Under the pieces are notes generated by a model. It ran no database searches and was not told the origin of the DNA. It saw only the letters and a program-made list of their open reading frames with translations. A program made the position numbers and the translations under genes. This document shows, piece by piece, positions 1 to 49,173 of a stretch of DNA of 49,173 nucleotides. Source of the DNA: Crocinitomicaceae bacterium (GTDB lineage Bacteria; Bacteroidota; Bacteroidia; Flavobacteriales_D; Crocinitomicaceae); NCBI GenBank assembly GCA_024639405.1, contig JAHEIL010000008.1, forward strand, positions 1 through 49,173, given 5' to 3'. How positions within the stretch are numbered: the first letter of the stretch is position 1; every line of letters starts with the position of its first letter.

Positions 1-456
1 TACATCCGACACAGCAATCGTGGACAATCCGAATCGATTAATCGTGGTGTATTGTTTAGCATTGGAGATTACATTACAATCTTAGACAGCGACGACGAAT
101 ACAAACCCAATCATTTGAGTGCTTGCTTGCAAGAAATTGATGCGTTAGATTTGATTTGCTCAACGACTGAAACAATTGTCGACAGTGAAAATGATTATTA
201 TGTGCCAGACAAAAATGACCAAACAAAATTAATTCACTTAGATGAAGTGATTTTATTTGGTACGCTTTTCGGTCGTAGAAAAGTATTTACAAGCCTTGAC
301 TTTAGATCCGGTTTTGCTGCAGATGCGCATTTTTACGAACAAGCAACACAATTATTTCGTGTAAAAAAGTTAGACTTACGCACCTACGTTTATCACAGAA
401 ATATTCCAAACAGTATTTGTGCAACAATCAAAAAAGCTAATTTAATCAACGCTTAA
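1..456 (+). CDS. Glycosyltransferase family 2 protein, C-terminal part (5' end outside window)
   Basis: The reading frame is open from the first base, so the gene is cut by the window edge and not started at the TTG near base 52. The visible fragment opens with a GT2-like stretch (NRGQSESINRGV, then GDYITILDSDDEY). The acidic DSDD motif (bases 85-96) is the nucleotide-sugar/metal-binding motif of GT-A glycosyltransferases, and 'D.Y.PNHL' after it is typical of the GT2 family. Known members transfer a sugar from a nucleotide-sugar to glycans or lipids at the cytoplasmic membrane. The gene after it starts two bases past the stop, so the two are probably co-transcribed. The N-terminal nucleotide-binding half is not visible, and donor and acceptor cannot be told. 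Confidence 0.85.
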   Translation, partial: YIRHSNRGQSESINRGVLFSIGDYITILDSDDEYKPNHLSACLQEIDALDLICSTTETIVDSENDYYVPDKNDQTKLIHLDEVILFGTLFGRRKVFTSLDFRSGFAADAHFYEQATQLFRVKKLDLRTYVYHRNIPNSICATIKKANLINA

Positions 457-458
457 TC

Positions 459-1226
459 ATGGCGATTGAATCTATCCAATTTCAGACAGGAACTAATTTG
501 GTCATGGCCTGCCACATCACTGGCGTATATGATGTGAATCGCAATATGACTCTTGCCGACGATGCGTATGATTTGGTGAAAGATTGGGCTGAATCAGTTG
601 CAGCTGCAAATTTACAAGGTGTTATTTTTCACAATAATTTCTCGGATGTAACTTGTCGATCGTTCGAAAATGAAAACATTCGATTTATTAAAGTCGCACA
701 GGATCCGCAATTTAATCCAAACGTATTTCGTTATTTCGTTTACCGAGATTTTTTGCAACAACACATGAAACAAATCGAAGGAGTTTTTATCACAGATGTA
801 ACCGATGTTGTGTTGGTGAAAAATCCATTTACAGACGCGTTGTATTTAAATAATCCAAACGCACTTTTTTGTGGCGACGAACCCAAAACTTTGCACAACG
901 ATTGGATGCTTGCACATTCAGAAAATTTACGCAACAACATCTCCGATTTTGCAACCTACGAAAGTACGTATGCAACTGAAACCTTATTGAATTGCGGCAT
1001 TATTGGCGGGACTTCCACCCTATTTTTGGATTTTTTAGAACAACTTTGTATTATTCACCAAGAGGCAAATCGAAACAATACAACTGCGTACACAGGAGAT
1101 ATGGGCGCATTCAATTACTTGGTTCGAACACAGTTTCAACAACAAGTTATTCACGGCGCACCAGTTAATACGGTTTTCAAAGCATATGAAAACGATCGAA
1201 CAGATTGCTGGTTCAGACATAAGTAG
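459..1226 (+). CDS. Putative GT-A-type glycosyltransferase-like protein
   Basis: This 255-residue soluble protein has no signal peptide or membrane segment. I do not recognise the family with certainty. It carries features resembling GT-A nucleotide-diphospho-sugar transferases: a hydrophobic strand followed by an acidic cluster (GVFITDVTDVVLVKNPF, about residues 108-124), a later 'LLNCGIIGG' segment like the acceptor-side motif of several GT families, and a C-terminal 'CWFRHK'. It begins two bases after the stop of the GT2 gene, which supports a shared role in glycan synthesis. The function is inferred from motif shape and neighbourhood only. It could be a conserved hypothetical protein of another fold. 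Confidence 0.6.
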   Translation: MAIESIQFQTGTNLVMACHITGVYDVNRNMTLADDAYDLVKDWAESVAAANLQGVIFHNNFSDVTCRSFENENIRFIKVAQDPQFNPNVFRYFVYRDFLQQHMKQIEGVFITDVTDVVLVKNPFTDALYLNNPNALFCGDEPKTLHNDWMLAHSENLRNNISDFATYESTYATETLLNCGIIGGTSTLFLDFLEQLCIIHQEANRNNTTAYTGDMGAFNYLVRTQFQQQVIHGAPVNTVFKAYENDRTDCWFRHK

Positions 1227-1243
1227 GTTTTAATGTAAACACC

Positions 1244-1594
1244 ATGAGAAAAATAACCGAAAACTTTCATTACTTCTATCTCTTATTGACGCTTGTTGGA
1301 GGTGGCTTTACCTTTTATTTTGTAGTACTTGGTATTATTGAACACCAAGGTAAATTTGATAGTATTGATTTTATCTCAAGTACTTGGATTGATAATTATT
1401 ATGCAAAAAGTTTAAGCTTAGACTTTTGGACAGGTACAATTGCTGGAACATTTTTTATCATTATGGAAGGTATTCGTCTAAAAATGAAGCGCATTTGGTT
1501 GTATCTTGTTTTGACAGTTTTTGTAGCTTATGCCTTTGGTTTTCCGTTATTCTTGTTTGTAAGAGAACTTCATTTGAGGAAAATGAAAAACTAA
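1244..1594 (+). CDS. DUF2834-like small integral membrane protein
   Basis: This 116-residue protein has about three hydrophobic helices (roughly residues 11-31, 60-78 and 82-104). The sequence matches the DUF2834 pattern as I know it: an N-terminal helix, a polar loop with 'FISSTWIDNYYAKSLSLD', a central 'EGIRLKMKRIWLYLVLT' segment and a terminal 'FGFPLFLFVRE'. DUF2834 proteins have no established biochemical role. The start ATG lies 17 bases after the preceding stop, so it may belong to the upstream transcript. It is an inner-membrane protein by inspection; function unknown. Confidence 0.7.
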   Translation: MRKITENFHYFYLLLTLVGGGFTFYFVVLGIIEHQGKFDSIDFISSTWIDNYYAKSLSLDFWTGTIAGTFFIIMEGIRLKMKRIWLYLVLTVFVAYAFGFPLFLFVRELHLRKMKN

Positions 1595-1735
1595 TATTGT
1601 CCTTATTTCAATTTACATACAAATTGTTAACCTTTAATCTAGTTTGCACTTTTGCCTTAAACATTCGCATTGAACCGCCAAATTAATATGAACCAAAAAA
1701 TTAAGCTAAATTAAGCATCTAATCGACCATTTAAT

Positions 1736-2425
1736 ATGCAAATCCCCCTTGAATCAATAAAACAAGTAGCTAGTTTTGAAGAACTAATAACAACAGATTT
1801 TGCCGGTTCAATCAATGCGATTTGTTGGGAAAGAACTTTGGAAGGTGATTTTGCTGAAATTGTCAATAAATTATCAAACATTGATAATACTATTTTAATA
1901 GACGAAGAACAACTTAGTCAACTATTACTGAGTCCAAAAGGGCAACTAGCACGAAAAACACTGTTAGAAGATTTCCAACAATTGAAAGCAATTGGCGCTT
2001 CCCCAGAATTAAATGTTTTAAAAGATTACGAAAAAGATGAAGATTATGCTGTTTTCCCTAAAGATGTTTATTCATTTCACGTAGATAGATCGCCAATACC
2101 AGTCGCAACTTTTTTATGTACTTATTATGGCGATTCAAGCGAAATCGTTTCCAATTCCGAAGCAGTTCAAAAAATTATACTTCCAGAAATACGAACCGAA
2201 CTTAGAAAATTATACAAAGGAACAGAAGAAGGATTTGATGCTTTTCTTATTGAAAATTTCTATGATTTACATTATCAAGCGAATCAAAATGCAAACATCA
2301 TTCAATTTGGAACAGGGAATTTATGGAAAATTGCTGTTGATCATCCAAAAATGAAAGTAGCGCCATGTATTCATAGAGCTCCACAAGAAAAATCGGGACA
2401 AAAACGTTTACTTTTAATTTGTTGA
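1736..2425 (+). CDS. DUF1826-like protein
   Basis: This is a cytoplasmic 229-residue protein without membrane segments. It shows the landmarks I associate with DUF1826: an N-terminal 'INAICWERTL', a central 'YSFHVDRSPIPVATFLCTY' (about residues 104-122) and a C-terminal 'HRAPQEKSGQKRLLL'. The conserved His residues in the central and C-terminal motifs and the Cys in 'FLCTYYG' could bind a metal. In the family a GxGTEW motif usually follows the TYxG; here it is degenerate (GDSSEIV), so the assignment is moderate. The reaction is unknown. The 140 bases upstream of the start hold no gene and I see no clear promoter. Confidence 0.55.
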   Translation: MQIPLESIKQVASFEELITTDFAGSINAICWERTLEGDFAEIVNKLSNIDNTILIDEEQLSQLLLSPKGQLARKTLLEDFQQLKAIGASPELNVLKDYEKDEDYAVFPKDVYSFHVDRSPIPVATFLCTYYGDSSEIVSNSEAVQKIILPEIRTELRKLYKGTEEGFDAFLIENFYDLHYQANQNANIIQFGTGNLWKIAVDHPKMKVAPCIHRAPQEKSGQKRLLLIC

Positions 2426-2486
2426 GATAACCTTTTGATAATTTCAACGTAGAGTAGTGCATTATTGAATTTTTAAAAAACGAACT

Positions 2487-2858
2487 ATGAAAAATCAAAA
2501 ACTACTATTTTGGATTTCAACAGGATTAATTGCTTTATTTGAAGGAGTTATGCCAGCATTGACTTCACAAACAGAACTAGCAAAAGAAGGCATCACCCAT
2601 TTAGGTTATCCTCTTTATTTTGGAAATGCATTGGTAATTTTTAAGGTATTGGGTGTTTTAGCATTGATCATTCCAGCTGTACCTAAACGTATCAAAGAAT
2701 GGGCTTATGCCGGTTTTGCCTTTGATTTTATATTCGCTGCAATCAGTCACGGAGCAGTAGATGGCATCAATGGAAATACTTTTTTCCCATTTATTGTATT
2801 AGCTGTTTTAGCTGTTTCTTACGTATCGTATCACAAAATAAACGATCAGAAAGCATAA
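2487..2858 (+). CDS. DoxX-like family membrane protein
   Basis: This 123-residue protein has four predicted transmembrane helices covering most of its length, with the DoxX-like (PF13564-type) signatures 'TGLIALFEGVMPALT', 'HLGYPLYFGNALVIFKVLGVLALI' and 'KEWAYAGFAFDFIFAAISH'. Members are small inner-membrane proteins loosely linked to quinone/thiosulfate oxidation or stress response, but the function of this subgroup is not established. It ends 18 bases before the cytochrome c peroxidase gene, so co-transcription with that redox protein is likely. The family call is firm, the role is not. Confidence 0.8.
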   Translation: MKNQKLLFWISTGLIALFEGVMPALTSQTELAKEGITHLGYPLYFGNALVIFKVLGVLALIIPAVPKRIKEWAYAGFAFDFIFAAISHGAVDGINGNTFFPFIVLAVLAVSYVSYHKINDQKA

Positions 2859-2876
2859 TTTTACTACTTTAGTAAA

Positions 2877-4067
2877 ATGAGAAAACTACAACTTACTATT
2901 TTGCTACTACTAGTTTTTACAACTGGAATTGTACTCGTATCTTGTAAAAAAGAAACGCCAACGATTCAAGTAATCTCTGCTATTGATGCAACATTCAAAG
3001 GAAAGATTAACTTGAATCAATTGGAAAATTATGCTGGACAAACAATTCCAAGTTATATTACCAAAGACAATTCAGGAAGTAATTTTATTACAGATAAAGG
3101 AGCGACATTAGGTAGGGTATTGTTCTATGATAAAAATTTATCATTTAATAATACTATTTCTTGTGCAAGTTGTCACCGTCAAGCGGTTGCTTTTGGTGAC
3201 ACCGCAGTTGCGAGTAGTGGTGTAAATGGCTTGACAGGTCGACACAGCATGCGTTTAGTAAATGCACGTTTTGGATCTGAAACACGATTCTTCTGGGACG
3301 AACGAGCAAATTCATTAGAAGACCAATCAACGATGCCCATCAAAGACCACAAAGAAATGGGCTACAGTGGTCAAAATGGCGACCCATCTATCAACGATTT
3401 AATTGTAAAACTAGGCTCGCTTGCATACTACAAAGAATTGTTTCAATTTGTATATGGTAGTACTGAAATAACTGAAGCAAAATTACAAAATGCATTAGCG
3501 CAATTTATTCGAAGTATTCAATCTTTTGATTCAAAATACGATGCTGGTAGAGCTTTGGCTACAAATGACTTAGCTAATTTCTCAAATTTTACGAACCAAG
3601 AAAACACCGGTAAAAATTTATTTTTATCCAATCCAGTATTTGATAGTAACAGCGAACGTATCAGTGGTGGATTGGGATGCAACCAATGTCACAGAGCACC
3701 TGAATTTGACATAGATCCTTCCAGTAAAAGCAATGGTTTTGGAGGTAGTTTAGCTGGTACGCCGGATGTTACGAACACAAGAGCACCATCATTAAGAAAC
3801 CTAACAACAAGTTCAGGAACAATAAATGGTCCGATGATGCACACTGCTATTATAAAAGATTTGCAAGCAGCGATTGGACATTATGGGAATTTAACAAATG
3901 CAGCTTTAAACAATTCAAATTTGGATCCACGCTTAAAACCAAATGGAATTGGTCAGCAATTGCATTTAACTGCACAAGAAATCAATGCTGTGATTGCATT
4001 TTTAAAAACCTTAGGAGGAACTGATGTTTATTCGAATAAAAAATGGAGTAATCCGTTTCCAGAATAG
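2877..4067 (+). CDS. Di-heme cytochrome c peroxidase (MauG/CcpA family) lipoprotein
   Basis: The 396-residue precursor has an N-terminal hydrophobic segment ending in a lipobox (VLVSC), so it is probably an exported lipoprotein. Two CxxCH c-type heme sites are visible: CASCH at residues 96-100 and CNQCH at 268-272. The segment after the first heme (ARFGSETRFFWDERANSLEDQ, then 'PIKDHKEMG') is typical of bacterial di-heme peroxidases. Known members reduce hydrogen peroxide in the periplasm with electrons from cytochrome c, or oxidise protein residues like MauG. The length is usual. It follows the DoxX-like gene closely. The gene ends four bases before the convergent prfB, leaving no room for a separate terminator. 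Confidence 0.93.
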   Translation: MRKLQLTILLLLVFTTGIVLVSCKKETPTIQVISAIDATFKGKINLNQLENYAGQTIPSYITKDNSGSNFITDKGATLGRVLFYDKNLSFNNTISCASCHRQAVAFGDTAVASSGVNGLTGRHSMRLVNARFGSETRFFWDERANSLEDQSTMPIKDHKEMGYSGQNGDPSINDLIVKLGSLAYYKELFQFVYGSTEITEAKLQNALAQFIRSIQSFDSKYDAGRALATNDLANFSNFTNQENTGKNLFLSNPVFDSNSERISGGLGCNQCHRAPEFDIDPSSKSNGFGGSLAGTPDVTNTRAPSLRNLTTSSGTINGPMMHTAIIKDLQAAIGHYGNLTNAALNNSNLDPRLKPNGIGQQLHLTAQEINAVIAFLKTLGGTDVYSNKKWSNPFPE

Positions 4068-4071
4068 TAAA

Positions 4072-5154
4072 TTAATTTCCGTACATCATCAAATACGATT
4101 TCAAAAAAGGCATCAATTCACCATTCAATACTTTATCAGGATCATTAACCGTATAATCAGTTCGGTGGTCTTTTACGCGTCGGTCGTCTAATACATAGCT
4201 ACGGATTTGCGAGCCCCACTCGATTTTCTTTTTACCTGCTTCTATTTCGTCACGTGACTCTTTTCGTTTACGCAACTCCATTTCGTATAATTGAGAACGC
4301 AATAATTGCATGGCTTTTTCTCGGTTTCCTAATTGTGAACGAGTTTCCGTATTTTCAATAACAATTCCTGTAGGCGCGTGTTTCAATCGAACGCCTGTCT
4401 CTACTTTATTGACATTTTGCCCTCCTGCTCCACCAGATCGGAAAGTATCCCAACTAATATCAGCAGGATTAATGTAAATATCAATGGTGTCATCAACAGA
4501 TGGATACACATAAACTGAAACAAAAGAAGTCATTCGTTTTCCTTGCGCATTAAAAGGACTTACGCGCACCAAGCGGTGAATACCATTTTCTCCATTTAAA
4601 TATCCGAAAGCAAATTCTCCTTCAATCTCCAATGTAACTGTTTTAATTCCAGCAACATCGCCTTCTTGAAAATTGAGTTCTTTAACTTTGTATTTATTTT
4701 TTTCAGCGAACATCAAGTACATGCGCATTAGCATACCAGCCCAGTCGCACGCTTCTGTACCACCTGCACCTGCAGTAATTTGAAGTACAGCACTCAAACT
4801 ATCTTCTTCACCAGACAGCATGTTTTTCAATTCCAATTCTTCGACTTCTGTTACTAAATTCGAATACGCTTCATCCACTTCATCTTCTTCAGCAGCTCCT
4901 TCTTTCACAAATTCAATCAACACTTCGATGTCATCAAAAGAAGCTTTCAATTGATCGTAAGAAGCAATCCAAAATTTCAAGGAACGAATCGATTTCATTT
5001 GCACTTCTGCTGTTTTAGGATTGTCCCAAAAAGTAGGATCTTGTGATTTCAATTCTTCTTCTTGCAATTGCATTCGCTTTTCCTCTATCTTAAGATAGCT
5101 TTCAATTGCCTTGATTCGTCCTAAAATGTCTTTTAATTGATCTTGATTAACCAT
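4072..5154 (-). CDS. prfB: Peptide chain release factor 2
   Basis: RF2 recognises UGA/UAA stop codons and triggers peptide release on the ribosome. The GGQ catalytic motif is at residues 244-246 within '[13 protein letters not shown]', and the codon-recognition tripeptide SPF is at 199-201, which identifies RF2 rather than RF1. The C-terminal '[12 protein letters not shown]' is also typical. The length of 360 residues is usual. The whole protein is encoded in one frame: the region equivalent to the E. coli programmed frameshift (SYLKIEEK here) has no in-frame UGA and no preceding AGGGGG-type stimulator, so the usual autoregulatory frameshift is absent. A -7 box ends four bases before the ATG, suggesting a leaderless mRNA. 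Confidence 0.97.
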
Positions 5155-5158
5155 ACGG

Positions 5159-5166
5159 CAAAGTTA
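5159..5166 (-). promoter_or_regulatory. Putative prfB -7 promoter element (TAACTTTG)
   Basis: The reverse strand reads TAACTTTG, a perfect match to the Bacteroidota -7 consensus TAnnTTTG. Its last base is followed by CCGT and then the prfB ATG, so transcription would start at or next to the start codon. No convincing -33 TTTG lies 19-21 bases upstream. Confidence 0.6.
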
Positions 5167-5184
5167 ATAATAAGTCTAGAAATG

Positions 5185-5210
5185 GAAGATGTTTGATGCA
5201 AACAATCTTC
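5185..5210 (-). other. Hairpin between the 5235-5822 gene and prfB
   Basis: The two arms GAAGAT(T)GTTTG and CAAACATCTTC flank a three-base loop and form an 11-bp stem with one bulged base. It lies downstream of the hypothetical gene and upstream of the prfB promoter. The bases after it are not a good U-run, so it may be a weak terminator, an mRNA 3' end stabiliser or simply a chance structure. Confidence 0.35.
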
Positions 5211-5234
5211 AAACTTCCATTAGAATTTTTCTAC

Positions 5235-5822
5235 TTAATCATCTAATTCATGTAATAACATGACGCCAGAACCACGGACCACCAAATCTTCAGAAACAAC
5301 TTTTAATTGCTCACCAGCATAATAGACTTCTACCAAAGAGGGATATTGATAGGATTCGATCGCGTGAAGTGTTAAAAATTGTAGTTGGTTGACATCAAAG
5401 TTAGTGGTTTGAATTTCAAACTTACCAAACATTCCAGTTTCTTGTTCTACAAGAAGAATGGTTTGCATGCCCGGTAATTGAGGAAAGCGTATGTTATCTT
5501 CTACATTCACATTAAAAATTGGAAACAGTGTGAAATTTAAATCCAATTCATCCGCATCAATTTTGAAGAGCGTTTTTCGTTTCTCTTTTAATTCAATGGA
5601 ATTATTTTTTTTCAAGGCAAAAAATCGATACTCTCCACGAGTTGCCATTTCCGACCAATGGTCAAAGCCGTAATGTTTAATAAAGTCGAAGTCGAAAAAA
5701 AGTCGCTCCCAAGGTAGTTGATGACGTTCTTTGATTGCAGACATTTCTTGAAATTGAGCTAACGGAATATCGCAAACCCAACACCTTAATCCTTCACCAA
5801 ATAAATTTAAAACAACAGACAT
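5235..5822 (-). CDS. Conserved-looking hypothetical protein
   Basis: I do not recognise this 195-residue protein. It has no signal peptide and no membrane helix. The N-terminus holds a 'CWVCDIP' pair of cysteines (about residues 14-17), followed by a Trp/Phe/His-rich stretch (LPWERLFFDFDFIKHYGFDHW). The second half alternates short hydrophobic strands and acidic residues, which suggests a beta-rich fold. Codon use and base composition resemble the neighbours. A TATTTTTG -7-like element (reverse strand, 5852-5859) about 30 bases upstream supports the ATG start. It precedes prfB in the same direction but is separated from it by a hairpin and the prfB promoter. Confidence 0.7.
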   Translation of the reverse strand: MSVVLNLFGEGLRCWVCDIPLAQFQEMSAIKERHQLPWERLFFDFDFIKHYGFDHWSEMATRGEYRFFALKKNNSIELKEKRKTLFKIDADELDLNFTLFPIFNVNVEDNIRFPQLPGMQTILLVEQETGMFGKFEIQTTNFDVNQLQFLTLHAIESYQYPSLVEVYYAGEQLKVVSEDLVVRGSGVMLLHELDD

Positions 5823-5851
5823 AGGGAGGCAAACCGATTTTAATATGGTGA

Positions 5852-5859
5852 CAAAAATA
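5852..5859 (-). promoter_or_regulatory. Putative -7 promoter element (TATTTTTG) for the hypothetical gene at 5235-5822
   Basis: The reverse strand reads TATTTTTG, matching TAnnTTTG, placed so that transcription would begin about 25 bases before the ATG. No -33 partner is evident. Confidence 0.4.
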
Positions 5860-5982
5860 AGCTTAATCCCTTATCATCTAATAAAAAAACAAGCGTATTT
5901 TTTGCTTTTTTTTTGCTCATACTTACAATAAATAAATAAACTTATTAACTTCGTGTTTTGAAACAAAAATTAAGCATATAAA

Positions 5983-6360
5983 ATGAACATTCCACAAAAT
6001 TTAAAATACACAAAAGACCACGAATGGGTAAGTGTATCAGGTGATATTGCAACAATCGGAATTACTGATTTCGCACAAAGTGAATTGGGAGATATCGTTT
6101 ACGTTGAAATCGAAACAGAAGGAGAGACTTTGGGTCAAGAAGAAGTTTTTGGTTCTGTTGAAGCAGTAAAAACAGTTTCGGATTTGTTTATGCCATTAAG
6201 TGGAGAAATCATTGAATTTAATGCTGGATTAGAGTCAAGCCCTGAGTCAGTTAACACAGATCCTTACGGAGATGGTTGGATGATCAAAGTGAAAATTTCT
6301 GACGCAAATGAATTAGAAGGTTTATTAGATGCTGCTGCTTACGAAGCATTGGTAGGTTAA
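5983..6360 (+). CDS. gcvH: Glycine cleavage system H protein
   Basis: GcvH is the lipoyl-carrying shuttle of the glycine cleavage complex: its lipoamide arm carries the aminomethyl group from the P protein to the T protein and electrons to the L protein in the cytoplasm. The 125-residue length is normal. The family signature is clear: 'YTKDHEWV' near the N-terminus, '[18 protein letters not shown]', and the lipoylation site '[11 protein letters not shown]' with the acceptor lysine at residue 63. The other gcv genes are not nearby, as is common in Bacteroidota. A rho-independent terminator follows the stop directly, so the gene is probably monocistronic. Confidence 0.97.
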
Positions 6361-6379
6361 TAGAACAACTTATACTTTT

Positions 6380-6414
6380 AAATCCCTCAATCATTTGGTT
6401 GAGGGATTTTTTTT
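6380..6414 (+). terminator. Rho-independent terminator of gcvH
   Basis: An 11-bp perfect inverted repeat (AAATCCCTCAA / TTGAGGGATTT) with an eight-base loop is followed by a run of eight or more T. It begins about 20 bases after the gcvH stop. Confidence 0.9.
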
Positions 6415-6449
6415 ATTTCAAAATGTTGCTAAATTTTAGTTTAAACTCC

Positions 6450-7337
6450 TTAATAGTTGGATGTTGCACCACCAACATTTTCAATGGGGTGCCAAATTGT
6501 TTTAATCTCTTGAACATCTGAAATGTAATGAAGCCCTTGTGCATCGGCTTTTTTCCAATCTGTTGAATAGGCAAAAACACGTTTCACATTCAACACTGCA
6601 TTTTCTTGAATTTCTTTTAATTTCAATGGATCACTTCCACCATAAACGAGTGCATTCACATCCATGTGAGTTGACAACGTTGGAGCCATTTCATCCGTTG
6701 AACCGGTTAAAATATTGATAACACCACCTGGAACATCAGAAGAATGTAAAACTTCTGCAAACGTAACAGCGCACAATGGCAACTTTTCAGATGCTAAGAC
6801 AACAACTGTGTTTCCACCGCAAATTACTGGTAAGACCAATGAAACTAATCCAATTAAAGAGCTATTTTCTGGTGCAATTATTCCAACAACTCCCATAGGT
6901 TCAGCAACAGAGAAATTAAAATGAGAAGAAGCAACTGGATTCACAGAACTAACAATTACTTGGTATTTATCACACCAACCAGCATAATACACGATGCGAT
7001 CAATGGCCAAATTCACTTCTGATTCTGCAGCTTGTTTACTTGAACCTTGAAATTGCAACTCTTCCACGAATTGTGCTTTGCGTCCTTCCAACATTTCTGC
7101 AATTCGGTACAAAATTTGTCCGCGGTTAAATGCAGAACGTTCAGACCAAGATCCAACTGCTTTTCGTGCTGCAACAACTGCATTTCGTACATCCTTTCTG
7201 GAAGACAAGCAAATATTGCCAAGTACCTTTCCTTCTTTATTTACAGGAGAGTAATAACGCCCCGATTCTGTTCGAGGGAATTGACCTCCGATGTATATTT
7301 TATACGTTTTAACTATTTCCAAACGACTCATTTTCAA
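6450..7337 (-). CDS. Non-catalytic ALDH-like protein, resembling the ALDH16 C-terminal domain
   Basis: This 295-residue protein is homologous to the N-terminal NAD-binding part of aldehyde dehydrogenases ('YKIYIGGQFPRTESGRYYSPV', 'AVVAARKAVGSWSERSAFNRGQILYRIA' region, 'GVVGIIAPENSSLIG', 'PGGVINILTGS') but stops before a catalytic domain. The catalytic Cys and general-base Glu motifs are missing, and the conserved 'PWNFP' is replaced by 'PENSS'. It starts nine bases after the stop of the full-length aldehyde dehydrogenase. Bacterial ALDH16 enzymes are known to carry an extra C-terminal Rossmann-plus-beta-flap domain that mimics the classic ALDH dimer partner. I infer that this gene is that domain as a separate polypeptide. 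The alternative is a decayed duplicate, but the frame is intact. Confidence 0.8.
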   Translation of the reverse strand: MKMSRLEIVKTYKIYIGGQFPRTESGRYYSPVNKEGKVLGNICLSSRKDVRNAVVAARKAVGSWSERSAFNRGQILYRIAEMLEGRKAQFVEELQFQGSSKQAAESEVNLAIDRIVYYAGWCDKYQVIVSSVNPVASSHFNFSVAEPMGVVGIIAPENSSLIGLVSLVLPVICGGNTVVVLASEKLPLCAVTFAEVLHSSDVPGGVINILTGSTDEMAPTLSTHMDVNALVYGGSDPLKLKEIQENAVLNVKRVFAYSTDWKKADAQGLHYISDVQEIKTIWHPIENVGGATSNY

Positions 7338-7346
7338 TACAATTGA

Positions 7347-8822
7347 TTATACAAACTTCACATAAGCCGCTAAGCCATGAACTCCACCCTCTCTTCCAAA
7401 ACCACTTTCTTTGTAACCGCCAAACGGCGATGTTGGGTCAAATTTATTGTAGGTATTTGCCCAAATTACTCCTGCGTTTAATTGATTCGCCATATTGAAA
7501 ATTCGCGCACCTTTCTCTGTCCAAACACCAGCTGCCAATCCATACGGTGAATTATTGGCTTTTTGAATGACCTCATCTATAGTTCGAAATGTTTGAATGG
7601 TTAAAACAGGTCCAAAAATTTCTTCTTGTGCTATTCGATTCGACTGTGCAACATTGGTAAACAATGTTGGCGGACAATAGAATCCTTTAGCAGGAATTGT
7701 ACAAGCCGGTTGATACATTTCTGCACCTTCCTGTTTTCCGATTTCAAGGTATTTAGTTATGGTTGCCAATTGTTCTTTTGAATTTATAGCCCCAATATCT
7801 GTGTTTTTATCCAATGGATTTCCAACATACAATGTTTTCAATCGTTCTTTCAATTTAGCAATCACTTTTTCAGCAACATTTTCTTGCACAAACAGGCGCG
7901 ATCCTGCACAGCAAACATGACCTTGATTGAAAAATATACCATTTACAATTCCTTCTACTGCTTGGTCAATTGGAGCGTCATCAAAAATAATATTTGCAGA
8001 TTTACCCCCCAATTCTAAGGTCAATTTTTTTGAAGTACCTGCAAGTGCCTTTTGAATAATTTTTCCAACATTCGTAGAACCTGTAAATGCAATTTTATTT
8101 ACATCAGAGTGATTCACAATAGCTGCACCAGTATCACCATAGCCTGTAACAATATTTACGACTCCAGCAGGTAACCCAGCAGCTTCAATGATTTCAGCTA
8201 ATTTTAATGCGGTTAAAGAAGTCGTTTCAGCAGGTTTTAATACCACTGTATTTCCAGCAGCCAATGCTGGAGCAATTTTCCAAGCAGCCATCAACAAAGG
8301 AAAATTCCAAGGAATAATTTGCCCTGCAACGCCGAGTGATTCCACTTTTCGATTGGGAAACGCATATTCTAATTTATCCGCCCAGCCAGCATAATAAAAG
8401 AAATGATTACACGCCAAAGGAACGTCGATGTCTCGGGCTTCTCGAATTGTTTTTCCTCCATCTAAGGTTTCGATTACTGCTAATTCTCTAGCGCGTTCTT
8501 GCATCAAGCGCGCAATGCGGTAAATGTATTTAGCGCGTTCAGCTGCAGGCATAATAGACCAGACTTCATTGTATGCTTTACGTGCTGCTTTTACAGCGAT
8601 ATCGACGTCTTTTTCAGAACCATAAGCCACTTCAGCAAGAACTTCTTCATTTGCTGGATTAATGCTTTGAAAGTATTTACCAGATGAAGGTTTTACCCAT
8701 TTTCCACCGATAAATAAATCGTATTTCTTTTTCAGTTGAATATGAGATGTGCCTTCCAATGATGGTGCATATTCCCATTCTACTTCTGGTATATTTTTAT
8801 TTGTAGCCATTTTCTTAGTCAA
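7347..8822 (-). CDS. NAD-dependent aldehyde dehydrogenase (ALDH16-like catalytic subunit)
   Basis: This 491-residue full-length aldehyde dehydrogenase oxidises an aldehyde to the acid with NAD(P)+. The general base is E270 in 'LELGGKSANI', and the catalytic cysteine is C304 in 'NQGHVCCAGSR'. 'IIPWNFPLLMAAWKIAPALA' and 'FTGSTNVGK' mark the cofactor site. The start overlaps the deoC stop by eight bases and the partner ALDH-like gene follows nine bases later, so the three genes form one operon. Acetaldehyde from the DeoC reaction is the likely substrate (inference from context). Together with the downstream truncated paralogue it has the two-part layout of ALDH16. Confidence 0.95.
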   Translation of the reverse strand: MTKKMATNKNIPEVEWEYAPSLEGTSHIQLKKKYDLFIGGKWVKPSSGKYFQSINPANEEVLAEVAYGSEKDVDIAVKAARKAYNEVWSIMPAAERAKYIYRIARLMQERARELAVIETLDGGKTIREARDIDVPLACNHFFYYAGWADKLEYAFPNRKVESLGVAGQIIPWNFPLLMAAWKIAPALAAGNTVVLKPAETTSLTALKLAEIIEAAGLPAGVVNIVTGYGDTGAAIVNHSDVNKIAFTGSTNVGKIIQKALAGTSKKLTLELGGKSANIIFDDAPIDQAVEGIVNGIFFNQGHVCCAGSRLFVQENVAEKVIAKLKERLKTLYVGNPLDKNTDIGAINSKEQLATITKYLEIGKQEGAEMYQPACTIPAKGFYCPPTLFTNVAQSNRIAQEEIFGPVLTIQTFRTIDEVIQKANNSPYGLAAGVWTEKGARIFNMANQLNAGVIWANTYNKFDPTSPFGGYKESGFGREGGVHGLAAYVKFV

Positions 8823-9735
8823 TTGAAAAATAATCTGGTGATTGATATACGCCTGTCTCGGCTTTCATAAGTTGCATTAACACATCATTTGCTAAACTAC
8901 TTGCTCCAAAACGAAACCATTCATTTGATAACCAAGCATTACCCAATACTTCTTTCACCATAACAAGGTAATGCAATGCAAGTTTTGAAGTTGAAATTCC
9001 ACCAGCAGGTTTCATACCAATCATCTTTCCGGTCGCCTCGTAATAATCTTTTATAGCCATCAACATGGTATACGTTACTTGCATCGTTGCTGCAGGTTGT
9101 ATTTTACCAGTCGAAGTTTTGATAAAATCTGCACCAGCCAAAATTGCAAGATCACTTGCTTTTCTGACATTGTCTAGGGTCAGTAATTCGCCCGTTTCAA
9201 GTATTACTTTCAAGCGCGCATTCCCACAAGCATCTTTGATTGCTGCAATTTCATCGAATACAAAACTATATTCTCCTGCTAAAAATTTACCACGAGAAAT
9301 AACCATATCAATTTCATCCGCCCCTTCATTTACTGCGAATGTTGTGTCAGCTAATTTCACAGCAAGAGGCGCTTGACCACTTGGGAAAGCAGTAGAGACT
9401 GAAGCAACGTTTACTTTAGAATTTAAAAGTGCACTCTTTGCAATTTTAACCATTGATGGATAAACACAAACCGCAGCAACTGTCGGTAGATTTGGTAATT
9501 CATCATGAAGGTGCATTGCTTTGTAACACATTTGTTGCACTTTTCCAGGCGAATCTTTTCCTTCTAAAGTTGTTAAATCAATCATATTTAAGGCCATTTT
9601 CAAAGCTTGAAGCTTACTGTCACCTTTAATACTCCTAGTTTGAAAACGAGCAACTCTTTCTTCAACACCAACCTTATCGATTGTTGGACTGTTAAAAAGA
9701 AGTTGATCTATAGATTGTTGTATATCTTTTTTCAT
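8815..9735 (-). CDS. deoC: Deoxyribose-phosphate aldolase
   Basis: DeoC cleaves 2-deoxyribose 5-phosphate to acetaldehyde and glyceraldehyde 3-phosphate, the last step of deoxynucleoside catabolism. The class I Schiff-base lysine is K206 in 'ADFIKTSTGK', and 'EIDMVISRG' and 'MKPAGGIST' are family motifs. At about 306 residues it is the longer DeoC form with an N-terminal extension. I prefer the ATG at 9735 to the one at 9741 because a TAAATTTG box (9743-9750) would start transcription at about 9738. It heads an operon with two ALDH-family genes, which suits removal of acetaldehyde. Confidence 0.95.
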   Translation of the reverse strand: MKKDIQQSIDQLLFNSPTIDKVGVEERVARFQTRSIKGDSKLQALKMALNMIDLTTLEGKDSPGKVQQMCYKAMHLHDELPNLPTVAAVCVYPSMVKIAKSALLNSKVNVASVSTAFPSGQAPLAVKLADTTFAVNEGADEIDMVISRGKFLAGEYSFVFDEIAAIKDACGNARLKVILETGELLTLDNVRKASDLAILAGADFIKTSTGKIQPAATMQVTYTMLMAIKDYYEATGKMIGMKPAGGISTSKLALHYLVMVKEVLGNAWLSNEWFRFGASSLANDVLMQLMKAETGVYQSPDYFSID

Positions 9736-9742
9736 TTGCATT

Positions 9743-9750
9743 CAAATTTA
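9743..9750 (-). promoter_or_regulatory. Putative deoC operon -7 element (TAAATTTG)
   Basis: The reverse strand reads TAAATTTG, matching TAnnTTTG. It ends one base before the first possible ATG and seven before the second. Transcription from it would give an essentially leaderless mRNA starting at the second ATG. Confidence 0.45.
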
Positions 9751-9763
9751 CAAAAAAGAAAAG

Positions 9764-9791
9764 GAATAAAAAAAGGCTCTTTCGAACCTTT
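9764..9791 (-). terminator. Rho-independent terminator after the MORN-repeat gene
   Basis: On the reverse strand AAAGGTTC and GAGCCTTT form an eight-pair stem (one G-U pair) around a five-base loop and are followed by a run of seven T. It lies about 20 bases past the stop of the MORN gene and upstream of deoC. Confidence 0.8.
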
Positions 9792-9809
9792 ATATAGTAT
9801 CTCTATCTA

Positions 9810-10715
9810 TTACAATTGACCATCAGAATGGTAAAAACCATTTTTGAATACCTTTACTTTTAATAGAATTCCGTCTTTGTCATATTCGTATACTTTCCCA
9901 TCCCACAATTGTCCATTTTTAAAGGTTCCATCTTGCCAAATTTCATCATTCGAATTGTACGTTTTATTGTAGCCATTTGGAACAAAAGCAATGCCTTTGG
10001 TTTTAGGAACTCCAATTTTAGGAGGAGGATTTTTAGAAACTACAGTTGGTATAGGTTTTTCAATAGATCGTTTGATGTCCAATTGTTCACTTTTCTCGAC
10101 ATTGCCCGTTGCGTCGTAAACAATTTTTTCTTTCACATCACCATTTTCGTAAAAACGAGTTGCATTTCCTACAGGATTTCCATTTTCTGCAATGTATTCA
10201 AACTCTAATTGTCCATTGGGATAATAGTGTTTAATTTTCCCAGACTCTTTGCCGGTTTCATTGTAAATTCCTTCATATTGAATAATACCCGTTTCGTAAT
10301 ATCTTTTTAGAGAATCAGAGTACTGGTTTTTGAAAAAATTGCCGCGCTCTTTGATTTTTCCGTTGGGATGGTATTTAATAAAATCACCTTGTGGACGATT
10401 ATTGATGTAAAATCCTTTTATTTTTGGCGTGATGCCATCAGGGTAAAACTTAATCCAAAAGCCTTCTTTACGGTCATCAACAAAAGTGCCTTCTTCAATT
10501 TTCCCATCTAAAGGGACTCCTTCAGCAGGTCGATCTTTACCAAAATAAATCCATTTCCCCTGTTTTTTTCCTTCAGCATCTTTTTGATTTATTTCAGTTT
10601 GATCGCCATTTTGAATAAAAGAATATGCAGAAATAGAAAAAAAATGAAGTAACACAACAAATGTGATAAACTTAAATATTTTGTTAAAAATAAAATAGTT
10701 TCTTGTAGTTTCCAT
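9810..10715 (-). CDS. Secreted MORN-variant repeat protein
   Basis: The 301-residue protein begins with a hydrophobic export segment (about residues 12-32). It then carries roughly seven MORN-variant repeats of about 20-24 residues with the pattern 'G.W..Y..(D/N)G....G.(Y/F)', for example 'KQGKWIYF', 'GFWIKFYPDG', 'GDFIKYHPNGKIKERG' and 'HYYPNGQLEFE', and a last partial repeat at the C-terminus. Such proteins are common in Bacteroidota and are often named YwqK-type; the biochemical role is unknown, probably protein or membrane contact in the envelope. A near-consensus promoter precedes it and a terminator follows, so it is a single-gene unit downstream of threonine dehydrogenase. Confidence 0.85.
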   Translation of the reverse strand: METTRNYFIFNKIFKFITFVVLLHFFSISAYSFIQNGDQTEINQKDAEGKKQGKWIYFGKDRPAEGVPLDGKIEEGTFVDDRKEGFWIKFYPDGITPKIKGFYINNRPQGDFIKYHPNGKIKERGNFFKNQYSDSLKRYYETGIIQYEGIYNETGKESGKIKHYYPNGQLEFEYIAENGNPVGNATRFYENGDVKEKIVYDATGNVEKSEQLDIKRSIEKPIPTVVSKNPPPKIGVPKTKGIAFVPNGYNKTYNSNDEIWQDGTFKNGQLWDGKVYEYDKDGILLKVKVFKNGFYHSDGQL

Positions 10716-10739
10716 TTTTCGAACAATAATCAGTCAAAG

Positions 10740-10770
10740 CAAAAATAATTTAATTTACTTATCAAAGCAA
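10740..10770 (-). promoter_or_regulatory. Promoter of the MORN gene (TTG-N20-TATTTTTG)
   Basis: On the reverse strand a TTG (10768-10770) and a TATTTTTG (10740-10747) are 20 bases apart, fitting the Bacteroidota -33/-7 consensus. The -33 half overlaps the end of the threonine dehydrogenase gene. Confidence 0.65.
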
Positions 10771-11709
10771 ATTAACATCAACTTTTTCAAGCATTATTTT
10801 TACCATTTCTGTCAAACCGAACTGTTCTTTCCAACCCCAATTTGCTGTAGCGTAAGAATCGTCAATTGATTTTGGCCAACTATCTGCTATATTTTGTCTA
10901 AAATCAGGCGCATAACTTATCTCAAATTCTGGTTGAATGTTCTGAATCGCAGCTGCTAATTCTTTTGGGGTAAAACTAATTCCAGCTAAATTGTATGCTG
11001 ATCTAATTTTAATTGCTTCTTTCGGCGCCTCCATCAATTCAATAGTTGCACGAATCGCATCTTCCATAAACATCATTGGCAGTGCTGTGTTTTCTGACAA
11101 AAAGCACGTGTACTGATTTTTTAATTTTGCTTGATAAAAAATATCAACAGCATAATCTGTTGTGCCACCACCTGGTAAACTTGTATACGAAATCAATCCA
11201 GGATAACGAATACTTCTTACATCAACGCCAAATTTATTAAAATAATATTCGCACCAACGTTCTCCCGCTTGTTTTGAAATACCATAAACTGTCGAAGGTT
11301 CCATAACAGTAAACTGTGGTGTGTTATCACGCGGTGTTGTAGGACCAAAAACTGCTATAGAACTTGGCCAGAATATTTTATCGATGTGTTGTTCTTTGGC
11401 TAAATCTAGAATTGTAAACAAACCTTCCATATTTAATCGCCAAGCAAAATCTGGGTTTTTTTCTGCCGTAGCTGACAACAAAGCAGCTAATAAATAAACT
11501 TCTTTAATTTCGTTTTCAATGATGAATTGACGAACGTTTTCACTATTTAAAATATCTAATTGAACGTATGGTCCTTGACTTAATACAGTTGGGCATTCAT
11601 CTTTCAAATCAGCCGCGTAAACAGCATCATTTCCTTTACGTTTTCTAAGCGCAAGAACTAATTCCGTTCCAATTTGCCCGCAAGCACCAATCACAATTGT
11701 TTTTGACAT
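10762..11709 (-). CDS. tdh: L-threonine 3-dehydrogenase, SDR (epimerase) type
   Basis: This NAD-dependent enzyme oxidises L-threonine to 2-amino-3-ketobutyrate in threonine catabolism. It is the short-chain-dehydrogenase form known from Flavobacterium and animals, not the zinc alcohol-dehydrogenase form of E. coli. The NAD motif 'GACGQIG' is at residues 8-14, the catalytic pair Y142 and K146 in 'YGISK', and 'FWPSSIAVFGPTTPRDNTPQ' and 'RYPGLISYTSLPGGGTTDYA' are characteristic. I chose the ATG at 11709, giving 315 residues; the frame extends upstream to 11772 but that stretch contains the promoter. It is divergent from the homogentisate dioxygenase gene. Confidence 0.95.
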   Translation of the reverse strand: MSKTIVIGACGQIGTELVLALRKRKGNDAVYAADLKDECPTVLSQGPYVQLDILNSENVRQFIIENEIKEVYLLAALLSATAEKNPDFAWRLNMEGLFTILDLAKEQHIDKIFWPSSIAVFGPTTPRDNTPQFTVMEPSTVYGISKQAGERWCEYYFNKFGVDVRSIRYPGLISYTSLPGGGTTDYAVDIFYQAKLKNQYTCFLSENTALPMMFMEDAIRATIELMEAPKEAIKIRSAYNLAGISFTPKELAAAIQNIQPEFEISYAPDFRQNIADSWPKSIDDSYATANWGWKEQFGLTEMVKIMLEKVDVNLL

Positions 11710-11730
11710 TTTAATCCAATTTATTTTGGA

Positions 11731-11764
11731 CAAAGTTAAAATTTGCCCGTGTATAAAGTCCAAA
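11731..11764 (-). promoter_or_regulatory. Putative tdh promoter (TTTG-N22-TAACTTTG)
   Basis: The reverse strand has TAACTTTG at 11731-11738 and TTTG at 11761-11764. The spacer is 22 bases, slightly longer than the usual 19-21. The predicted start lies about 17 bases before the chosen ATG. Confidence 0.55.
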
Positions 11765-11831
11765 TTTGACAAATAATTTTCTAAACATTAAAATACTGAC
11801 CTTAATCATATTTTTTAATTATGTTGAAGTA

Positions 11832-11839
11832 TATTTTTG
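11832..11839 (+). promoter_or_regulatory. Putative -7 element (TATTTTTG) of the tyrosine-catabolic operon
   Basis: TATTTTTG matches TAnnTTTG and would start transcription about 25 bases before the homogentisate dioxygenase ATG. No -33 element is recognisable. Confidence 0.5.
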
Positions 11840-11869
11840 CTGAATTGAAAACTAAGTAAATTAAGAATT

Positions 11870-13027
11870 ATGCCATTTTATCATAAATTAGGTAAATTTC
11901 CACACAAACGACACACCGTTTATCGCCAAGCGAATGGTGAATTATACCATGAACAACTTTTTGGTACAGTTGGTTTTGATGGGATGTCATGTTTAATGTA
12001 TCACATTAATCCTCCTACTGTTGTTAAAGAAGTGAGGGGTCAAAAAAATATTGCCCCAGAAATTGCTGACGGAATGTCTATGTCAATGCGCAGTTTAATG
12101 GGTGCCAATATAGAAGCAAAAGATGATTATATTGAAAGTCGTGTTCCCGTTTTGGTTAACAGCGATTGTTACATAGAATTAGCTGCTCCTAAAAAATCGA
12201 TGACAGACTATTTCTACAAAAATGCAGATGCAGATGAAATTATTTTCATTCATAAAGGATCAGGTAAATTAAAAACTCAATTGGGAAATATCGACTTTTC
12301 GTACGGTGATTATTTATTGATTCCAAGAGGTATGATATACCAAATGACTTTTGATAATGAAGACAATCGTTTGTTTATTGTACAATCATTTAATCCGGTA
12401 TATACACCAAAAAAATATCGAAACTGGTTTGGACAACTATTGGAACATTCTCCTTATTGCGAACGCGATATTCGTCCTCCTCATGAATTAGAAACACACG
12501 ATGAGAAAGGTGATTTTTTAATTCGCATAAAAAAACAGGATGTATTACATGATTACATTTATGGGTCTCATCCATTTGATGTTGTTGGTTGGGATGGATT
12601 TAATTATCCATATGCGTTTTCAATTCATGATTTTGAACCAATAACTGGGCGCGTACATTTACCTCCACCAATTCATCAGACTTTTGAAACGACTGGTTTT
12701 GTGTTGTGTTCGTTTGTTCCTCGTCTATATGATTATCATCCAGATGCAATTCCAGCGCCATACAACCATAGCAACATCGATTCTGATGAAGTTTTATATT
12801 ATGTTGATGGCGATTTCATGAGTCGTAACAACATTGAAAAAGGACAAATTACTTTGCATCCTGGCGGTTTGCCACATGGTCCGCATCCAGGTGCTTACGA
12901 ACGAAGTATTGGTAAAAAAGAAACAGAAGAATTAGCTGTGATGGTGGATACTTTCAAACCATTGAAAATGACCAAACAAGCATTAAATATTGAAGTAAAA
13001 GATTACAGTAAATCGTGGATTTTATAA
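11870..13027 (+). CDS. hmgA: Homogentisate 1,2-dioxygenase
   Basis: This Fe(II) enzyme opens the ring of homogentisate to maleylacetoacetate, the step after HPPD in tyrosine breakdown. The 385-residue cupin protein carries candidate iron ligands H300 and E307 in 'YNHSNIDSDEVLYY' and H336 in 'GGLPHGPHPG'; 'KGSGKLKTQLG' is the N-terminal cupin strand pair. It starts 'MPFYHKLGKFPHKRHTVYR', which is typical of the shorter bacterial form. The HPPD gene follows after 18 bases, so the two form an operon. The next enzymes of the route (maleylacetoacetate isomerase, fumarylacetoacetase) are not in the window. Confidence 0.95.
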   Translation: MPFYHKLGKFPHKRHTVYRQANGELYHEQLFGTVGFDGMSCLMYHINPPTVVKEVRGQKNIAPEIADGMSMSMRSLMGANIEAKDDYIESRVPVLVNSDCYIELAAPKKSMTDYFYKNADADEIIFIHKGSGKLKTQLGNIDFSYGDYLLIPRGMIYQMTFDNEDNRLFIVQSFNPVYTPKKYRNWFGQLLEHSPYCERDIRPPHELETHDEKGDFLIRIKKQDVLHDYIYGSHPFDVVGWDGFNYPYAFSIHDFEPITGRVHLPPPIHQTFETTGFVLCSFVPRLYDYHPDAIPAPYNHSNIDSDEVLYYVDGDFMSRNNIEKGQITLHPGGLPHGPHPGAYERSIGKKETEELAVMVDTFKPLKMTKQALNIEVKDYSKSWIL

Positions 13028-13045
13028 ATCCAAAATAAGAAAAGT

Positions 13046-14206
13046 ATGAGTAAAGTAGTTAAAAACGTTGAATACGGATTAGAAAAAATATTTGATGGAG
13101 CGCAAGATTTCTTGCCTTTATTAGGAACAGATTATGTTGAGTTTTATGTTGGAAATGCCAAACAAGCAGCTCATTTTTATAAAACGGCTTTTGGATTTCA
13201 ATCGTTAGCATATGCTGGGTTGGAAACAGGAATGAAGGACCGCGTTTCTTATGTCTTGAAACAAGATAAAATTCGTTTAGTCTTAACAACTGCACTAAAC
13301 AGTGAATCACCTATTGGTGAGCATGTTAAAAAACATGGTGATGGTGTTAAAATCGTTGCATTATGGGTAGAAGACGCTCGTAGTGCTTACGAAGAAACAA
13401 TAAAAAGAGGTGCTAAATCTTACCAAGAACCAACAATTACATCAGACGAACACGGTGAAGTTGTAACTGCTGGAATTTTCACCTATGGTGAAACAGTTCA
13501 TTTATTTGTTGAACGTAAAAACTATTCGGGGGAATTTTTACCAGGATTTGTGAAATGGGAATCTGACTATAACCCAAGTCCTGTTGGCTTAAAATTCATT
13601 GACCACATGGTTGGTAATGTTGGCTGGGGCGAAATGAATACATGGGTGAAATGGTACGAAGATGTGATGGGTTTTGTTAACTTTTTATCGTTTGACGACA
13701 AACAAATTCACACAGAATATTCTGCTTTGATGTCCAAAGTAATGAGCAATGGCAATGGAAGAATTAAATTCCCAATCAATGAACCTGCTGAAGGAAAAAA
13801 ACGTTCACAAATCGAAGAATATTTAGACTTTTATGAAGGGCCTGGCGTGCAACACATTGCAGTTGCAACAGATGATATTATTTCAACCGTTTCACAATTA
13901 AGAGCTAGAGGTGTTGAGTTTTTATCTGCTCCACCACAAGCTTATTATGATGAAATCCCTGCTCGTTTGGGTGTTCACATGAATATGATGAAAGAAGACA
14001 TCAAGGAATTGCAAAAATTATCGATCATGATTGATGCAGATGAAGAGGGGTATTTATTGCAAATATTCACTAAACCAGTTGAAGATCGTCCAACATTATT
14101 TTTTGAAATCATTCAACGAATGGGCGCAAAAGGATTTGGTGCGGGTAATTTTAAAGCGTTGTTTGAATCAATTGAACGTGAGCAAGCAAAAAGAGGTACT
14201 CTTTAA
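13046..14206 (+). CDS. hppD: 4-hydroxyphenylpyruvate dioxygenase
   Basis: HPPD converts 4-hydroxyphenylpyruvate to homogentisate, the substrate of the enzyme encoded just upstream. The protein has two vicinal-oxygen-chelate halves: an N-terminal one around 'GTDYVEFYVGNAKQAAHFY' and a catalytic C-terminal one. Fe(II) ligands are visible as H187 ('FIDHMVGNV'), H270 ('GVQHIAVATDDI') and E354 ('LFFEIIQRMG'). The length of 386 residues is usual. A strong terminator 19 bases past the stop ends the operon. Confidence 0.96.
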   Translation: MSKVVKNVEYGLEKIFDGAQDFLPLLGTDYVEFYVGNAKQAAHFYKTAFGFQSLAYAGLETGMKDRVSYVLKQDKIRLVLTTALNSESPIGEHVKKHGDGVKIVALWVEDARSAYEETIKRGAKSYQEPTITSDEHGEVVTAGIFTYGETVHLFVERKNYSGEFLPGFVKWESDYNPSPVGLKFIDHMVGNVGWGEMNTWVKWYEDVMGFVNFLSFDDKQIHTEYSALMSKVMSNGNGRIKFPINEPAEGKKRSQIEEYLDFYEGPGVQHIAVATDDIISTVSQLRARGVEFLSAPPQAYYDEIPARLGVHMNMMKEDIKELQKLSIMIDADEEGYLLQIFTKPVEDRPTLFFEIIQRMGAKGFGAGNFKALFESIEREQAKRGTL

Positions 14207-14224
14207 TTTTTAAAATAGTTATTT

Positions 14225-14254
14225 AAAGCGTGGTTTTTTCCACGCTTTTTTTTT
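14225..14254 (+). terminator. Rho-independent terminator of the hmgA-hppD operon
   Basis: The perfect inverted repeat AAAGCGTGG / CCACGCTTT surrounds a six-T loop and is followed by about nine T. Confidence 0.9.
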
Positions 14255-14293
14255 AACTTTATTCTAAGCAATTCTCAATTTATCAGTACAATT

Positions 14294-15007
14294 ATGAAAA
14301 ATCAAGGTCCTTCTACTATCAACAAATCAAGAATCATCAATGGACTATTGGTCTTATTGGTTGGAATCGTTTTTTTCATTAAACAGTTAGACGTTTACAT
14401 ACCAAATTGGCTATTTACTTGGCCGATGCTTTTAATTTTGATTGGAATCATACAGTTGTTTAAGCATAATTTCCAAAAAACAAGTGGGTATGTTTTGATC
14501 ATAATTGGTCTGGCTTTACAATTACATGATTTTTATCCGAATTACATTCAATTACGTTTCTTTTGGCCCATTTTAATAATGGGAGTTGGTATATCAATGT
14601 TATTTAAAGGTGGTTTTTTTCAAGTGAATAGAAAAAAATCAAATGAAACAGAAAAACAACTTGAAACCCTACAATCCTTTTCTCTTTTTGCAGGAATAAA
14701 AAAAAGAGTGACGTCAACAACACTAAAAGATGGTGCGATTACAAGTGTTTTCGGAGGGAATGAATTAGATTTTACCCAAGCTGATTTTGAAAATGAATTA
14801 ACACTAGCTATTCAATGTGTATTTGGTGGTATCACATTAATTGTTCCTAAAAATTGGGAAATCAACTACGAAGTCAATTCTGTTTTTGGAGGATTAGATG
14901 ACCAACGCATACCCGTTGAATTGAATCCTGATGAACCTAAAAAAATCTTGCACCTCGTTGGTTCTTGTGTTTTTGGTGGAATTGAGGTATCGAATCAATT
15001 AAAATAG
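14294..15007 (+). CDS. LiaF-like membrane protein
   Basis: The 237-residue protein starts with four closely spaced transmembrane helices (about residues 14-107), each containing or ending in the 'W/FPxxLIxxGI' type of motif of LiaF transmembrane domains ('TWPMLLILIGI', 'FWPILIMGVGI'). A soluble C-terminal half follows with repeated 'SVFGG' / 'CVFGGI' turns, characteristic of the LiaF C-terminal beta-helix-like domain. In Firmicutes LiaF inhibits the LiaRS cell-envelope stress sensor. In Bacteroidota the role is not settled, and no LiaRS-type pair is adjacent, so only the fold-level call is made. Confidence 0.85.
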   Translation: MKNQGPSTINKSRIINGLLVLLVGIVFFIKQLDVYIPNWLFTWPMLLILIGIIQLFKHNFQKTSGYVLIIIGLALQLHDFYPNYIQLRFFWPILIMGVGISMLFKGGFFQVNRKKSNETEKQLETLQSFSLFAGIKKRVTSTTLKDGAITSVFGGNELDFTQADFENELTLAIQCVFGGITLIVPKNWEINYEVNSVFGGLDDQRIPVELNPDEPKKILHLVGSCVFGGIEVSNQLK

Positions 15008-15013
15008 TTTCAT

Positions 15014-15021
15014 TAACTTTG
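15014..15021 (+). promoter_or_regulatory. Putative purE -7 element (TAACTTTG)
   Basis: TAACTTTG matches TAnnTTTG and lies between the LiaF-like stop and the purE ATG, 12 bases from the ATG. It gives a predicted leader of about 8 bases. Confidence 0.5.
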
Positions 15022-15033
15022 TAAAAAAAAAAC

Positions 15034-15528
15034 ATGGCGGAAGTAGGAATTATTATGGGTAGCACATCGGATTTACCGATTATGCAAGAAGCTGCAAAAT
15101 TATTGAAAGAATTCGATATTGATTTTGAAATCAACGTAGTTTCTGCTCATCGTACGCCAGAATTAATGCTTGAGTATGCTCAAAATGCGCACAAAAGAGG
15201 GGTAAAAGTTATTATTGCAGGTGCTGGTGGCGCTGCTCACTTGCCTGGTATGACTGCCTCATTGACTCCACTTCCAGTAATTGGCGTTCCGATAAAATCA
15301 TCTAATTCAATCGATGGTTGGGATAGTATTTTATCTATTTTACAAATGCCAAATGGAATTCCTGTAGCAACAGTTGCATTAAATGCTGCAAAAAATGCAG
15401 GGATTTTAGCGGTTAAAATTATTGGTCATTCTAATCCTGAAATGTTAGCTAAATTACTAGCATACATGGATTCAATGAAACAAACAGTATTAGAAAGTGG
15501 AATAGATTTGAAAAGTAAACTATCTTAA
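15034..15528 (+). CDS. purE: N5-carboxyaminoimidazole ribonucleotide mutase
   Basis: PurE rearranges N5-CAIR to CAIR in purine synthesis. The 164-residue length and the motifs '[10 protein letters not shown]', 'SAHRTPE', '[11 protein letters not shown]' and '[15 protein letters not shown]' are those of class I PurE; the 'AHRTP' histidine is the known catalytic residue. The usual partner purK is not nearby. The gene ends in a four-base overlap with the convergent DUF1343 gene, with no terminator between them. Confidence 0.96.
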
Positions 15529-16847
15529 TTGTAAAGCAAGTACTTCATTCTTATTTTCTTAAAAGCTTCCAATTCTGGTTCCCATGTTTTTCTGATTTCT
15601 TGTGCTGAAAATCCAGCTTGAATTTGCTCAACTAATTTGTTATTACCTGCCAGTCTATTGAAAAAAGAAGGTTGGTCAATAAATCGGATTGAGTCGCCTA
15701 ACAAATCCCTCGCTTGTATTAAATAGTTTAAATTGATTTCATACCTTCTTCGTTGGTGCGCTTTTATTAAATCAAAACCATAGCAAACCTTGTTTTCATG
15801 CAACGGATTTTTAGCTCCAGGCATAGAAGTTGGTGTAAATTGAAAATTTGTTGGTGGAAAATTAGGATGTCCAAACAACTCAAATGGTTTATTTGTACCT
15901 CTTCCAACACTGACTGTTGTCGCTTCAAATAGACACAAACTTGGATACAATGCAACGGCTAATTCGGATCGTAAATTTGGAGAAGGCGGAACTGGTAAAA
16001 TATATTTTGTTTTGTGCGCATAATGGCGACAAGCAATCACCCATAATTTACATGATAAACTATCATTTAACCATCCTTCGCCATTGATCATCATGGCATA
16101 TTCACCAATTGTCATTCCATAAACAATTGGAACAGGATGCATCCCTACAAATGATTTATATCCTGCTGTCCTGACTGGCCCATCAATGTAATGTCCATTT
16201 GGATTTGGTCGATCCAACACAACCAGCTGCTTTTTCTGCTCTGCGCATGCTTCCATGACATAATGTAAAGTTGAAATATATGTATAGAAACGAACACCAA
16301 CATCTTGAATATCATAAATAACGATGTCTACATCTGCCAATTGATCAGGCGTTGGTTTTTTATTGTTCCCATATAAAGAAATCAATGGTAAACCAGTTTT
16401 TTCATCAATTGAACTTGCCACTTTTTCTCCTGCATCAGCTTCACCCCTAAACCCATGTTCTGGTGCGAAAACTTTTACTACGTTTAATTGCATAGCCAGC
16501 AAAGTGTCTACTAAATGAACTGAGCCGATAGTTGAAGTTTGATTTCCAACAACAGCGATTTTTTTACCTTTCAAAGAATCAACAAATAGATAAATCCGTT
16601 CAATACCTAAAACAGGTTTTTGAAGCGAATATCGTGCATGATTCTCTTCCCGAATAGTGATTTCACTTTCAGGTAATACCTCATCAATTACTATCGTTTC
16701 TACTTTTGTTCGATGAACAATTGGGCGAACTTTTTCCTTAAAAAATGAACACGAAGCAATTAAAAAAAGCAAAGCGCTTTTCAGACACAAAAGCTTTATG
16801 TACTTTCGTATTCTAAATCGATTTATCGTGTCATTTGAATATTTCAT
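15525..16847 (-). CDS. DUF1343 (NamZ-type exo-N-acetylmuramidase) lipoprotein
   Basis: The mature part matches DUF1343 throughout ('[13 protein letters not shown]', '[15 protein letters not shown]', '[21 protein letters not shown]', '[17 protein letters not shown]', 'LDRPNPN'). B. subtilis NamZ, of this family, removes terminal N-acetylmuramic acid from peptidoglycan fragments, so a role in wall recycling is likely. A hydrophobic segment ending in the lipobox 'LIASC' indicates a lipoprotein. The frame is open to 16970, but I chose the ATG at 16847 because it gives a plausible signal peptide; this start overlaps the divergent permease gene by 50 bases. A TTG nearer the hydrophobic segment would avoid the overlap, so the true start is uncertain. 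Confidence 0.85.
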
Positions 16848-18471
16848 ATCGAGAAAAGTGCTTAAAAGCGAGGCGAAAGGTAAGAAAGTTTCTAGACCTA
16901 TCGTGCGTATTTCTATCATAAGTATTTCACTAGCAATTGTTGTTAACTTAATAACGATAGCCGTAGTCACTGGTTTTCAGCATGAAGTACGTAAAAAAGT
17001 TGCAGGATTTGGTTCGCATATTTTAATCACAAATTCAGGTGAAAACAGCATTTTTGAAAGCGATCCAATTTTAAAAAATCAAGATTTTTATCCAACATTA
17101 GCAAAAGAAAAAGGAATCGCTTCAATTGATTATGTTGCCTACAAACCGATACTTTTACAAGCCAATAAAAAAGAAAACATCCAACAAGAAATTACTGGAG
17201 CGGTATTAAAAGGAGTTGATCAAACGTATAATTTTGAATTCTATAAAGATCATTTAAAAGCTGGAAGACTTCCAAAATTTAACAGCAAAGATGTCTCGTA
17301 TGAATTGTTGATTTCAAAACGAATTGCACAAGATTTAAACCTCTCCTTGAATGAAAAAGTAGCAGGCTTTTTTGTAAAAAACCAACCCATAAAACGCTTA
17401 TTTACCATAGTTGGAATTTATGAAACTGGCTTAGAAGAATTTGATAAAAAGTTTGTTCTTGGTGACATTCAAATTGTGCAACAACTCAACGATTGGGGAA
17501 TACAAACGGCCATTCGAATTTCAGACACTTTGATGAACAACGAATTATTGATTAAAGCAGAAGTGACAGGAGGTAATGGCAATTATTCTTACAATTGGGG
17601 AAATGGTTTTGAACGTTATGCAGGTTTTACTTTATGTCCAACAAAAGATACTTTGATACGATTAATCGTTGCTGAAAAAAATTATAGCTTGAGCAAACAA
17701 GCACTCAAATCTGACACTGCTTATTTAAAAATAAACGTAAACGGCGCTGTATCGTGTCAATTTATTCTTGAAAATGATGCACTTCAACGTGTTTTTTTAG
17801 ACGAAGCGGGTAACCATTACAACATTTTAACAAAAGGAACAGCCATCGAATGTCAACAAATAGATGGAAGTGGTACAAGTAATAAATTTGTTGGTGGTTT
17901 TGAAGTGAATGTTGATAAATGGGAAGAACTTCCAGAAATCGTTGCGAAACTGAAAAAAAGATTTGACCTTATTCCTACTAAAAACAACGAACAATTGAGT
18001 GTAAAAAGTATCATTGATACAGAAAGTGATATTTTCATCTGGCTAGGATTTTTAGATTTAAACGTACTTATAATCGTCATTCTTATGTTATTGATTGGTA
18101 TCATCAACATGGGTTCTGCATTGCTGGTTTTAATTTTAGTACGCACTAATTTCATTGGAATTTTTAAAGCTATGGGCGCGAATAATTGGACAATTCGCAA
18201 AATATTTTTGATTCAAGCAGGATTTTTAATTTTAAAAGGAATGATTATTGGAAATGTAATTGGCTTAGTTCTATGTGGAATTCAATATTACTTTGGTATA
18301 TTAACGTTAAACCCTGAAGTCTATTACTTGAATAAAGTACCTATAGAATTAACATTAAGTGCGTGGATAATGTTAAATATAGGAACGCTATTTGTTTGTT
18401 TAACAGCGCTTTTAATTCCAAGTTTTGTAATTACAAAAATTCAACCCATTAAAGCCATTCGCTTTAATTAA
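16798..18471 (+). CDS. LolE/FtsX-type ABC transporter permease with an inserted domain
   Basis: Members of this family form the membrane part of lipoprotein-releasing or related envelope ABC machines. The N-terminus ('[13 protein letters not shown]... VSRPIVRISIISISLA' region, 'VVTGFQHEVRKKVAGF') and the C-terminal three helices ('NVLIIVILMLLIGIINMGSA', 'VRTNFIGIFKAMGANNWTIR') are typical. At 557 residues it is well above the roughly 400 usual in Bacteroidota. The excess is a block at about residues 250-362 beginning 'AEVTGGNGNYSYNWGNG', like a SprB/PKD repeat, placed between 'LNDWG' and 'VGGFEVNV' which normally adjoin. A GTG at 16828 is an alternative start and matches related N-termini better. 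No ATPase gene is adjacent. Confidence 0.88.
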   Translation: MYFRILNRFIVSFEYFISRKVLKSEAKGKKVSRPIVRISIISISLAIVVNLITIAVVTGFQHEVRKKVAGFGSHILITNSGENSIFESDPILKNQDFYPTLAKEKGIASIDYVAYKPILLQANKKENIQQEITGAVLKGVDQTYNFEFYKDHLKAGRLPKFNSKDVSYELLISKRIAQDLNLSLNEKVAGFFVKNQPIKRLFTIVGIYETGLEEFDKKFVLGDIQIVQQLNDWGIQTAIRISDTLMNNELLIKAEVTGGNGNYSYNWGNGFERYAGFTLCPTKDTLIRLIVAEKNYSLSKQALKSDTAYLKINVNGAVSCQFILENDALQRVFLDEAGNHYNILTKGTAIECQQIDGSGTSNKFVGGFEVNVDKWEELPEIVAKLKKRFDLIPTKNNEQLSVKSIIDTESDIFIWLGFLDLNVLIIVILMLLIGIINMGSALLVLILVRTNFIGIFKAMGANNWTIRKIFLIQAGFLILKGMIIGNVIGLVLCGIQYYFGILTLNPEVYYLNKVPIELTLSAWIMLNIGTLFVCLTALLIPSFVITKIQPIKAIRFN

Positions 18472-19043
18472 CGCATACAATTACAGGGAGCATCAAATAA
18501 TATCTCAACCGTTGGCATTTGTTGCTTTAATTCAATTTGGAAACTTTCTGGATAACTTATTCCTTGCAAATCAAGTTTTTTTAAGTTTTTTAGTGCTTTA
18601 AAACTCGTTGGGAAAGTACCAATTGGTGTGTCCCATAAATCTACAAAAACTAATTTTTCACAATAACCAACGCATTCTGGAAGGTATTCCATTGGATTTC
18701 GGTTGGCAATAAATCGCTTTAATTCTGTTAATTGGCAGATAACTGAAGGAAAAACAGTGAAGTTATTCTTTGAAATATCTAAGCTTTGTAATTGTTTGAA
18801 CTCGCCTATAAAATCAGGTAGTTGAGAAAGTTTATTGTTCGAAAAAAGTAAGGAATTAAGTTGTTTATACGCTTGTAATTCTTTAGGTACTTCTTTCAAT
18901 TTCATTTTTTCAAATGTTATACCAAAAATAGTGTCAGGATGTGCGTTTTTTGCCACACTCCATGGATAAATTCTCGGATTATTTTGCTGAGCAAAAACCG
19001 ATAAATTAAGGGCGACTAAAAAAATTACGTATAGAAATTTCAT
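18468..19043 (-). CDS. Secreted leucine-rich repeat protein
   Basis: The 191-residue precursor has a signal peptide ('MKFLYVIFLVALNLSVFAQ', cut after about residue 19). About five leucine-rich repeats of 22-23 residues follow, for example 'LNSLLFSNNKLSQLPDFIGEF', 'LQSLDISKNNFTVFP', and 'LKRFIANRNPMEYLP', and the protein ends with two cysteines ('PCNCMR'). LRR proteins in the periplasm or on the surface mediate protein contacts; the partner is unknown. Its start lies within the last 38 bases of ribF in another frame, so translation is probably coupled to ribF. Confidence 0.85.
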   Translation of the reverse strand: MKFLYVIFLVALNLSVFAQQNNPRIYPWSVAKNAHPDTIFGITFEKMKLKEVPKELQAYKQLNSLLFSNNKLSQLPDFIGEFKQLQSLDISKNNFTVFPSVICQLTELKRFIANRNPMEYLPECVGYCEKLVFVDLWDTPIGTFPTSFKALKNLKKLDLQGISYPESFQIELKQQMPTVEILFDAPCNCMR

Positions 19044-19941
19044 CCGATTTTAATTGGTCTTTCAATGCATCAATGCCATTAAATTTTTGCTCCTCGCGTG
19101 TTTTTTTATACAATTCAACGCGCAGATTGTCTCCGTAAATTGTTTGATCAAAATCAAAGATATGAACTTCAATTGTTGGGTCGTTTTTACCTTCAATTGT
19201 AGGACGAATTCCAATGTTCATCATTCCTTCAAAACATTGTTCTTGATAAAAAACTTTCACGGCATACACCCCGTTTTGAGGAATTAATTTTAAATCATTG
19301 GCTAAACTTAAATTGGCTGTAGGAAATCCAATCGTTCTCCCCAATTGTTTTCCTTGCACAACAGTTCCAAATAATTGAAACGGAGCACCTAAATAATCAT
19401 TGGCTTTTTCAATTTCTCCCGTAAGTATCGCTTCACGAATTTTGGTAGAACTTACATGAACAGCATCAATATCTTGTGCTGGAATTTCGATTACTTCAAA
19501 TTCATATGTTTCTGCAACATCTCTCAAAAAATGAATAGAACCTTCTCTGTTTTTTCCAAATTGATGGTCGTAACCAATGACTAATTTCTTTACATGCAAT
19601 TGATTGACCAACATGTCTCGCACAAATTCCAAGGCTGTTAAGCGAGAAAATTCAAAAGTAAAAGGGAAAACGATAACATTTTGCAAGCCCATCTCTTTCA
19701 GTTTTTCCAACTTCTCTTCTTGAGTTTGTATCAATTTTAAGCCATGTGATTCTGGAAAAATAACCATTCTAGGATGTGGGAAAAAAGTAAAAAGAACCGA
19801 CTCCCCTCCTATTTTAGCAGCTTCTTCATTTAATTGATCGATGATTCTTTTATGACCAATGTGAACACCATCAAATGTACCAATTGTTAAAACTGGATGT
19901 TTAATAGAAGAAATAGAAGAAAAATCGTTAAAAATATTCAC
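19006..19941 (-). CDS. ribF: Bifunctional riboflavin kinase / FAD synthetase
   Basis: RibF phosphorylates riboflavin to FMN and adenylylates FMN to FAD. The N-terminal adenylyltransferase domain shows 'TIGTFDGVHIGHKRII' and 'FFPHPRMV', plus 'SSTKIREAI'. The C-terminal kinase domain shows 'GRTIGFPTANL', 'NGVYAVKV' and 'MNIGIRPT'. The 311-residue length is usual. The stop overlaps the start of the LRR gene. The gene is divergent from the RluA-type gene. Confidence 0.96.
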   Translation of the reverse strand: MNIFNDFSSISSIKHPVLTIGTFDGVHIGHKRIIDQLNEEAAKIGGESVLFTFFPHPRMVIFPESHGLKLIQTQEEKLEKLKEMGLQNVIVFPFTFEFSRLTALEFVRDMLVNQLHVKKLVIGYDHQFGKNREGSIHFLRDVAETYEFEVIEIPAQDIDAVHVSSTKIREAILTGEIEKANDYLGAPFQLFGTVVQGKQLGRTIGFPTANLSLANDLKLIPQNGVYAVKVFYQEQCFEGMMNIGIRPTIEGKNDPTIEVHIFDFDQTIYGDNLRVELYKKTREEQKFNGIDALKDQLKSDEISIRNFFSRP

Positions 19942-20027
19942 TTTTTGTACTTTGGCTCAAAGGTAATAAAAGCGTTCAAAATATTGCAAGCTGCCATCAA
20001 AACAAATCGCTTTCAAAAGAATAAATG

Positions 20028-20035
20028 TATTTTTG
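20028..20035 (+). promoter_or_regulatory. Putative -7 element (TATTTTTG) of the pseudouridine synthase gene
   Basis: TATTTTTG matches TAnnTTTG and would start transcription near 20040. That excludes the upstream ATG at 20025 and supports the ATG at 20064. Confidence 0.5.
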
Positions 20036-20063
20036 TACACGTGAATTTCACTCGAACAAAAAA

Positions 20064-21761
20064 ATGAAAAATTTTCCTCCACATTTTATTCCATTTAACA
20101 CTTCGATTGAAGGAATTGAATTGCCTGAGAAATTTACATTTCCCTTTGTGTATGAACCACACACTTTAGCAGAAATCGCAAGTAAACAAGTGCAAGAATA
20201 CCTGAGGACTCAAACTGACTTTGAACATAATTTCGGTTTAAATCTTTCACAAAAAGGCGCAGTAATTGGAAAAATGTTTGGTGTTTTAGTCGTTCAGAAC
20301 GAAAATGGAGAGCTTGGATTCTTAGCTGCATTCTCTGGAAAATTAGGCAATTCAAACGAACACACCTATTTTGTTCCACCTGTTTTTGACACGTTGAAAG
20401 AAGAAGCTTTTTTATCAAAAGGTATGACGGTATTAAATGAGTTCACGCTCGAGCTAAAAAAACTAAAATCAGCTGCTCTTTATCAAGCAAAAATAAAAGC
20501 CTTAGCAGAACAAACACTTCTTCAACACTTGGAAATAGAAGCCTTGCACGTTTTTAGCAAAAAAGCAAAAGATAGAAGACAAACTATTCGTTTGCAATTT
20601 CGAGATCAAACAACTAACGAAGCGCTTACTTTACTTGAAAAAAGATTAAATGATGAAAGTATTCATTTCAATTATTCAATGAAGAAATTGAAAGAATTTT
20701 GGAAAACTAAACTTCAATTGTTGCGCGATGAAATTGAGCCGTTTGAACAAAAAATTCAAGCGTTGACTAATCAACGAGCCGAAAAATCTGCCCAACTGCA
20801 ACAACAATTGTTTGAATCTTATTTCTTTTTAAACAAGGAAGGACTTCAAAAGAATTTAGGAGAAATATTCAACGATACCGCTGAAAAAAAACCTCCTGCA
20901 GGCGCTGGAGAATGTGCTGCTCCAAAATTATTGCAATATGCCTTTGCAAACAAAATGAAACCAATTACAATGGCAGAATTTTGGTGGGGAAAATCTCCTC
21001 AATCTGAGATTCGACAACATACCAATTATTACGGTGCGTGTAAATCAAAATGTGAACCGATACTTTCCCATATGTTACAAGGCATTGAAATGGATTCAAA
21101 CCCTTTATTAGTAAACCCTGCTATTGGAAAAGAGATACCAATCATTTACGAAGACGATGTGTTAATCGTTGTGAACAAACCTGCCGAATTTTTGTCTGTT
21201 CCAGGAAAAACAATTTCCGATTCTATCTATACACGAATAAAAAAAATACGCCCAGATGCAACTGGTCCAATCATTGTTCATCGACTTGATATGTCAACTT
21301 CTGGTATCTTAATCCTCACAAAAACTGAAGAAGCTTATCGCCATTTACAACAGCAATTCATAAAAAGAAGCGTAAAAAAAAGATATGCAGCGCTTTTAGA
21401 TGGAAATATAATAGAAAATGATGGACAAATTGAATTGCCTTTACGTGTTGATTTAAATGATCGTCCAAGACAAATGGTTTGTTTCGAACATGGAAAAAAG
21501 GCCGTCACTTACTGGAAAAAAATCAAAACAATACAAGAAAAAACACTCGTGCATTTTTTTCCTATAACAGGAAGAACACATCAGTTAAGAGTCCATGCTG
21601 CACATGAAAATGGGCTTAATACGCCAATTTTAGGAGATGATTTGTATGGTAAAAAAGAACAGCGTTTATACCTCCATGCCGAATGGATTTCATTCATACA
21701 CCCAAGTTCCAATAAAAAAATTCAGTTTGAAATCAAAAATGATTTTGAAACATTGCTTTAA
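20064..21761 (+). CDS. RluA-family RNA pseudouridine synthase with long N-terminal extension
   Basis: The C-terminal 200 residues are an RluA-type synthase converting uridine to pseudouridine in RNA: 'IIYEDDVLIVVNKPAEFLSVPG', the catalytic 'HRLD' at residues 406-409 (Asp 409), 'KKRYAALLDG' and 'PITGRTHQLRVH'. About 350 residues precede it, including a charged region likely to be coiled coil (about 120-260) and a conserved-looking block 'PPAGAGECAAPKLLQYAF' with a following 'YYGACKSKCEPILSHML', whose cysteines could bind a metal. I recognise this long architecture from other bacteria, but the target RNA site is unknown. The ATG at 20064 is preferred because a promoter box lies between it and the upstream ATG. 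Confidence 0.9.
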   Translation: MKNFPPHFIPFNTSIEGIELPEKFTFPFVYEPHTLAEIASKQVQEYLRTQTDFEHNFGLNLSQKGAVIGKMFGVLVVQNENGELGFLAAFSGKLGNSNEHTYFVPPVFDTLKEEAFLSKGMTVLNEFTLELKKLKSAALYQAKIKALAEQTLLQHLEIEALHVFSKKAKDRRQTIRLQFRDQTTNEALTLLEKRLNDESIHFNYSMKKLKEFWKTKLQLLRDEIEPFEQKIQALTNQRAEKSAQLQQQLFESYFFLNKEGLQKNLGEIFNDTAEKKPPAGAGECAAPKLLQYAFANKMKPITMAEFWWGKSPQSEIRQHTNYYGACKSKCEPILSHMLQGIEMDSNPLLVNPAIGKEIPIIYEDDVLIVVNKPAEFLSVPGKTISDSIYTRIKKIRPDATGPIIVHRLDMSTSGILILTKTEEAYRHLQQQFIKRSVKKRYAALLDGNIIENDGQIELPLRVDLNDRPRQMVCFEHGKKAVTYWKKIKTIQEKTLVHFFPITGRTHQLRVHAAHENGLNTPILGDDLYGKKEQRLYLHAEWISFIHPSSNKKIQFEIKNDFETLL

Positions 21762-21806
21762 TCAATTTCAATCTTCCTTTTTTATTTAAACATTTTCTCT
21801 TTTTTC

Positions 21807-21837
21807 TTGTTACAATACCTCAAAAAAGGTATTTTTG
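21807..21837 (+). promoter_or_regulatory. Promoter of the suf operon (TTG-N20-TATTTTTG)
   Basis: TTG at 21807-21809 and TATTTTTG at 21830-21837 are separated by 20 bases, a textbook Bacteroidota -33/-7 pair. The predicted start near 21842 leaves a leader of about 40 bases before sufA. I see no Rrf2/IscR-type operator that I can support. Confidence 0.7.
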
Positions 21838-21884
21838 CAAAAGATTTCAATTTTATTTATAATTAATCTAAATAAAGAAAGAAA

Positions 21885-22208
21885 ATGGTTACAGTAACAG
21901 ACGCTGCAAAAAAACAAGCACTTCGCTTAATGGAAGACGATGGAAAAGATGGTTTTTTTATTCGTGTTGGTGTTGAAGGAGGTGGTTGTTCTGGATTAAT
22001 GTACAAATTAACATTTGACAACGAAGAAAAAGAAGAAGACAAATCATTTATTGACAATGGCATTAAAGTGGTCGTTGATAAGAAAAGTTATTTGTATTTA
22101 ATAGGTACAACCTTAGATTTTTCAGGAGGTTTGAATGGAAAAGGTTTTGTTTTCAATAATCCGAATGCTGGTCGTACGTGTGGTTGTGGCGAATCGTTTT
22201 CGCTTTAA
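21885..22208 (+). CDS. sufA: SufA/IscA-type iron-sulfur cluster carrier
   Basis: A-type carriers accept Fe-S clusters from the SufBCD scaffold and pass them to target proteins. The 107-residue protein has the three conserved cluster-binding cysteines: C35 in 'GGGCSGL' and C99 and C101 in 'RTCGCGESF'. It is the first gene of the suf operon; sufB starts 15 bases after its stop. Confidence 0.93.
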   Translation: MVTVTDAAKKQALRLMEDDGKDGFFIRVGVEGGGCSGLMYKLTFDNEEKEEDKSFIDNGIKVVVDKKSYLYLIGTTLDFSGGLNGKGFVFNNPNAGRTCGCGESFSL

Positions 22209-22223
22209 AAAGTAAACTATAAA

Positions 22224-23669
22224 ATGGGATATACAGAAAACGAACTAGCCAAAGACCTTGAAAATCAAGAGTATAAATTTGGTTTCGTTACAGATATTGA
22301 ATCGGATAAAGCGCCAATTGGATTAAACGAAAACATCATTCGTTTTATTTCAGCCAAAAAAAATGAGCCAGAATGGTTATTGGAACACCGTTTAGAAGCG
22401 TTTGAGGTATGGAAAACAATGACAGAACCTGAATGGGCACATGTTCATTATACAAAACCAGATTTTCAAGCAATTACTTATTATTCAGCGCCGAAACAAA
22501 CAAAAAAATACGAATCTTGGGACGATGTTGACCCTGAAATGAAAGCCACAATGGCCAAATTAGGGATTTCAATGGAAGAACAACAACGCTTAACAGGTGT
22601 TGCAGTTGATTTTGTGATGGACTCTGTTTCCGTAGCAACATCTTTCAAAGCGAAATTAGCAGAATTAGGCATCATTTTTTGTTCTTTTTCGGAAGCAGTT
22701 CAGGAACACCCGGAATTGGTTAAAAAACACATGGGTACAGTTGTTCCGACAACAGATAACTTTTATGCTGCATTAAATTCAGCTGTTTTTACAGATGGTT
22801 CTTTTTGTTACATTCCAAAAGGTGTTCGTTGTCCGATGGAATTATCCACATACTTCCGAATTAATGAAGGAGGAACGGGTCAATTTGAACGCACGCTTGT
22901 CGTTGCAGATGAAGGTGCATACGTTTCCTATTTAGAAGGATGTACCGCTCCACAGCGTGATGAAAATCAATTGCACGCTGCTGTTGTTGAATTAATCGCT
23001 CTTGAAAATGCTGAGATTAAATATTCTACCGTTCAAAACTGGTATCCTGGCGATAAAAATGGTTTGGGAGGTGTATTTAACTTTGTTACGAAACGTGGAA
23101 TGTGTGAACGCAATGCAAAAATCTCTTGGACACAAGTTGAAACGGGTTCTGCGGTTACATGGAAATATCCTTCGTGTATTTTAAAAGGTGATAACTCGAT
23201 TGGTGAATTTTATTCTGTTGCTGTAACTAATAATTACCAACAAGCAGATACTGGCACCAAGATGATTCACTTAGGTAAAAACACTAAAAGCACAATCATT
23301 TCAAAAGGTATTTCTGCTGGTTTTTCTCAAAATTCATACAGAGGGTTGGTTCAAATTCATAAAAATGCAACAAATGCGCGCAATTTTTCACAATGTGATT
23401 CGCTCTTGATGACAGATACGTGTGGCGCACATACGTTCCCATACATAGAATGTAAAAACAGTACTTCAAAAATTGAACACGAAGCAACTACTTCTAAAAT
23501 TGGTGAAGATCAAATATTTTATTGTTTACAACGTGGTATTTCGGAAGAAAAAGCGATCAGTTTAATTGTAAATGGCTATTGTAAAGAAGTACTCAACCAA
23601 TTACCAATGGAATTTGCTGTAGAAGCACAAAAATTATTAGCTATTAGCTTAGAAGGTTCGGTAGGGTGA
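22224..23669 (+). CDS. sufB: Fe-S cluster assembly scaffold protein SufB
   Basis: SufB is the scaffold subunit of the SufBCD complex on which Fe-S clusters are assembled in the cytoplasm. The 481-residue sequence has the family's '[19 protein letters not shown]', '[20 protein letters not shown]', '[10 protein letters not shown]' and C-terminal '[19 protein letters not shown]' segments. It follows sufA and precedes sufC after a 74-base gap that holds a small hairpin. Confidence 0.97.
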
Positions 23670-23700
23670 AATTGAACTTCTCAAAAAATAAATAATTACT

Positions 23701-23729
23701 AAAGATTCAATTTGCAATTTGCAATCTTT
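23701..23729 (+). other. Small hairpin with tandem CAATTTG in the sufB-sufC gap
   Basis: Seven-base arms AAAGATT and AATCTTT enclose a 15-base loop that contains the seven-base unit CAATTTG twice in tandem. There is no U-run after it, so it is not a typical terminator. It could be a processing or stability element inside the suf mRNA. Confidence 0.4.
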
Positions 23730-23743
23730 CAATTAGAAAAAAT

Positions 23744-24499
23744 ATGATAACAATAAAAAATTTACACGCCTCAATTGATGGCAAAGAAATTTTAAAAGGA
23801 TTAAATTTAGAAGTAAAAGCTGGCGAAGTTCATGCAATTATGGGTCCTAATGGCGCTGGAAAAAGTACTTTAGCATCTGTTTTAGCAGGACGTGAAGAAT
23901 ATGAAATTACTGAAGGTGAAGTTAATTTTGACGGAACTGATTTATTGGAATTGTCACCAGAAGATCGTGCACGAGAAGGATTGTTTTTAGCATTTCAATA
24001 TCCAATTGAAATTCCTGGCGTTTCAAACGTTAACTTTTTGAGAACTGCATTGAATGAAATTCGTGAGTACAAAGGTCAAGAAGCAATTTCTGCAAAAGAT
24101 TTTATGGCCTTAGTTCGTGAAAAATCTGCCATTGTTGAACTAGACGCTAAATTAGCCTCTCGCTCTGTCAATGAAGGTTTCTCAGGTGGTGAGAAAAAAC
24201 GCAATGAAATTTTTCAAATGGCGATGTTAGCACCTAAATTGGCCATCTTAGATGAAACGGATTCTGGCTTAGACATTGATGCTTTGAGAATTGTTGCAAG
24301 TGGCGTTAATAAATTGAAATCACCAGAAAATGCAACTATTGTAATCACACACTACCAACGTTTATTGGATTACATCGTTCCTGATTTTGTACATGTTTTA
24401 TACAATGGAAAAATTGTAAAATCTGGCACGAAAGAACTTGCATTAGAATTGGAAGAAAAAGGATACGACTGGATTAAAGCAGAAGTTGATAAACACTAA
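23744..24499 (+). CDS. sufC: Fe-S assembly ATPase SufC
   Basis: SufC is the ABC-type ATPase that drives conformational change of the SufBD scaffold. Walker A 'GPNGAGKST' is at residues 34-42, the signature 'SGGEKKR' starts at residue 147, and Walker B ends 'LDETDSGLD' with D170 and E171. The 'SGGEKKR' in place of the transporter 'SGGQ(Q/R)' is typical of SufC. The 251-residue length is normal. sufD starts 21 bases downstream. Confidence 0.97.
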   Translation: MITIKNLHASIDGKEILKGLNLEVKAGEVHAIMGPNGAGKSTLASVLAGREEYEITEGEVNFDGTDLLELSPEDRAREGLFLAFQYPIEIPGVSNVNFLRTALNEIREYKGQEAISAKDFMALVREKSAIVELDAKLASRSVNEGFSGGEKKRNEIFQMAMLAPKLAILDETDSGLDIDALRIVASGVNKLKSPENATIVITHYQRLLDYIVPDFVHVLYNGKIVKSGTKELALELEEKGYDWIKAEVDKH

Positions 24500-24520
24500 T
24501 TTAAATTAAACTGTGATCGA

Positions 24521-25792
24521 ATGAGCACTACATTGTCAATCAATAAATTAGCAAAATTTACAACCGCTTTAACTCCAACTTCACTTACATTTTCTCAAGA
24601 TGTAATTAAAGATGCGCTTGCTCAATTAAGTTCTTCTGAATTTCCTACAACACGAAATGAACAGTGGAAATATACCCGTGTTGGAAAAATTGCTGCGATT
24701 GAACCACAAGTTAAAACAGAATACACACGTAAATTACCGAAATATTCGATTGCTGAAAATGCAGTAACTTTTGTATTTGAAAATGGCATTTTTAGAAGTG
24801 ATTTATCGTATGGAGAAGTGATTAATGGTGTAACAATTAAACCATTAACAGCTTGTACAGCAGCAGAACTAGTATCTGTAGGTAAATTAGCAAAAATCGA
24901 AGGGGATGTTTTTAATTCTATGAATTCTGCTTATGCATCTGATGGGATTTACATACACATTGCATCCAATACAATCGTTCAAAAAAAGATTCAAATCATT
25001 CAAATTTTAACAGGAAATCAAACGGTAGCGAATACCCGTAATTACCTTTTCTGCGATAAATTTTCGAAGGCAGAAATAATTTTTGGGGCATTTTCACATG
25101 ATGCAACAAACAGCTTCAATAATGTTGTAACTGAAATTTTAGTTGAAGAAAATGCTGATTTAACCATTGATAAAATTCAATACGAAGAAGCAGGAAATTA
25201 TACGATTGCAACAGAAAATGTTCAACAAGCAAAAGATTCAACATTTACGATCAACACCCTTACATTAAATGGCACCATAGTTAGAAATAACTTGACGATC
25301 AATGTTGCAGGCACAAATTGTACCACAAATCTAAATGGCGCTTATTTATTAAAGGAAAATCAACACGTAGATAACCATACTGTTGTAGATCATTTAACTC
25401 CACATTGCAACTCGAATGAATTGTACAAAGGAGTTATTGATGATAAAGCTACTGCCGTTTTTAATGGGAAAGTTTTTGTTCGAAAAGACGCTCAAAAAAT
25501 CAATGCATTTCAATCGAATGGAAATGTATTACTATCTGATAATGCTTCCGTAAATTCAAAACCAGAATTAGAAATTTATGCAGATGACGTAAAATGTTCG
25601 CATGGATCAACTACAGGTCAATTGGATGAAGAAGCTGTTTTTTACTTACGTGCAAGAGGTTTGTCTGAGAAATCAGCGCGCCATTTAATGGTTTCAGCGT
25701 TTATAGGTGATGTTTTGGAAAAAATAGAATCGGAAGATGTATTAGCGTTTACACAAAAAATACTACAAGAAAGATTTGGTTGGGAATTCTAA
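24521..25792 (+). CDS. sufD: Fe-S assembly protein SufD
   Basis: SufD forms the scaffold heterodimer with SufB and is thought to help iron entry. The 423-residue sequence has 'TRNEQWKYTRV' near the N-terminus and the C-terminal family hallmark 'SVNSKPELEIYADDVKCSHGSTTGQLDEEAVFYLRARGLS' region (conserved Cys and His in 'KCSHG'). It is the last gene of the operon and ends in a four-base overlap with a convergent gene, so no sufS or sufE follows here. Confidence 0.96.
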   Translation: MSTTLSINKLAKFTTALTPTSLTFSQDVIKDALAQLSSSEFPTTRNEQWKYTRVGKIAAIEPQVKTEYTRKLPKYSIAENAVTFVFENGIFRSDLSYGEVINGVTIKPLTACTAAELVSVGKLAKIEGDVFNSMNSAYASDGIYIHIASNTIVQKKIQIIQILTGNQTVANTRNYLFCDKFSKAEIIFGAFSHDATNSFNNVVTEILVEENADLTIDKIQYEEAGNYTIATENVQQAKDSTFTINTLTLNGTIVRNNLTINVAGTNCTTNLNGAYLLKENQHVDNHTVVDHLTPHCNSNELYKGVIDDKATAVFNGKVFVRKDAQKINAFQSNGNVLLSDNASVNSKPELEIYADDVKCSHGSTTGQLDEEAVFYLRARGLSEKSARHLMVSAFIGDVLEKIESEDVLAFTQKILQERFGWEF

Positions 25793-26964
25793 TGCATTCC
25801 CAACTCTTTGTACAATTTTAAAATCTCTGCTTTGTCGATATTTTTAGTCGTTGCAACATCAAATGCACGTTTCGCATAAATTTTAGCGTTTTTCACATCC
25901 TTCAATTTGTTGTATAACTTGGCAATTAAATAATTACTATTATACATGTTGTCAATTTCATTCGATCGTTTTGCTAAAGCAATTGCAAACAATAAATTAT
26001 CCTTCGTTGGTAAACTTCTGTAATAATTAGACGCAATGTCATTCAACATTTTTTTGTTGTTCCAACCAAAGTTTTTGATATTTTTCTCAACCACTTTCTC
26101 ATAGGTTTTCCAATCCTTCGTTTTTTCGTAAAATTGAACATCGTATAAAAAAATAATGCTATCAACAGAACGAAGCGCAATGCTTTCTGCAATTTTTCGA
26201 TTGGTTTGATAAGCAGCCAGCAAGTTGAAATCAACAGCAGCCTGAAGTTCTTTTTTCACCATGCTATTGACTTTAATTTCATAGCGTTTTTGTGATGTCA
26301 ATTGAATAAATTCATTTTTATGCGCGCGAATAAATTCAAATTCTCTGGATTGTAAATCATTTATGCCTAATGCCATTACTTTCCAGTTTAAGACAGATAA
26401 CAATTGGGATTCAGTTTGTGTACTTAAATAACGCTTGGCAATTCCTTCCATTTTATCTTTTTGAATACTGCGCTTTAAACTGTTCAAATACGCTAAACAA
26501 GTGATACCATTGGTCGTGTCTTTGTCAAAAGCAGCCGCTAAATTTGTTTGGTATTTCATTGGATTCAATGCATTATTGGCTTCTTCAATAAACTCATTTG
26601 CAGACATTTCACCTGTAAAATTTACAACATCTACTTCTGTTGAATCTCTGAATAAAAATGCTGGAAAAGAAGGGATTTTGTTTTGTTGCACAAATTGAAT
26701 TCCAGACTGACTTTTACTGTCTAGTTTAAAATTGATGAAATTCTTGTTTAAAAATTCATAAACGGGTGCTTGTGTTAACACATTTTTACGCATGTTTTCA
26801 CAATGAGAACATTCCAAATCGTATAAGAAAATAAACAATAATTTATTGTCTTTTTTGGCATGTTGCAACGCTTCTTCATAGGTGCTATCAGAAAAATTAA
26901 TTGCTTCTTGTGCCATTAAATTAGCTGTAAAAATTAAAGCAATTAGAACAAGTAACTGTTTCAT
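25789..26964 (-). CDS. Exported thioredoxin-fold protein with TPR-like C-terminus
   Basis: The 391-residue precursor has a signal peptide (about residues 1-18). A thioredoxin-like domain follows (about 25-140) with the redox motif CSHC in 'LYDLECSHCENMRKNV' and 'IPSFPAFLF', the cis-Pro region. The remaining 250 residues are helical, with repeat-like segments near the C-terminus ('YLIAKLYNKLKDVKNAKIYAKRAFDVA') that look like tetratricopeptide repeats. It is probably a periplasmic thiol-disulfide oxidoreductase or reductant-delivery protein; substrate unknown. It is 19 bases downstream of the HEAT-like gene, in one operon. Confidence 0.83.
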   Translation of the reverse strand: MKQLLVLIALIFTANLMAQEAINFSDSTYEEALQHAKKDNKLLFIFLYDLECSHCENMRKNVLTQAPVYEFLNKNFINFKLDSKSQSGIQFVQQNKIPSFPAFLFRDSTEVDVVNFTGEMSANEFIEEANNALNPMKYQTNLAAAFDKDTTNGITCLAYLNSLKRSIQKDKMEGIAKRYLSTQTESQLLSVLNWKVMALGINDLQSREFEFIRAHKNEFIQLTSQKRYEIKVNSMVKKELQAAVDFNLLAAYQTNRKIAESIALRSVDSIIFLYDVQFYEKTKDWKTYEKVVEKNIKNFGWNNKKMLNDIASNYYRSLPTKDNLLFAIALAKRSNEIDNMYNSNYLIAKLYNKLKDVKNAKIYAKRAFDVATTKNIDKAEILKLYKELGMH

Positions 26965-26983
26965 ATATACTTATTAAATAAAA

Positions 26984-27547
26984 TTAATCTTCATCAATTA
27001 AATACTGAGAAATATCATCGTCATCAAGTTCTATAAAATCTTTCAATAACAAAGCTATTTCACTCATTATTTGGGCTTTTTTAGGATCTTTCGGACTTTG
27101 ATCTTCCATGTAATCTTTCAAATGCAACTGTGCTTCTAAAATGTGGCGTTCTTCAAACGCAGACTCCATGTTTTCAATAATCGTTAAACATTCTAATGCT
27201 TCCATGAAATCACCTTCACATGCGATTTCTACAAATTCTGGCAAATAGTAACTGTAATCTAATTTACTGTTCCATAATGTTGACAAAAGAACTGGACGAA
27301 TGCCAATAAATTGAGTATTTTTTACCAACTCGATCATTGCATCAACAGCAGAAGAATCGTTTAAAGTCGAGAAAAACTCAATAATTTCTTGTTTGTTTTT
27401 AGGATCTAATTCTGTGCAAAGTACTTCTGCAAGTGGTTTTAAAACAGTTAAATCGCCGTTTACCTGCAGAGCACTAATTGCTGCAGATATTTTAGTTGCA
27501 TTTCCTGAATTTAAATCTTCGACTATTTTTTTTATTTTAACTTTCAT
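26984..27547 (-). CDS. HEAT-like repeat protein
   Basis: This 187-residue cytoplasmic protein is almost entirely alpha-helical by inspection, with helix pairs resembling HEAT/armadillo repeats ('NATKISAAISALQVNGDLTVLKPLAEVL', 'SAVDAMIELVKNTQFIGIRPVLLSTLW' as two examples) and a very acidic C-terminus ('FIELDDDDISQYLIDED'). Such proteins are usually protein-interaction scaffolds. No enzymatic motif is seen. A TAACTTTG box (27579-27586) about 30 bases upstream supports the start. The thioredoxin-TPR gene follows in the same transcript. Confidence 0.75.
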   Translation of the reverse strand: MKVKIKKIVEDLNSGNATKISAAISALQVNGDLTVLKPLAEVLCTELDPKNKQEIIEFFSTLNDSSAVDAMIELVKNTQFIGIRPVLLSTLWNSKLDYSYYLPEFVEIACEGDFMEALECLTIIENMESAFEERHILEAQLHLKDYMEDQSPKDPKKAQIMSEIALLLKDFIELDDDDISQYLIDED

Positions 27548-27578
27548 GCGTTGTTGTTGCTCGTTGAAATGTGTTTTA

Positions 27579-27586
27579 CAAAGTTA
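27579..27586 (-). promoter_or_regulatory. Putative -7 element (TAACTTTG) of the HEAT-thioredoxin operon
   Basis: The reverse strand reads TAACTTTG, matching TAnnTTTG, with a predicted start about 27 bases before the ATG. A weak TTTC lies about 20 bases further upstream. Confidence 0.5.
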
Positions 27587-27628
27587 ATGAAAATCACCTA
27601 TTGATGAAATGAAACATAAAATCTTGTC

Positions 27629-27636
27629 TATCTTTG
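27629..27636 (+). promoter_or_regulatory. Putative -7 element (TATCTTTG) four bases before an ATG
   Basis: TATCTTTG matches TAnnTTTG. It is followed by TACT and the ATG of the lipoprotein gene, so the mRNA would be leaderless. It is divergent from the HEAT-gene promoter 43 bases away. Confidence 0.5.
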
Positions 27637-27640
27637 TACT

Positions 27641-28555
27641 ATGTTTAAAAAAATATTTTTTTATTTCGCTATTAGTTGGGTTCTTCAAAGCTGTTCTACT
27701 GAAGTTGCAAAACCTTTACCGCATCAACACATTGTTCTTGCATCAGACTTTTTGACAATGAAAGACCTTCCAATTTTTAAACAGTTTACTAAAAAATTCG
27801 GTATAAAAGTTTACTTGATTTCGTTGAACGAAGAACAACTCATTGAAAAATTAAAAAAAGAAAAAACTTCAACACGAATAGATGCAATTTTACTTTCTTC
27901 ACTTGTTGGTATGGAAAAAGTAAATCATTTGAAAGCATTGCAAACAACCTTAAAAAATCCAATTGTTACCATCGGATACGATCCCTATATTTACACTATT
28001 ATGAACGATTCGTTGGATACAAAAGCTACCTATAGAGGCATCTTCTCATCTAATAATTGGAAGTCACTTTCAACTAAAACAACCTATTTTACTCCAATGT
28101 TAGCCGAAGTAAAATTGTTGCTTCGTAAAAAGAAATCAAATTTCCCTTCTTACTTAAAACAATTTTTTAAATATAAATCTAACCAAGATACAACTGTTAG
28201 AAATGGGGCTATTATTAGTAAGTATTCAGATTTTATGGCATTGGACTATTCAACAAGAAAAAAAGTAACCTTGATTTTTCCTAGTGAAAAAACATACTCG
28301 GACTTAGCAACTTTTGCAATTGTAAAACAAGCAAGAAATTATTCAAATGCTTTACTGTTAAAACGTGCAATCCAACAAGGAAAAATGAATCGTATTATAG
28401 CTGCTAAAGGAAATTTCTTTCCACTTGAAAATCCAACTAAAAGTCGTTTTGAATATCAAAATAGAACGTTTAATTGGGCTGTGGATAATCCGTTGGTAGC
28501 TTTGAAAAATTTCACAAGTATAGAACAAGTTCTTCAAAAGGAAGAAAAAAAATAA
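27641..28555 (+). CDS. Solute-binding-protein-like lipoprotein
   Basis: The 304-residue precursor has a lipobox ('VLQSC', cysteine near residue 18). The mature part has the outline of a periplasmic solute-binding protein of the iron (FutA/FbpA) type: 'IFKQFTKKFGIKVYLISLNEEQLIEKLKKE', an Asp-containing 'RIDAILLSSL' and a C-terminal 'ARNYSNALLLKRAIQQG' followed by 'KGNFFPLENP'. No permease or ATPase gene is adjacent, so transport is not demonstrated; it may act as an orphan binding protein. Iron as ligand is only a resemblance. The stop codon abuts the 3' end of the convergent RNase P RNA gene. Confidence 0.7.
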   Translation: MFKKIFFYFAISWVLQSCSTEVAKPLPHQHIVLASDFLTMKDLPIFKQFTKKFGIKVYLISLNEEQLIEKLKKEKTSTRIDAILLSSLVGMEKVNHLKALQTTLKNPIVTIGYDPYIYTIMNDSLDTKATYRGIFSSNNWKSLSTKTTYFTPMLAEVKLLLRKKKSNFPSYLKQFFKYKSNQDTTVRNGAIISKYSDFMALDYSTRKKVTLIFPSEKTYSDLATFAIVKQARNYSNALLLKRAIQQGKMNRIIAAKGNFFPLENPTKSRFEYQNRTFNWAVDNPLVALKNFTSIEQVLQKEEKK

Positions 28556-28936
28556 AGGCAAATCTATAAGCCGGGTTCTGTATTCTGACCGAAATCAAAA
28601 CGCCTATCATTTATCTAGCCCCAACTTCACAATTGGGATCCATCGACCTACCCTCCGAGATTGGGCGAGCAACCCTCAAGCCTCGGTTTACATGGTCTTT
28701 CAGTCCGTAAGGTTTACCTTGCTACTGTTGTCGCCAACAGCACGGTGCGCTCTTACCACACCTTTTCACCTTTTCCCAAATAATAAATCATTTAGGTAGT
28801 TTTCCTTTCTGCGGCACTTTCTGTTCTTAAAAAATCGCTTCTTTAAGACCTTCCCGTTAGGAAGTACGGTGCTCTATACTGCCCGGACTTTCCTCTTTTC
28901 ATCAAATGATGAACAGCGATAGACCGATTTGCCTTC
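28556..28936 (-). ncRNA. rnpB: RNase P RNA (bacterial class A type)
   Basis: This is the catalytic RNA that trims the 5' ends of tRNA precursors. On the reverse strand the universally conserved GAGGAAAGTCCGGGC (28881-28895) forms the 5' part of P4, and the partner ACAGAACCCGGCTTAT lies at 28566-28581 close to the 3' end. The ends pair as P1: GGCAAATC near 28933-28926 with GATTTGCC at 28564-28557. The total of about 380 bases fits type A. A TACCTTTG promoter box sits just upstream and a T-run (28552-28545) follows P1 as a likely transcription stop. The ends are estimated to within a few bases. Confidence 0.96.
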
Positions 28937-28940
28937 GCAA

Positions 28941-28948
28941 CAAAGGTA
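28941..28948 (-). promoter_or_regulatory. Putative rnpB -7 element (TACCTTTG)
   Basis: The reverse strand reads TACCTTTG, matching TAnnTTTG. It is placed four to five bases before the predicted 5' end of the mature RNase P RNA, which supports both calls. Confidence 0.6.
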
Positions 28949-28989
28949 AGTAAGAAAACAACGTATGTAACGGAATAACATGGAAAGAT

Positions 28990-30081
28990 TTACAATTTTA
29001 TCACTTGCTTTGAAAGTGATTTCCCATTTTTTTGGAGTACAACAGTATATGAACCACTTTTTAAGCTTGATAAATCCAGGTTATATGTAGCAGTATTAAT
29101 GTTTGGAATCGTACAACAAACTTTTCCCATTTCATCGAAAACTTGGATTGATTCCATCATTGAATTACACTGAATTATTGTATGGTCTTTTACTGGATTT
29201 GGGGAAATACTAAAATCAATAGTTTGTTCAGTTAAGCCTAAATCTAAACCGCGATAGATGTCCCTGTATTCAATCGCTGTAACGGTTTCATTACTTGCCA
29301 ATGCATTTGTTGTTATTTTTAAAATTGGCTCTTTTTGATTGTTTGTCCACCATTCATATTCATTACTTTTAGGAAGTGACAGTGGAATCCAAAGTCCACC
29401 AATAATAGGTAAAACGTAATAAATCGAATCTGTTTCTTTGATCTCGTGTTTAATTCTAATGGCATTAAATGTCCCAAAAGGTGTAGTAATCATACCATAA
29501 CCGTCAACTGTTGAGTAACGTTTACGGTGTTGAATCCATTTTGCATCTAATATAGGGTTAAAATCTATAAAAGTATAACCTCTTGATGTAAAGGAAGTAC
29601 CATATTGTACCGGGAAATCATAGCGCTTTTCAATGGTATCAGATTTAAATGGCAAAGCAGTACCTGAAACAGTCATTGAATAACCAATGGAAGTTACTGA
29701 ATCATTTGAACGACGAGTCAATTGGTTTACATTCTCAATAGAAATTGGTAAAATTTGTGTGATTTGAGCTATAGGTAATGTCGTGTTTTCTAAAAAATAA
29801 CTTGCTTGATACTTTACTGGAGCAAATAAACCAAAATAAAACTGTAAAAAGGGAGAAGCGCCAATGGTTTGGAAATCTTTTACAACTTGACTTGTAGGTG
29901 TTAAATTTGAAAAATTCCAAGTTGTATTGGGGCCAGTTGTCGTATAATCAATTGCTAAGTCAATGGTCTTGCTCATTCTAACTGTATCTCCACCAGTTGC
30001 AAAATCTATTTTATTTAAAACTAATTGGGCATTCGTCGAAAAAATAATGAACAGAAAAATAGCAGTAACAAGTCGCTTCAT
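28990..30081 (-). CDS. T9SS-exported protein with C-terminal sorting domain
   Basis: The protein has a signal peptide ('MKRLVTAIFLFIIFSTNAQ') and about 250 residues of beta-rich sequence with no catalytic motif that I recognise. It ends with a type A sorting domain: 'FSISPNPVKDHTIIQ', 'IQVFDEMGKV', 'LSSLKSGSYTVVLQKNGKSLSKQVIKL'. This directs secretion by the Bacteroidota type IX system and possible attachment to the surface. The frame extends to 30114, but the ATG at 30081 starts the signal peptide. Cargo function unknown. Confidence 0.88.
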   Translation of the reverse strand: MKRLVTAIFLFIIFSTNAQLVLNKIDFATGGDTVRMSKTIDLAIDYTTTGPNTTWNFSNLTPTSQVVKDFQTIGASPFLQFYFGLFAPVKYQASYFLENTTLPIAQITQILPISIENVNQLTRRSNDSVTSIGYSMTVSGTALPFKSDTIEKRYDFPVQYGTSFTSRGYTFIDFNPILDAKWIQHRKRYSTVDGYGMITTPFGTFNAIRIKHEIKETDSIYYVLPIIGGLWIPLSLPKSNEYEWWTNNQKEPILKITTNALASNETVTAIEYRDIYRGLDLGLTEQTIDFSISPNPVKDHTIIQCNSMMESIQVFDEMGKVCCTIPNINTATYNLDLSSLKSGSYTVVLQKNGKSLSKQVIKL

Positions 30082-30173
30082 AGTGAAAATTTTAATAAAT
30101 CTACAATAAATCAATAGAATAACAAAATTCTTGCATTGAATCTTTATCTTTATAAAAATTGAACATTAATACA

Positions 30174-30662
30174 ATGATTTTACATTTTATTCGTCATGCT
30201 AAAACTGTTTATCCCAATCGAAATCAATCTGATTTTGAACGTGACTTATTGCCAGAAGGTAAAATTCAAGTGGCCATTTTAGCCCACTATTTATCCAATA
30301 GAAACCTTGAAATTGATCACTGTTTCTGTTCAGATGCGCAACGAACGAAACAAACTTTAACAGGATTAGAAACGAGTATAAATTTAAAAAAAACTACACT
30401 AAATCACACATTATACCTTTGTTCAAAAAATGAGTTTAAAGCACAAATTGAACAATTGAGCAATGAAAAAGAAGTGCTTTTTATTGGTCACAATGATGGC
30501 ATTTCAGCTTTTATTAGTTATTTGACTGAAGAGCATTGTGTGTTACAAACGTGTGAATACGTGAAGATTGAAGTCTTAGTTGATTCATGGCAAGCCGTTG
30601 GGCAAGGTACTGGAAGAATTATTGATCAATTTTATCCTCCGGCTCAACTTTCGTTTGATTAG
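30174..30662 (+). CDS. SixA-like histidine phosphatase
   Basis: The 162-residue protein belongs to the phosphoglycerate-mutase-like histidine phosphatases. The catalytic 'RHAK' is at residues 7-10 with the phospho-accepting His 8, and the second conserved His is in 'LFIGHNDGIS'. The short length and 'RHAKT' match the SixA group, which dephosphorylates phosphohistidine on signalling proteins such as ArcB or the nitrogen PTS. The ATG at 30174 is preferred to the TTG five codons upstream. The 3' end overlaps the convergent rhomboid gene by 44 bases. Confidence 0.87.
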   Translation: MILHFIRHAKTVYPNRNQSDFERDLLPEGKIQVAILAHYLSNRNLEIDHCFCSDAQRTKQTLTGLETSINLKKTTLNHTLYLCSKNEFKAQIEQLSNEKEVLFIGHNDGISAFISYLTEEHCVLQTCEYVKIEVLVDSWQAVGQGTGRIIDQFYPPAQLSFD

Positions 30663-31410
30663 GAATAAAATGATAAACAATTTTTTTAGTAGAAGCCTCT
30701 TCAGACGAAGGTAGACTATTCGCTTCGAATTGTTCGTGAGCAATGCGTTGATTTTCGATCCAAATCGCTTCTAAATCTATAGGCTCAATACCCATTTCTT
30801 GCTCGATTTCATAGTGGTATTTTGGTCGTTGAGGGCCTTTTGATTTGTACAAATAAGCCAACGCAATTCCGACTATTAAACCTACAAAATGGCCTTCCCA
30901 AGAAACATGTGTTTTCATCGGGAAAATACCCCAAATCATACTACCGTATATGAAAACAACAAATAAAGAAATAGCTTGCAAGGGCATGTAATGTCTTATA
31001 GCACCAGATGTAAATAAAAATCCTGCTAACACATAAATTACACCACTCATTCCAACATGATAAGCACCATTATTTAAGGCATAAATCCACAAGAAAAAAC
31101 CTGTAAAAATCCATCCGAAAAAGATCACTTTAAATGCGATTTCTCGGTAAAAATAAAACAATGCAGTTGTTAGAAAAAAGCAGGCAAAAGAATTGTTTAG
31201 GATGTGTTCAATCTCAAACTTGTCATGAATCAAAGGCATAAACAAAATACCTTTTAACCCCGAAAATGTTTGAGGTAAAACACCCAATTGATAAAAATCA
31301 TAACGGAACAATTGCTGCGCCCAAAAAACCAACCACATCGACAATACAATTGTTCCAGCATATAAAAACGCTTCTACTCCATTTCCAAAACGACTTGAAT
31401 GTTGCTCCAT
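30619..31410 (-). CDS. Rhomboid-family intramembrane serine protease
   Basis: The 263-residue protein has about six transmembrane helices. The catalytic dyad is visible: S122 in 'HVGMSGVIYVLAGF' (GxSG) and H174 in 'WEGHFVGLIVGIALAY'. The 'HILNNSFACFFLTTALFYF' helix is also typical. Rhomboids cleave transmembrane segments of membrane proteins. A hydrophilic C-terminal tail of about 75 residues, rich in Glu and proposed to be cytoplasmic, follows the last helix. Substrate unknown. Confidence 0.9.
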   Translation of the reverse strand: MEQHSSRFGNGVEAFLYAGTIVLSMWLVFWAQQLFRYDFYQLGVLPQTFSGLKGILFMPLIHDKFEIEHILNNSFACFFLTTALFYFYREIAFKVIFFGWIFTGFFLWIYALNNGAYHVGMSGVIYVLAGFLFTSGAIRHYMPLQAISLFVVFIYGSMIWGIFPMKTHVSWEGHFVGLIVGIALAYLYKSKGPQRPKYHYEIEQEMGIEPIDLEAIWIENQRIAHEQFEANSLPSSEEASTKKIVYHFIPNQTKVEPEDKIDQ

Positions 31411-31464
31411 GAAAGATTCATGTCAAAAGATATGCCTTAAAAAAAACACTGACAGCTTGTCGTG

Positions 31465-32931
31465 TTACAAAATAAGTTGAATGCATGTGCCAACATTAAT
31501 TTCAGATGAAATTGAATAGGTTGCTTTTGCTATTTTTGCGCGTTGTTCCATGTTTTTCAAGCCCAATCCTTTTTTAATTTGAGCCAAATCAAATCCGCAA
31601 CCATTGTCACTAATCCGAATAATTTGCTTGTTGTTATCAAGTTCGATTTCACAGGTTATTTCAGAACAATTACTATATTTTAAGGCATTGTTAATGGCTT
31701 CTTGAATGATTCGAAAGACATGATATGCATCAAATTGGTGAAAATTTTCTTGCGAAAGTTTCATTGCATTCACCAAAGAACATGAAACATGATTAAGACC
31801 ATTGAGCCGATCAAATAAGGCCTTTAAAGCATTGATAAATCCATTGTTTAATTCAGGTGGTGTTAAATTATAACATAAAGAACGTGTTTGCTGAATACTA
31901 TCTTGCATTAAATTCTTGCATTTTTCAAGCACAGATTGATTGTAATCATCACTTATTTCCAATTGATTAAGGTATAAATTCAAGCCAATTAAATACTGAG
32001 CTAAACCATCATGTAGTTCCATTGAAAATCTTGCTCTTTCATAATCTAACGTTTCATAAATTAAGGCTGATTTCTCCTGCTCTATCGCTTTTTTTGTTGT
32101 AATATTTTCAAGAAAGCCATACCATTGAAATATGCCGTCTTCAGAAATATAATATTTTGCATGCATTGAAAAAAAGAGTTGTTCCCCATTTTCTGAATTA
32201 AATCTAAATTCAACATGCCAAATAGCATCATTCAAAAGTGCTTTTTCACAACTTTCAGAAAACATATATCGATCCGCATCTTCAATTTTATCTATAAAAT
32301 AAGCAGAATTCTCAATGCATTCTTGAACGTTAAAAAGCGGTATTATTTTTTCGCTATTGGCGCTTATCGTTTTAAAATGAATAGAACGATTCAATTCCAT
32401 TTCCATTTCGAATTGAATAATGGGTAAATTCGGAAATGTAGTACCTAACAAATTGATGGTGTTGGTCGTTTCGCTAGTTTTTGTTGTTTTGTAGAATATG
32501 AAATTAACATTTCCATTCAACTCTGTGTGAATAGAAATGGCATAAACTTGTTTATCTACTTGGAATGAATTTTGTATAATTTTAGATTCTTTTCGCAAAA
32601 TAGTTTCACAAATACTGCCATAAATAGATGCGGTTAAAAACTGCTTGAAAAAATCTAAAATATTACCATTTATCTCAATAATCAATCCTTTATTTGCCAT
32701 CAACTGATGAAAAGATTCATTGTTATATAATATTGTCAAATTTGGATGTGCGACCAACAATGCTGTACTATGCGAAGCAAAATTAGAATACGGTGAAATG
32801 GATGTTATCCAATGTTGAGAAACAAGGTGCTGATCTTCATTAGCAAATAAAGTGTTAATATCTTGAACTCTTTGACGCTGTAAATTATGCATTCTTCCTA
32901 TTTTCAAAACGTTTTGCATTTTACGTTCCAA
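31465..32931 (-). CDS. PAS-domain sensor histidine kinase (NarL-partner type, HisKA_3)
   Basis: This 488-residue kinase lacks transmembrane helices and is probably cytoplasmic. The N-terminal 290 residues look like two PAS-type sensory domains, the second ending 'FLENITTKKAIEQEK'. The dimerisation domain has the phospho-accepting His 307 in 'ELHDGLAQYL', characteristic of the HisKA_3 group that partners NarL/LuxR-type regulators. The ATPase domain shows 'EAINNALKYS' (N box), 'ISDNGCGFD' and 'KGLGLKNMEQRA'. No response regulator is in the window, so it is an orphan here. The signal sensed is unknown. Confidence 0.9.
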   Translation of the reverse strand: MERKMQNVLKIGRMHNLQRQRVQDINTLFANEDQHLVSQHWITSISPYSNFASHSTALLVAHPNLTILYNNESFHQLMANKGLIIEINGNILDFFKQFLTASIYGSICETILRKESKIIQNSFQVDKQVYAISIHTELNGNVNFIFYKTTKTSETTNTINLLGTTFPNLPIIQFEMEMELNRSIHFKTISANSEKIIPLFNVQECIENSAYFIDKIEDADRYMFSESCEKALLNDAIWHVEFRFNSENGEQLFFSMHAKYYISEDGIFQWYGFLENITTKKAIEQEKSALIYETLDYERARFSMELHDGLAQYLIGLNLYLNQLEISDDYNQSVLEKCKNLMQDSIQQTRSLCYNLTPPELNNGFINALKALFDRLNGLNHVSCSLVNAMKLSQENFHQFDAYHVFRIIQEAINNALKYSNCSEITCEIELDNNKQIIRISDNGCGFDLAQIKKGLGLKNMEQRAKIAKATYSISSEINVGTCIQLIL

Positions 32932-33020
32932 AAATATAAGTAGTTGTTTTTTAATGGATTAAAAATTACGTACCTACGTAGAAATGTCCAAAAATTGGAA
33001 AATTTTAAAAATTTGTTTTC

Positions 33021-33689
33021 TTAATCTCTTAATTTAGTAATGAAAACTTTATCGGTATCCACTTGTGCTTCTACAGCTTCAAAAAATGCATCCTTTTCTG
33101 CAACTGGAACACAATCAACTGGAAATGATAATTGTAACCCTTTGATGTAATCAAAAAATAAAGATTGTTGGTGAATGGAAATTTTTCTTAAACCATAAAA
33201 ATAAACCAAAGATACTTCACGATCTGCTGCGATGATTGCTTTTGATGTAACTCCAATTCTAAACTTCTTTAAGGATACTCCGTATGCTAAAAAGATAAAA
33301 TTATCGACCGTTGCAAAGCAAAAAGCAAGCGCTGGGAAAATGGCTTCATTTGTAATACGATAAAGTGTTGAACCAACAAAAAAGAGAACAATCGCTTCCA
33401 TAATTGTGTAAACGATGACTCTTTTAATTCGATCTTGACTCATTCGTTGGTTCCACTTAAATTTCTCTAATTGATTCACTAAACGCATTCCCATCCATCT
33501 TCTCACAGTTCTTCTCAATAAAATGATGAAAATAAACAAACCCAATGCTAAGAATATCTCAAAACGATACGGTAATTGTTGACCAGAAGTTCTTAAAAAT
33601 TCAATCGGCATATCGAAACCAACAGCAATGGTAAACAACATCGTTGGAAACAATAGAAACAATAGAAGGGCGTTGATGAATTTATTCAT
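33021..33689 (-). CDS. Polytopic membrane protein of unknown function
   Basis: This 222-residue protein has about four transmembrane helices: residues 7-25, 42-60 and two between about 92 and 135. A basic loop follows the second helix ('RRTVRRWMGMRLVNQLEKFKWNQR'). The C-terminal 80 residues are soluble and beta-rich ('LSFPVDCVPVAEKDAFFEAV'), recalling PH-like domains, but I cannot name a family. Its start overlaps the end of the DUF349 gene by eight bases, so they are translationally coupled. Confidence 0.75.
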   Translation of the reverse strand: MNKFINALLLFLLFPTMLFTIAVGFDMPIEFLRTSGQQLPYRFEIFLALGLFIFIILLRRTVRRWMGMRLVNQLEKFKWNQRMSQDRIKRVIVYTIMEAIVLFFVGSTLYRITNEAIFPALAFCFATVDNFIFLAYGVSLKKFRIGVTSKAIIAADREVSLVYFYGLRKISIHQQSLFFDYIKGLQLSFPVDCVPVAEKDAFFEAVEAQVDTDKVFITKLRD

Positions 33690-35388
33690 TTGGGATCATC
33701 TTAAGTTTTCGAATTAACGAATCAATTTTATTTTTGGAATGGTTGATTTTTCCTTCAACATCTTTTCGCAATGCATCGGCTCCTTTTGATTTTGCAAAGA
33801 ATCCAAGGTTGTTTTCATATTGCAAAATATCTCCTTTTAACTGTTCAATTTGTTGACGAATATCGGCCTTTTCTTTTGCAAATAATTTAGTAGCTTCAGG
33901 ACTAGAAGATATGTTTTCAATACGGGCTTGGAACATGACTTTGTCTTTTTCTTGGCCTTCCAATTTCAGCTTGCTGTAATGTGCATCTATCGCTTTTTTG
34001 AACGCTAAATAATTCGTGTCTTTTTCTTTTAATGGCACGCGACCAGCAGCATTAAATGATGATGAAAATTCTTTTAGATCTGCAATGGCTTGTTTTTTAT
34101 CTTCAGGAACCACATAACTTTCAATTGCTTGAATGATCGCTTGTTTTGCCAACAAGTTTACCTCTAATTGCTTGTCTTGTTCTTCAAAATGTTTTTGACG
34201 CGCATTGAAAAACGTGTCACATGCTCCTCTGAAATCAGACCATAATTTTTGTTCTAATTTTTGACCTGCATGACCAATTGTTTTCCATTGCTTTTGCAAA
34301 GCGACCAATTTTTCACCTGTTGCTTTCCAATCTGTTGTATCTTTGATTGCAATTGCTTGATCAACCAAGGCTTGTTTCTGGTCGCCAATCTTCGTGAATT
34401 TCTCTTGAATCGTTCCGAAAAAAGCTTTTTTCTGCGCAAAGAAATCATCACACATGGCTCTGAATTCTTGCCAAACTTCTTCATTTTCTTTACGAGGACC
34501 AAAACCTATCGTTTTCCAATTTTCTTGAATGGCTAATAAGTTTTTTGTCGCATCTTCCCACGTTTTTACAGAATCATATGATGAAATTGCATCTATGATT
34601 GCTTTAGTGGTTATTAAATGTGCTTTTTTCTTTTCTAAATTATCTAATAAAGTGGTGCGTCGTTCATCGTAAAAAGAATTAATTTTCTCATAAATTTCAC
34701 GCACACTTGCCCAATAGTTATCTTTTAATTTTTCCCATTCCTCATTAGCAACTGGACCAACTTCTTCCCATTCATTTTGAATGGTTTTTAAAGAGGTTTC
34801 AATTTCTCGAATGGATTGTTTATTTTTCAATTGCTCTAATTGAGCAATAACCTCTAATTTTAATTGGTAATTACGTTTTAAATCGTGGTCTTTTAACTCA
34901 CGGTAAATTTTCATGTTATAGAAAAACACTTCCAATAATCGCGAATAGTCTTGTTGGATTTGATCGCGCTTTTCACGTGGAATGTCACCTACAGTTTTCC
35001 ATTTCTCGTGAATTTCTTTGTATGCTCCGTATGCAGCTCCGATGTTCTCTTCGGTTTCAATAACAGCTTTTAATTGAGCAATTAAGGCTTGTTTCTCCTT
35101 TAAATTAACAGTTTCTGTTGCATTTTTAGCATCAACAACAGCTTTCTTTTTTGTTTTATACACTGAATAAATTTCAAAGAAAGCATCTTTTAATGGTTTA
35201 AAATCTATTGAATCGTATTCTTTTCCTTCAGCTTGAGCGTCTAAAAGTGCTACTTGATTTTTTCGTTCTTCTTCAAGAACATAATCTTCGAAACGTCCTT
35301 TTAGCTCGTTAACTTCTCTACTCACCATTAACACATCTTCATTTTGTGTTAACTTTTCCAATTCTTCAATAAAAGTATTCTTTTCCAT
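33682..35388 (-). CDS. DUF349 repeat protein
   Basis: The 568-residue, highly charged helical protein contains about five DUF349 repeats of 70-75 residues. Each repeat has the pattern 'W...G.(V/I/G)P(R/K)', then a helix with 'F...CD.FF..R', for example 'WKTVGDIPREKRDQI', 'WEEVGPVANEEWEKL', 'WKTIGFGPRKENEEVW', 'WKTIGHAGQKLEQKLW' and 'FNAAGRVPLKEKDTNY'. Long helices and coiled-coil stretches link the repeats. The function of DUF349 is not established; the architecture suggests a cytoplasmic scaffold or nucleic-acid-associated protein. It overlaps the following membrane-protein gene by eight bases. Confidence 0.88.
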   Translation of the reverse strand: MEKNTFIEELEKLTQNEDVLMVSREVNELKGRFEDYVLEEERKNQVALLDAQAEGKEYDSIDFKPLKDAFFEIYSVYKTKKKAVVDAKNATETVNLKEKQALIAQLKAVIETEENIGAAYGAYKEIHEKWKTVGDIPREKRDQIQQDYSRLLEVFFYNMKIYRELKDHDLKRNYQLKLEVIAQLEQLKNKQSIREIETSLKTIQNEWEEVGPVANEEWEKLKDNYWASVREIYEKINSFYDERRTTLLDNLEKKKAHLITTKAIIDAISSYDSVKTWEDATKNLLAIQENWKTIGFGPRKENEEVWQEFRAMCDDFFAQKKAFFGTIQEKFTKIGDQKQALVDQAIAIKDTTDWKATGEKLVALQKQWKTIGHAGQKLEQKLWSDFRGACDTFFNARQKHFEEQDKQLEVNLLAKQAIIQAIESYVVPEDKKQAIADLKEFSSSFNAAGRVPLKEKDTNYLAFKKAIDAHYSKLKLEGQEKDKVMFQARIENISSSPEATKLFAKEKADIRQQIEQLKGDILQYENNLGFFAKSKGADALRKDVEGKINHSKNKIDSLIRKLKMIPNE

Positions 35389-35422
35389 TACGCAGGTTTT
35401 TAGAAACGTATTTCTACAGTTG

Positions 35423-36337
35423 TTAAAAGTTAAAGTTTGCTAATGCAACAAATTGTTGCACGCGTTGTTCAATTTCTTCTTTTGTTATTTCAGTTAAGCG
35501 TTCAGTACCGAATTTCTCAACACAAAACGAAGCCATTGCAGATCCTGTAATGATAGCACGTTTCATATTTTCAAACGATGCATCATCTGTAGCTGCGATG
35601 TATCCCATAAAACCACCAGCAAACGTATCGCCAGCACCAGTTGGGTCAAAAACTTCTTCTAATGGCAATGCCGGTGCAAAGAAAATATTTTCATGGTGAA
35701 ACAACAATGCTCCGTGTTCACCTTTTTTAATAATTAAGTATTTTGGACCCATCTCACGAATTACTTTCGCCGCTTTCACCAATGAATATTCGTGTGATAA
35801 TTGACGTGCTTCTTCGTCGTTGATGATCAAAACATCCACTAATTTCAACGTATTTTTCAATTCATCCAATGCAATATCCATCCAAAAATTCATGGTGTCC
35901 ATTGCAATTAATTTTGGACGAACCGTTAAACGTTCAATAACCATACGTTGCACTTGTGGACTTAGATTCCCTAACATCAAATAGTCAACTCCTTGGTATT
36001 TTTCAGGAATAATCGGGTCAAAATGTTCCAATACATTCAATTCTGTTACCAAGGTATCTCTTGAATTCATGTCGTTGTGGTAGCGCCCCGACCAGAAAAA
36101 TGTTTTTTCACCTTGCTTGATTTGCAAACCTTCTAAATCAACACCTTTTTCTTCTAAAAGGGTTAACATTTCTTGGGGAAAATCATCTCCAACAACGGCA
36201 ACAATTTTTTGATTTTTTGCATGAAAAGCTGCGGCTAAAGCAATATACGTTCCTGCTCCTCCAATTATTTTATCTGTTTTGCCAAATGGCGTCTCTATTG
36301 CATCAAAGGCAACACTGCCCACTGTTAATAAACTCAT
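35423..36337 (-). CDS. PfkB-family carbohydrate/nucleoside kinase
   Basis: The 304-residue protein is a ribokinase-fold ATP-dependent kinase. The N-terminal substrate motif 'GGAGTYIALAAA' and the C-terminal 'DPTGAGDTFAGGF' with catalytic Asp 237 are clear. The substrate cannot be told; sugars, nucleosides and sugar-phosphates all occur in the family. The frame is open to 36355, but a TATCTTTG promoter box at 36353-36360 overlaps that ATG, so the ATG at 36337 is the start. No sugar-uptake genes are adjacent. Confidence 0.92.
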   Translation of the reverse strand: MSLLTVGSVAFDAIETPFGKTDKIIGGAGTYIALAAAFHAKNQKIVAVVGDDFPQEMLTLLEEKGVDLEGLQIKQGEKTFFWSGRYHNDMNSRDTLVTELNVLEHFDPIIPEKYQGVDYLMLGNLSPQVQRMVIERLTVRPKLIAMDTMNFWMDIALDELKNTLKLVDVLIINDEEARQLSHEYSLVKAAKVIREMGPKYLIIKKGEHGALLFHHENIFFAPALPLEEVFDPTGAGDTFAGGFMGYIAATDDASFENMKRAIITGSAMASFCVEKFGTERLTEITKEEIEQRVQQFVALANFNF

Positions 36338-36352
36338 TTTTTCAATTTTGAA

Positions 36353-36360
36353 CAAAGATA
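36353..36360 (-). promoter_or_regulatory. Putative -7 element (TATCTTTG) of the PfkB gene
   Basis: The reverse strand reads TATCTTTG, matching TAnnTTTG. It decides between two ATGs: transcription would begin near 36348, downstream of the first. Confidence 0.5.
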
Positions 36361-36423
36361 ATAGAATTAGAGAATTGGAAAGAGTTTGAAATAGGAAATT
36401 ACACGTATTTTAAACTAAATAAT

Positions 36424-36455
36424 TGGCACACCGATTGCAAATTTTTTATCTTTAC
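36424..36455 (+). promoter_or_regulatory. Putative promoter (TTG-N21-TATCTTTA) of the jelly-roll lipoprotein
   Basis: TTG at 36424-36426 and TATCTTTA at 36448-36455 are 21 bases apart. The -7 box has one mismatch to TAnnTTTG. It supports the ATG at 36471 over in-frame starts upstream. Confidence 0.45.
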
Positions 36456-36470
36456 TTTTTAAAGTTACAA

Positions 36471-37028
36471 ATGACTCAATTTTCCTTAAAGATTTTCATT
36501 TTTGCATTTATTTTTAGTGCATGTTCTCCAATGTCTGAAATTCAATTAGATCCAACAATTGATTTAAATGGTGGTTTTGAACAAAGTAAAAATGAATTGC
36601 CCTATAATTGGTATTTCTACACGCCTAAAACAGTGAAAAAAAGTGAATTTAAGATATTTTTAGATCAAAATATTTATAAAGAAGGTAAACAATCCTTACA
36701 TTTTTCTGTTACAAAATGTTCTCAAACTGGAGGGCATTTATCACCTGGATTTTCTCAAGAATTTTCAATGGAAGCAGGTAAAAAATATACTGTACTATTT
36801 TGGTTAAAAAATAAGGGCTGCCAAATAAGCGCAAAACTGGGTCAAATTTCTATCAAAACTGGTGATTACAAAGTAATAAAGGTCGATAAAAACAACAATG
36901 AATGGGAATTAATTTCTTTAATCTATCAGACTAAAAAAACAGAAAATCCATCGAAACTTAGATTTGAATTTAATGTACTTTCCAAAGGTGAATGTTGGGT
37001 GGATGGCTTTGAAATTAAACCGTTATGA
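36471..37028 (+). CDS. Lipoprotein with a carbohydrate-binding-like jelly-roll domain
   Basis: The 185-residue precursor has a hydrophobic leader ending in 'FIFSAC', a lipobox. The mature part resembles galactose-binding-like/CBM modules: 'LNGGFEQSKNELPYNWYF', 'EGKQSLHFSV', 'SMEAGKKYTVLFWLKNKG' and 'ECWVDGFEI'. These modules bind sugars or protein partners at the cell surface. No catalytic domain is attached and no polysaccharide-utilisation genes are adjacent, so the ligand is unknown. Confidence 0.75.
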   Translation: MTQFSLKIFIFAFIFSACSPMSEIQLDPTIDLNGGFEQSKNELPYNWYFYTPKTVKKSEFKIFLDQNIYKEGKQSLHFSVTKCSQTGGHLSPGFSQEFSMEAGKKYTVLFWLKNKGCQISAKLGQISIKTGDYKVIKVDKNNNEWELISLIYQTKKTENPSKLRFEFNVLSKGECWVDGFEIKPL

Positions 37029-37164
37029 AATTTTTTAACTGACTATTTCTATGTTGATTGAATGAACAAGTCAATTATGCAACAAAACCCCACAATGACA
37101 CGTTAATAAGTTCAGGGATCAAACGATTGAACGAAAGAATTCGGTGTTAAATTTGTTGGTGATG

Positions 37165-39828
37165 ATGAAAAAAAGAATTGTAAAAATCAGCCTTTGGTTT
37201 ATTGGAATATTAATGAGTATTTTCCTGCTAATTACAAGTGGAATCTACTTTTTTAAAGATGAAATATGTGGCGTTGTCATTCAAGAAATTAATAAAAATT
37301 TAAAAGCTCAAGTAGCTGTTTCTGAAGTTGACCTTACTTTTTGGGGTACTTTCCCAAAACTTGCAGTGGATTTTAATCACGTATTAATTAAAGACACCTA
37401 TAAAAATTACACTGGAAAAGACACGTTGCTTTACAGTGATCAAATTCGTTTAAAATTCAATGTAAACGATATTTGGAATGAAAAATACGTTGTTCAATCG
37501 ATTGAAGTTGAACCTGGCACATTTAAAATGAAAGTTAGTCCAACAGGCGCAATCAATTACGAAATCTTCAAAGAAAACAAATCAGATACTGTTTCAACTT
37601 TTAACTTTAAATTAGAAAACGTTCACCTTGAAAATTTTAGATTCTCCTATCAAAATCAAGCCATACAACAATCCTATAAAACACAGATTGATGAAATGGA
37701 CTTAACTGGAGATTTTTCTGAGAAAAAATTCCTATTACATGCGAAAACAACAGCGAAAATAAAAAAAGCAAAAAGTAAAAATGTCACGCTTGTATCTAAT
37801 AAATCAATTCAATTTGACCTTGATTTATTAGTGGATCAATTTCAAAACACCATAACTTTCCCTGTTTCAACCATTCAAATTGCAAATTTACCATTCACGT
37901 TTAAAGGAGCTGTAACAACTGATAACTATGCATTTGAAATCCATTCAAAAGATATTGAGTTAACTGATATTGCGAATAATTTTAACAATGACGCAGTTGA
38001 TAAAATCAATCAATACGAAGGAAAAGGAACAGTTTACTTCGACTTATTTATCGATGGAAAAAGAGCAACCGATGCTGCATCAGAAATAAAATGTGATTTT
38101 GGCATTCAAAATGGTTCGTTGAAAGAAAATGAAAAAAACATCCGAATAAATGCAATTGCACTAAAAGGTTCGTACAGATCTAACCTTGATGCTGAAAAAG
38201 AATTTCTCCGTTTAACAAATATACATTTCAACTCAATTGGAGGGCCTTTTTCAGGCGATTTACTGATTACAAATTTTGAAAACCCTAACTACAAAGGAAA
38301 GGCTAAAGGTTCTATCCATTTAAAAACTTTACATTCCTTGTTTAACATGCCTTATGTTGAGAAAATTTTGGGTGATGTAGGAGTTATTACCAAATTTGAT
38401 ATTCAAACCATTCACCAAAAAAACGGGAAAAAAGATGTTGAAATTCGTGCTTGTGAAGGTCAAATTGAGTTGAAACATGTTGGTCTTAAATTAAAAGATG
38501 ACAAGCGTTATTTCAATGACATGAATGGTATCATGTATTTGAGAAATGATGAGGCCGGCATTGAAAATGTTCGACTAACAATTGGCAAAAGTGATTTAAC
38601 AATTGATGGAATCTTTAAAAACATTGTTCCATTCTTCAAAAACAAAGGTAATTTAATGGCTGATGTTTCCATTCAAGGCAATTTCATTGATGTACAAGAT
38701 TTAGGAACAACTACCAAAAAAGAAAAAATACAAGATGCACGAAATTTTGTTTTACCTAGTACAATTGACGCAACTTTGCAAGTAAACGTTGGGGCACTGA
38801 AATATGAAAAACATACATTTAACCAAGTGAATGGCTCATTGATAATGCGCAATAGAAACTTATATTTCCCAGCAATTTCGTTACAAACTGCGGGGGCAAC
38901 AGTCAATGGAAATTTACGCATCGAAGAAAAAAATCCTGAAATTTTCACGATTACAACAAATGTTGTAGGAAACAATATTCATTTCAAACCATTATTTGTT
39001 GAATGGGAAAACTTCCACCAAAAAGTGATCAACGAAAATAATATTTCTGGAACGGCAGCTGCAAGCGTATACTTTGAAGCGCCTTTTGATTTAAAAACAG
39101 GGATCGTTTCAAATGCTATTAAAGCGCAAGTACAGCTGAAAATTCAAGATGGTCGCTTGAAAGGCGTGGAGGCATTTAAGGCAATCACAGAAAGTCTAAA
39201 TACAACTACTGCAAAATTGTTAATTGGCAAAGAAAACATTGAAAGTTTTGGCCAAAAATTGAACGATTTGAAATTTGAAACTTTAGAAAACACCTTTATC
39301 ATTCAAAATGGTCAATTAGAAATTCCTGAAATGATCATAAAATCTTCTGCATTAGAATTAAAAACTGCAGGAACACATTCATTTACTAACAATGTGGATT
39401 ATCGTTTTGCCTTTAATTTACGTGCAATCAAAGCACGCGCCAAAGTGACCGAATTTGGTGAAGAAGTAGATGATGGAACTGGAATGATTGTTTTCATGCG
39501 CATGAAAGGTCAAATTGACAATCCGAAAATCACTTGGGACAAAGATGCAAAACGTGAACAAGCGCGCTTAAATCGAGAAGCTGAAAAACAAACCGTTAAA
39601 TCGATGTTGAAAACGGAGTTTGGACTCTTTGGAAAAGATTCAACAGTTAAAATATACCAACCAAAAGAAACGCCTAAAGAAGTATTAAAGGTAGAATTTG
39701 GTAACCAAAAAACAGATGATCCAGTTATTGATAACAAACCGAAAAAAGATTCAAAAATCAAGAATAAATTAAAAAATTGGAAGACTGAGTCAACCAAAGA
39801 AAAAGAGGAAGAAATCGAACTGAATTAA
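37165..39828 (+). CDS. AsmA-like large envelope protein
   Basis: The protein of about 887 residues starts with a basic segment and one transmembrane helix (about residues 8-28) and then has a long periplasmic beta-rich region. 'DEICGVVIQEINKNLKAQVAVSEVDLTFWGTFPKLAVDFNHV' shows the AsmA N-terminal signature, and 'SALELKTAGTHSFTNNVDYRF' near the C-terminus matches AsmA_2. AsmA/TamB-like proteins are thought to form bridges that move phospholipids between membranes or to influence outer-membrane biogenesis. The C-terminal 100 residues are Lys/Glu-rich and probably disordered. Two adjacent ATGs (37162, 37165) are possible starts. Confidence 0.85.
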   Translation: MKKRIVKISLWFIGILMSIFLLITSGIYFFKDEICGVVIQEINKNLKAQVAVSEVDLTFWGTFPKLAVDFNHVLIKDTYKNYTGKDTLLYSDQIRLKFNVNDIWNEKYVVQSIEVEPGTFKMKVSPTGAINYEIFKENKSDTVSTFNFKLENVHLENFRFSYQNQAIQQSYKTQIDEMDLTGDFSEKKFLLHAKTTAKIKKAKSKNVTLVSNKSIQFDLDLLVDQFQNTITFPVSTIQIANLPFTFKGAVTTDNYAFEIHSKDIELTDIANNFNNDAVDKINQYEGKGTVYFDLFIDGKRATDAASEIKCDFGIQNGSLKENEKNIRINAIALKGSYRSNLDAEKEFLRLTNIHFNSIGGPFSGDLLITNFENPNYKGKAKGSIHLKTLHSLFNMPYVEKILGDVGVITKFDIQTIHQKNGKKDVEIRACEGQIELKHVGLKLKDDKRYFNDMNGIMYLRNDEAGIENVRLTIGKSDLTIDGIFKNIVPFFKNKGNLMADVSIQGNFIDVQDLGTTTKKEKIQDARNFVLPSTIDATLQVNVGALKYEKHTFNQVNGSLIMRNRNLYFPAISLQTAGATVNGNLRIEEKNPEIFTITTNVVGNNIHFKPLFVEWENFHQKVINENNISGTAAASVYFEAPFDLKTGIVSNAIKAQVQLKIQDGRLKGVEAFKAITESLNTTTAKLLIGKENIESFGQKLNDLKFETLENTFIIQNGQLEIPEMIIKSSALELKTAGTHSFTNNVDYRFAFNLRAIKARAKVTEFGEEVDDGTGMIVFMRMKGQIDNPKITWDKDAKREQARLNREAEKQTVKSMLKTEFGLFGKDSTVKIYQPKETPKEVLKVEFGNQKTDDPVIDNKPKKDSKIKNKLKNWKTESTKEKEEEIELN

Positions 39829-39845
39829 TGATTTAGCACAAAAAA

Positions 39846-41840
39846 ATGGAGCGACCTAGCAATGCATTGATTCACGAAACATCACCCTATTTGTTGCAAC
39901 ACGCATACAATCCTGTCAAATGGGTTCCGTGGACTGATACTGTTTTTGAAGAAGCCAAAGCACAAAATAAATTAGTGTTAATTAGTGTTGGCTACTCTGC
40001 ATGCCATTGGTGCCATGTGATGGAACATGAATCATTTGAAAATGATGAAGTAGCAGAATTAATGAATGCGCATTTCATTTGTGTGAAAGTTGACCGAGAA
40101 GAACGACCAGACGTAGACCATGTTTACATGACAGCTGTTCAATTAATGACGCAAAAAGGAGGATGGCCGTTGAATTGTTTTACTTTGCCCGATGGCCGTC
40201 CGATTTATGGTGGCACTTATTTTCCGAAGGACCAATGGAAACATATATTAACTTCCATTCATCATACGTTTAAAAACGATTTGGAAAAAGCACTTGAATA
40301 TGCAGGAAATTTACACGAAGGAATTATTCAGAGCGACCTTATCGAAAATGCCCAACAAATTCCTCTTTTTGAAGCGGAACGCTTACATGAATTGATTGTT
40401 AGGTGGGCGCGTAACTTTGACCGAATGGAAGGAGGAGATAGTAGAGCTCCAAAATTTCCATTGCCTTCAAATTATGAATTTTTGTTGCAATACGGCGTGC
40501 GGTTTGACCATGAAAATGTACTAAAACACGTAGCGCTTTCATTGGATAAAATGGCGCTAGGAGGTATCTATGACCAAATCGGAGGAGGTTTTTCAAGGTA
40601 TTCGGTAGATATGCTTTGGAAAGTACCTCATTTTGAAAAAATGCTCTATGATAATGGCCAGTTAATTGATTTATATTCAACGGCATATGCACATTTCAAA
40701 AAACCACTTTATAAACGAATAGTTTATCAAACTATTGCATGGCTTGAACGAGAAATGCTGGATGAGTCAGGTGCTTTCTTTTCAGCACTCGATGCTGATA
40801 GCGAAGGCGAAGAAGGGAAATTTTATTGCTGGATGAAACAGGAACTTGAACAATTATTAAGTGAGAAATTCTCCTGGGCATTTGATTTTTATTCAGTAAA
40901 CCAACGTGGATATTGGGAAGAAGGAAAGTACATTTTGTTGCGCTCAGAATCTGATAAAGAGTTTGCAAATAAGATGAACTGGACATTGGAGGAATTGGAA
41001 ACCAACATCCAACAATTGAATACTCATCTTTTAGAACAGCGTTCAGAAAAGATTCGACCTGGACTCGATTACAAATGTTTAACCTCTTGGAATGCTTTAA
41101 CCTTAAAAGGACTTTGCAAAGCGTACGCACAATTTGAGGAATCAGAATTTTTATATTTAGCTCTAAAAAACGCACGCTGGATTCAAAAGCATCAATTAAC
41201 TTCATCTGGTAAATTATGGCGGAAATACCATGCTGGGAAGAGTGAAATTGCTGGGTTTTTAGACGATTATGCCCATACAATTGAAGCGTTTATTGCCATG
41301 TATCAAATTACGTTCGATGCTGTATGGTTGAAAGATGCTGAAAAAATGTGTGCCTATGTGTTGGAGCATTTTCAAGCTGAAAACAGTAAAATGTTCTTTT
41401 TCACTGAAAAATCAACGACATTAATCGCACGAAAAATGGAAATCAACGACAATGTGATTCCAGCTAGTAATTCGGTAATGGCAAACGCTCTTTATGATTT
41501 AGGAAAACTCAGCAATCAAGCATCTTTCATAAAAATTGCAGAACAACAACTAGCAAATGTTTACGATGGAATGGAAAATTATGGCTCTGGATACTCCAAT
41601 TGGGCTCGTTTAGCTTTTAAATTTATCGATCCTTTTTATACTTTGGATTTTTCAGGAGAAGCAGCATTGGAATTAAGTAATAAAGTTAAAAAACACTATT
41701 TGCCAGGAACAATTTTCACCTATAAAACTGCTGAAAACACACCTACCAAATGCAACGTTTGCTACGAAGGAACTTGTTTAATGCCAACCGACGATGTTTC
41801 AAAAATCTTAGAATTAATACAACAAAATTCTAATAGATGA
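39846..41840 (+). CDS. DUF255 thioredoxin-domain protein (YyaL/SPATA20 family)
   Basis: The 664-residue protein begins with the DUF255 thioredoxin-like domain: '[21 protein letters not shown]' and the redox motif CHWCH at residues 53-57 in '[16 protein letters not shown]'. The rest is an alpha/alpha-barrel region related to glycosidases/epimerases ('[28 protein letters not shown]', '[14 protein letters not shown]', '[20 protein letters not shown]'). The family is conserved from bacteria to mammals, but its reaction is not established. There is no signal peptide. The stop overlaps the start of the following gene (ATGA), so the two are coupled. Confidence 0.93.
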
Positions 41841-42727
41841 AACAACTATATTATCTTTTTATAATCGGGTTTTGCCAAATATTCGTGTCCCAATCATTTG
41901 CCCAACTTTTGAATACCAACAACGGAAGTTTATTTGCAGACCAACCCTTTTTCAACGAAGAAGCTGTTCAAAATGCAAAAATAAAACGCATCGTTGGTGA
42001 ATATTCCTATAAAAAAGTCGGCGAAGCTATTCAAGCAACAAAAGAAGTTTATGCGCTTGAATTTGATAAGGCAGGCAGGCTAATTTCATCAGTAGAAACT
42101 AGAAAAAATGATGGTACAAAAGATAGTAATTGGGTCATTTTTTCTTATACACCAACTGGAAAAATAAATTCAATTAAAAAAGGTAAAAAAGAAAATTTAG
42201 CTGGTAAACAATTCAATTTCAACCATCAAGAAATATGCGATGAAGAAATAACGTTTGTTGAAATTAGAAAAAAAGGAATACTTACAAAAGAAGTACTTTA
42301 CAGGGAAACAATAAAATTAAATTTCGGTCCAAATAAAGTGAATCGAATTTTTTTTAACACCTATGCTTTACCTTACTTAACAGAAACAATCCTTTTAGAT
42401 TCAAGTGGAAAAATAATTGAAAAAGTTGAGGAATTCACTGTCAGTCAACAAACGATTACAACACGATATGCCTATTCAGAAAAAGAAAAATTAACTTCAA
42501 TAACAAAAACAACTAGCGAAGAACAAACTACAGAAGAAATTCGATACCAATACGATGAAAAAGGAAATGTAACAGAGCAATTGAACTTCGAAAATGGTAA
42601 CTTAATTACTGAAACAAGTTTTTTATATAACGCAACAACTCAATTCTTAGTTAACCTAATACAGCGTAACGTTGCAACAAATTCACTGGTGTTAATTCGC
42701 TTTAAACCGTATGAATTTTACCTTTAA
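41837..42727 (+). CDS. Secreted hypothetical protein with YD-like repeats
   Basis: The 296-residue protein has a signal peptide ('[19 protein letters not shown]', cut near 'SFAQ'). The mature part is beta-rich with short repeated strands of the form '[20 protein letters not shown]' and '[12 protein letters not shown]', reminiscent of YD/RHS-type repeats in many Bacteroidota periplasmic proteins. No enzymatic motif is seen. Its start overlaps the DUF255 stop by four bases, and its 3' end overlaps the convergent lycopene cyclase gene by 36 bases. Function unknown. Confidence 0.75.
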
Positions 42728-43393
42728 AAATTCATAAATCCCAATAATCGGTAACAGCATCGCATAATTGTAATAAAGATCTTCCAGAGGAATTGTAATA
42801 ATTCTAGGTCCCATAATGTGTAATTCACTGTACCACACAATTGGTTGATCCGTAACTGCACCAGTTAATATTCCGTTGACAATAATGAATGGAACTAGTG
42901 CCACTATAAAAGCATTCACAAAGTGCGCGAACCATTTTACATGATAGATAAAATAAAAGCCTAGGGTCAACAACGCACTAATGATACAAGCAGTTGCTGT
43001 GTACCAATGTTCCAAGTGTGTAATTCCAAAAGTGAATCCAGAAAAAGTGAAAAAGAATGCAAAAATACTGGTTAACTTGTTATGATTGAATGTTGGAAAA
43101 TAAGCAATTAAAACTTCATAAATAAATACACAAGCATAAGGAACAACTAGAAAAAACAGGACTTCTTCCAGCGGTAAATTTCCTATATAAATTCCTGTAA
43201 TATAATCTGGTGTAAATCCCCAAATACCATTTTCAGTAAAATAACTATCCCATATTAAAAAAATAGACCCGATAGATAATAAAGCAGGAAATAACGCTTT
43301 CCAATTTGAATAAAAGTGAACTTTTTTATCAAAACTAAATAAAAAAGGTCCACAAATTGTAGCTATGATTACCCACCCATATACGCTCATCAT
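42692..43393 (-). CDS. Lycopene cyclase, fused CrtYc-CrtYd type
   Basis: The 233-residue membrane protein has about seven helices and two repeats of the lycopene cyclase domain signature: 'LPLEEVLFFLVVPYACVFIYE' (about residues 74-94) and 'IPLEDLYYNYAMLLPIIGIYE' near the C-terminus. In CrtYc/CrtYd enzymes the PxE(E/D) motifs are needed to cyclise the psi ends of lycopene into beta rings. The length fits a one-polypeptide fusion of both halves. It is the last gene of the carotenoid operon and overlaps crtZ by four bases. Confidence 0.92.
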   Translation of the reverse strand: MMSVYGWVIIATICGPFLFSFDKKVHFYSNWKALFPALLSIGSIFLIWDSYFTENGIWGFTPDYITGIYIGNLPLEEVLFFLVVPYACVFIYEVLIAYFPTFNHNKLTSIFAFFFTFSGFTFGITHLEHWYTATACIISALLTLGFYFIYHVKWFAHFVNAFIVALVPFIIVNGILTGAVTDQPIVWYSELHIMGPRIITIPLEDLYYNYAMLLPIIGIYEFLKVKFIRFKAN

Positions 43394-43866
43394 TTTCTAG
43401 ATTTTGCTTCAAAAGCTTTTTTTGCTTCAATGAAATATTTACGAGGCACCCACAACATTCCAAAACACTCTCCATCTTCTTTACCAGTATATTTATGGTG
43501 AATTTTATGTGCTTTTCTGATTGCCATAAAATAAGGAGTATCTATATCTCTTAGCCATTTAAATCTTCTGTGAATGTAAACATCGTGAATCATAAAATAA
43601 GCAAAACCATAACAAGCAATTCCATAACCAATCCAAACAGAATAATAATTGTTGTAAATCATTCCTAACATTATACACAACCAAGAAGGTATAGCATAAA
43701 TTAAAAAGAAAACATCGTTTCTTTCAAAAAAACCTGGCTCTGCTACATGGTGATCGGCATGAAAAAACCACATCAAACCATGCATCAAATATTTATGTGT
43801 CGCCCATGCCATGAACTCCATAATAATAAAACTAGCAATTAATACAAAAGGACCCCACCAATACAT
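43390..43866 (-). CDS. crtZ: Beta-carotene hydroxylase CrtZ
   Basis: The 158-residue membrane protein belongs to the di-iron fatty-acid hydroxylase/sterol desaturase superfamily. All histidine boxes of CrtZ are visible: 'HKYLMH', 'HADHH', 'HDVYIHRR' and 'HKIHHK' followed by 'GECFGML'. CrtZ adds 3-hydroxyl groups to beta rings, giving zeaxanthin-type carotenoids. It lies between the CruF-like and lycopene cyclase genes, with a one-base gap upstream and a four-base overlap downstream. Confidence 0.94.
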   Translation of the reverse strand: MYWWGPFVLIASFIIMEFMAWATHKYLMHGLMWFFHADHHVAEPGFFERNDVFFLIYAIPSWLCIMLGMIYNNYYSVWIGYGIACYGFAYFMIHDVYIHRRFKWLRDIDTPYFMAIRKAHKIHHKYTGKEDGECFGMLWVPRKYFIEAKKAFEAKSRK

Positions 43867-43867
43867 A

Positions 43868-44518
43868 TTACATAAGATTTAGTAAACTAAAAAAAACAAC
43901 CATGACAGTATACAACACATTAAAAACTCGATTTGATTCAGCCAATTTGTTAAAGTTAAAGTAAAAATACTGAAGAATCAATGAAATTACAAACCAACAC
44001 ACAAAATTATACAATGGGATTTGATCATTTCTCCAATGCCAAAAATCTAAATCATTTGCAATTGGTTCCATTAGGAAATCTAAAAAAACCATTAAGGTTG
44101 TTGCAAGCAGTACTTTAAAATAAACTGACATTTGAAATCGTTCAACCAACGATGCGCTAATTACGACTAAAATTCCCCAATTCAAACCAATAATTATGGG
44201 AACTTCAAAAACTTTAACTCCCAAGTTTTCACCATAGTGATACGAACCAAATAACAGTCCTGTATGAACGCCAATTAGTTCGGCAACAAACCCAATACTA
44301 AAACAAAAAGCTAAAAACCCTATGAATCTTTTAATTGCAACTTTTCTAGCAAGTAATACAATTCCAAAGGATAATAGTAAATTCAGAAAAGACAAAGAAG
44401 CAAAGTAATCTCGTTGATCTGGTAACGACATACCAACGATTCCAACCGTGTAAAACACAACTATAACGGCAATTAAGATGTTAGGTTTGCGAAGAAGTAA
44501 GTTTTTTTGAACCTTCAT
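43868..44518 (-). CDS. CruF-like carotenoid biosynthesis protein
   Basis: The 216-residue protein has about seven transmembrane helices and the signature of the DUF422/CruF family: 'FVAELIGVHTGLLFGSYHYG' and 'LGVKVFEVPIIIGLNWGILV' followed by 'LDFLMEPIANDLDFWHW'. Characterised CruF and bisanhydrobacterioruberin hydratase proteins add water to a psi end, making 1-hydroxy carotenoids. With a cyclase and CrtZ it would fit a monocyclic hydroxylated carotenoid such as those of flexixanthin or myxol type, but the end product is my inference. Confidence 0.85.
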   Translation of the reverse strand: MKVQKNLLLRKPNILIAVIVVFYTVGIVGMSLPDQRDYFASLSFLNLLLSFGIVLLARKVAIKRFIGFLAFCFSIGFVAELIGVHTGLLFGSYHYGENLGVKVFEVPIIIGLNWGILVVISASLVERFQMSVYFKVLLATTLMVFLDFLMEPIANDLDFWHWRNDQIPLYNFVCWFVISLILQYFYFNFNKLAESNRVFNVLYTVMVVFFSLLNLM

Positions 44519-44548
44519 AAATTAAAAACAAATTAAATGTAAAATAGT

Positions 44549-45550
44549 TTATTCAATTTTGCCATTTATAGCATTTTCAATCGTGTCATTTAAATTCCTA
44601 AATTGAAAATTTAGTGAAGTTTTAATCTTGTCATTAGCATAGACTTTGTTCCCAAACGCTGTTTTTGAACTGTATTTAGTAATTGCTGGAGATTTTCCTG
44701 TAAATAAAGATACAATAGAAGCAATGCGCCACGTTAAGCCCATCATCCACTTTGGCGTATTGATATGTGGCGGTTTTTTTTGCAATTTTAATGCAATCAA
44801 AGTCATTAATTCTTTGAATGAAATCGACTCGCCTAAACATAAATAACGCTCATTTAAAGAATCGCTTTTCATCAATAGAACCATGATTTCTGCAACATCT
44901 CGTGCATCAACAAAAGCATTTGAACCGGTCGTGTAAAAAGGAAAACCAGATGCAACAGTTCGTAAAATTGTCAACGAACTTTCATCCCAATTTCCAGCAC
45001 CAAATATTACCGATGGATTGACAATAACTGCTGGTAAACCCTCTTCTATTCCGCGCCAAACTTCTTTTTCTGCAGAATATTTAGATATCGAATACGGACT
45101 TGTATCAGGAGATTGTACCCATTTTGTTTGTTCGGTAATTATTGCACCTTCATCTCCTCCGATTGCAGCTGTTGAACTAACATAAACTAATTTTTGTACA
45201 TGATATTTCAAACAGAAATTGACCACATTTGCTGTTCCTTCGCGATTGATTTTCATTAGTTTAGTAAAGTCACGTTGCGCAAATGATACAAATCCTGCAC
45301 AGTGATAAACCGTTGTAATGTCTTTAAAAGCATTGGATAAATCAACCAAGTCCAACAAATCTCCTTCAACCCATTCTAATAAATCGAAATACGTTCCAGA
45401 TTTTTCTGAAAAGTAATAATCAAACACCTTACGTACACGTTCAATTTTTTGAGTCGATCGGAATAAAACACGGACTTTTTGACCATCTTGCGCTAATCTA
45501 ACCAATAAATGACTTCCTAAAAGTCCAGTTCCACCAGTTACCAATACCAT
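44549..45550 (-). CDS. NAD(P)-dependent epimerase/dehydratase-like SDR
   Basis: The 333-residue extended short-chain dehydrogenase has the NAD(P) motif 'TGGTGLLG' near residue 5 and the catalytic pair Y153/K157 in 'YSISK'. The sequence after it ('AVIVNPSVIFGAGNWDESS') resembles dihydroflavonol-4-reductase-like proteins. It is the first gene of the carotenoid operon (30-base gap to the CruF-like gene), so a step acting on a carotenoid is possible but not shown; related proteins act on sterols, sugars and flavonoids. A TAATTTTG box ends four bases before the ATG. Confidence 0.88.
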   Translation of the reverse strand: MVLVTGGTGLLGSHLLVRLAQDGQKVRVLFRSTQKIERVRKVFDYYFSEKSGTYFDLLEWVEGDLLDLVDLSNAFKDITTVYHCAGFVSFAQRDFTKLMKINREGTANVVNFCLKYHVQKLVYVSSTAAIGGDEGAIITEQTKWVQSPDTSPYSISKYSAEKEVWRGIEEGLPAVIVNPSVIFGAGNWDESSLTILRTVASGFPFYTTGSNAFVDARDVAEIMVLLMKSDSLNERYLCLGESISFKELMTLIALKLQKKPPHINTPKWMMGLTWRIASIVSLFTGKSPAITKYSSKTAFGNKVYANDKIKTSLNFQFRNLNDTIENAINGKIE

Positions 45551-45554
45551 GTAT

Positions 45555-45562
45555 CAAAATTA
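45555..45562 (-). promoter_or_regulatory. Putative carotenoid operon -7 element (TAATTTTG)
   Basis: The reverse strand reads TAATTTTG, matching TAnnTTTG. It is followed by ATAC and the ATG of the SDR gene, so the transcript would be leaderless. Confidence 0.5.
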
Positions 45563-45598
45563 CAATGTTTCACCTATTAAAGTACTTTTTTTAACCTA

Positions 45599-45967
45599 TT
45601 ATTTTAACGTAAGCGCATCCATTGGATCCCAAAAAAGCATTTTAAAATTAACTATTTGATTGTCAACTACTTCAATACCTTCTTTTTTTAGCCGTGCTTC
45701 CATTTCATTTGGCTCAGAAAAATGTGCTTTCCCCGTTAACAATCCATTTCTATTGACAACGCGATGCGCTGGAATTCCTGGAATTGAATGAGATGCATTC
45801 ATCGCCCAACCTACCATTCTACTCGACTTTGCAGTGCCTAGACACTTAGCAATTGCTCCGTAAGAAGTAACACGACCATGCGGAATCAATTGCACGATTT
45901 CGAAAACAGCTTGAAAAAAATCAGCGTGTTTTGTAGTTAAAGAAGTGGTAATTGTTGTTTTTTTCAT
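45599..45967 (-). CDS. Alkyltransferase-like DNA repair protein (MGMT family)
   Basis: The 122-residue protein matches the DNA-binding domain of O6-alkylguanine-DNA alkyltransferases ('FFQAVFEIVQLIPHGRVTSYGAIAKCLG', 'RMVGWAMNAS', 'IPAHRVVNRNG'). The methyl-accepting cysteine of PCHR is replaced by alanine (PAHR), as in alkyltransferase-like proteins, which bind alkylated guanine and flag it for nucleotide excision repair rather than removing the alkyl group. The frame extends to 46051, but the ATG at 45967 starts the family match. The carotenoid operon follows after 48 bases but has its own promoter box. Confidence 0.9.
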   Translation of the reverse strand: MKKTTITTSLTTKHADFFQAVFEIVQLIPHGRVTSYGAIAKCLGTAKSSRMVGWAMNASHSIPGIPAHRVVNRNGLLTGKAHFSEPNEMEARLKKEGIEVVDNQIVNFKMLFWDPMDALTLK

Positions 45968-46027
45968 TCTATTACAAATTAACTTATTTATTGTGAAATA
46001 GGAACTAAAAATTAACCAACTTTTACT

Positions 46028-46035
46028 TAACTTTG
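46028..46035 (+). promoter_or_regulatory. Putative -7 element (TAACTTTG) of the metal-acquisition pair
   Basis: TAACTTTG matches TAnnTTTG. It ends eight bases before the ATG at 46044, giving a very short leader. No -33 element is clear. Confidence 0.5.
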
Positions 46036-46043
46036 AAGTGAAA

Positions 46044-46409
46044 ATGTTCAAAAAAAAGGCTATAAATTTTTCTTACCTGTTTTTACTAATCTATTTAGTA
46101 AGTAGTCCCTTTAATTTCATTTTTCACCAACACGAACACCATATTGTTGCGCACCACAATGCCTCGGCTTGTGAAAAATCGCTATATTTTCATGAAGAAA
46201 CCGATCATTGCAACGATAAAAATCACATCAATGAAGGCGATCCAACATGTGATCTTTGTGAACATCATTTATTCATTACGCATACTTTTTCACCGCTTGG
46301 ATTTTCATTTTTTAGCTATGATTACAACACAAAAGAAGTTATTTGTTATGCTAAGAAACCTTCTAACAAACAATCACTTTCTTCAACTCGAGGCCCACCT
46401 ATGGTGTAA
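46044..46409 (+). CDS. Small His/Cys-rich secreted protein (DUF2946-like)
   Basis: The 121-residue protein has an N-terminal hydrophobic export segment (about residues 8-25) and then a metal-binding-looking stretch with many histidines ('FHQHEHHIVAHHNASACEK', 'FHEETDHCNDKNH') and a 'CDLCEHH' motif. The C-terminus ends 'SSTRGPPMV', like the RAPP-type ending of DUF2946 and related small proteins found upstream of TonB-dependent receptors. It sits 45 bases before a TonB receptor gene. A role as periplasmic metal chaperone or sensor (Zn, Cu or Ni) is inferred. I chose the ATG at 46044 over the GTG two codons earlier. Confidence 0.8.
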   Translation: MFKKKAINFSYLFLLIYLVSSPFNFIFHQHEHHIVAHHNASACEKSLYFHEETDHCNDKNHINEGDPTCDLCEHHLFITHTFSPLGFSFFSYDYNTKEVICYAKKPSNKQSLSSTRGPPMV

Positions 46410-46454
46410 TTATTAAGTCAATAAAAATTTATTTAACACTTTATAATTTACACA

Positions 46455-48848
46455 ATGAAAAAATTAGCCTCATTTTTGATGGTTACTTTTGTGTTATTGG
46501 CATATTCTAGTTTTAGCCAATTTACACTTAAGGGAACTGTTATATCAAAGGAAACAAAAGAAAAATTATCAGCAAAAATTGAACTCAATAAGTTGAGCAA
46601 AAGTCTCATAACGAATGAAGACGGGAGTTTTATTTTTACAAATTTGCCAAAAGAAAACATTGAAATTAGTTGCATGGCAAGTGGCTATAAAACATTCCTT
46701 CAAAAAATAACACTGCAAAAGGACACAACAATTGTGCTTGAAATGTTGCCAAACGTCACCGAATACAACGATGTTATAATTACAGGCTTATCAAGAAGTA
46801 CAGAATTAAAAAGAAGTCCGTTGAATGCGCTGCTTATAAAAAAAGCGCAACTAACTGAACAAACATCACTCAACCTTGTAGATGCGTTAAAAAGAATTCC
46901 TGGCGTTGATCAAATCTCCACTGGAACAGCTATATCAAAACCAATAATTCGTGGATTAGGCTACAATCGTGTGATAACTTTAAATGATGGAATCCGTCAG
47001 GAAGGACAACAATGGGGCGATGAACACGGGATTGAAATCGATGAATATTCAGTAGATCAAGTTGAAATTATCAAAGGACCTGGAAGTTTACTTTACGGAT
47101 CTGATGCAATTGCTGGAGTTGTGAATTTCTTGGCGCCAAAACCAATGAATGCGAATGGAATCAAAACGCAACTATTAACAAATTATCAATCTAATAATAA
47201 TTTCATAGGTTATTCGATCTTCAATCAAGGAAGGAGAAAAGACTTCTTTTGGAATGTTCGATTTAGTTCAAAAATGGCTGGGAATTACCGCAATCAATAC
47301 GATGGAATTGTTTACAATTCAGGATTTAATGAATACAATGGTAGTTTTCAATTGGGTATACAGAAAAAATGGGGTTCTTCCAACCTGTCGTTTAGCACGT
47401 ACAATTCTACCATAAATATGGTGGAAGGAGAACGCGATTCATTGGGGAGTTTTTTAGTTGTCAATCAAAATGGAGAAGAAAACAGTGCAACTACAAGCGA
47501 TTTAAATGGCTATAAAATTGGATTCCCGCATCAACAAATTCACCACATACGAGTAGCAAATGCAACACAAGTAAAGTTGAAAAATGGTGTTTTCCATTCC
47601 GATATTGCATTTCAAAAAAACATTCGAAAAGAATTTGGAGATGTGACAGCACCAAAAGCAATTGATTTATTATTTGATTTATCAACTGTAAACTATGCTT
47701 TTCGCTATAATTTAAAAGAAGTAAAAAAGTGGGAAACAGCTTTTGGAATTAGTGGGATGTACCAACAAAATGAAAACAAAGGAATAGAATTTATTATTCC
47801 AGCATATGGATTTTTTGATATTGGCGCTTTTCTTTACACTCAAAAAACGATTGCAAAAAATTGGAATATTGCGGGTGGAATTAGATTTGACTCACGCGTA
47901 CTTTCTTCAGATGCATTGCGTTTAGATACCAATGAAATGCCTACATTAAATGAAAATGCAGCACTAAAATTCGATCGTATCAATCAATCGTTTAATGGAT
48001 TATCCGGGAGTTTAGGTGTTAGTTACCAAGTGAAGCCGAGTACAACCATTAAATTAAATCTATCAAGAGGATATCGAGCGCCAACTTTAGCAGAATTAGC
48101 CTCAAATGGTAAACACGAAGGAACATTTCGTTATGAATACGGATCGAAGGATTTAAAACCAGAGTTTAGTCAACAGATTGATCTTACATTATTAGTAAAC
48201 AGAGAACATTTAACACTAGAAGTTTCGCCGTTTGTTAACCAATTGAGTAACGCAATTTACACCGAAAAACTGGTGAGTGTTTTAGGTGGTGATAGTATTC
48301 CTGACCCAAATGATCCAACACCTGCTTATCAATTTAAGCAACAAAATGCGCTTTTATTCGGTGGGGAAATTTACATAGATTTCCATCCGCACCCATTGGA
48401 TTGGTTGCACATCGCCAATTCATTTGCCTATGTAAACGCACAGTTTAATTCTAAAATTGGTGGAAATGTGGCCTACATGCCATTTACTCCTGCTCCAAAA
48501 TACCGTGGTGAAATTAAAGCAACATGCAAAAAATGGGGAAAAACGTTGATCAATACAACCTTCCAATTTTCAATAGATCATTACTTTGCTCAAAATCGAT
48601 TTGCAGAAAATTACGAAACAGCTACTTCTGCGTATAGCTTATTAAACGTTGGTGTTCATACCACGTTGAATCTATTTAAAAAAGCTGATTTTTTATTTGT
48701 AGCAATACAGGTAGATAATTTGTTGGATGCAGCTTTTCAAAACCATTTGAGCCGCTTAAAATATGCACCTGAAAATTTAGCGACTGGAAGAATTGGCGTG
48801 TTCAATATGGGAAGAACAATCAGTTTGAAAATGGTAGTAAATTTTTAA
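46455..48848 (+). CDS. TonB-dependent outer-membrane receptor
   Basis: The 797-residue precursor has a signal peptide ('MKKLASFLMVTFVLLAYSS', cut before 'QFTLKG'). A carboxypeptidase-regulatory-like beta-sandwich follows (about 23-100), then a plug domain ('DALKRIPGVDQISTGTAISKPIIRGLG', 'QVEIIKGPGSLLYGSDAIAGVVNF') and a 22-stranded-barrel-like C-terminus ending in the aromatic 'GRTISLKMVVNF'. Such receptors import a scarce substrate through the outer membrane using TonB energy. No SusD-like gene follows, so it is not a glycan system. The adjacent His-rich protein favours a metal or metal complex. Confidence 0.95.
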   Translation: MKKLASFLMVTFVLLAYSSFSQFTLKGTVISKETKEKLSAKIELNKLSKSLITNEDGSFIFTNLPKENIEISCMASGYKTFLQKITLQKDTTIVLEMLPNVTEYNDVIITGLSRSTELKRSPLNALLIKKAQLTEQTSLNLVDALKRIPGVDQISTGTAISKPIIRGLGYNRVITLNDGIRQEGQQWGDEHGIEIDEYSVDQVEIIKGPGSLLYGSDAIAGVVNFLAPKPMNANGIKTQLLTNYQSNNNFIGYSIFNQGRRKDFFWNVRFSSKMAGNYRNQYDGIVYNSGFNEYNGSFQLGIQKKWGSSNLSFSTYNSTINMVEGERDSLGSFLVVNQNGEENSATTSDLNGYKIGFPHQQIHHIRVANATQVKLKNGVFHSDIAFQKNIRKEFGDVTAPKAIDLLFDLSTVNYAFRYNLKEVKKWETAFGISGMYQQNENKGIEFIIPAYGFFDIGAFLYTQKTIAKNWNIAGGIRFDSRVLSSDALRLDTNEMPTLNENAALKFDRINQSFNGLSGSLGVSYQVKPSTTIKLNLSRGYRAPTLAELASNGKHEGTFRYEYGSKDLKPEFSQQIDLTLLVNREHLTLEVSPFVNQLSNAIYTEKLVSVLGGDSIPDPNDPTPAYQFKQQNALLFGGEIYIDFHPHPLDWLHIANSFAYVNAQFNSKIGGNVAYMPFTPAPKYRGEIKATCKKWGKTLINTTFQFSIDHYFAQNRFAENYETATSAYSLLNVGVHTTLNLFKKADFLFVAIQVDNLLDAAFQNHLSRLKYAPENLATGRIGVFNMGRTISLKMVVNF

Positions 48849-48867
48849 ATAGCGCTATATTTACACC

Positions 48868-49101
48868 ATGAATAATTGGGTAGAAAAAGAAAATAGTTTA
48901 CAAAAAACATTTGAGTTTAAAGATTTCTTGAGCGCAATGGCTTGGATGTCAAAAGCAAGTATTCAGATTGAAAAAATAAATCACCATCCGAAATGGACCA
49001 ATGAATACACTAAAGTTCATGTGGTATTAACAACCCATGATAAGGGTAATACTGTCACTGATAAAGACCGTGAACTAGCAAAAGCATTGGATTTAATATA
49101 A
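48868..49101 (+). CDS. Pterin-4a-carbinolamine dehydratase
   Basis: The 77-residue protein matches the PCD/PhhB family over its whole length: 'TFEFKDFLSAMAWMSKAS', the active-site 'INHHPKWTNEYTKVHVVLTTHD' region and 'VTDKDRELAKALDLI'. The enzyme dehydrates 4a-hydroxytetrahydrobiopterin formed by phenylalanine hydroxylase, so the cofactor can be recycled. It is the natural partner of phenylalanine-to-tyrosine conversion, and this genome has the downstream enzymes HPPD and HGD. It is 19 bases after the TonB receptor stop, but a functional link with it is unlikely. Confidence 0.9.
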   Translation: MNNWVEKENSLQKTFEFKDFLSAMAWMSKASIQIEKINHHPKWTNEYTKVHVVLTTHDKGNTVTDKDRELAKALDLI

Positions 49102-49111
49102 ACTAATCGAA

Positions 49112-49147
49112 AAAAAACCAGCAATTAATAATTGCTGGTTTTTTTAA
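49112..49147 (+). terminator. Rho-independent terminator, probably bidirectional
   Basis: The 11-bp perfect stem AACCAGCAATT / AATTGCTGGTT has a three-base loop, an A-run before it and a T-run after it, so it can act in both directions. It follows the pterin dehydratase gene. Confidence 0.9.
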
Positions 49148-49173
49148 TTTTTTATTGCGTTTTACTCCACCGT

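Follow-up and report, generated by a model that had tools for sequence, protein, structure and literature searches.

In ordinary aldehyde dehydrogenase (ALDH) dimers, the catalytic domain of each subunit receives the hairpin and C-terminal strand of the other. ALDH16 is, to our knowledge, an enigmatic family in which the use of the extra domain is unclear and the substrate is not settled; its fused form from Loktanella is reportedly the subject of work by Liu and Tanner in 2019. In two reviews (PMC8160307, PMC10650815) the bacterial fused ALDH16 is represented by the Loktanella enzyme (PDB 6mvr/6mvs/6mvt/6mvu), and human ALDH16A1 appears as a pseudoenzyme of the same family, its catalytic residues reported absent. 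Type B and type C PutA proteins, according to PMC5293562, carry a beta-flap in a C-terminal domain that is credited with aiding P5CDH (ALDH) activity, and SPU metabolosome loci, according to PMC4207490, couple a DeoC-like aldolase to an aldehyde dehydrogenase for acetaldehyde. Neither a split ALDH16 nor an ALDH16 beside deoC was found among the listed matches in non-subscription literature, judged by titles and the openings of abstracts.

The window analysed here is a stretch of 49,173 nucleotides from a Crocinitomicaceae bacterium (assembly GCA_024639405.1). It carries deoC, a gene for a large catalytic ALDH and a gene for a 293-aa non-catalytic ALDH half, consecutively on the minus strand and with all three frames intact. 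The locus resembles Loktanella ALDH16 in that the catalytic part and the non-catalytic Rossmann-plus-flap part of that enzyme are each the best solved match of one protein here, and in that fused homologues (26 fetched) lie behind deoC, as split pairs mostly do. Unlike the single Loktanella chain, two genes are present and the split small proteins form a clade of their own; the linker of about 18-50 residues found in fused forms has no single-chain counterpart here. ALDH16A1 and PutA are likened by description: ALDH16A1 differs in that the catalytic part is complete here, and PutA shares a helper C-terminal domain with a beta-flap, but as part of one large bifunctional proline chain. The SPU metabolosome likewise pairs a DeoC-like aldolase with an aldehyde dehydrogenase for acetaldehyde, but there acetyl-CoA is possibly formed in a microcompartment, whereas the dehydrogenase here is of the ALDH16 type.

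The first gene of the unit, deoC (8815..9735, minus strand), encodes a 306-aa deoxyribose-phosphate aldolase (TIGR00126, PF01791), which in profile search scored 173.8 bits against the TIGR00126 equivalog cut-off of 117.3 and had 5c2x as its best solved structure (E 3.9e-46, residues 46-288). A terminator-like stem-loop detected by consensus scan (9772..9791, minus strand) separates the upstream gene (9810-10715) from deoC, which suggests that deoC and the two ALDH genes form their own predicted transcription unit; the scan returned 8 such sites in the region, against 3.2 expected in shuffles. On the other side a second terminator-like stem-loop, also a consensus-scan call, lies between gcvH (plus strand) and the end of the small gene (6380..6409, plus strand; 13 pairs and a T run on the plus strand).

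The large protein (7347..8810, minus strand, 487 aa) scored 557 bits with PF00171, above the gathering cut-off of 23. Its best solved match was the catalytic part of Loktanella ALDH16 (6mvr residues 13-476; chain E 8.6e-167, best stretch 497 bits), the best non-ALDH16 chain reaching 434.5 bits (E 3.6e-129), and both solved-structure matches and trees placed this catalytic ALDH part closest to ALDH16. Cys301, Glu266, Asn169 and Lys192 of the active site are present and invariant in 136/136 aligned split large proteins; the catalytic Cys301 (codon 7908..7910, minus strand) and the general base Glu266 (codon 8013..8015, minus strand) are also found in 25/25 fused N-terminal halves. The large protein is accordingly predicted from its residues to hold the whole active site and NAD site and to carry out NAD-dependent aldehyde oxidation. 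Its oligomerisation hairpin is shortened (K146-G160, 8331..8375, minus strand, by length comparison): 15-16 residues in 136/136 split large proteins and 13 in 25/25 fused ones, compared with 19, 19, 23, 24 and 27 in five other ALDHs, the two at 19 being only 3-4 longer. Counted from the end of the motif, the C-terminal tail is no longer than 14 residues in 124/137 large proteins but reaches 46-59 in 3; three paralogues have 17, 25 and 31.

The small protein (6450..7331, minus strand, 293 aa) scored 141 bits with PF00171 (gathering cut-off 23), and the best solved match was the ALDH16 C-terminal domain (6mvu/6mvr residues 501-764), with 160.9 bits for that stretch, the chain E of 5.5e-67 being a sum over two stretches; ALDH1L1 came next (132.4 bits, E 1.9e-37). 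The best solved matches of the two proteins are thus the two parts of Loktanella ALDH16, in line with the original prediction of a split ALDH16, which the analysis as a whole supports in part. That prediction had also described the third gene as an ALDH half with an intact frame, no catalytic Cys and the lower motifs retained; the first two points stand, while the third is loose, since Pfam Aldedh homology ends at residue 252/293. All 140 aligned small proteins have a gap where the catalytic Cys would fall, and none of the 140 has Lys at the position of large-protein Lys192, the NAD lysine. The Rossmann core and the C-terminal strand-like motif KTxWxP are retained, as is a full-length hairpin (K122-G147, 6891..6968, minus strand, by length comparison), which spans 26 residues in 140/140 small proteins and 23-24 in 26/26 fused C-terminal domains.

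Phylogenetic trees gave the same picture, grouping the small proteins with fused ALDH16 C-terminal domains in one clade (100/100 in a careful 59-row tree; 93 in a quick 138-row tree), within which the split forms are a separate clade beside the fused domains. Hence the small protein does not group with ordinary ALDHs, again as anticipated, and it represents the non-catalytic C-terminal Rossmann-plus-flap part of ALDH16 as a separate, stand-alone homologue. A tree forcing it together with the large proteins was rejected (p-AU 9.7e-6); the trees and this test rule out an ordinary ALDH fragment or a recent copy of the organism's own large gene. The large proteins grouped with fused N-terminal halves (SH-aLRT 99 in the 138-row tree; 86/87 in the 59-row tree).

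The losses in the two proteins look complementary when their sequences are compared, the large one having a short hairpin and mostly a short tail and the small one lacking the catalytic domain and the NAD lysine. We consider it probable, at roughly 65%, that the two form an obligate two-subunit ALDH16-type aldehyde dehydrogenase that oxidises acetaldehyde from DeoC, with assembly, stoichiometry and substrate all inferred. The small subunit would be an ALDH without catalytic domain and NAD-binding lysine that has kept the Rossmann core, hairpin and KTxWxP strand-like motif, and hairpin and strand exchange would be one-way, from the flap of the small subunit onto the catalytic domain of the large. 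With a reduced flap in one and no catalytic domain in the other, a large and a small subunit would together be the equivalent of one fused ALDH16 chain, with two such pairs standing in for the usual tetramer. DeoC would supply the acetaldehyde that the pair oxidises. Assembly in trans is strongly suggested by the fused homologues behind deoC, by co-retention of the genes when unlinked and by the complementary losses.

The two-gene form is widespread over many bacterial groups and not peculiar to this genome. In place of the one polypeptide typical of ALDH16, separate genes were found here and in 139 of 180 fetched loci, with fused genes in 26, so the small gene is not a product of local decay. 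The idea of a decaying, functionless ALDH fragment could appeal to the missing catalytic domain and to one genome (G135) in which large and small genes are both broken into pieces. Against it, the small frame gave pN/pS of 0.05-0.17 in three pairs, similar to neighbour genes, 56 columns are invariant among 32 aligned small sequences, and the gene is kept across phyla; by these sequence measures it is under purifying selection, and we find decay scarcely credible.

Whether the two genes might in truth yield one chain was assessed from their junction. The large stop codon (7347-7349) and a 15-base spacer up to the small ATG occupy 7332..7349 on the minus strand. The original prediction set the genes nine bases apart, which is right if translation starts at a TTG at 7337; with the ATG at 7331, which matches the start in most aligned homologues, 15 bases follow the TAA. 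Here both genes share one reading frame, interrupted by that single TAA, and a near relative (G006) has identical spacing and frame, as would be expected if the stop were read through or were a recent nonsense mutation and the true product one fused ALDH16 chain. However, the small gene has its own start codon, only 36/139 split pairs share the frame (46 expected), their gaps run from -82 (an overlap) to 1640 bases, and two loci (L099, L101) have an apparent further ORF between the genes. The shared frame is therefore incidental, varying frame and spacing rule out nonsense mutation or read-through as a general explanation, and for this locus we hold it to be very improbable.

Next, the retention of the two genes was compared across genomes. 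Large and small genes were both present in 81 of 149 genomes (the organism's own and 148 relatives), and the 7 discordant ones consisted of 6 cut by contig ends and 1 with a broken copy; the small gene is thus not missing where the large one is kept. In a same-phylum draw of 392 genomes, 77 contained the small or fused form, and the large protein, counted at E 1e-165, was present in 76 of these and nowhere else; in the 77th, which has a fused protein, the match to the large part is broken in two. Among Actinomycetota (240/246 drawn genomes) both were found in 55, neither in 182, and 3 discordant cases were explained. Over the three draws, every apparent case of a large gene without the small traced to a contig end, except for one that was an ordinary ALDH (G661) and one that was a broken copy. 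The small gene does not directly follow the large in 11 genomes, and the large is still present in 11/11: the small gene lies on another contig in three (G161, G182, G277) and 4-7 kb away in three (G417, G452, G526), and in five more the fetched 3.4-5 kb upstream of it lack the large gene. Translational coupling is therefore not needed.

These unlinked genes could also suit an alternative in which the large protein works by itself, oligomerising like an ordinary ALDH, and the small one is a separate pseudoenzyme, for example a tether between DeoC and the ALDH or a regulator of the latter. Structure modelling left some room for this, as AlphaFold2 read-through models gave no settled placement of the two parts. 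In the window chain (six residues between the proteins; 39-row alignment) the small part was not placed as in 6mvr (pTM 0.59, TM 0.55, rmsd 19.6), nor was it in the chain from another locus with a longer spacer (L120; 21-row alignment; pTM 0.65, TM 0.49-0.50, rmsd 22). Both were single-chain read-through models from shallow alignments without a fused control, so their outcome is weak counter-evidence, and not support either. VIA-align on the read-through model returned 50 rows of single ALDHs spanning model residues ~15-505, uninformative on the small part. When small proteins were entered as rows of their own, MAFFT placed them on the large half, judged by low identities, and that alignment was discarded. 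Set against a self-sufficient large protein are the joining of exactly these two proteins in fused forms, the hairpin shorter than in five other ALDHs together with the mostly shorter tail, and the near-perfect co-occurrence; we judge this alternative rather unlikely and favour the two-subunit enzyme.

Acetaldehyde is a DeoC product according to PMC6365646, and its role as substrate of the two-subunit enzyme is inferred from gene neighbourhood. A deoC gene lies upstream of 132/139 split pairs and 26/26 fused loci, and is the usual neighbour of both forms across phyla; no deoC was found within 3.1 and 2.1 kb upstream of two split loci (L133 and L134, respectively). It was also absent from the flanks (up to 1.5 kb) of other ALDH loci in the organism's own genome (0/6). 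The pair may instead form as proposed, overlapping our preferred explanation in its assembly, but act physiologically on another substrate. In keeping with this, neighbourhood is the one pointer to acetaldehyde, and the large protein falls below the cut-off of each of the 25 NCBIfam families listed; for acetaldehyde dehydrogenase ExaC it scores 460 bits where 900 are required. The association with deoC in both forms and the product of DeoC itself weigh the other way, and we regard a different substrate as plausible though unlikely.

Finally, the trees bear on the order of events. In the 138-row tree the split large proteins are one clade (97). In the 59-row tree the fused halves are nested within them, beside Actinomycetota (100/94; bootstrap not settled), a placement that would favour later fusion. 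We tentatively suggest, at somewhat less than even odds, that the two-gene form is a separate and possibly older state of ALDH16, in which tandem duplication of an ALDH left catalysis and oligomerisation flap divided between two proteins, one of them an obligate non-catalytic subunit, with fusion into the single ALDH16 chain of Proteobacteria and animals coming later. With deoC a neighbour of both forms, acetaldehyde from deoxyribose 5-phosphate would on this account be the original substrate of the family.

For ALDH16, a free-standing non-catalytic subunit that is kept with its partner makes the role of the extra domain testable by omission or add-back, and the deoC gene adjoining fused and split forms points to a specific candidate substrate. 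The pair would also neatly exemplify how complementary domain loss can convert a reciprocal homodimer interface into a one-way heterodimer.

Three intact genes were found on the minus strand: deoC (8815-9735), a complete aldehyde dehydrogenase (ALDH) gene of 487 aa (large, 7347-8810) and a short ALDH-like gene of 293 aa (small, 6450-7331), in agreement with the intact frame claimed for the short gene in the original prediction. Between deoC and the gene preceding it is a terminator-like stem-loop (9772-9791, a consensus match only), suggesting that the three genes may form one transcription unit; gcvH lies downstream of small on the opposite strand. The encoded DeoC has 306 aa and, because its best solved match spans residues 46-288, ~45 extra N-terminal residues. 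Elsewhere in the window, a 385-aa protein (11870-13027) adjoining a clear 4-hydroxyphenylpyruvate dioxygenase showed only a weak likeness to homogentisate dioxygenase, scoring 68.6 bits where the cut-off is 510.75.

Among solved chains, the single-chain Loktanella ALDH16 was the top match of both proteins, each on its own part. Large matched residues 13-476 (chain E-value 8.6e-167; best stretch 497 bits, against 434.5 bits for the best other chain) and small matched residues 501-764 (160.9 bits, against 132.4 for ALDH1L1), the chain E-value of small (5.5e-67) being a sum over two stretches. The residue comparison used 136 split larges, 140 smalls, and 25 N-terminal halves and 26 C-terminal domains of fused proteins, all aligned together. 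Cys301, Glu266, Asn169 and Lys192 (numbering of the window's large protein) were invariant across split larges and fused N-terminal halves. The Cys position was a gap in 140/140 smalls, bearing out the prediction that small lacks the catalytic cysteine, and lysine at the Lys192 position occurred in 0/140 smalls and 0/26 fused C-terminal domains.

The separation of large and small is real and old. The 180 fetched loci (L039-L218, not deduplicated) comprised 139 split pairs, 26 fused genes and 15 loci without a complete pair. Within split pairs the gap ranged from overlap up to 1640 bases, and large and small shared a reading frame in 36/139 cases versus 46 expected (binomial p 0.07). The pN/pS of small was 0.05-0.17 (three pairs), similar to deoC and large. 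Comparing window positions 6453-8810 with locus L059, dS was 0.34 for small and 0.87 for large in the same genome pair, an inequality that hints at recombination inside the unit. A 59-row tree recovered separate clades for the smalls and for the fused C-terminal domains (99/95 each), which united in a joint clade (100/100); support for the latter grouping was 93 in a 138-row quick tree. A single group holding small with large was rejected (p-AU 9.7e-6), so the possibility that small is an ordinary ALDH fragment, raised at the outset, gives way to kinship with the ALDH16 C-terminal domain. The two trees disagree on the larges, which bears on whether the split or the fused form arose first.

The deoC gene was found upstream on the same strand in 26/26 fused and 132/139 split loci. 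Four of the seven remaining split loci have ≤240 bases upstream and L159 carries an edge piece of deoC; deoC was not found upstream of L133 (3.1 kb) and L134 (2.1 kb), nor near six other ALDH loci of the window's own genome (flanks up to 1.5 kb). In Sinorhizobium medicae (L231, CP140910.1; fused) the order is DeoR regulator, deoC, ALDH (2,385 bases) and RbsD/FucU, a fuller deoxysugar unit than that of the window. An apparent extra ORF resembling a four-helix-bundle protein intervenes between large and small in L099 and L101, indicating that the pair is kept despite insertion. In L140 (Bacteroidia SKW180) the gene ahead of small is not the usual large but encodes a divergent ALDH, which scored 54 bits with the large profile.

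Some of the 15 incomplete loci are cut at contig ends, and seven (L090, L105, L121, L122, L123, L205, L206) show small without large in the fetched stretch. Large was found in all 11 genomes searched (those of these seven loci and four close kin). G161, G182 and G277 carry it on a different contig, and G417, G452 and G526 carry it at a distance of 4-7 kb; it is also present in the remaining five, which are named genomes and among which some separations may be contig breaks. When both genes were searched in 149 genomes (the window's own and 148 relatives), 81 had both, 61 neither and seven were discordant; contig ends truncate six of the latter, and the seventh (G135) had broken pieces, so no further genome keeping large was without small. 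In G135 (L212, contig C6) both genes are fragmented, through joint decay or poor assembly.

An even draw of 392 genomes from the window's phylum (Bacteroidota, judged by named relatives) contained small or the fused form in 77, as a separate short frame in 72 and a long frame (806-1061 aa) in five. Large was detected at E 1e-165 in 76 of these 77 and in none of the others; the lone exception, G242, encodes a fused protein whose large part matched in two pieces. In Actinomycetota 57/246 genomes matched small, and 20/20 fetched loci were split. Both genes were present in 55 and neither in 182 of 240 of these genomes, with three discordant. In G744 a contig end interrupts the pair, G685 has deoC and a large truncated by a contig end, and the 6 kb fetched for G661 contain an ALDH but neither deoC nor small. 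In Pseudomonadota 56/397 genomes matched, with 55 long frames (768-889 aa) and one short; all 21 long frames fetched were fused. Phylum labels of these draws derive from named loci taken as centres. Named split loci among the best 80 loci include records of Streptomyces albireticuli, Nocardioidaceae, Balneola, Rhodohalobacter, Pirellulaceae, Akkermansiaceae, Neomarinimicrobiota and Woeseiaceae.

ALDH dimers exchange an oligomerisation hairpin and a C-terminal strand. The hairpin segment (K146-G160 in the window's large) has 15-16 residues in 136/136 split larges and 13 in 25/25 fused N-terminal halves, 26 in 140/140 smalls and 23-24 in 26/26 fused C-terminal domains; five other ALDHs have 19, 19, 23, 24 and 27. 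Large also has a tendency towards an early C-terminal end: among the 137 of 139 split larges with a GxGREGG motif, ≤14 residues follow it in 124, ≤19 in 134 and 46-59 in three, and three own-genome paralogues have 17, 25 and 31. Large thus combines a catalytic site with a reduced flap, and small has a flap without a catalytic site, complementary losses that predict a one-way heterodimer. AlphaFold2 models of two read-through chains, built from shallow alignments (39 and 21 rows) with artificial linkers and without a control run, folded both parts and did not reproduce the arrangement of Loktanella ALDH16 (6mvr; pTM 0.59 and 0.65; TM ~0.5, rmsd 20-22); in the second model pLDDT was <50 over 423-520 (end of the catalytic part and spacer). 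The predicted heterodimer would do in trans what ALDH16 does within one chain; for the fused form, a review describes tertiary contacts mimicking quaternary ones (PMC8160307).

The DeoC products are given as acetaldehyde and glyceraldehyde 3-phosphate (PMC6365646), and acetaldehyde is therefore, from gene order, the likely substrate of the pair. Full-text literature searches gave, among the matches listed, no paper dealing with a two-gene ALDH16 or with an ALDH16 gene next to deoC. The parts of the window pair are like those of ALDH16, whereas the single chain that marks this family is missing; the pair is probably ALDH16-like in action too, and the split two-gene form is a new variation on the known ALDH16.
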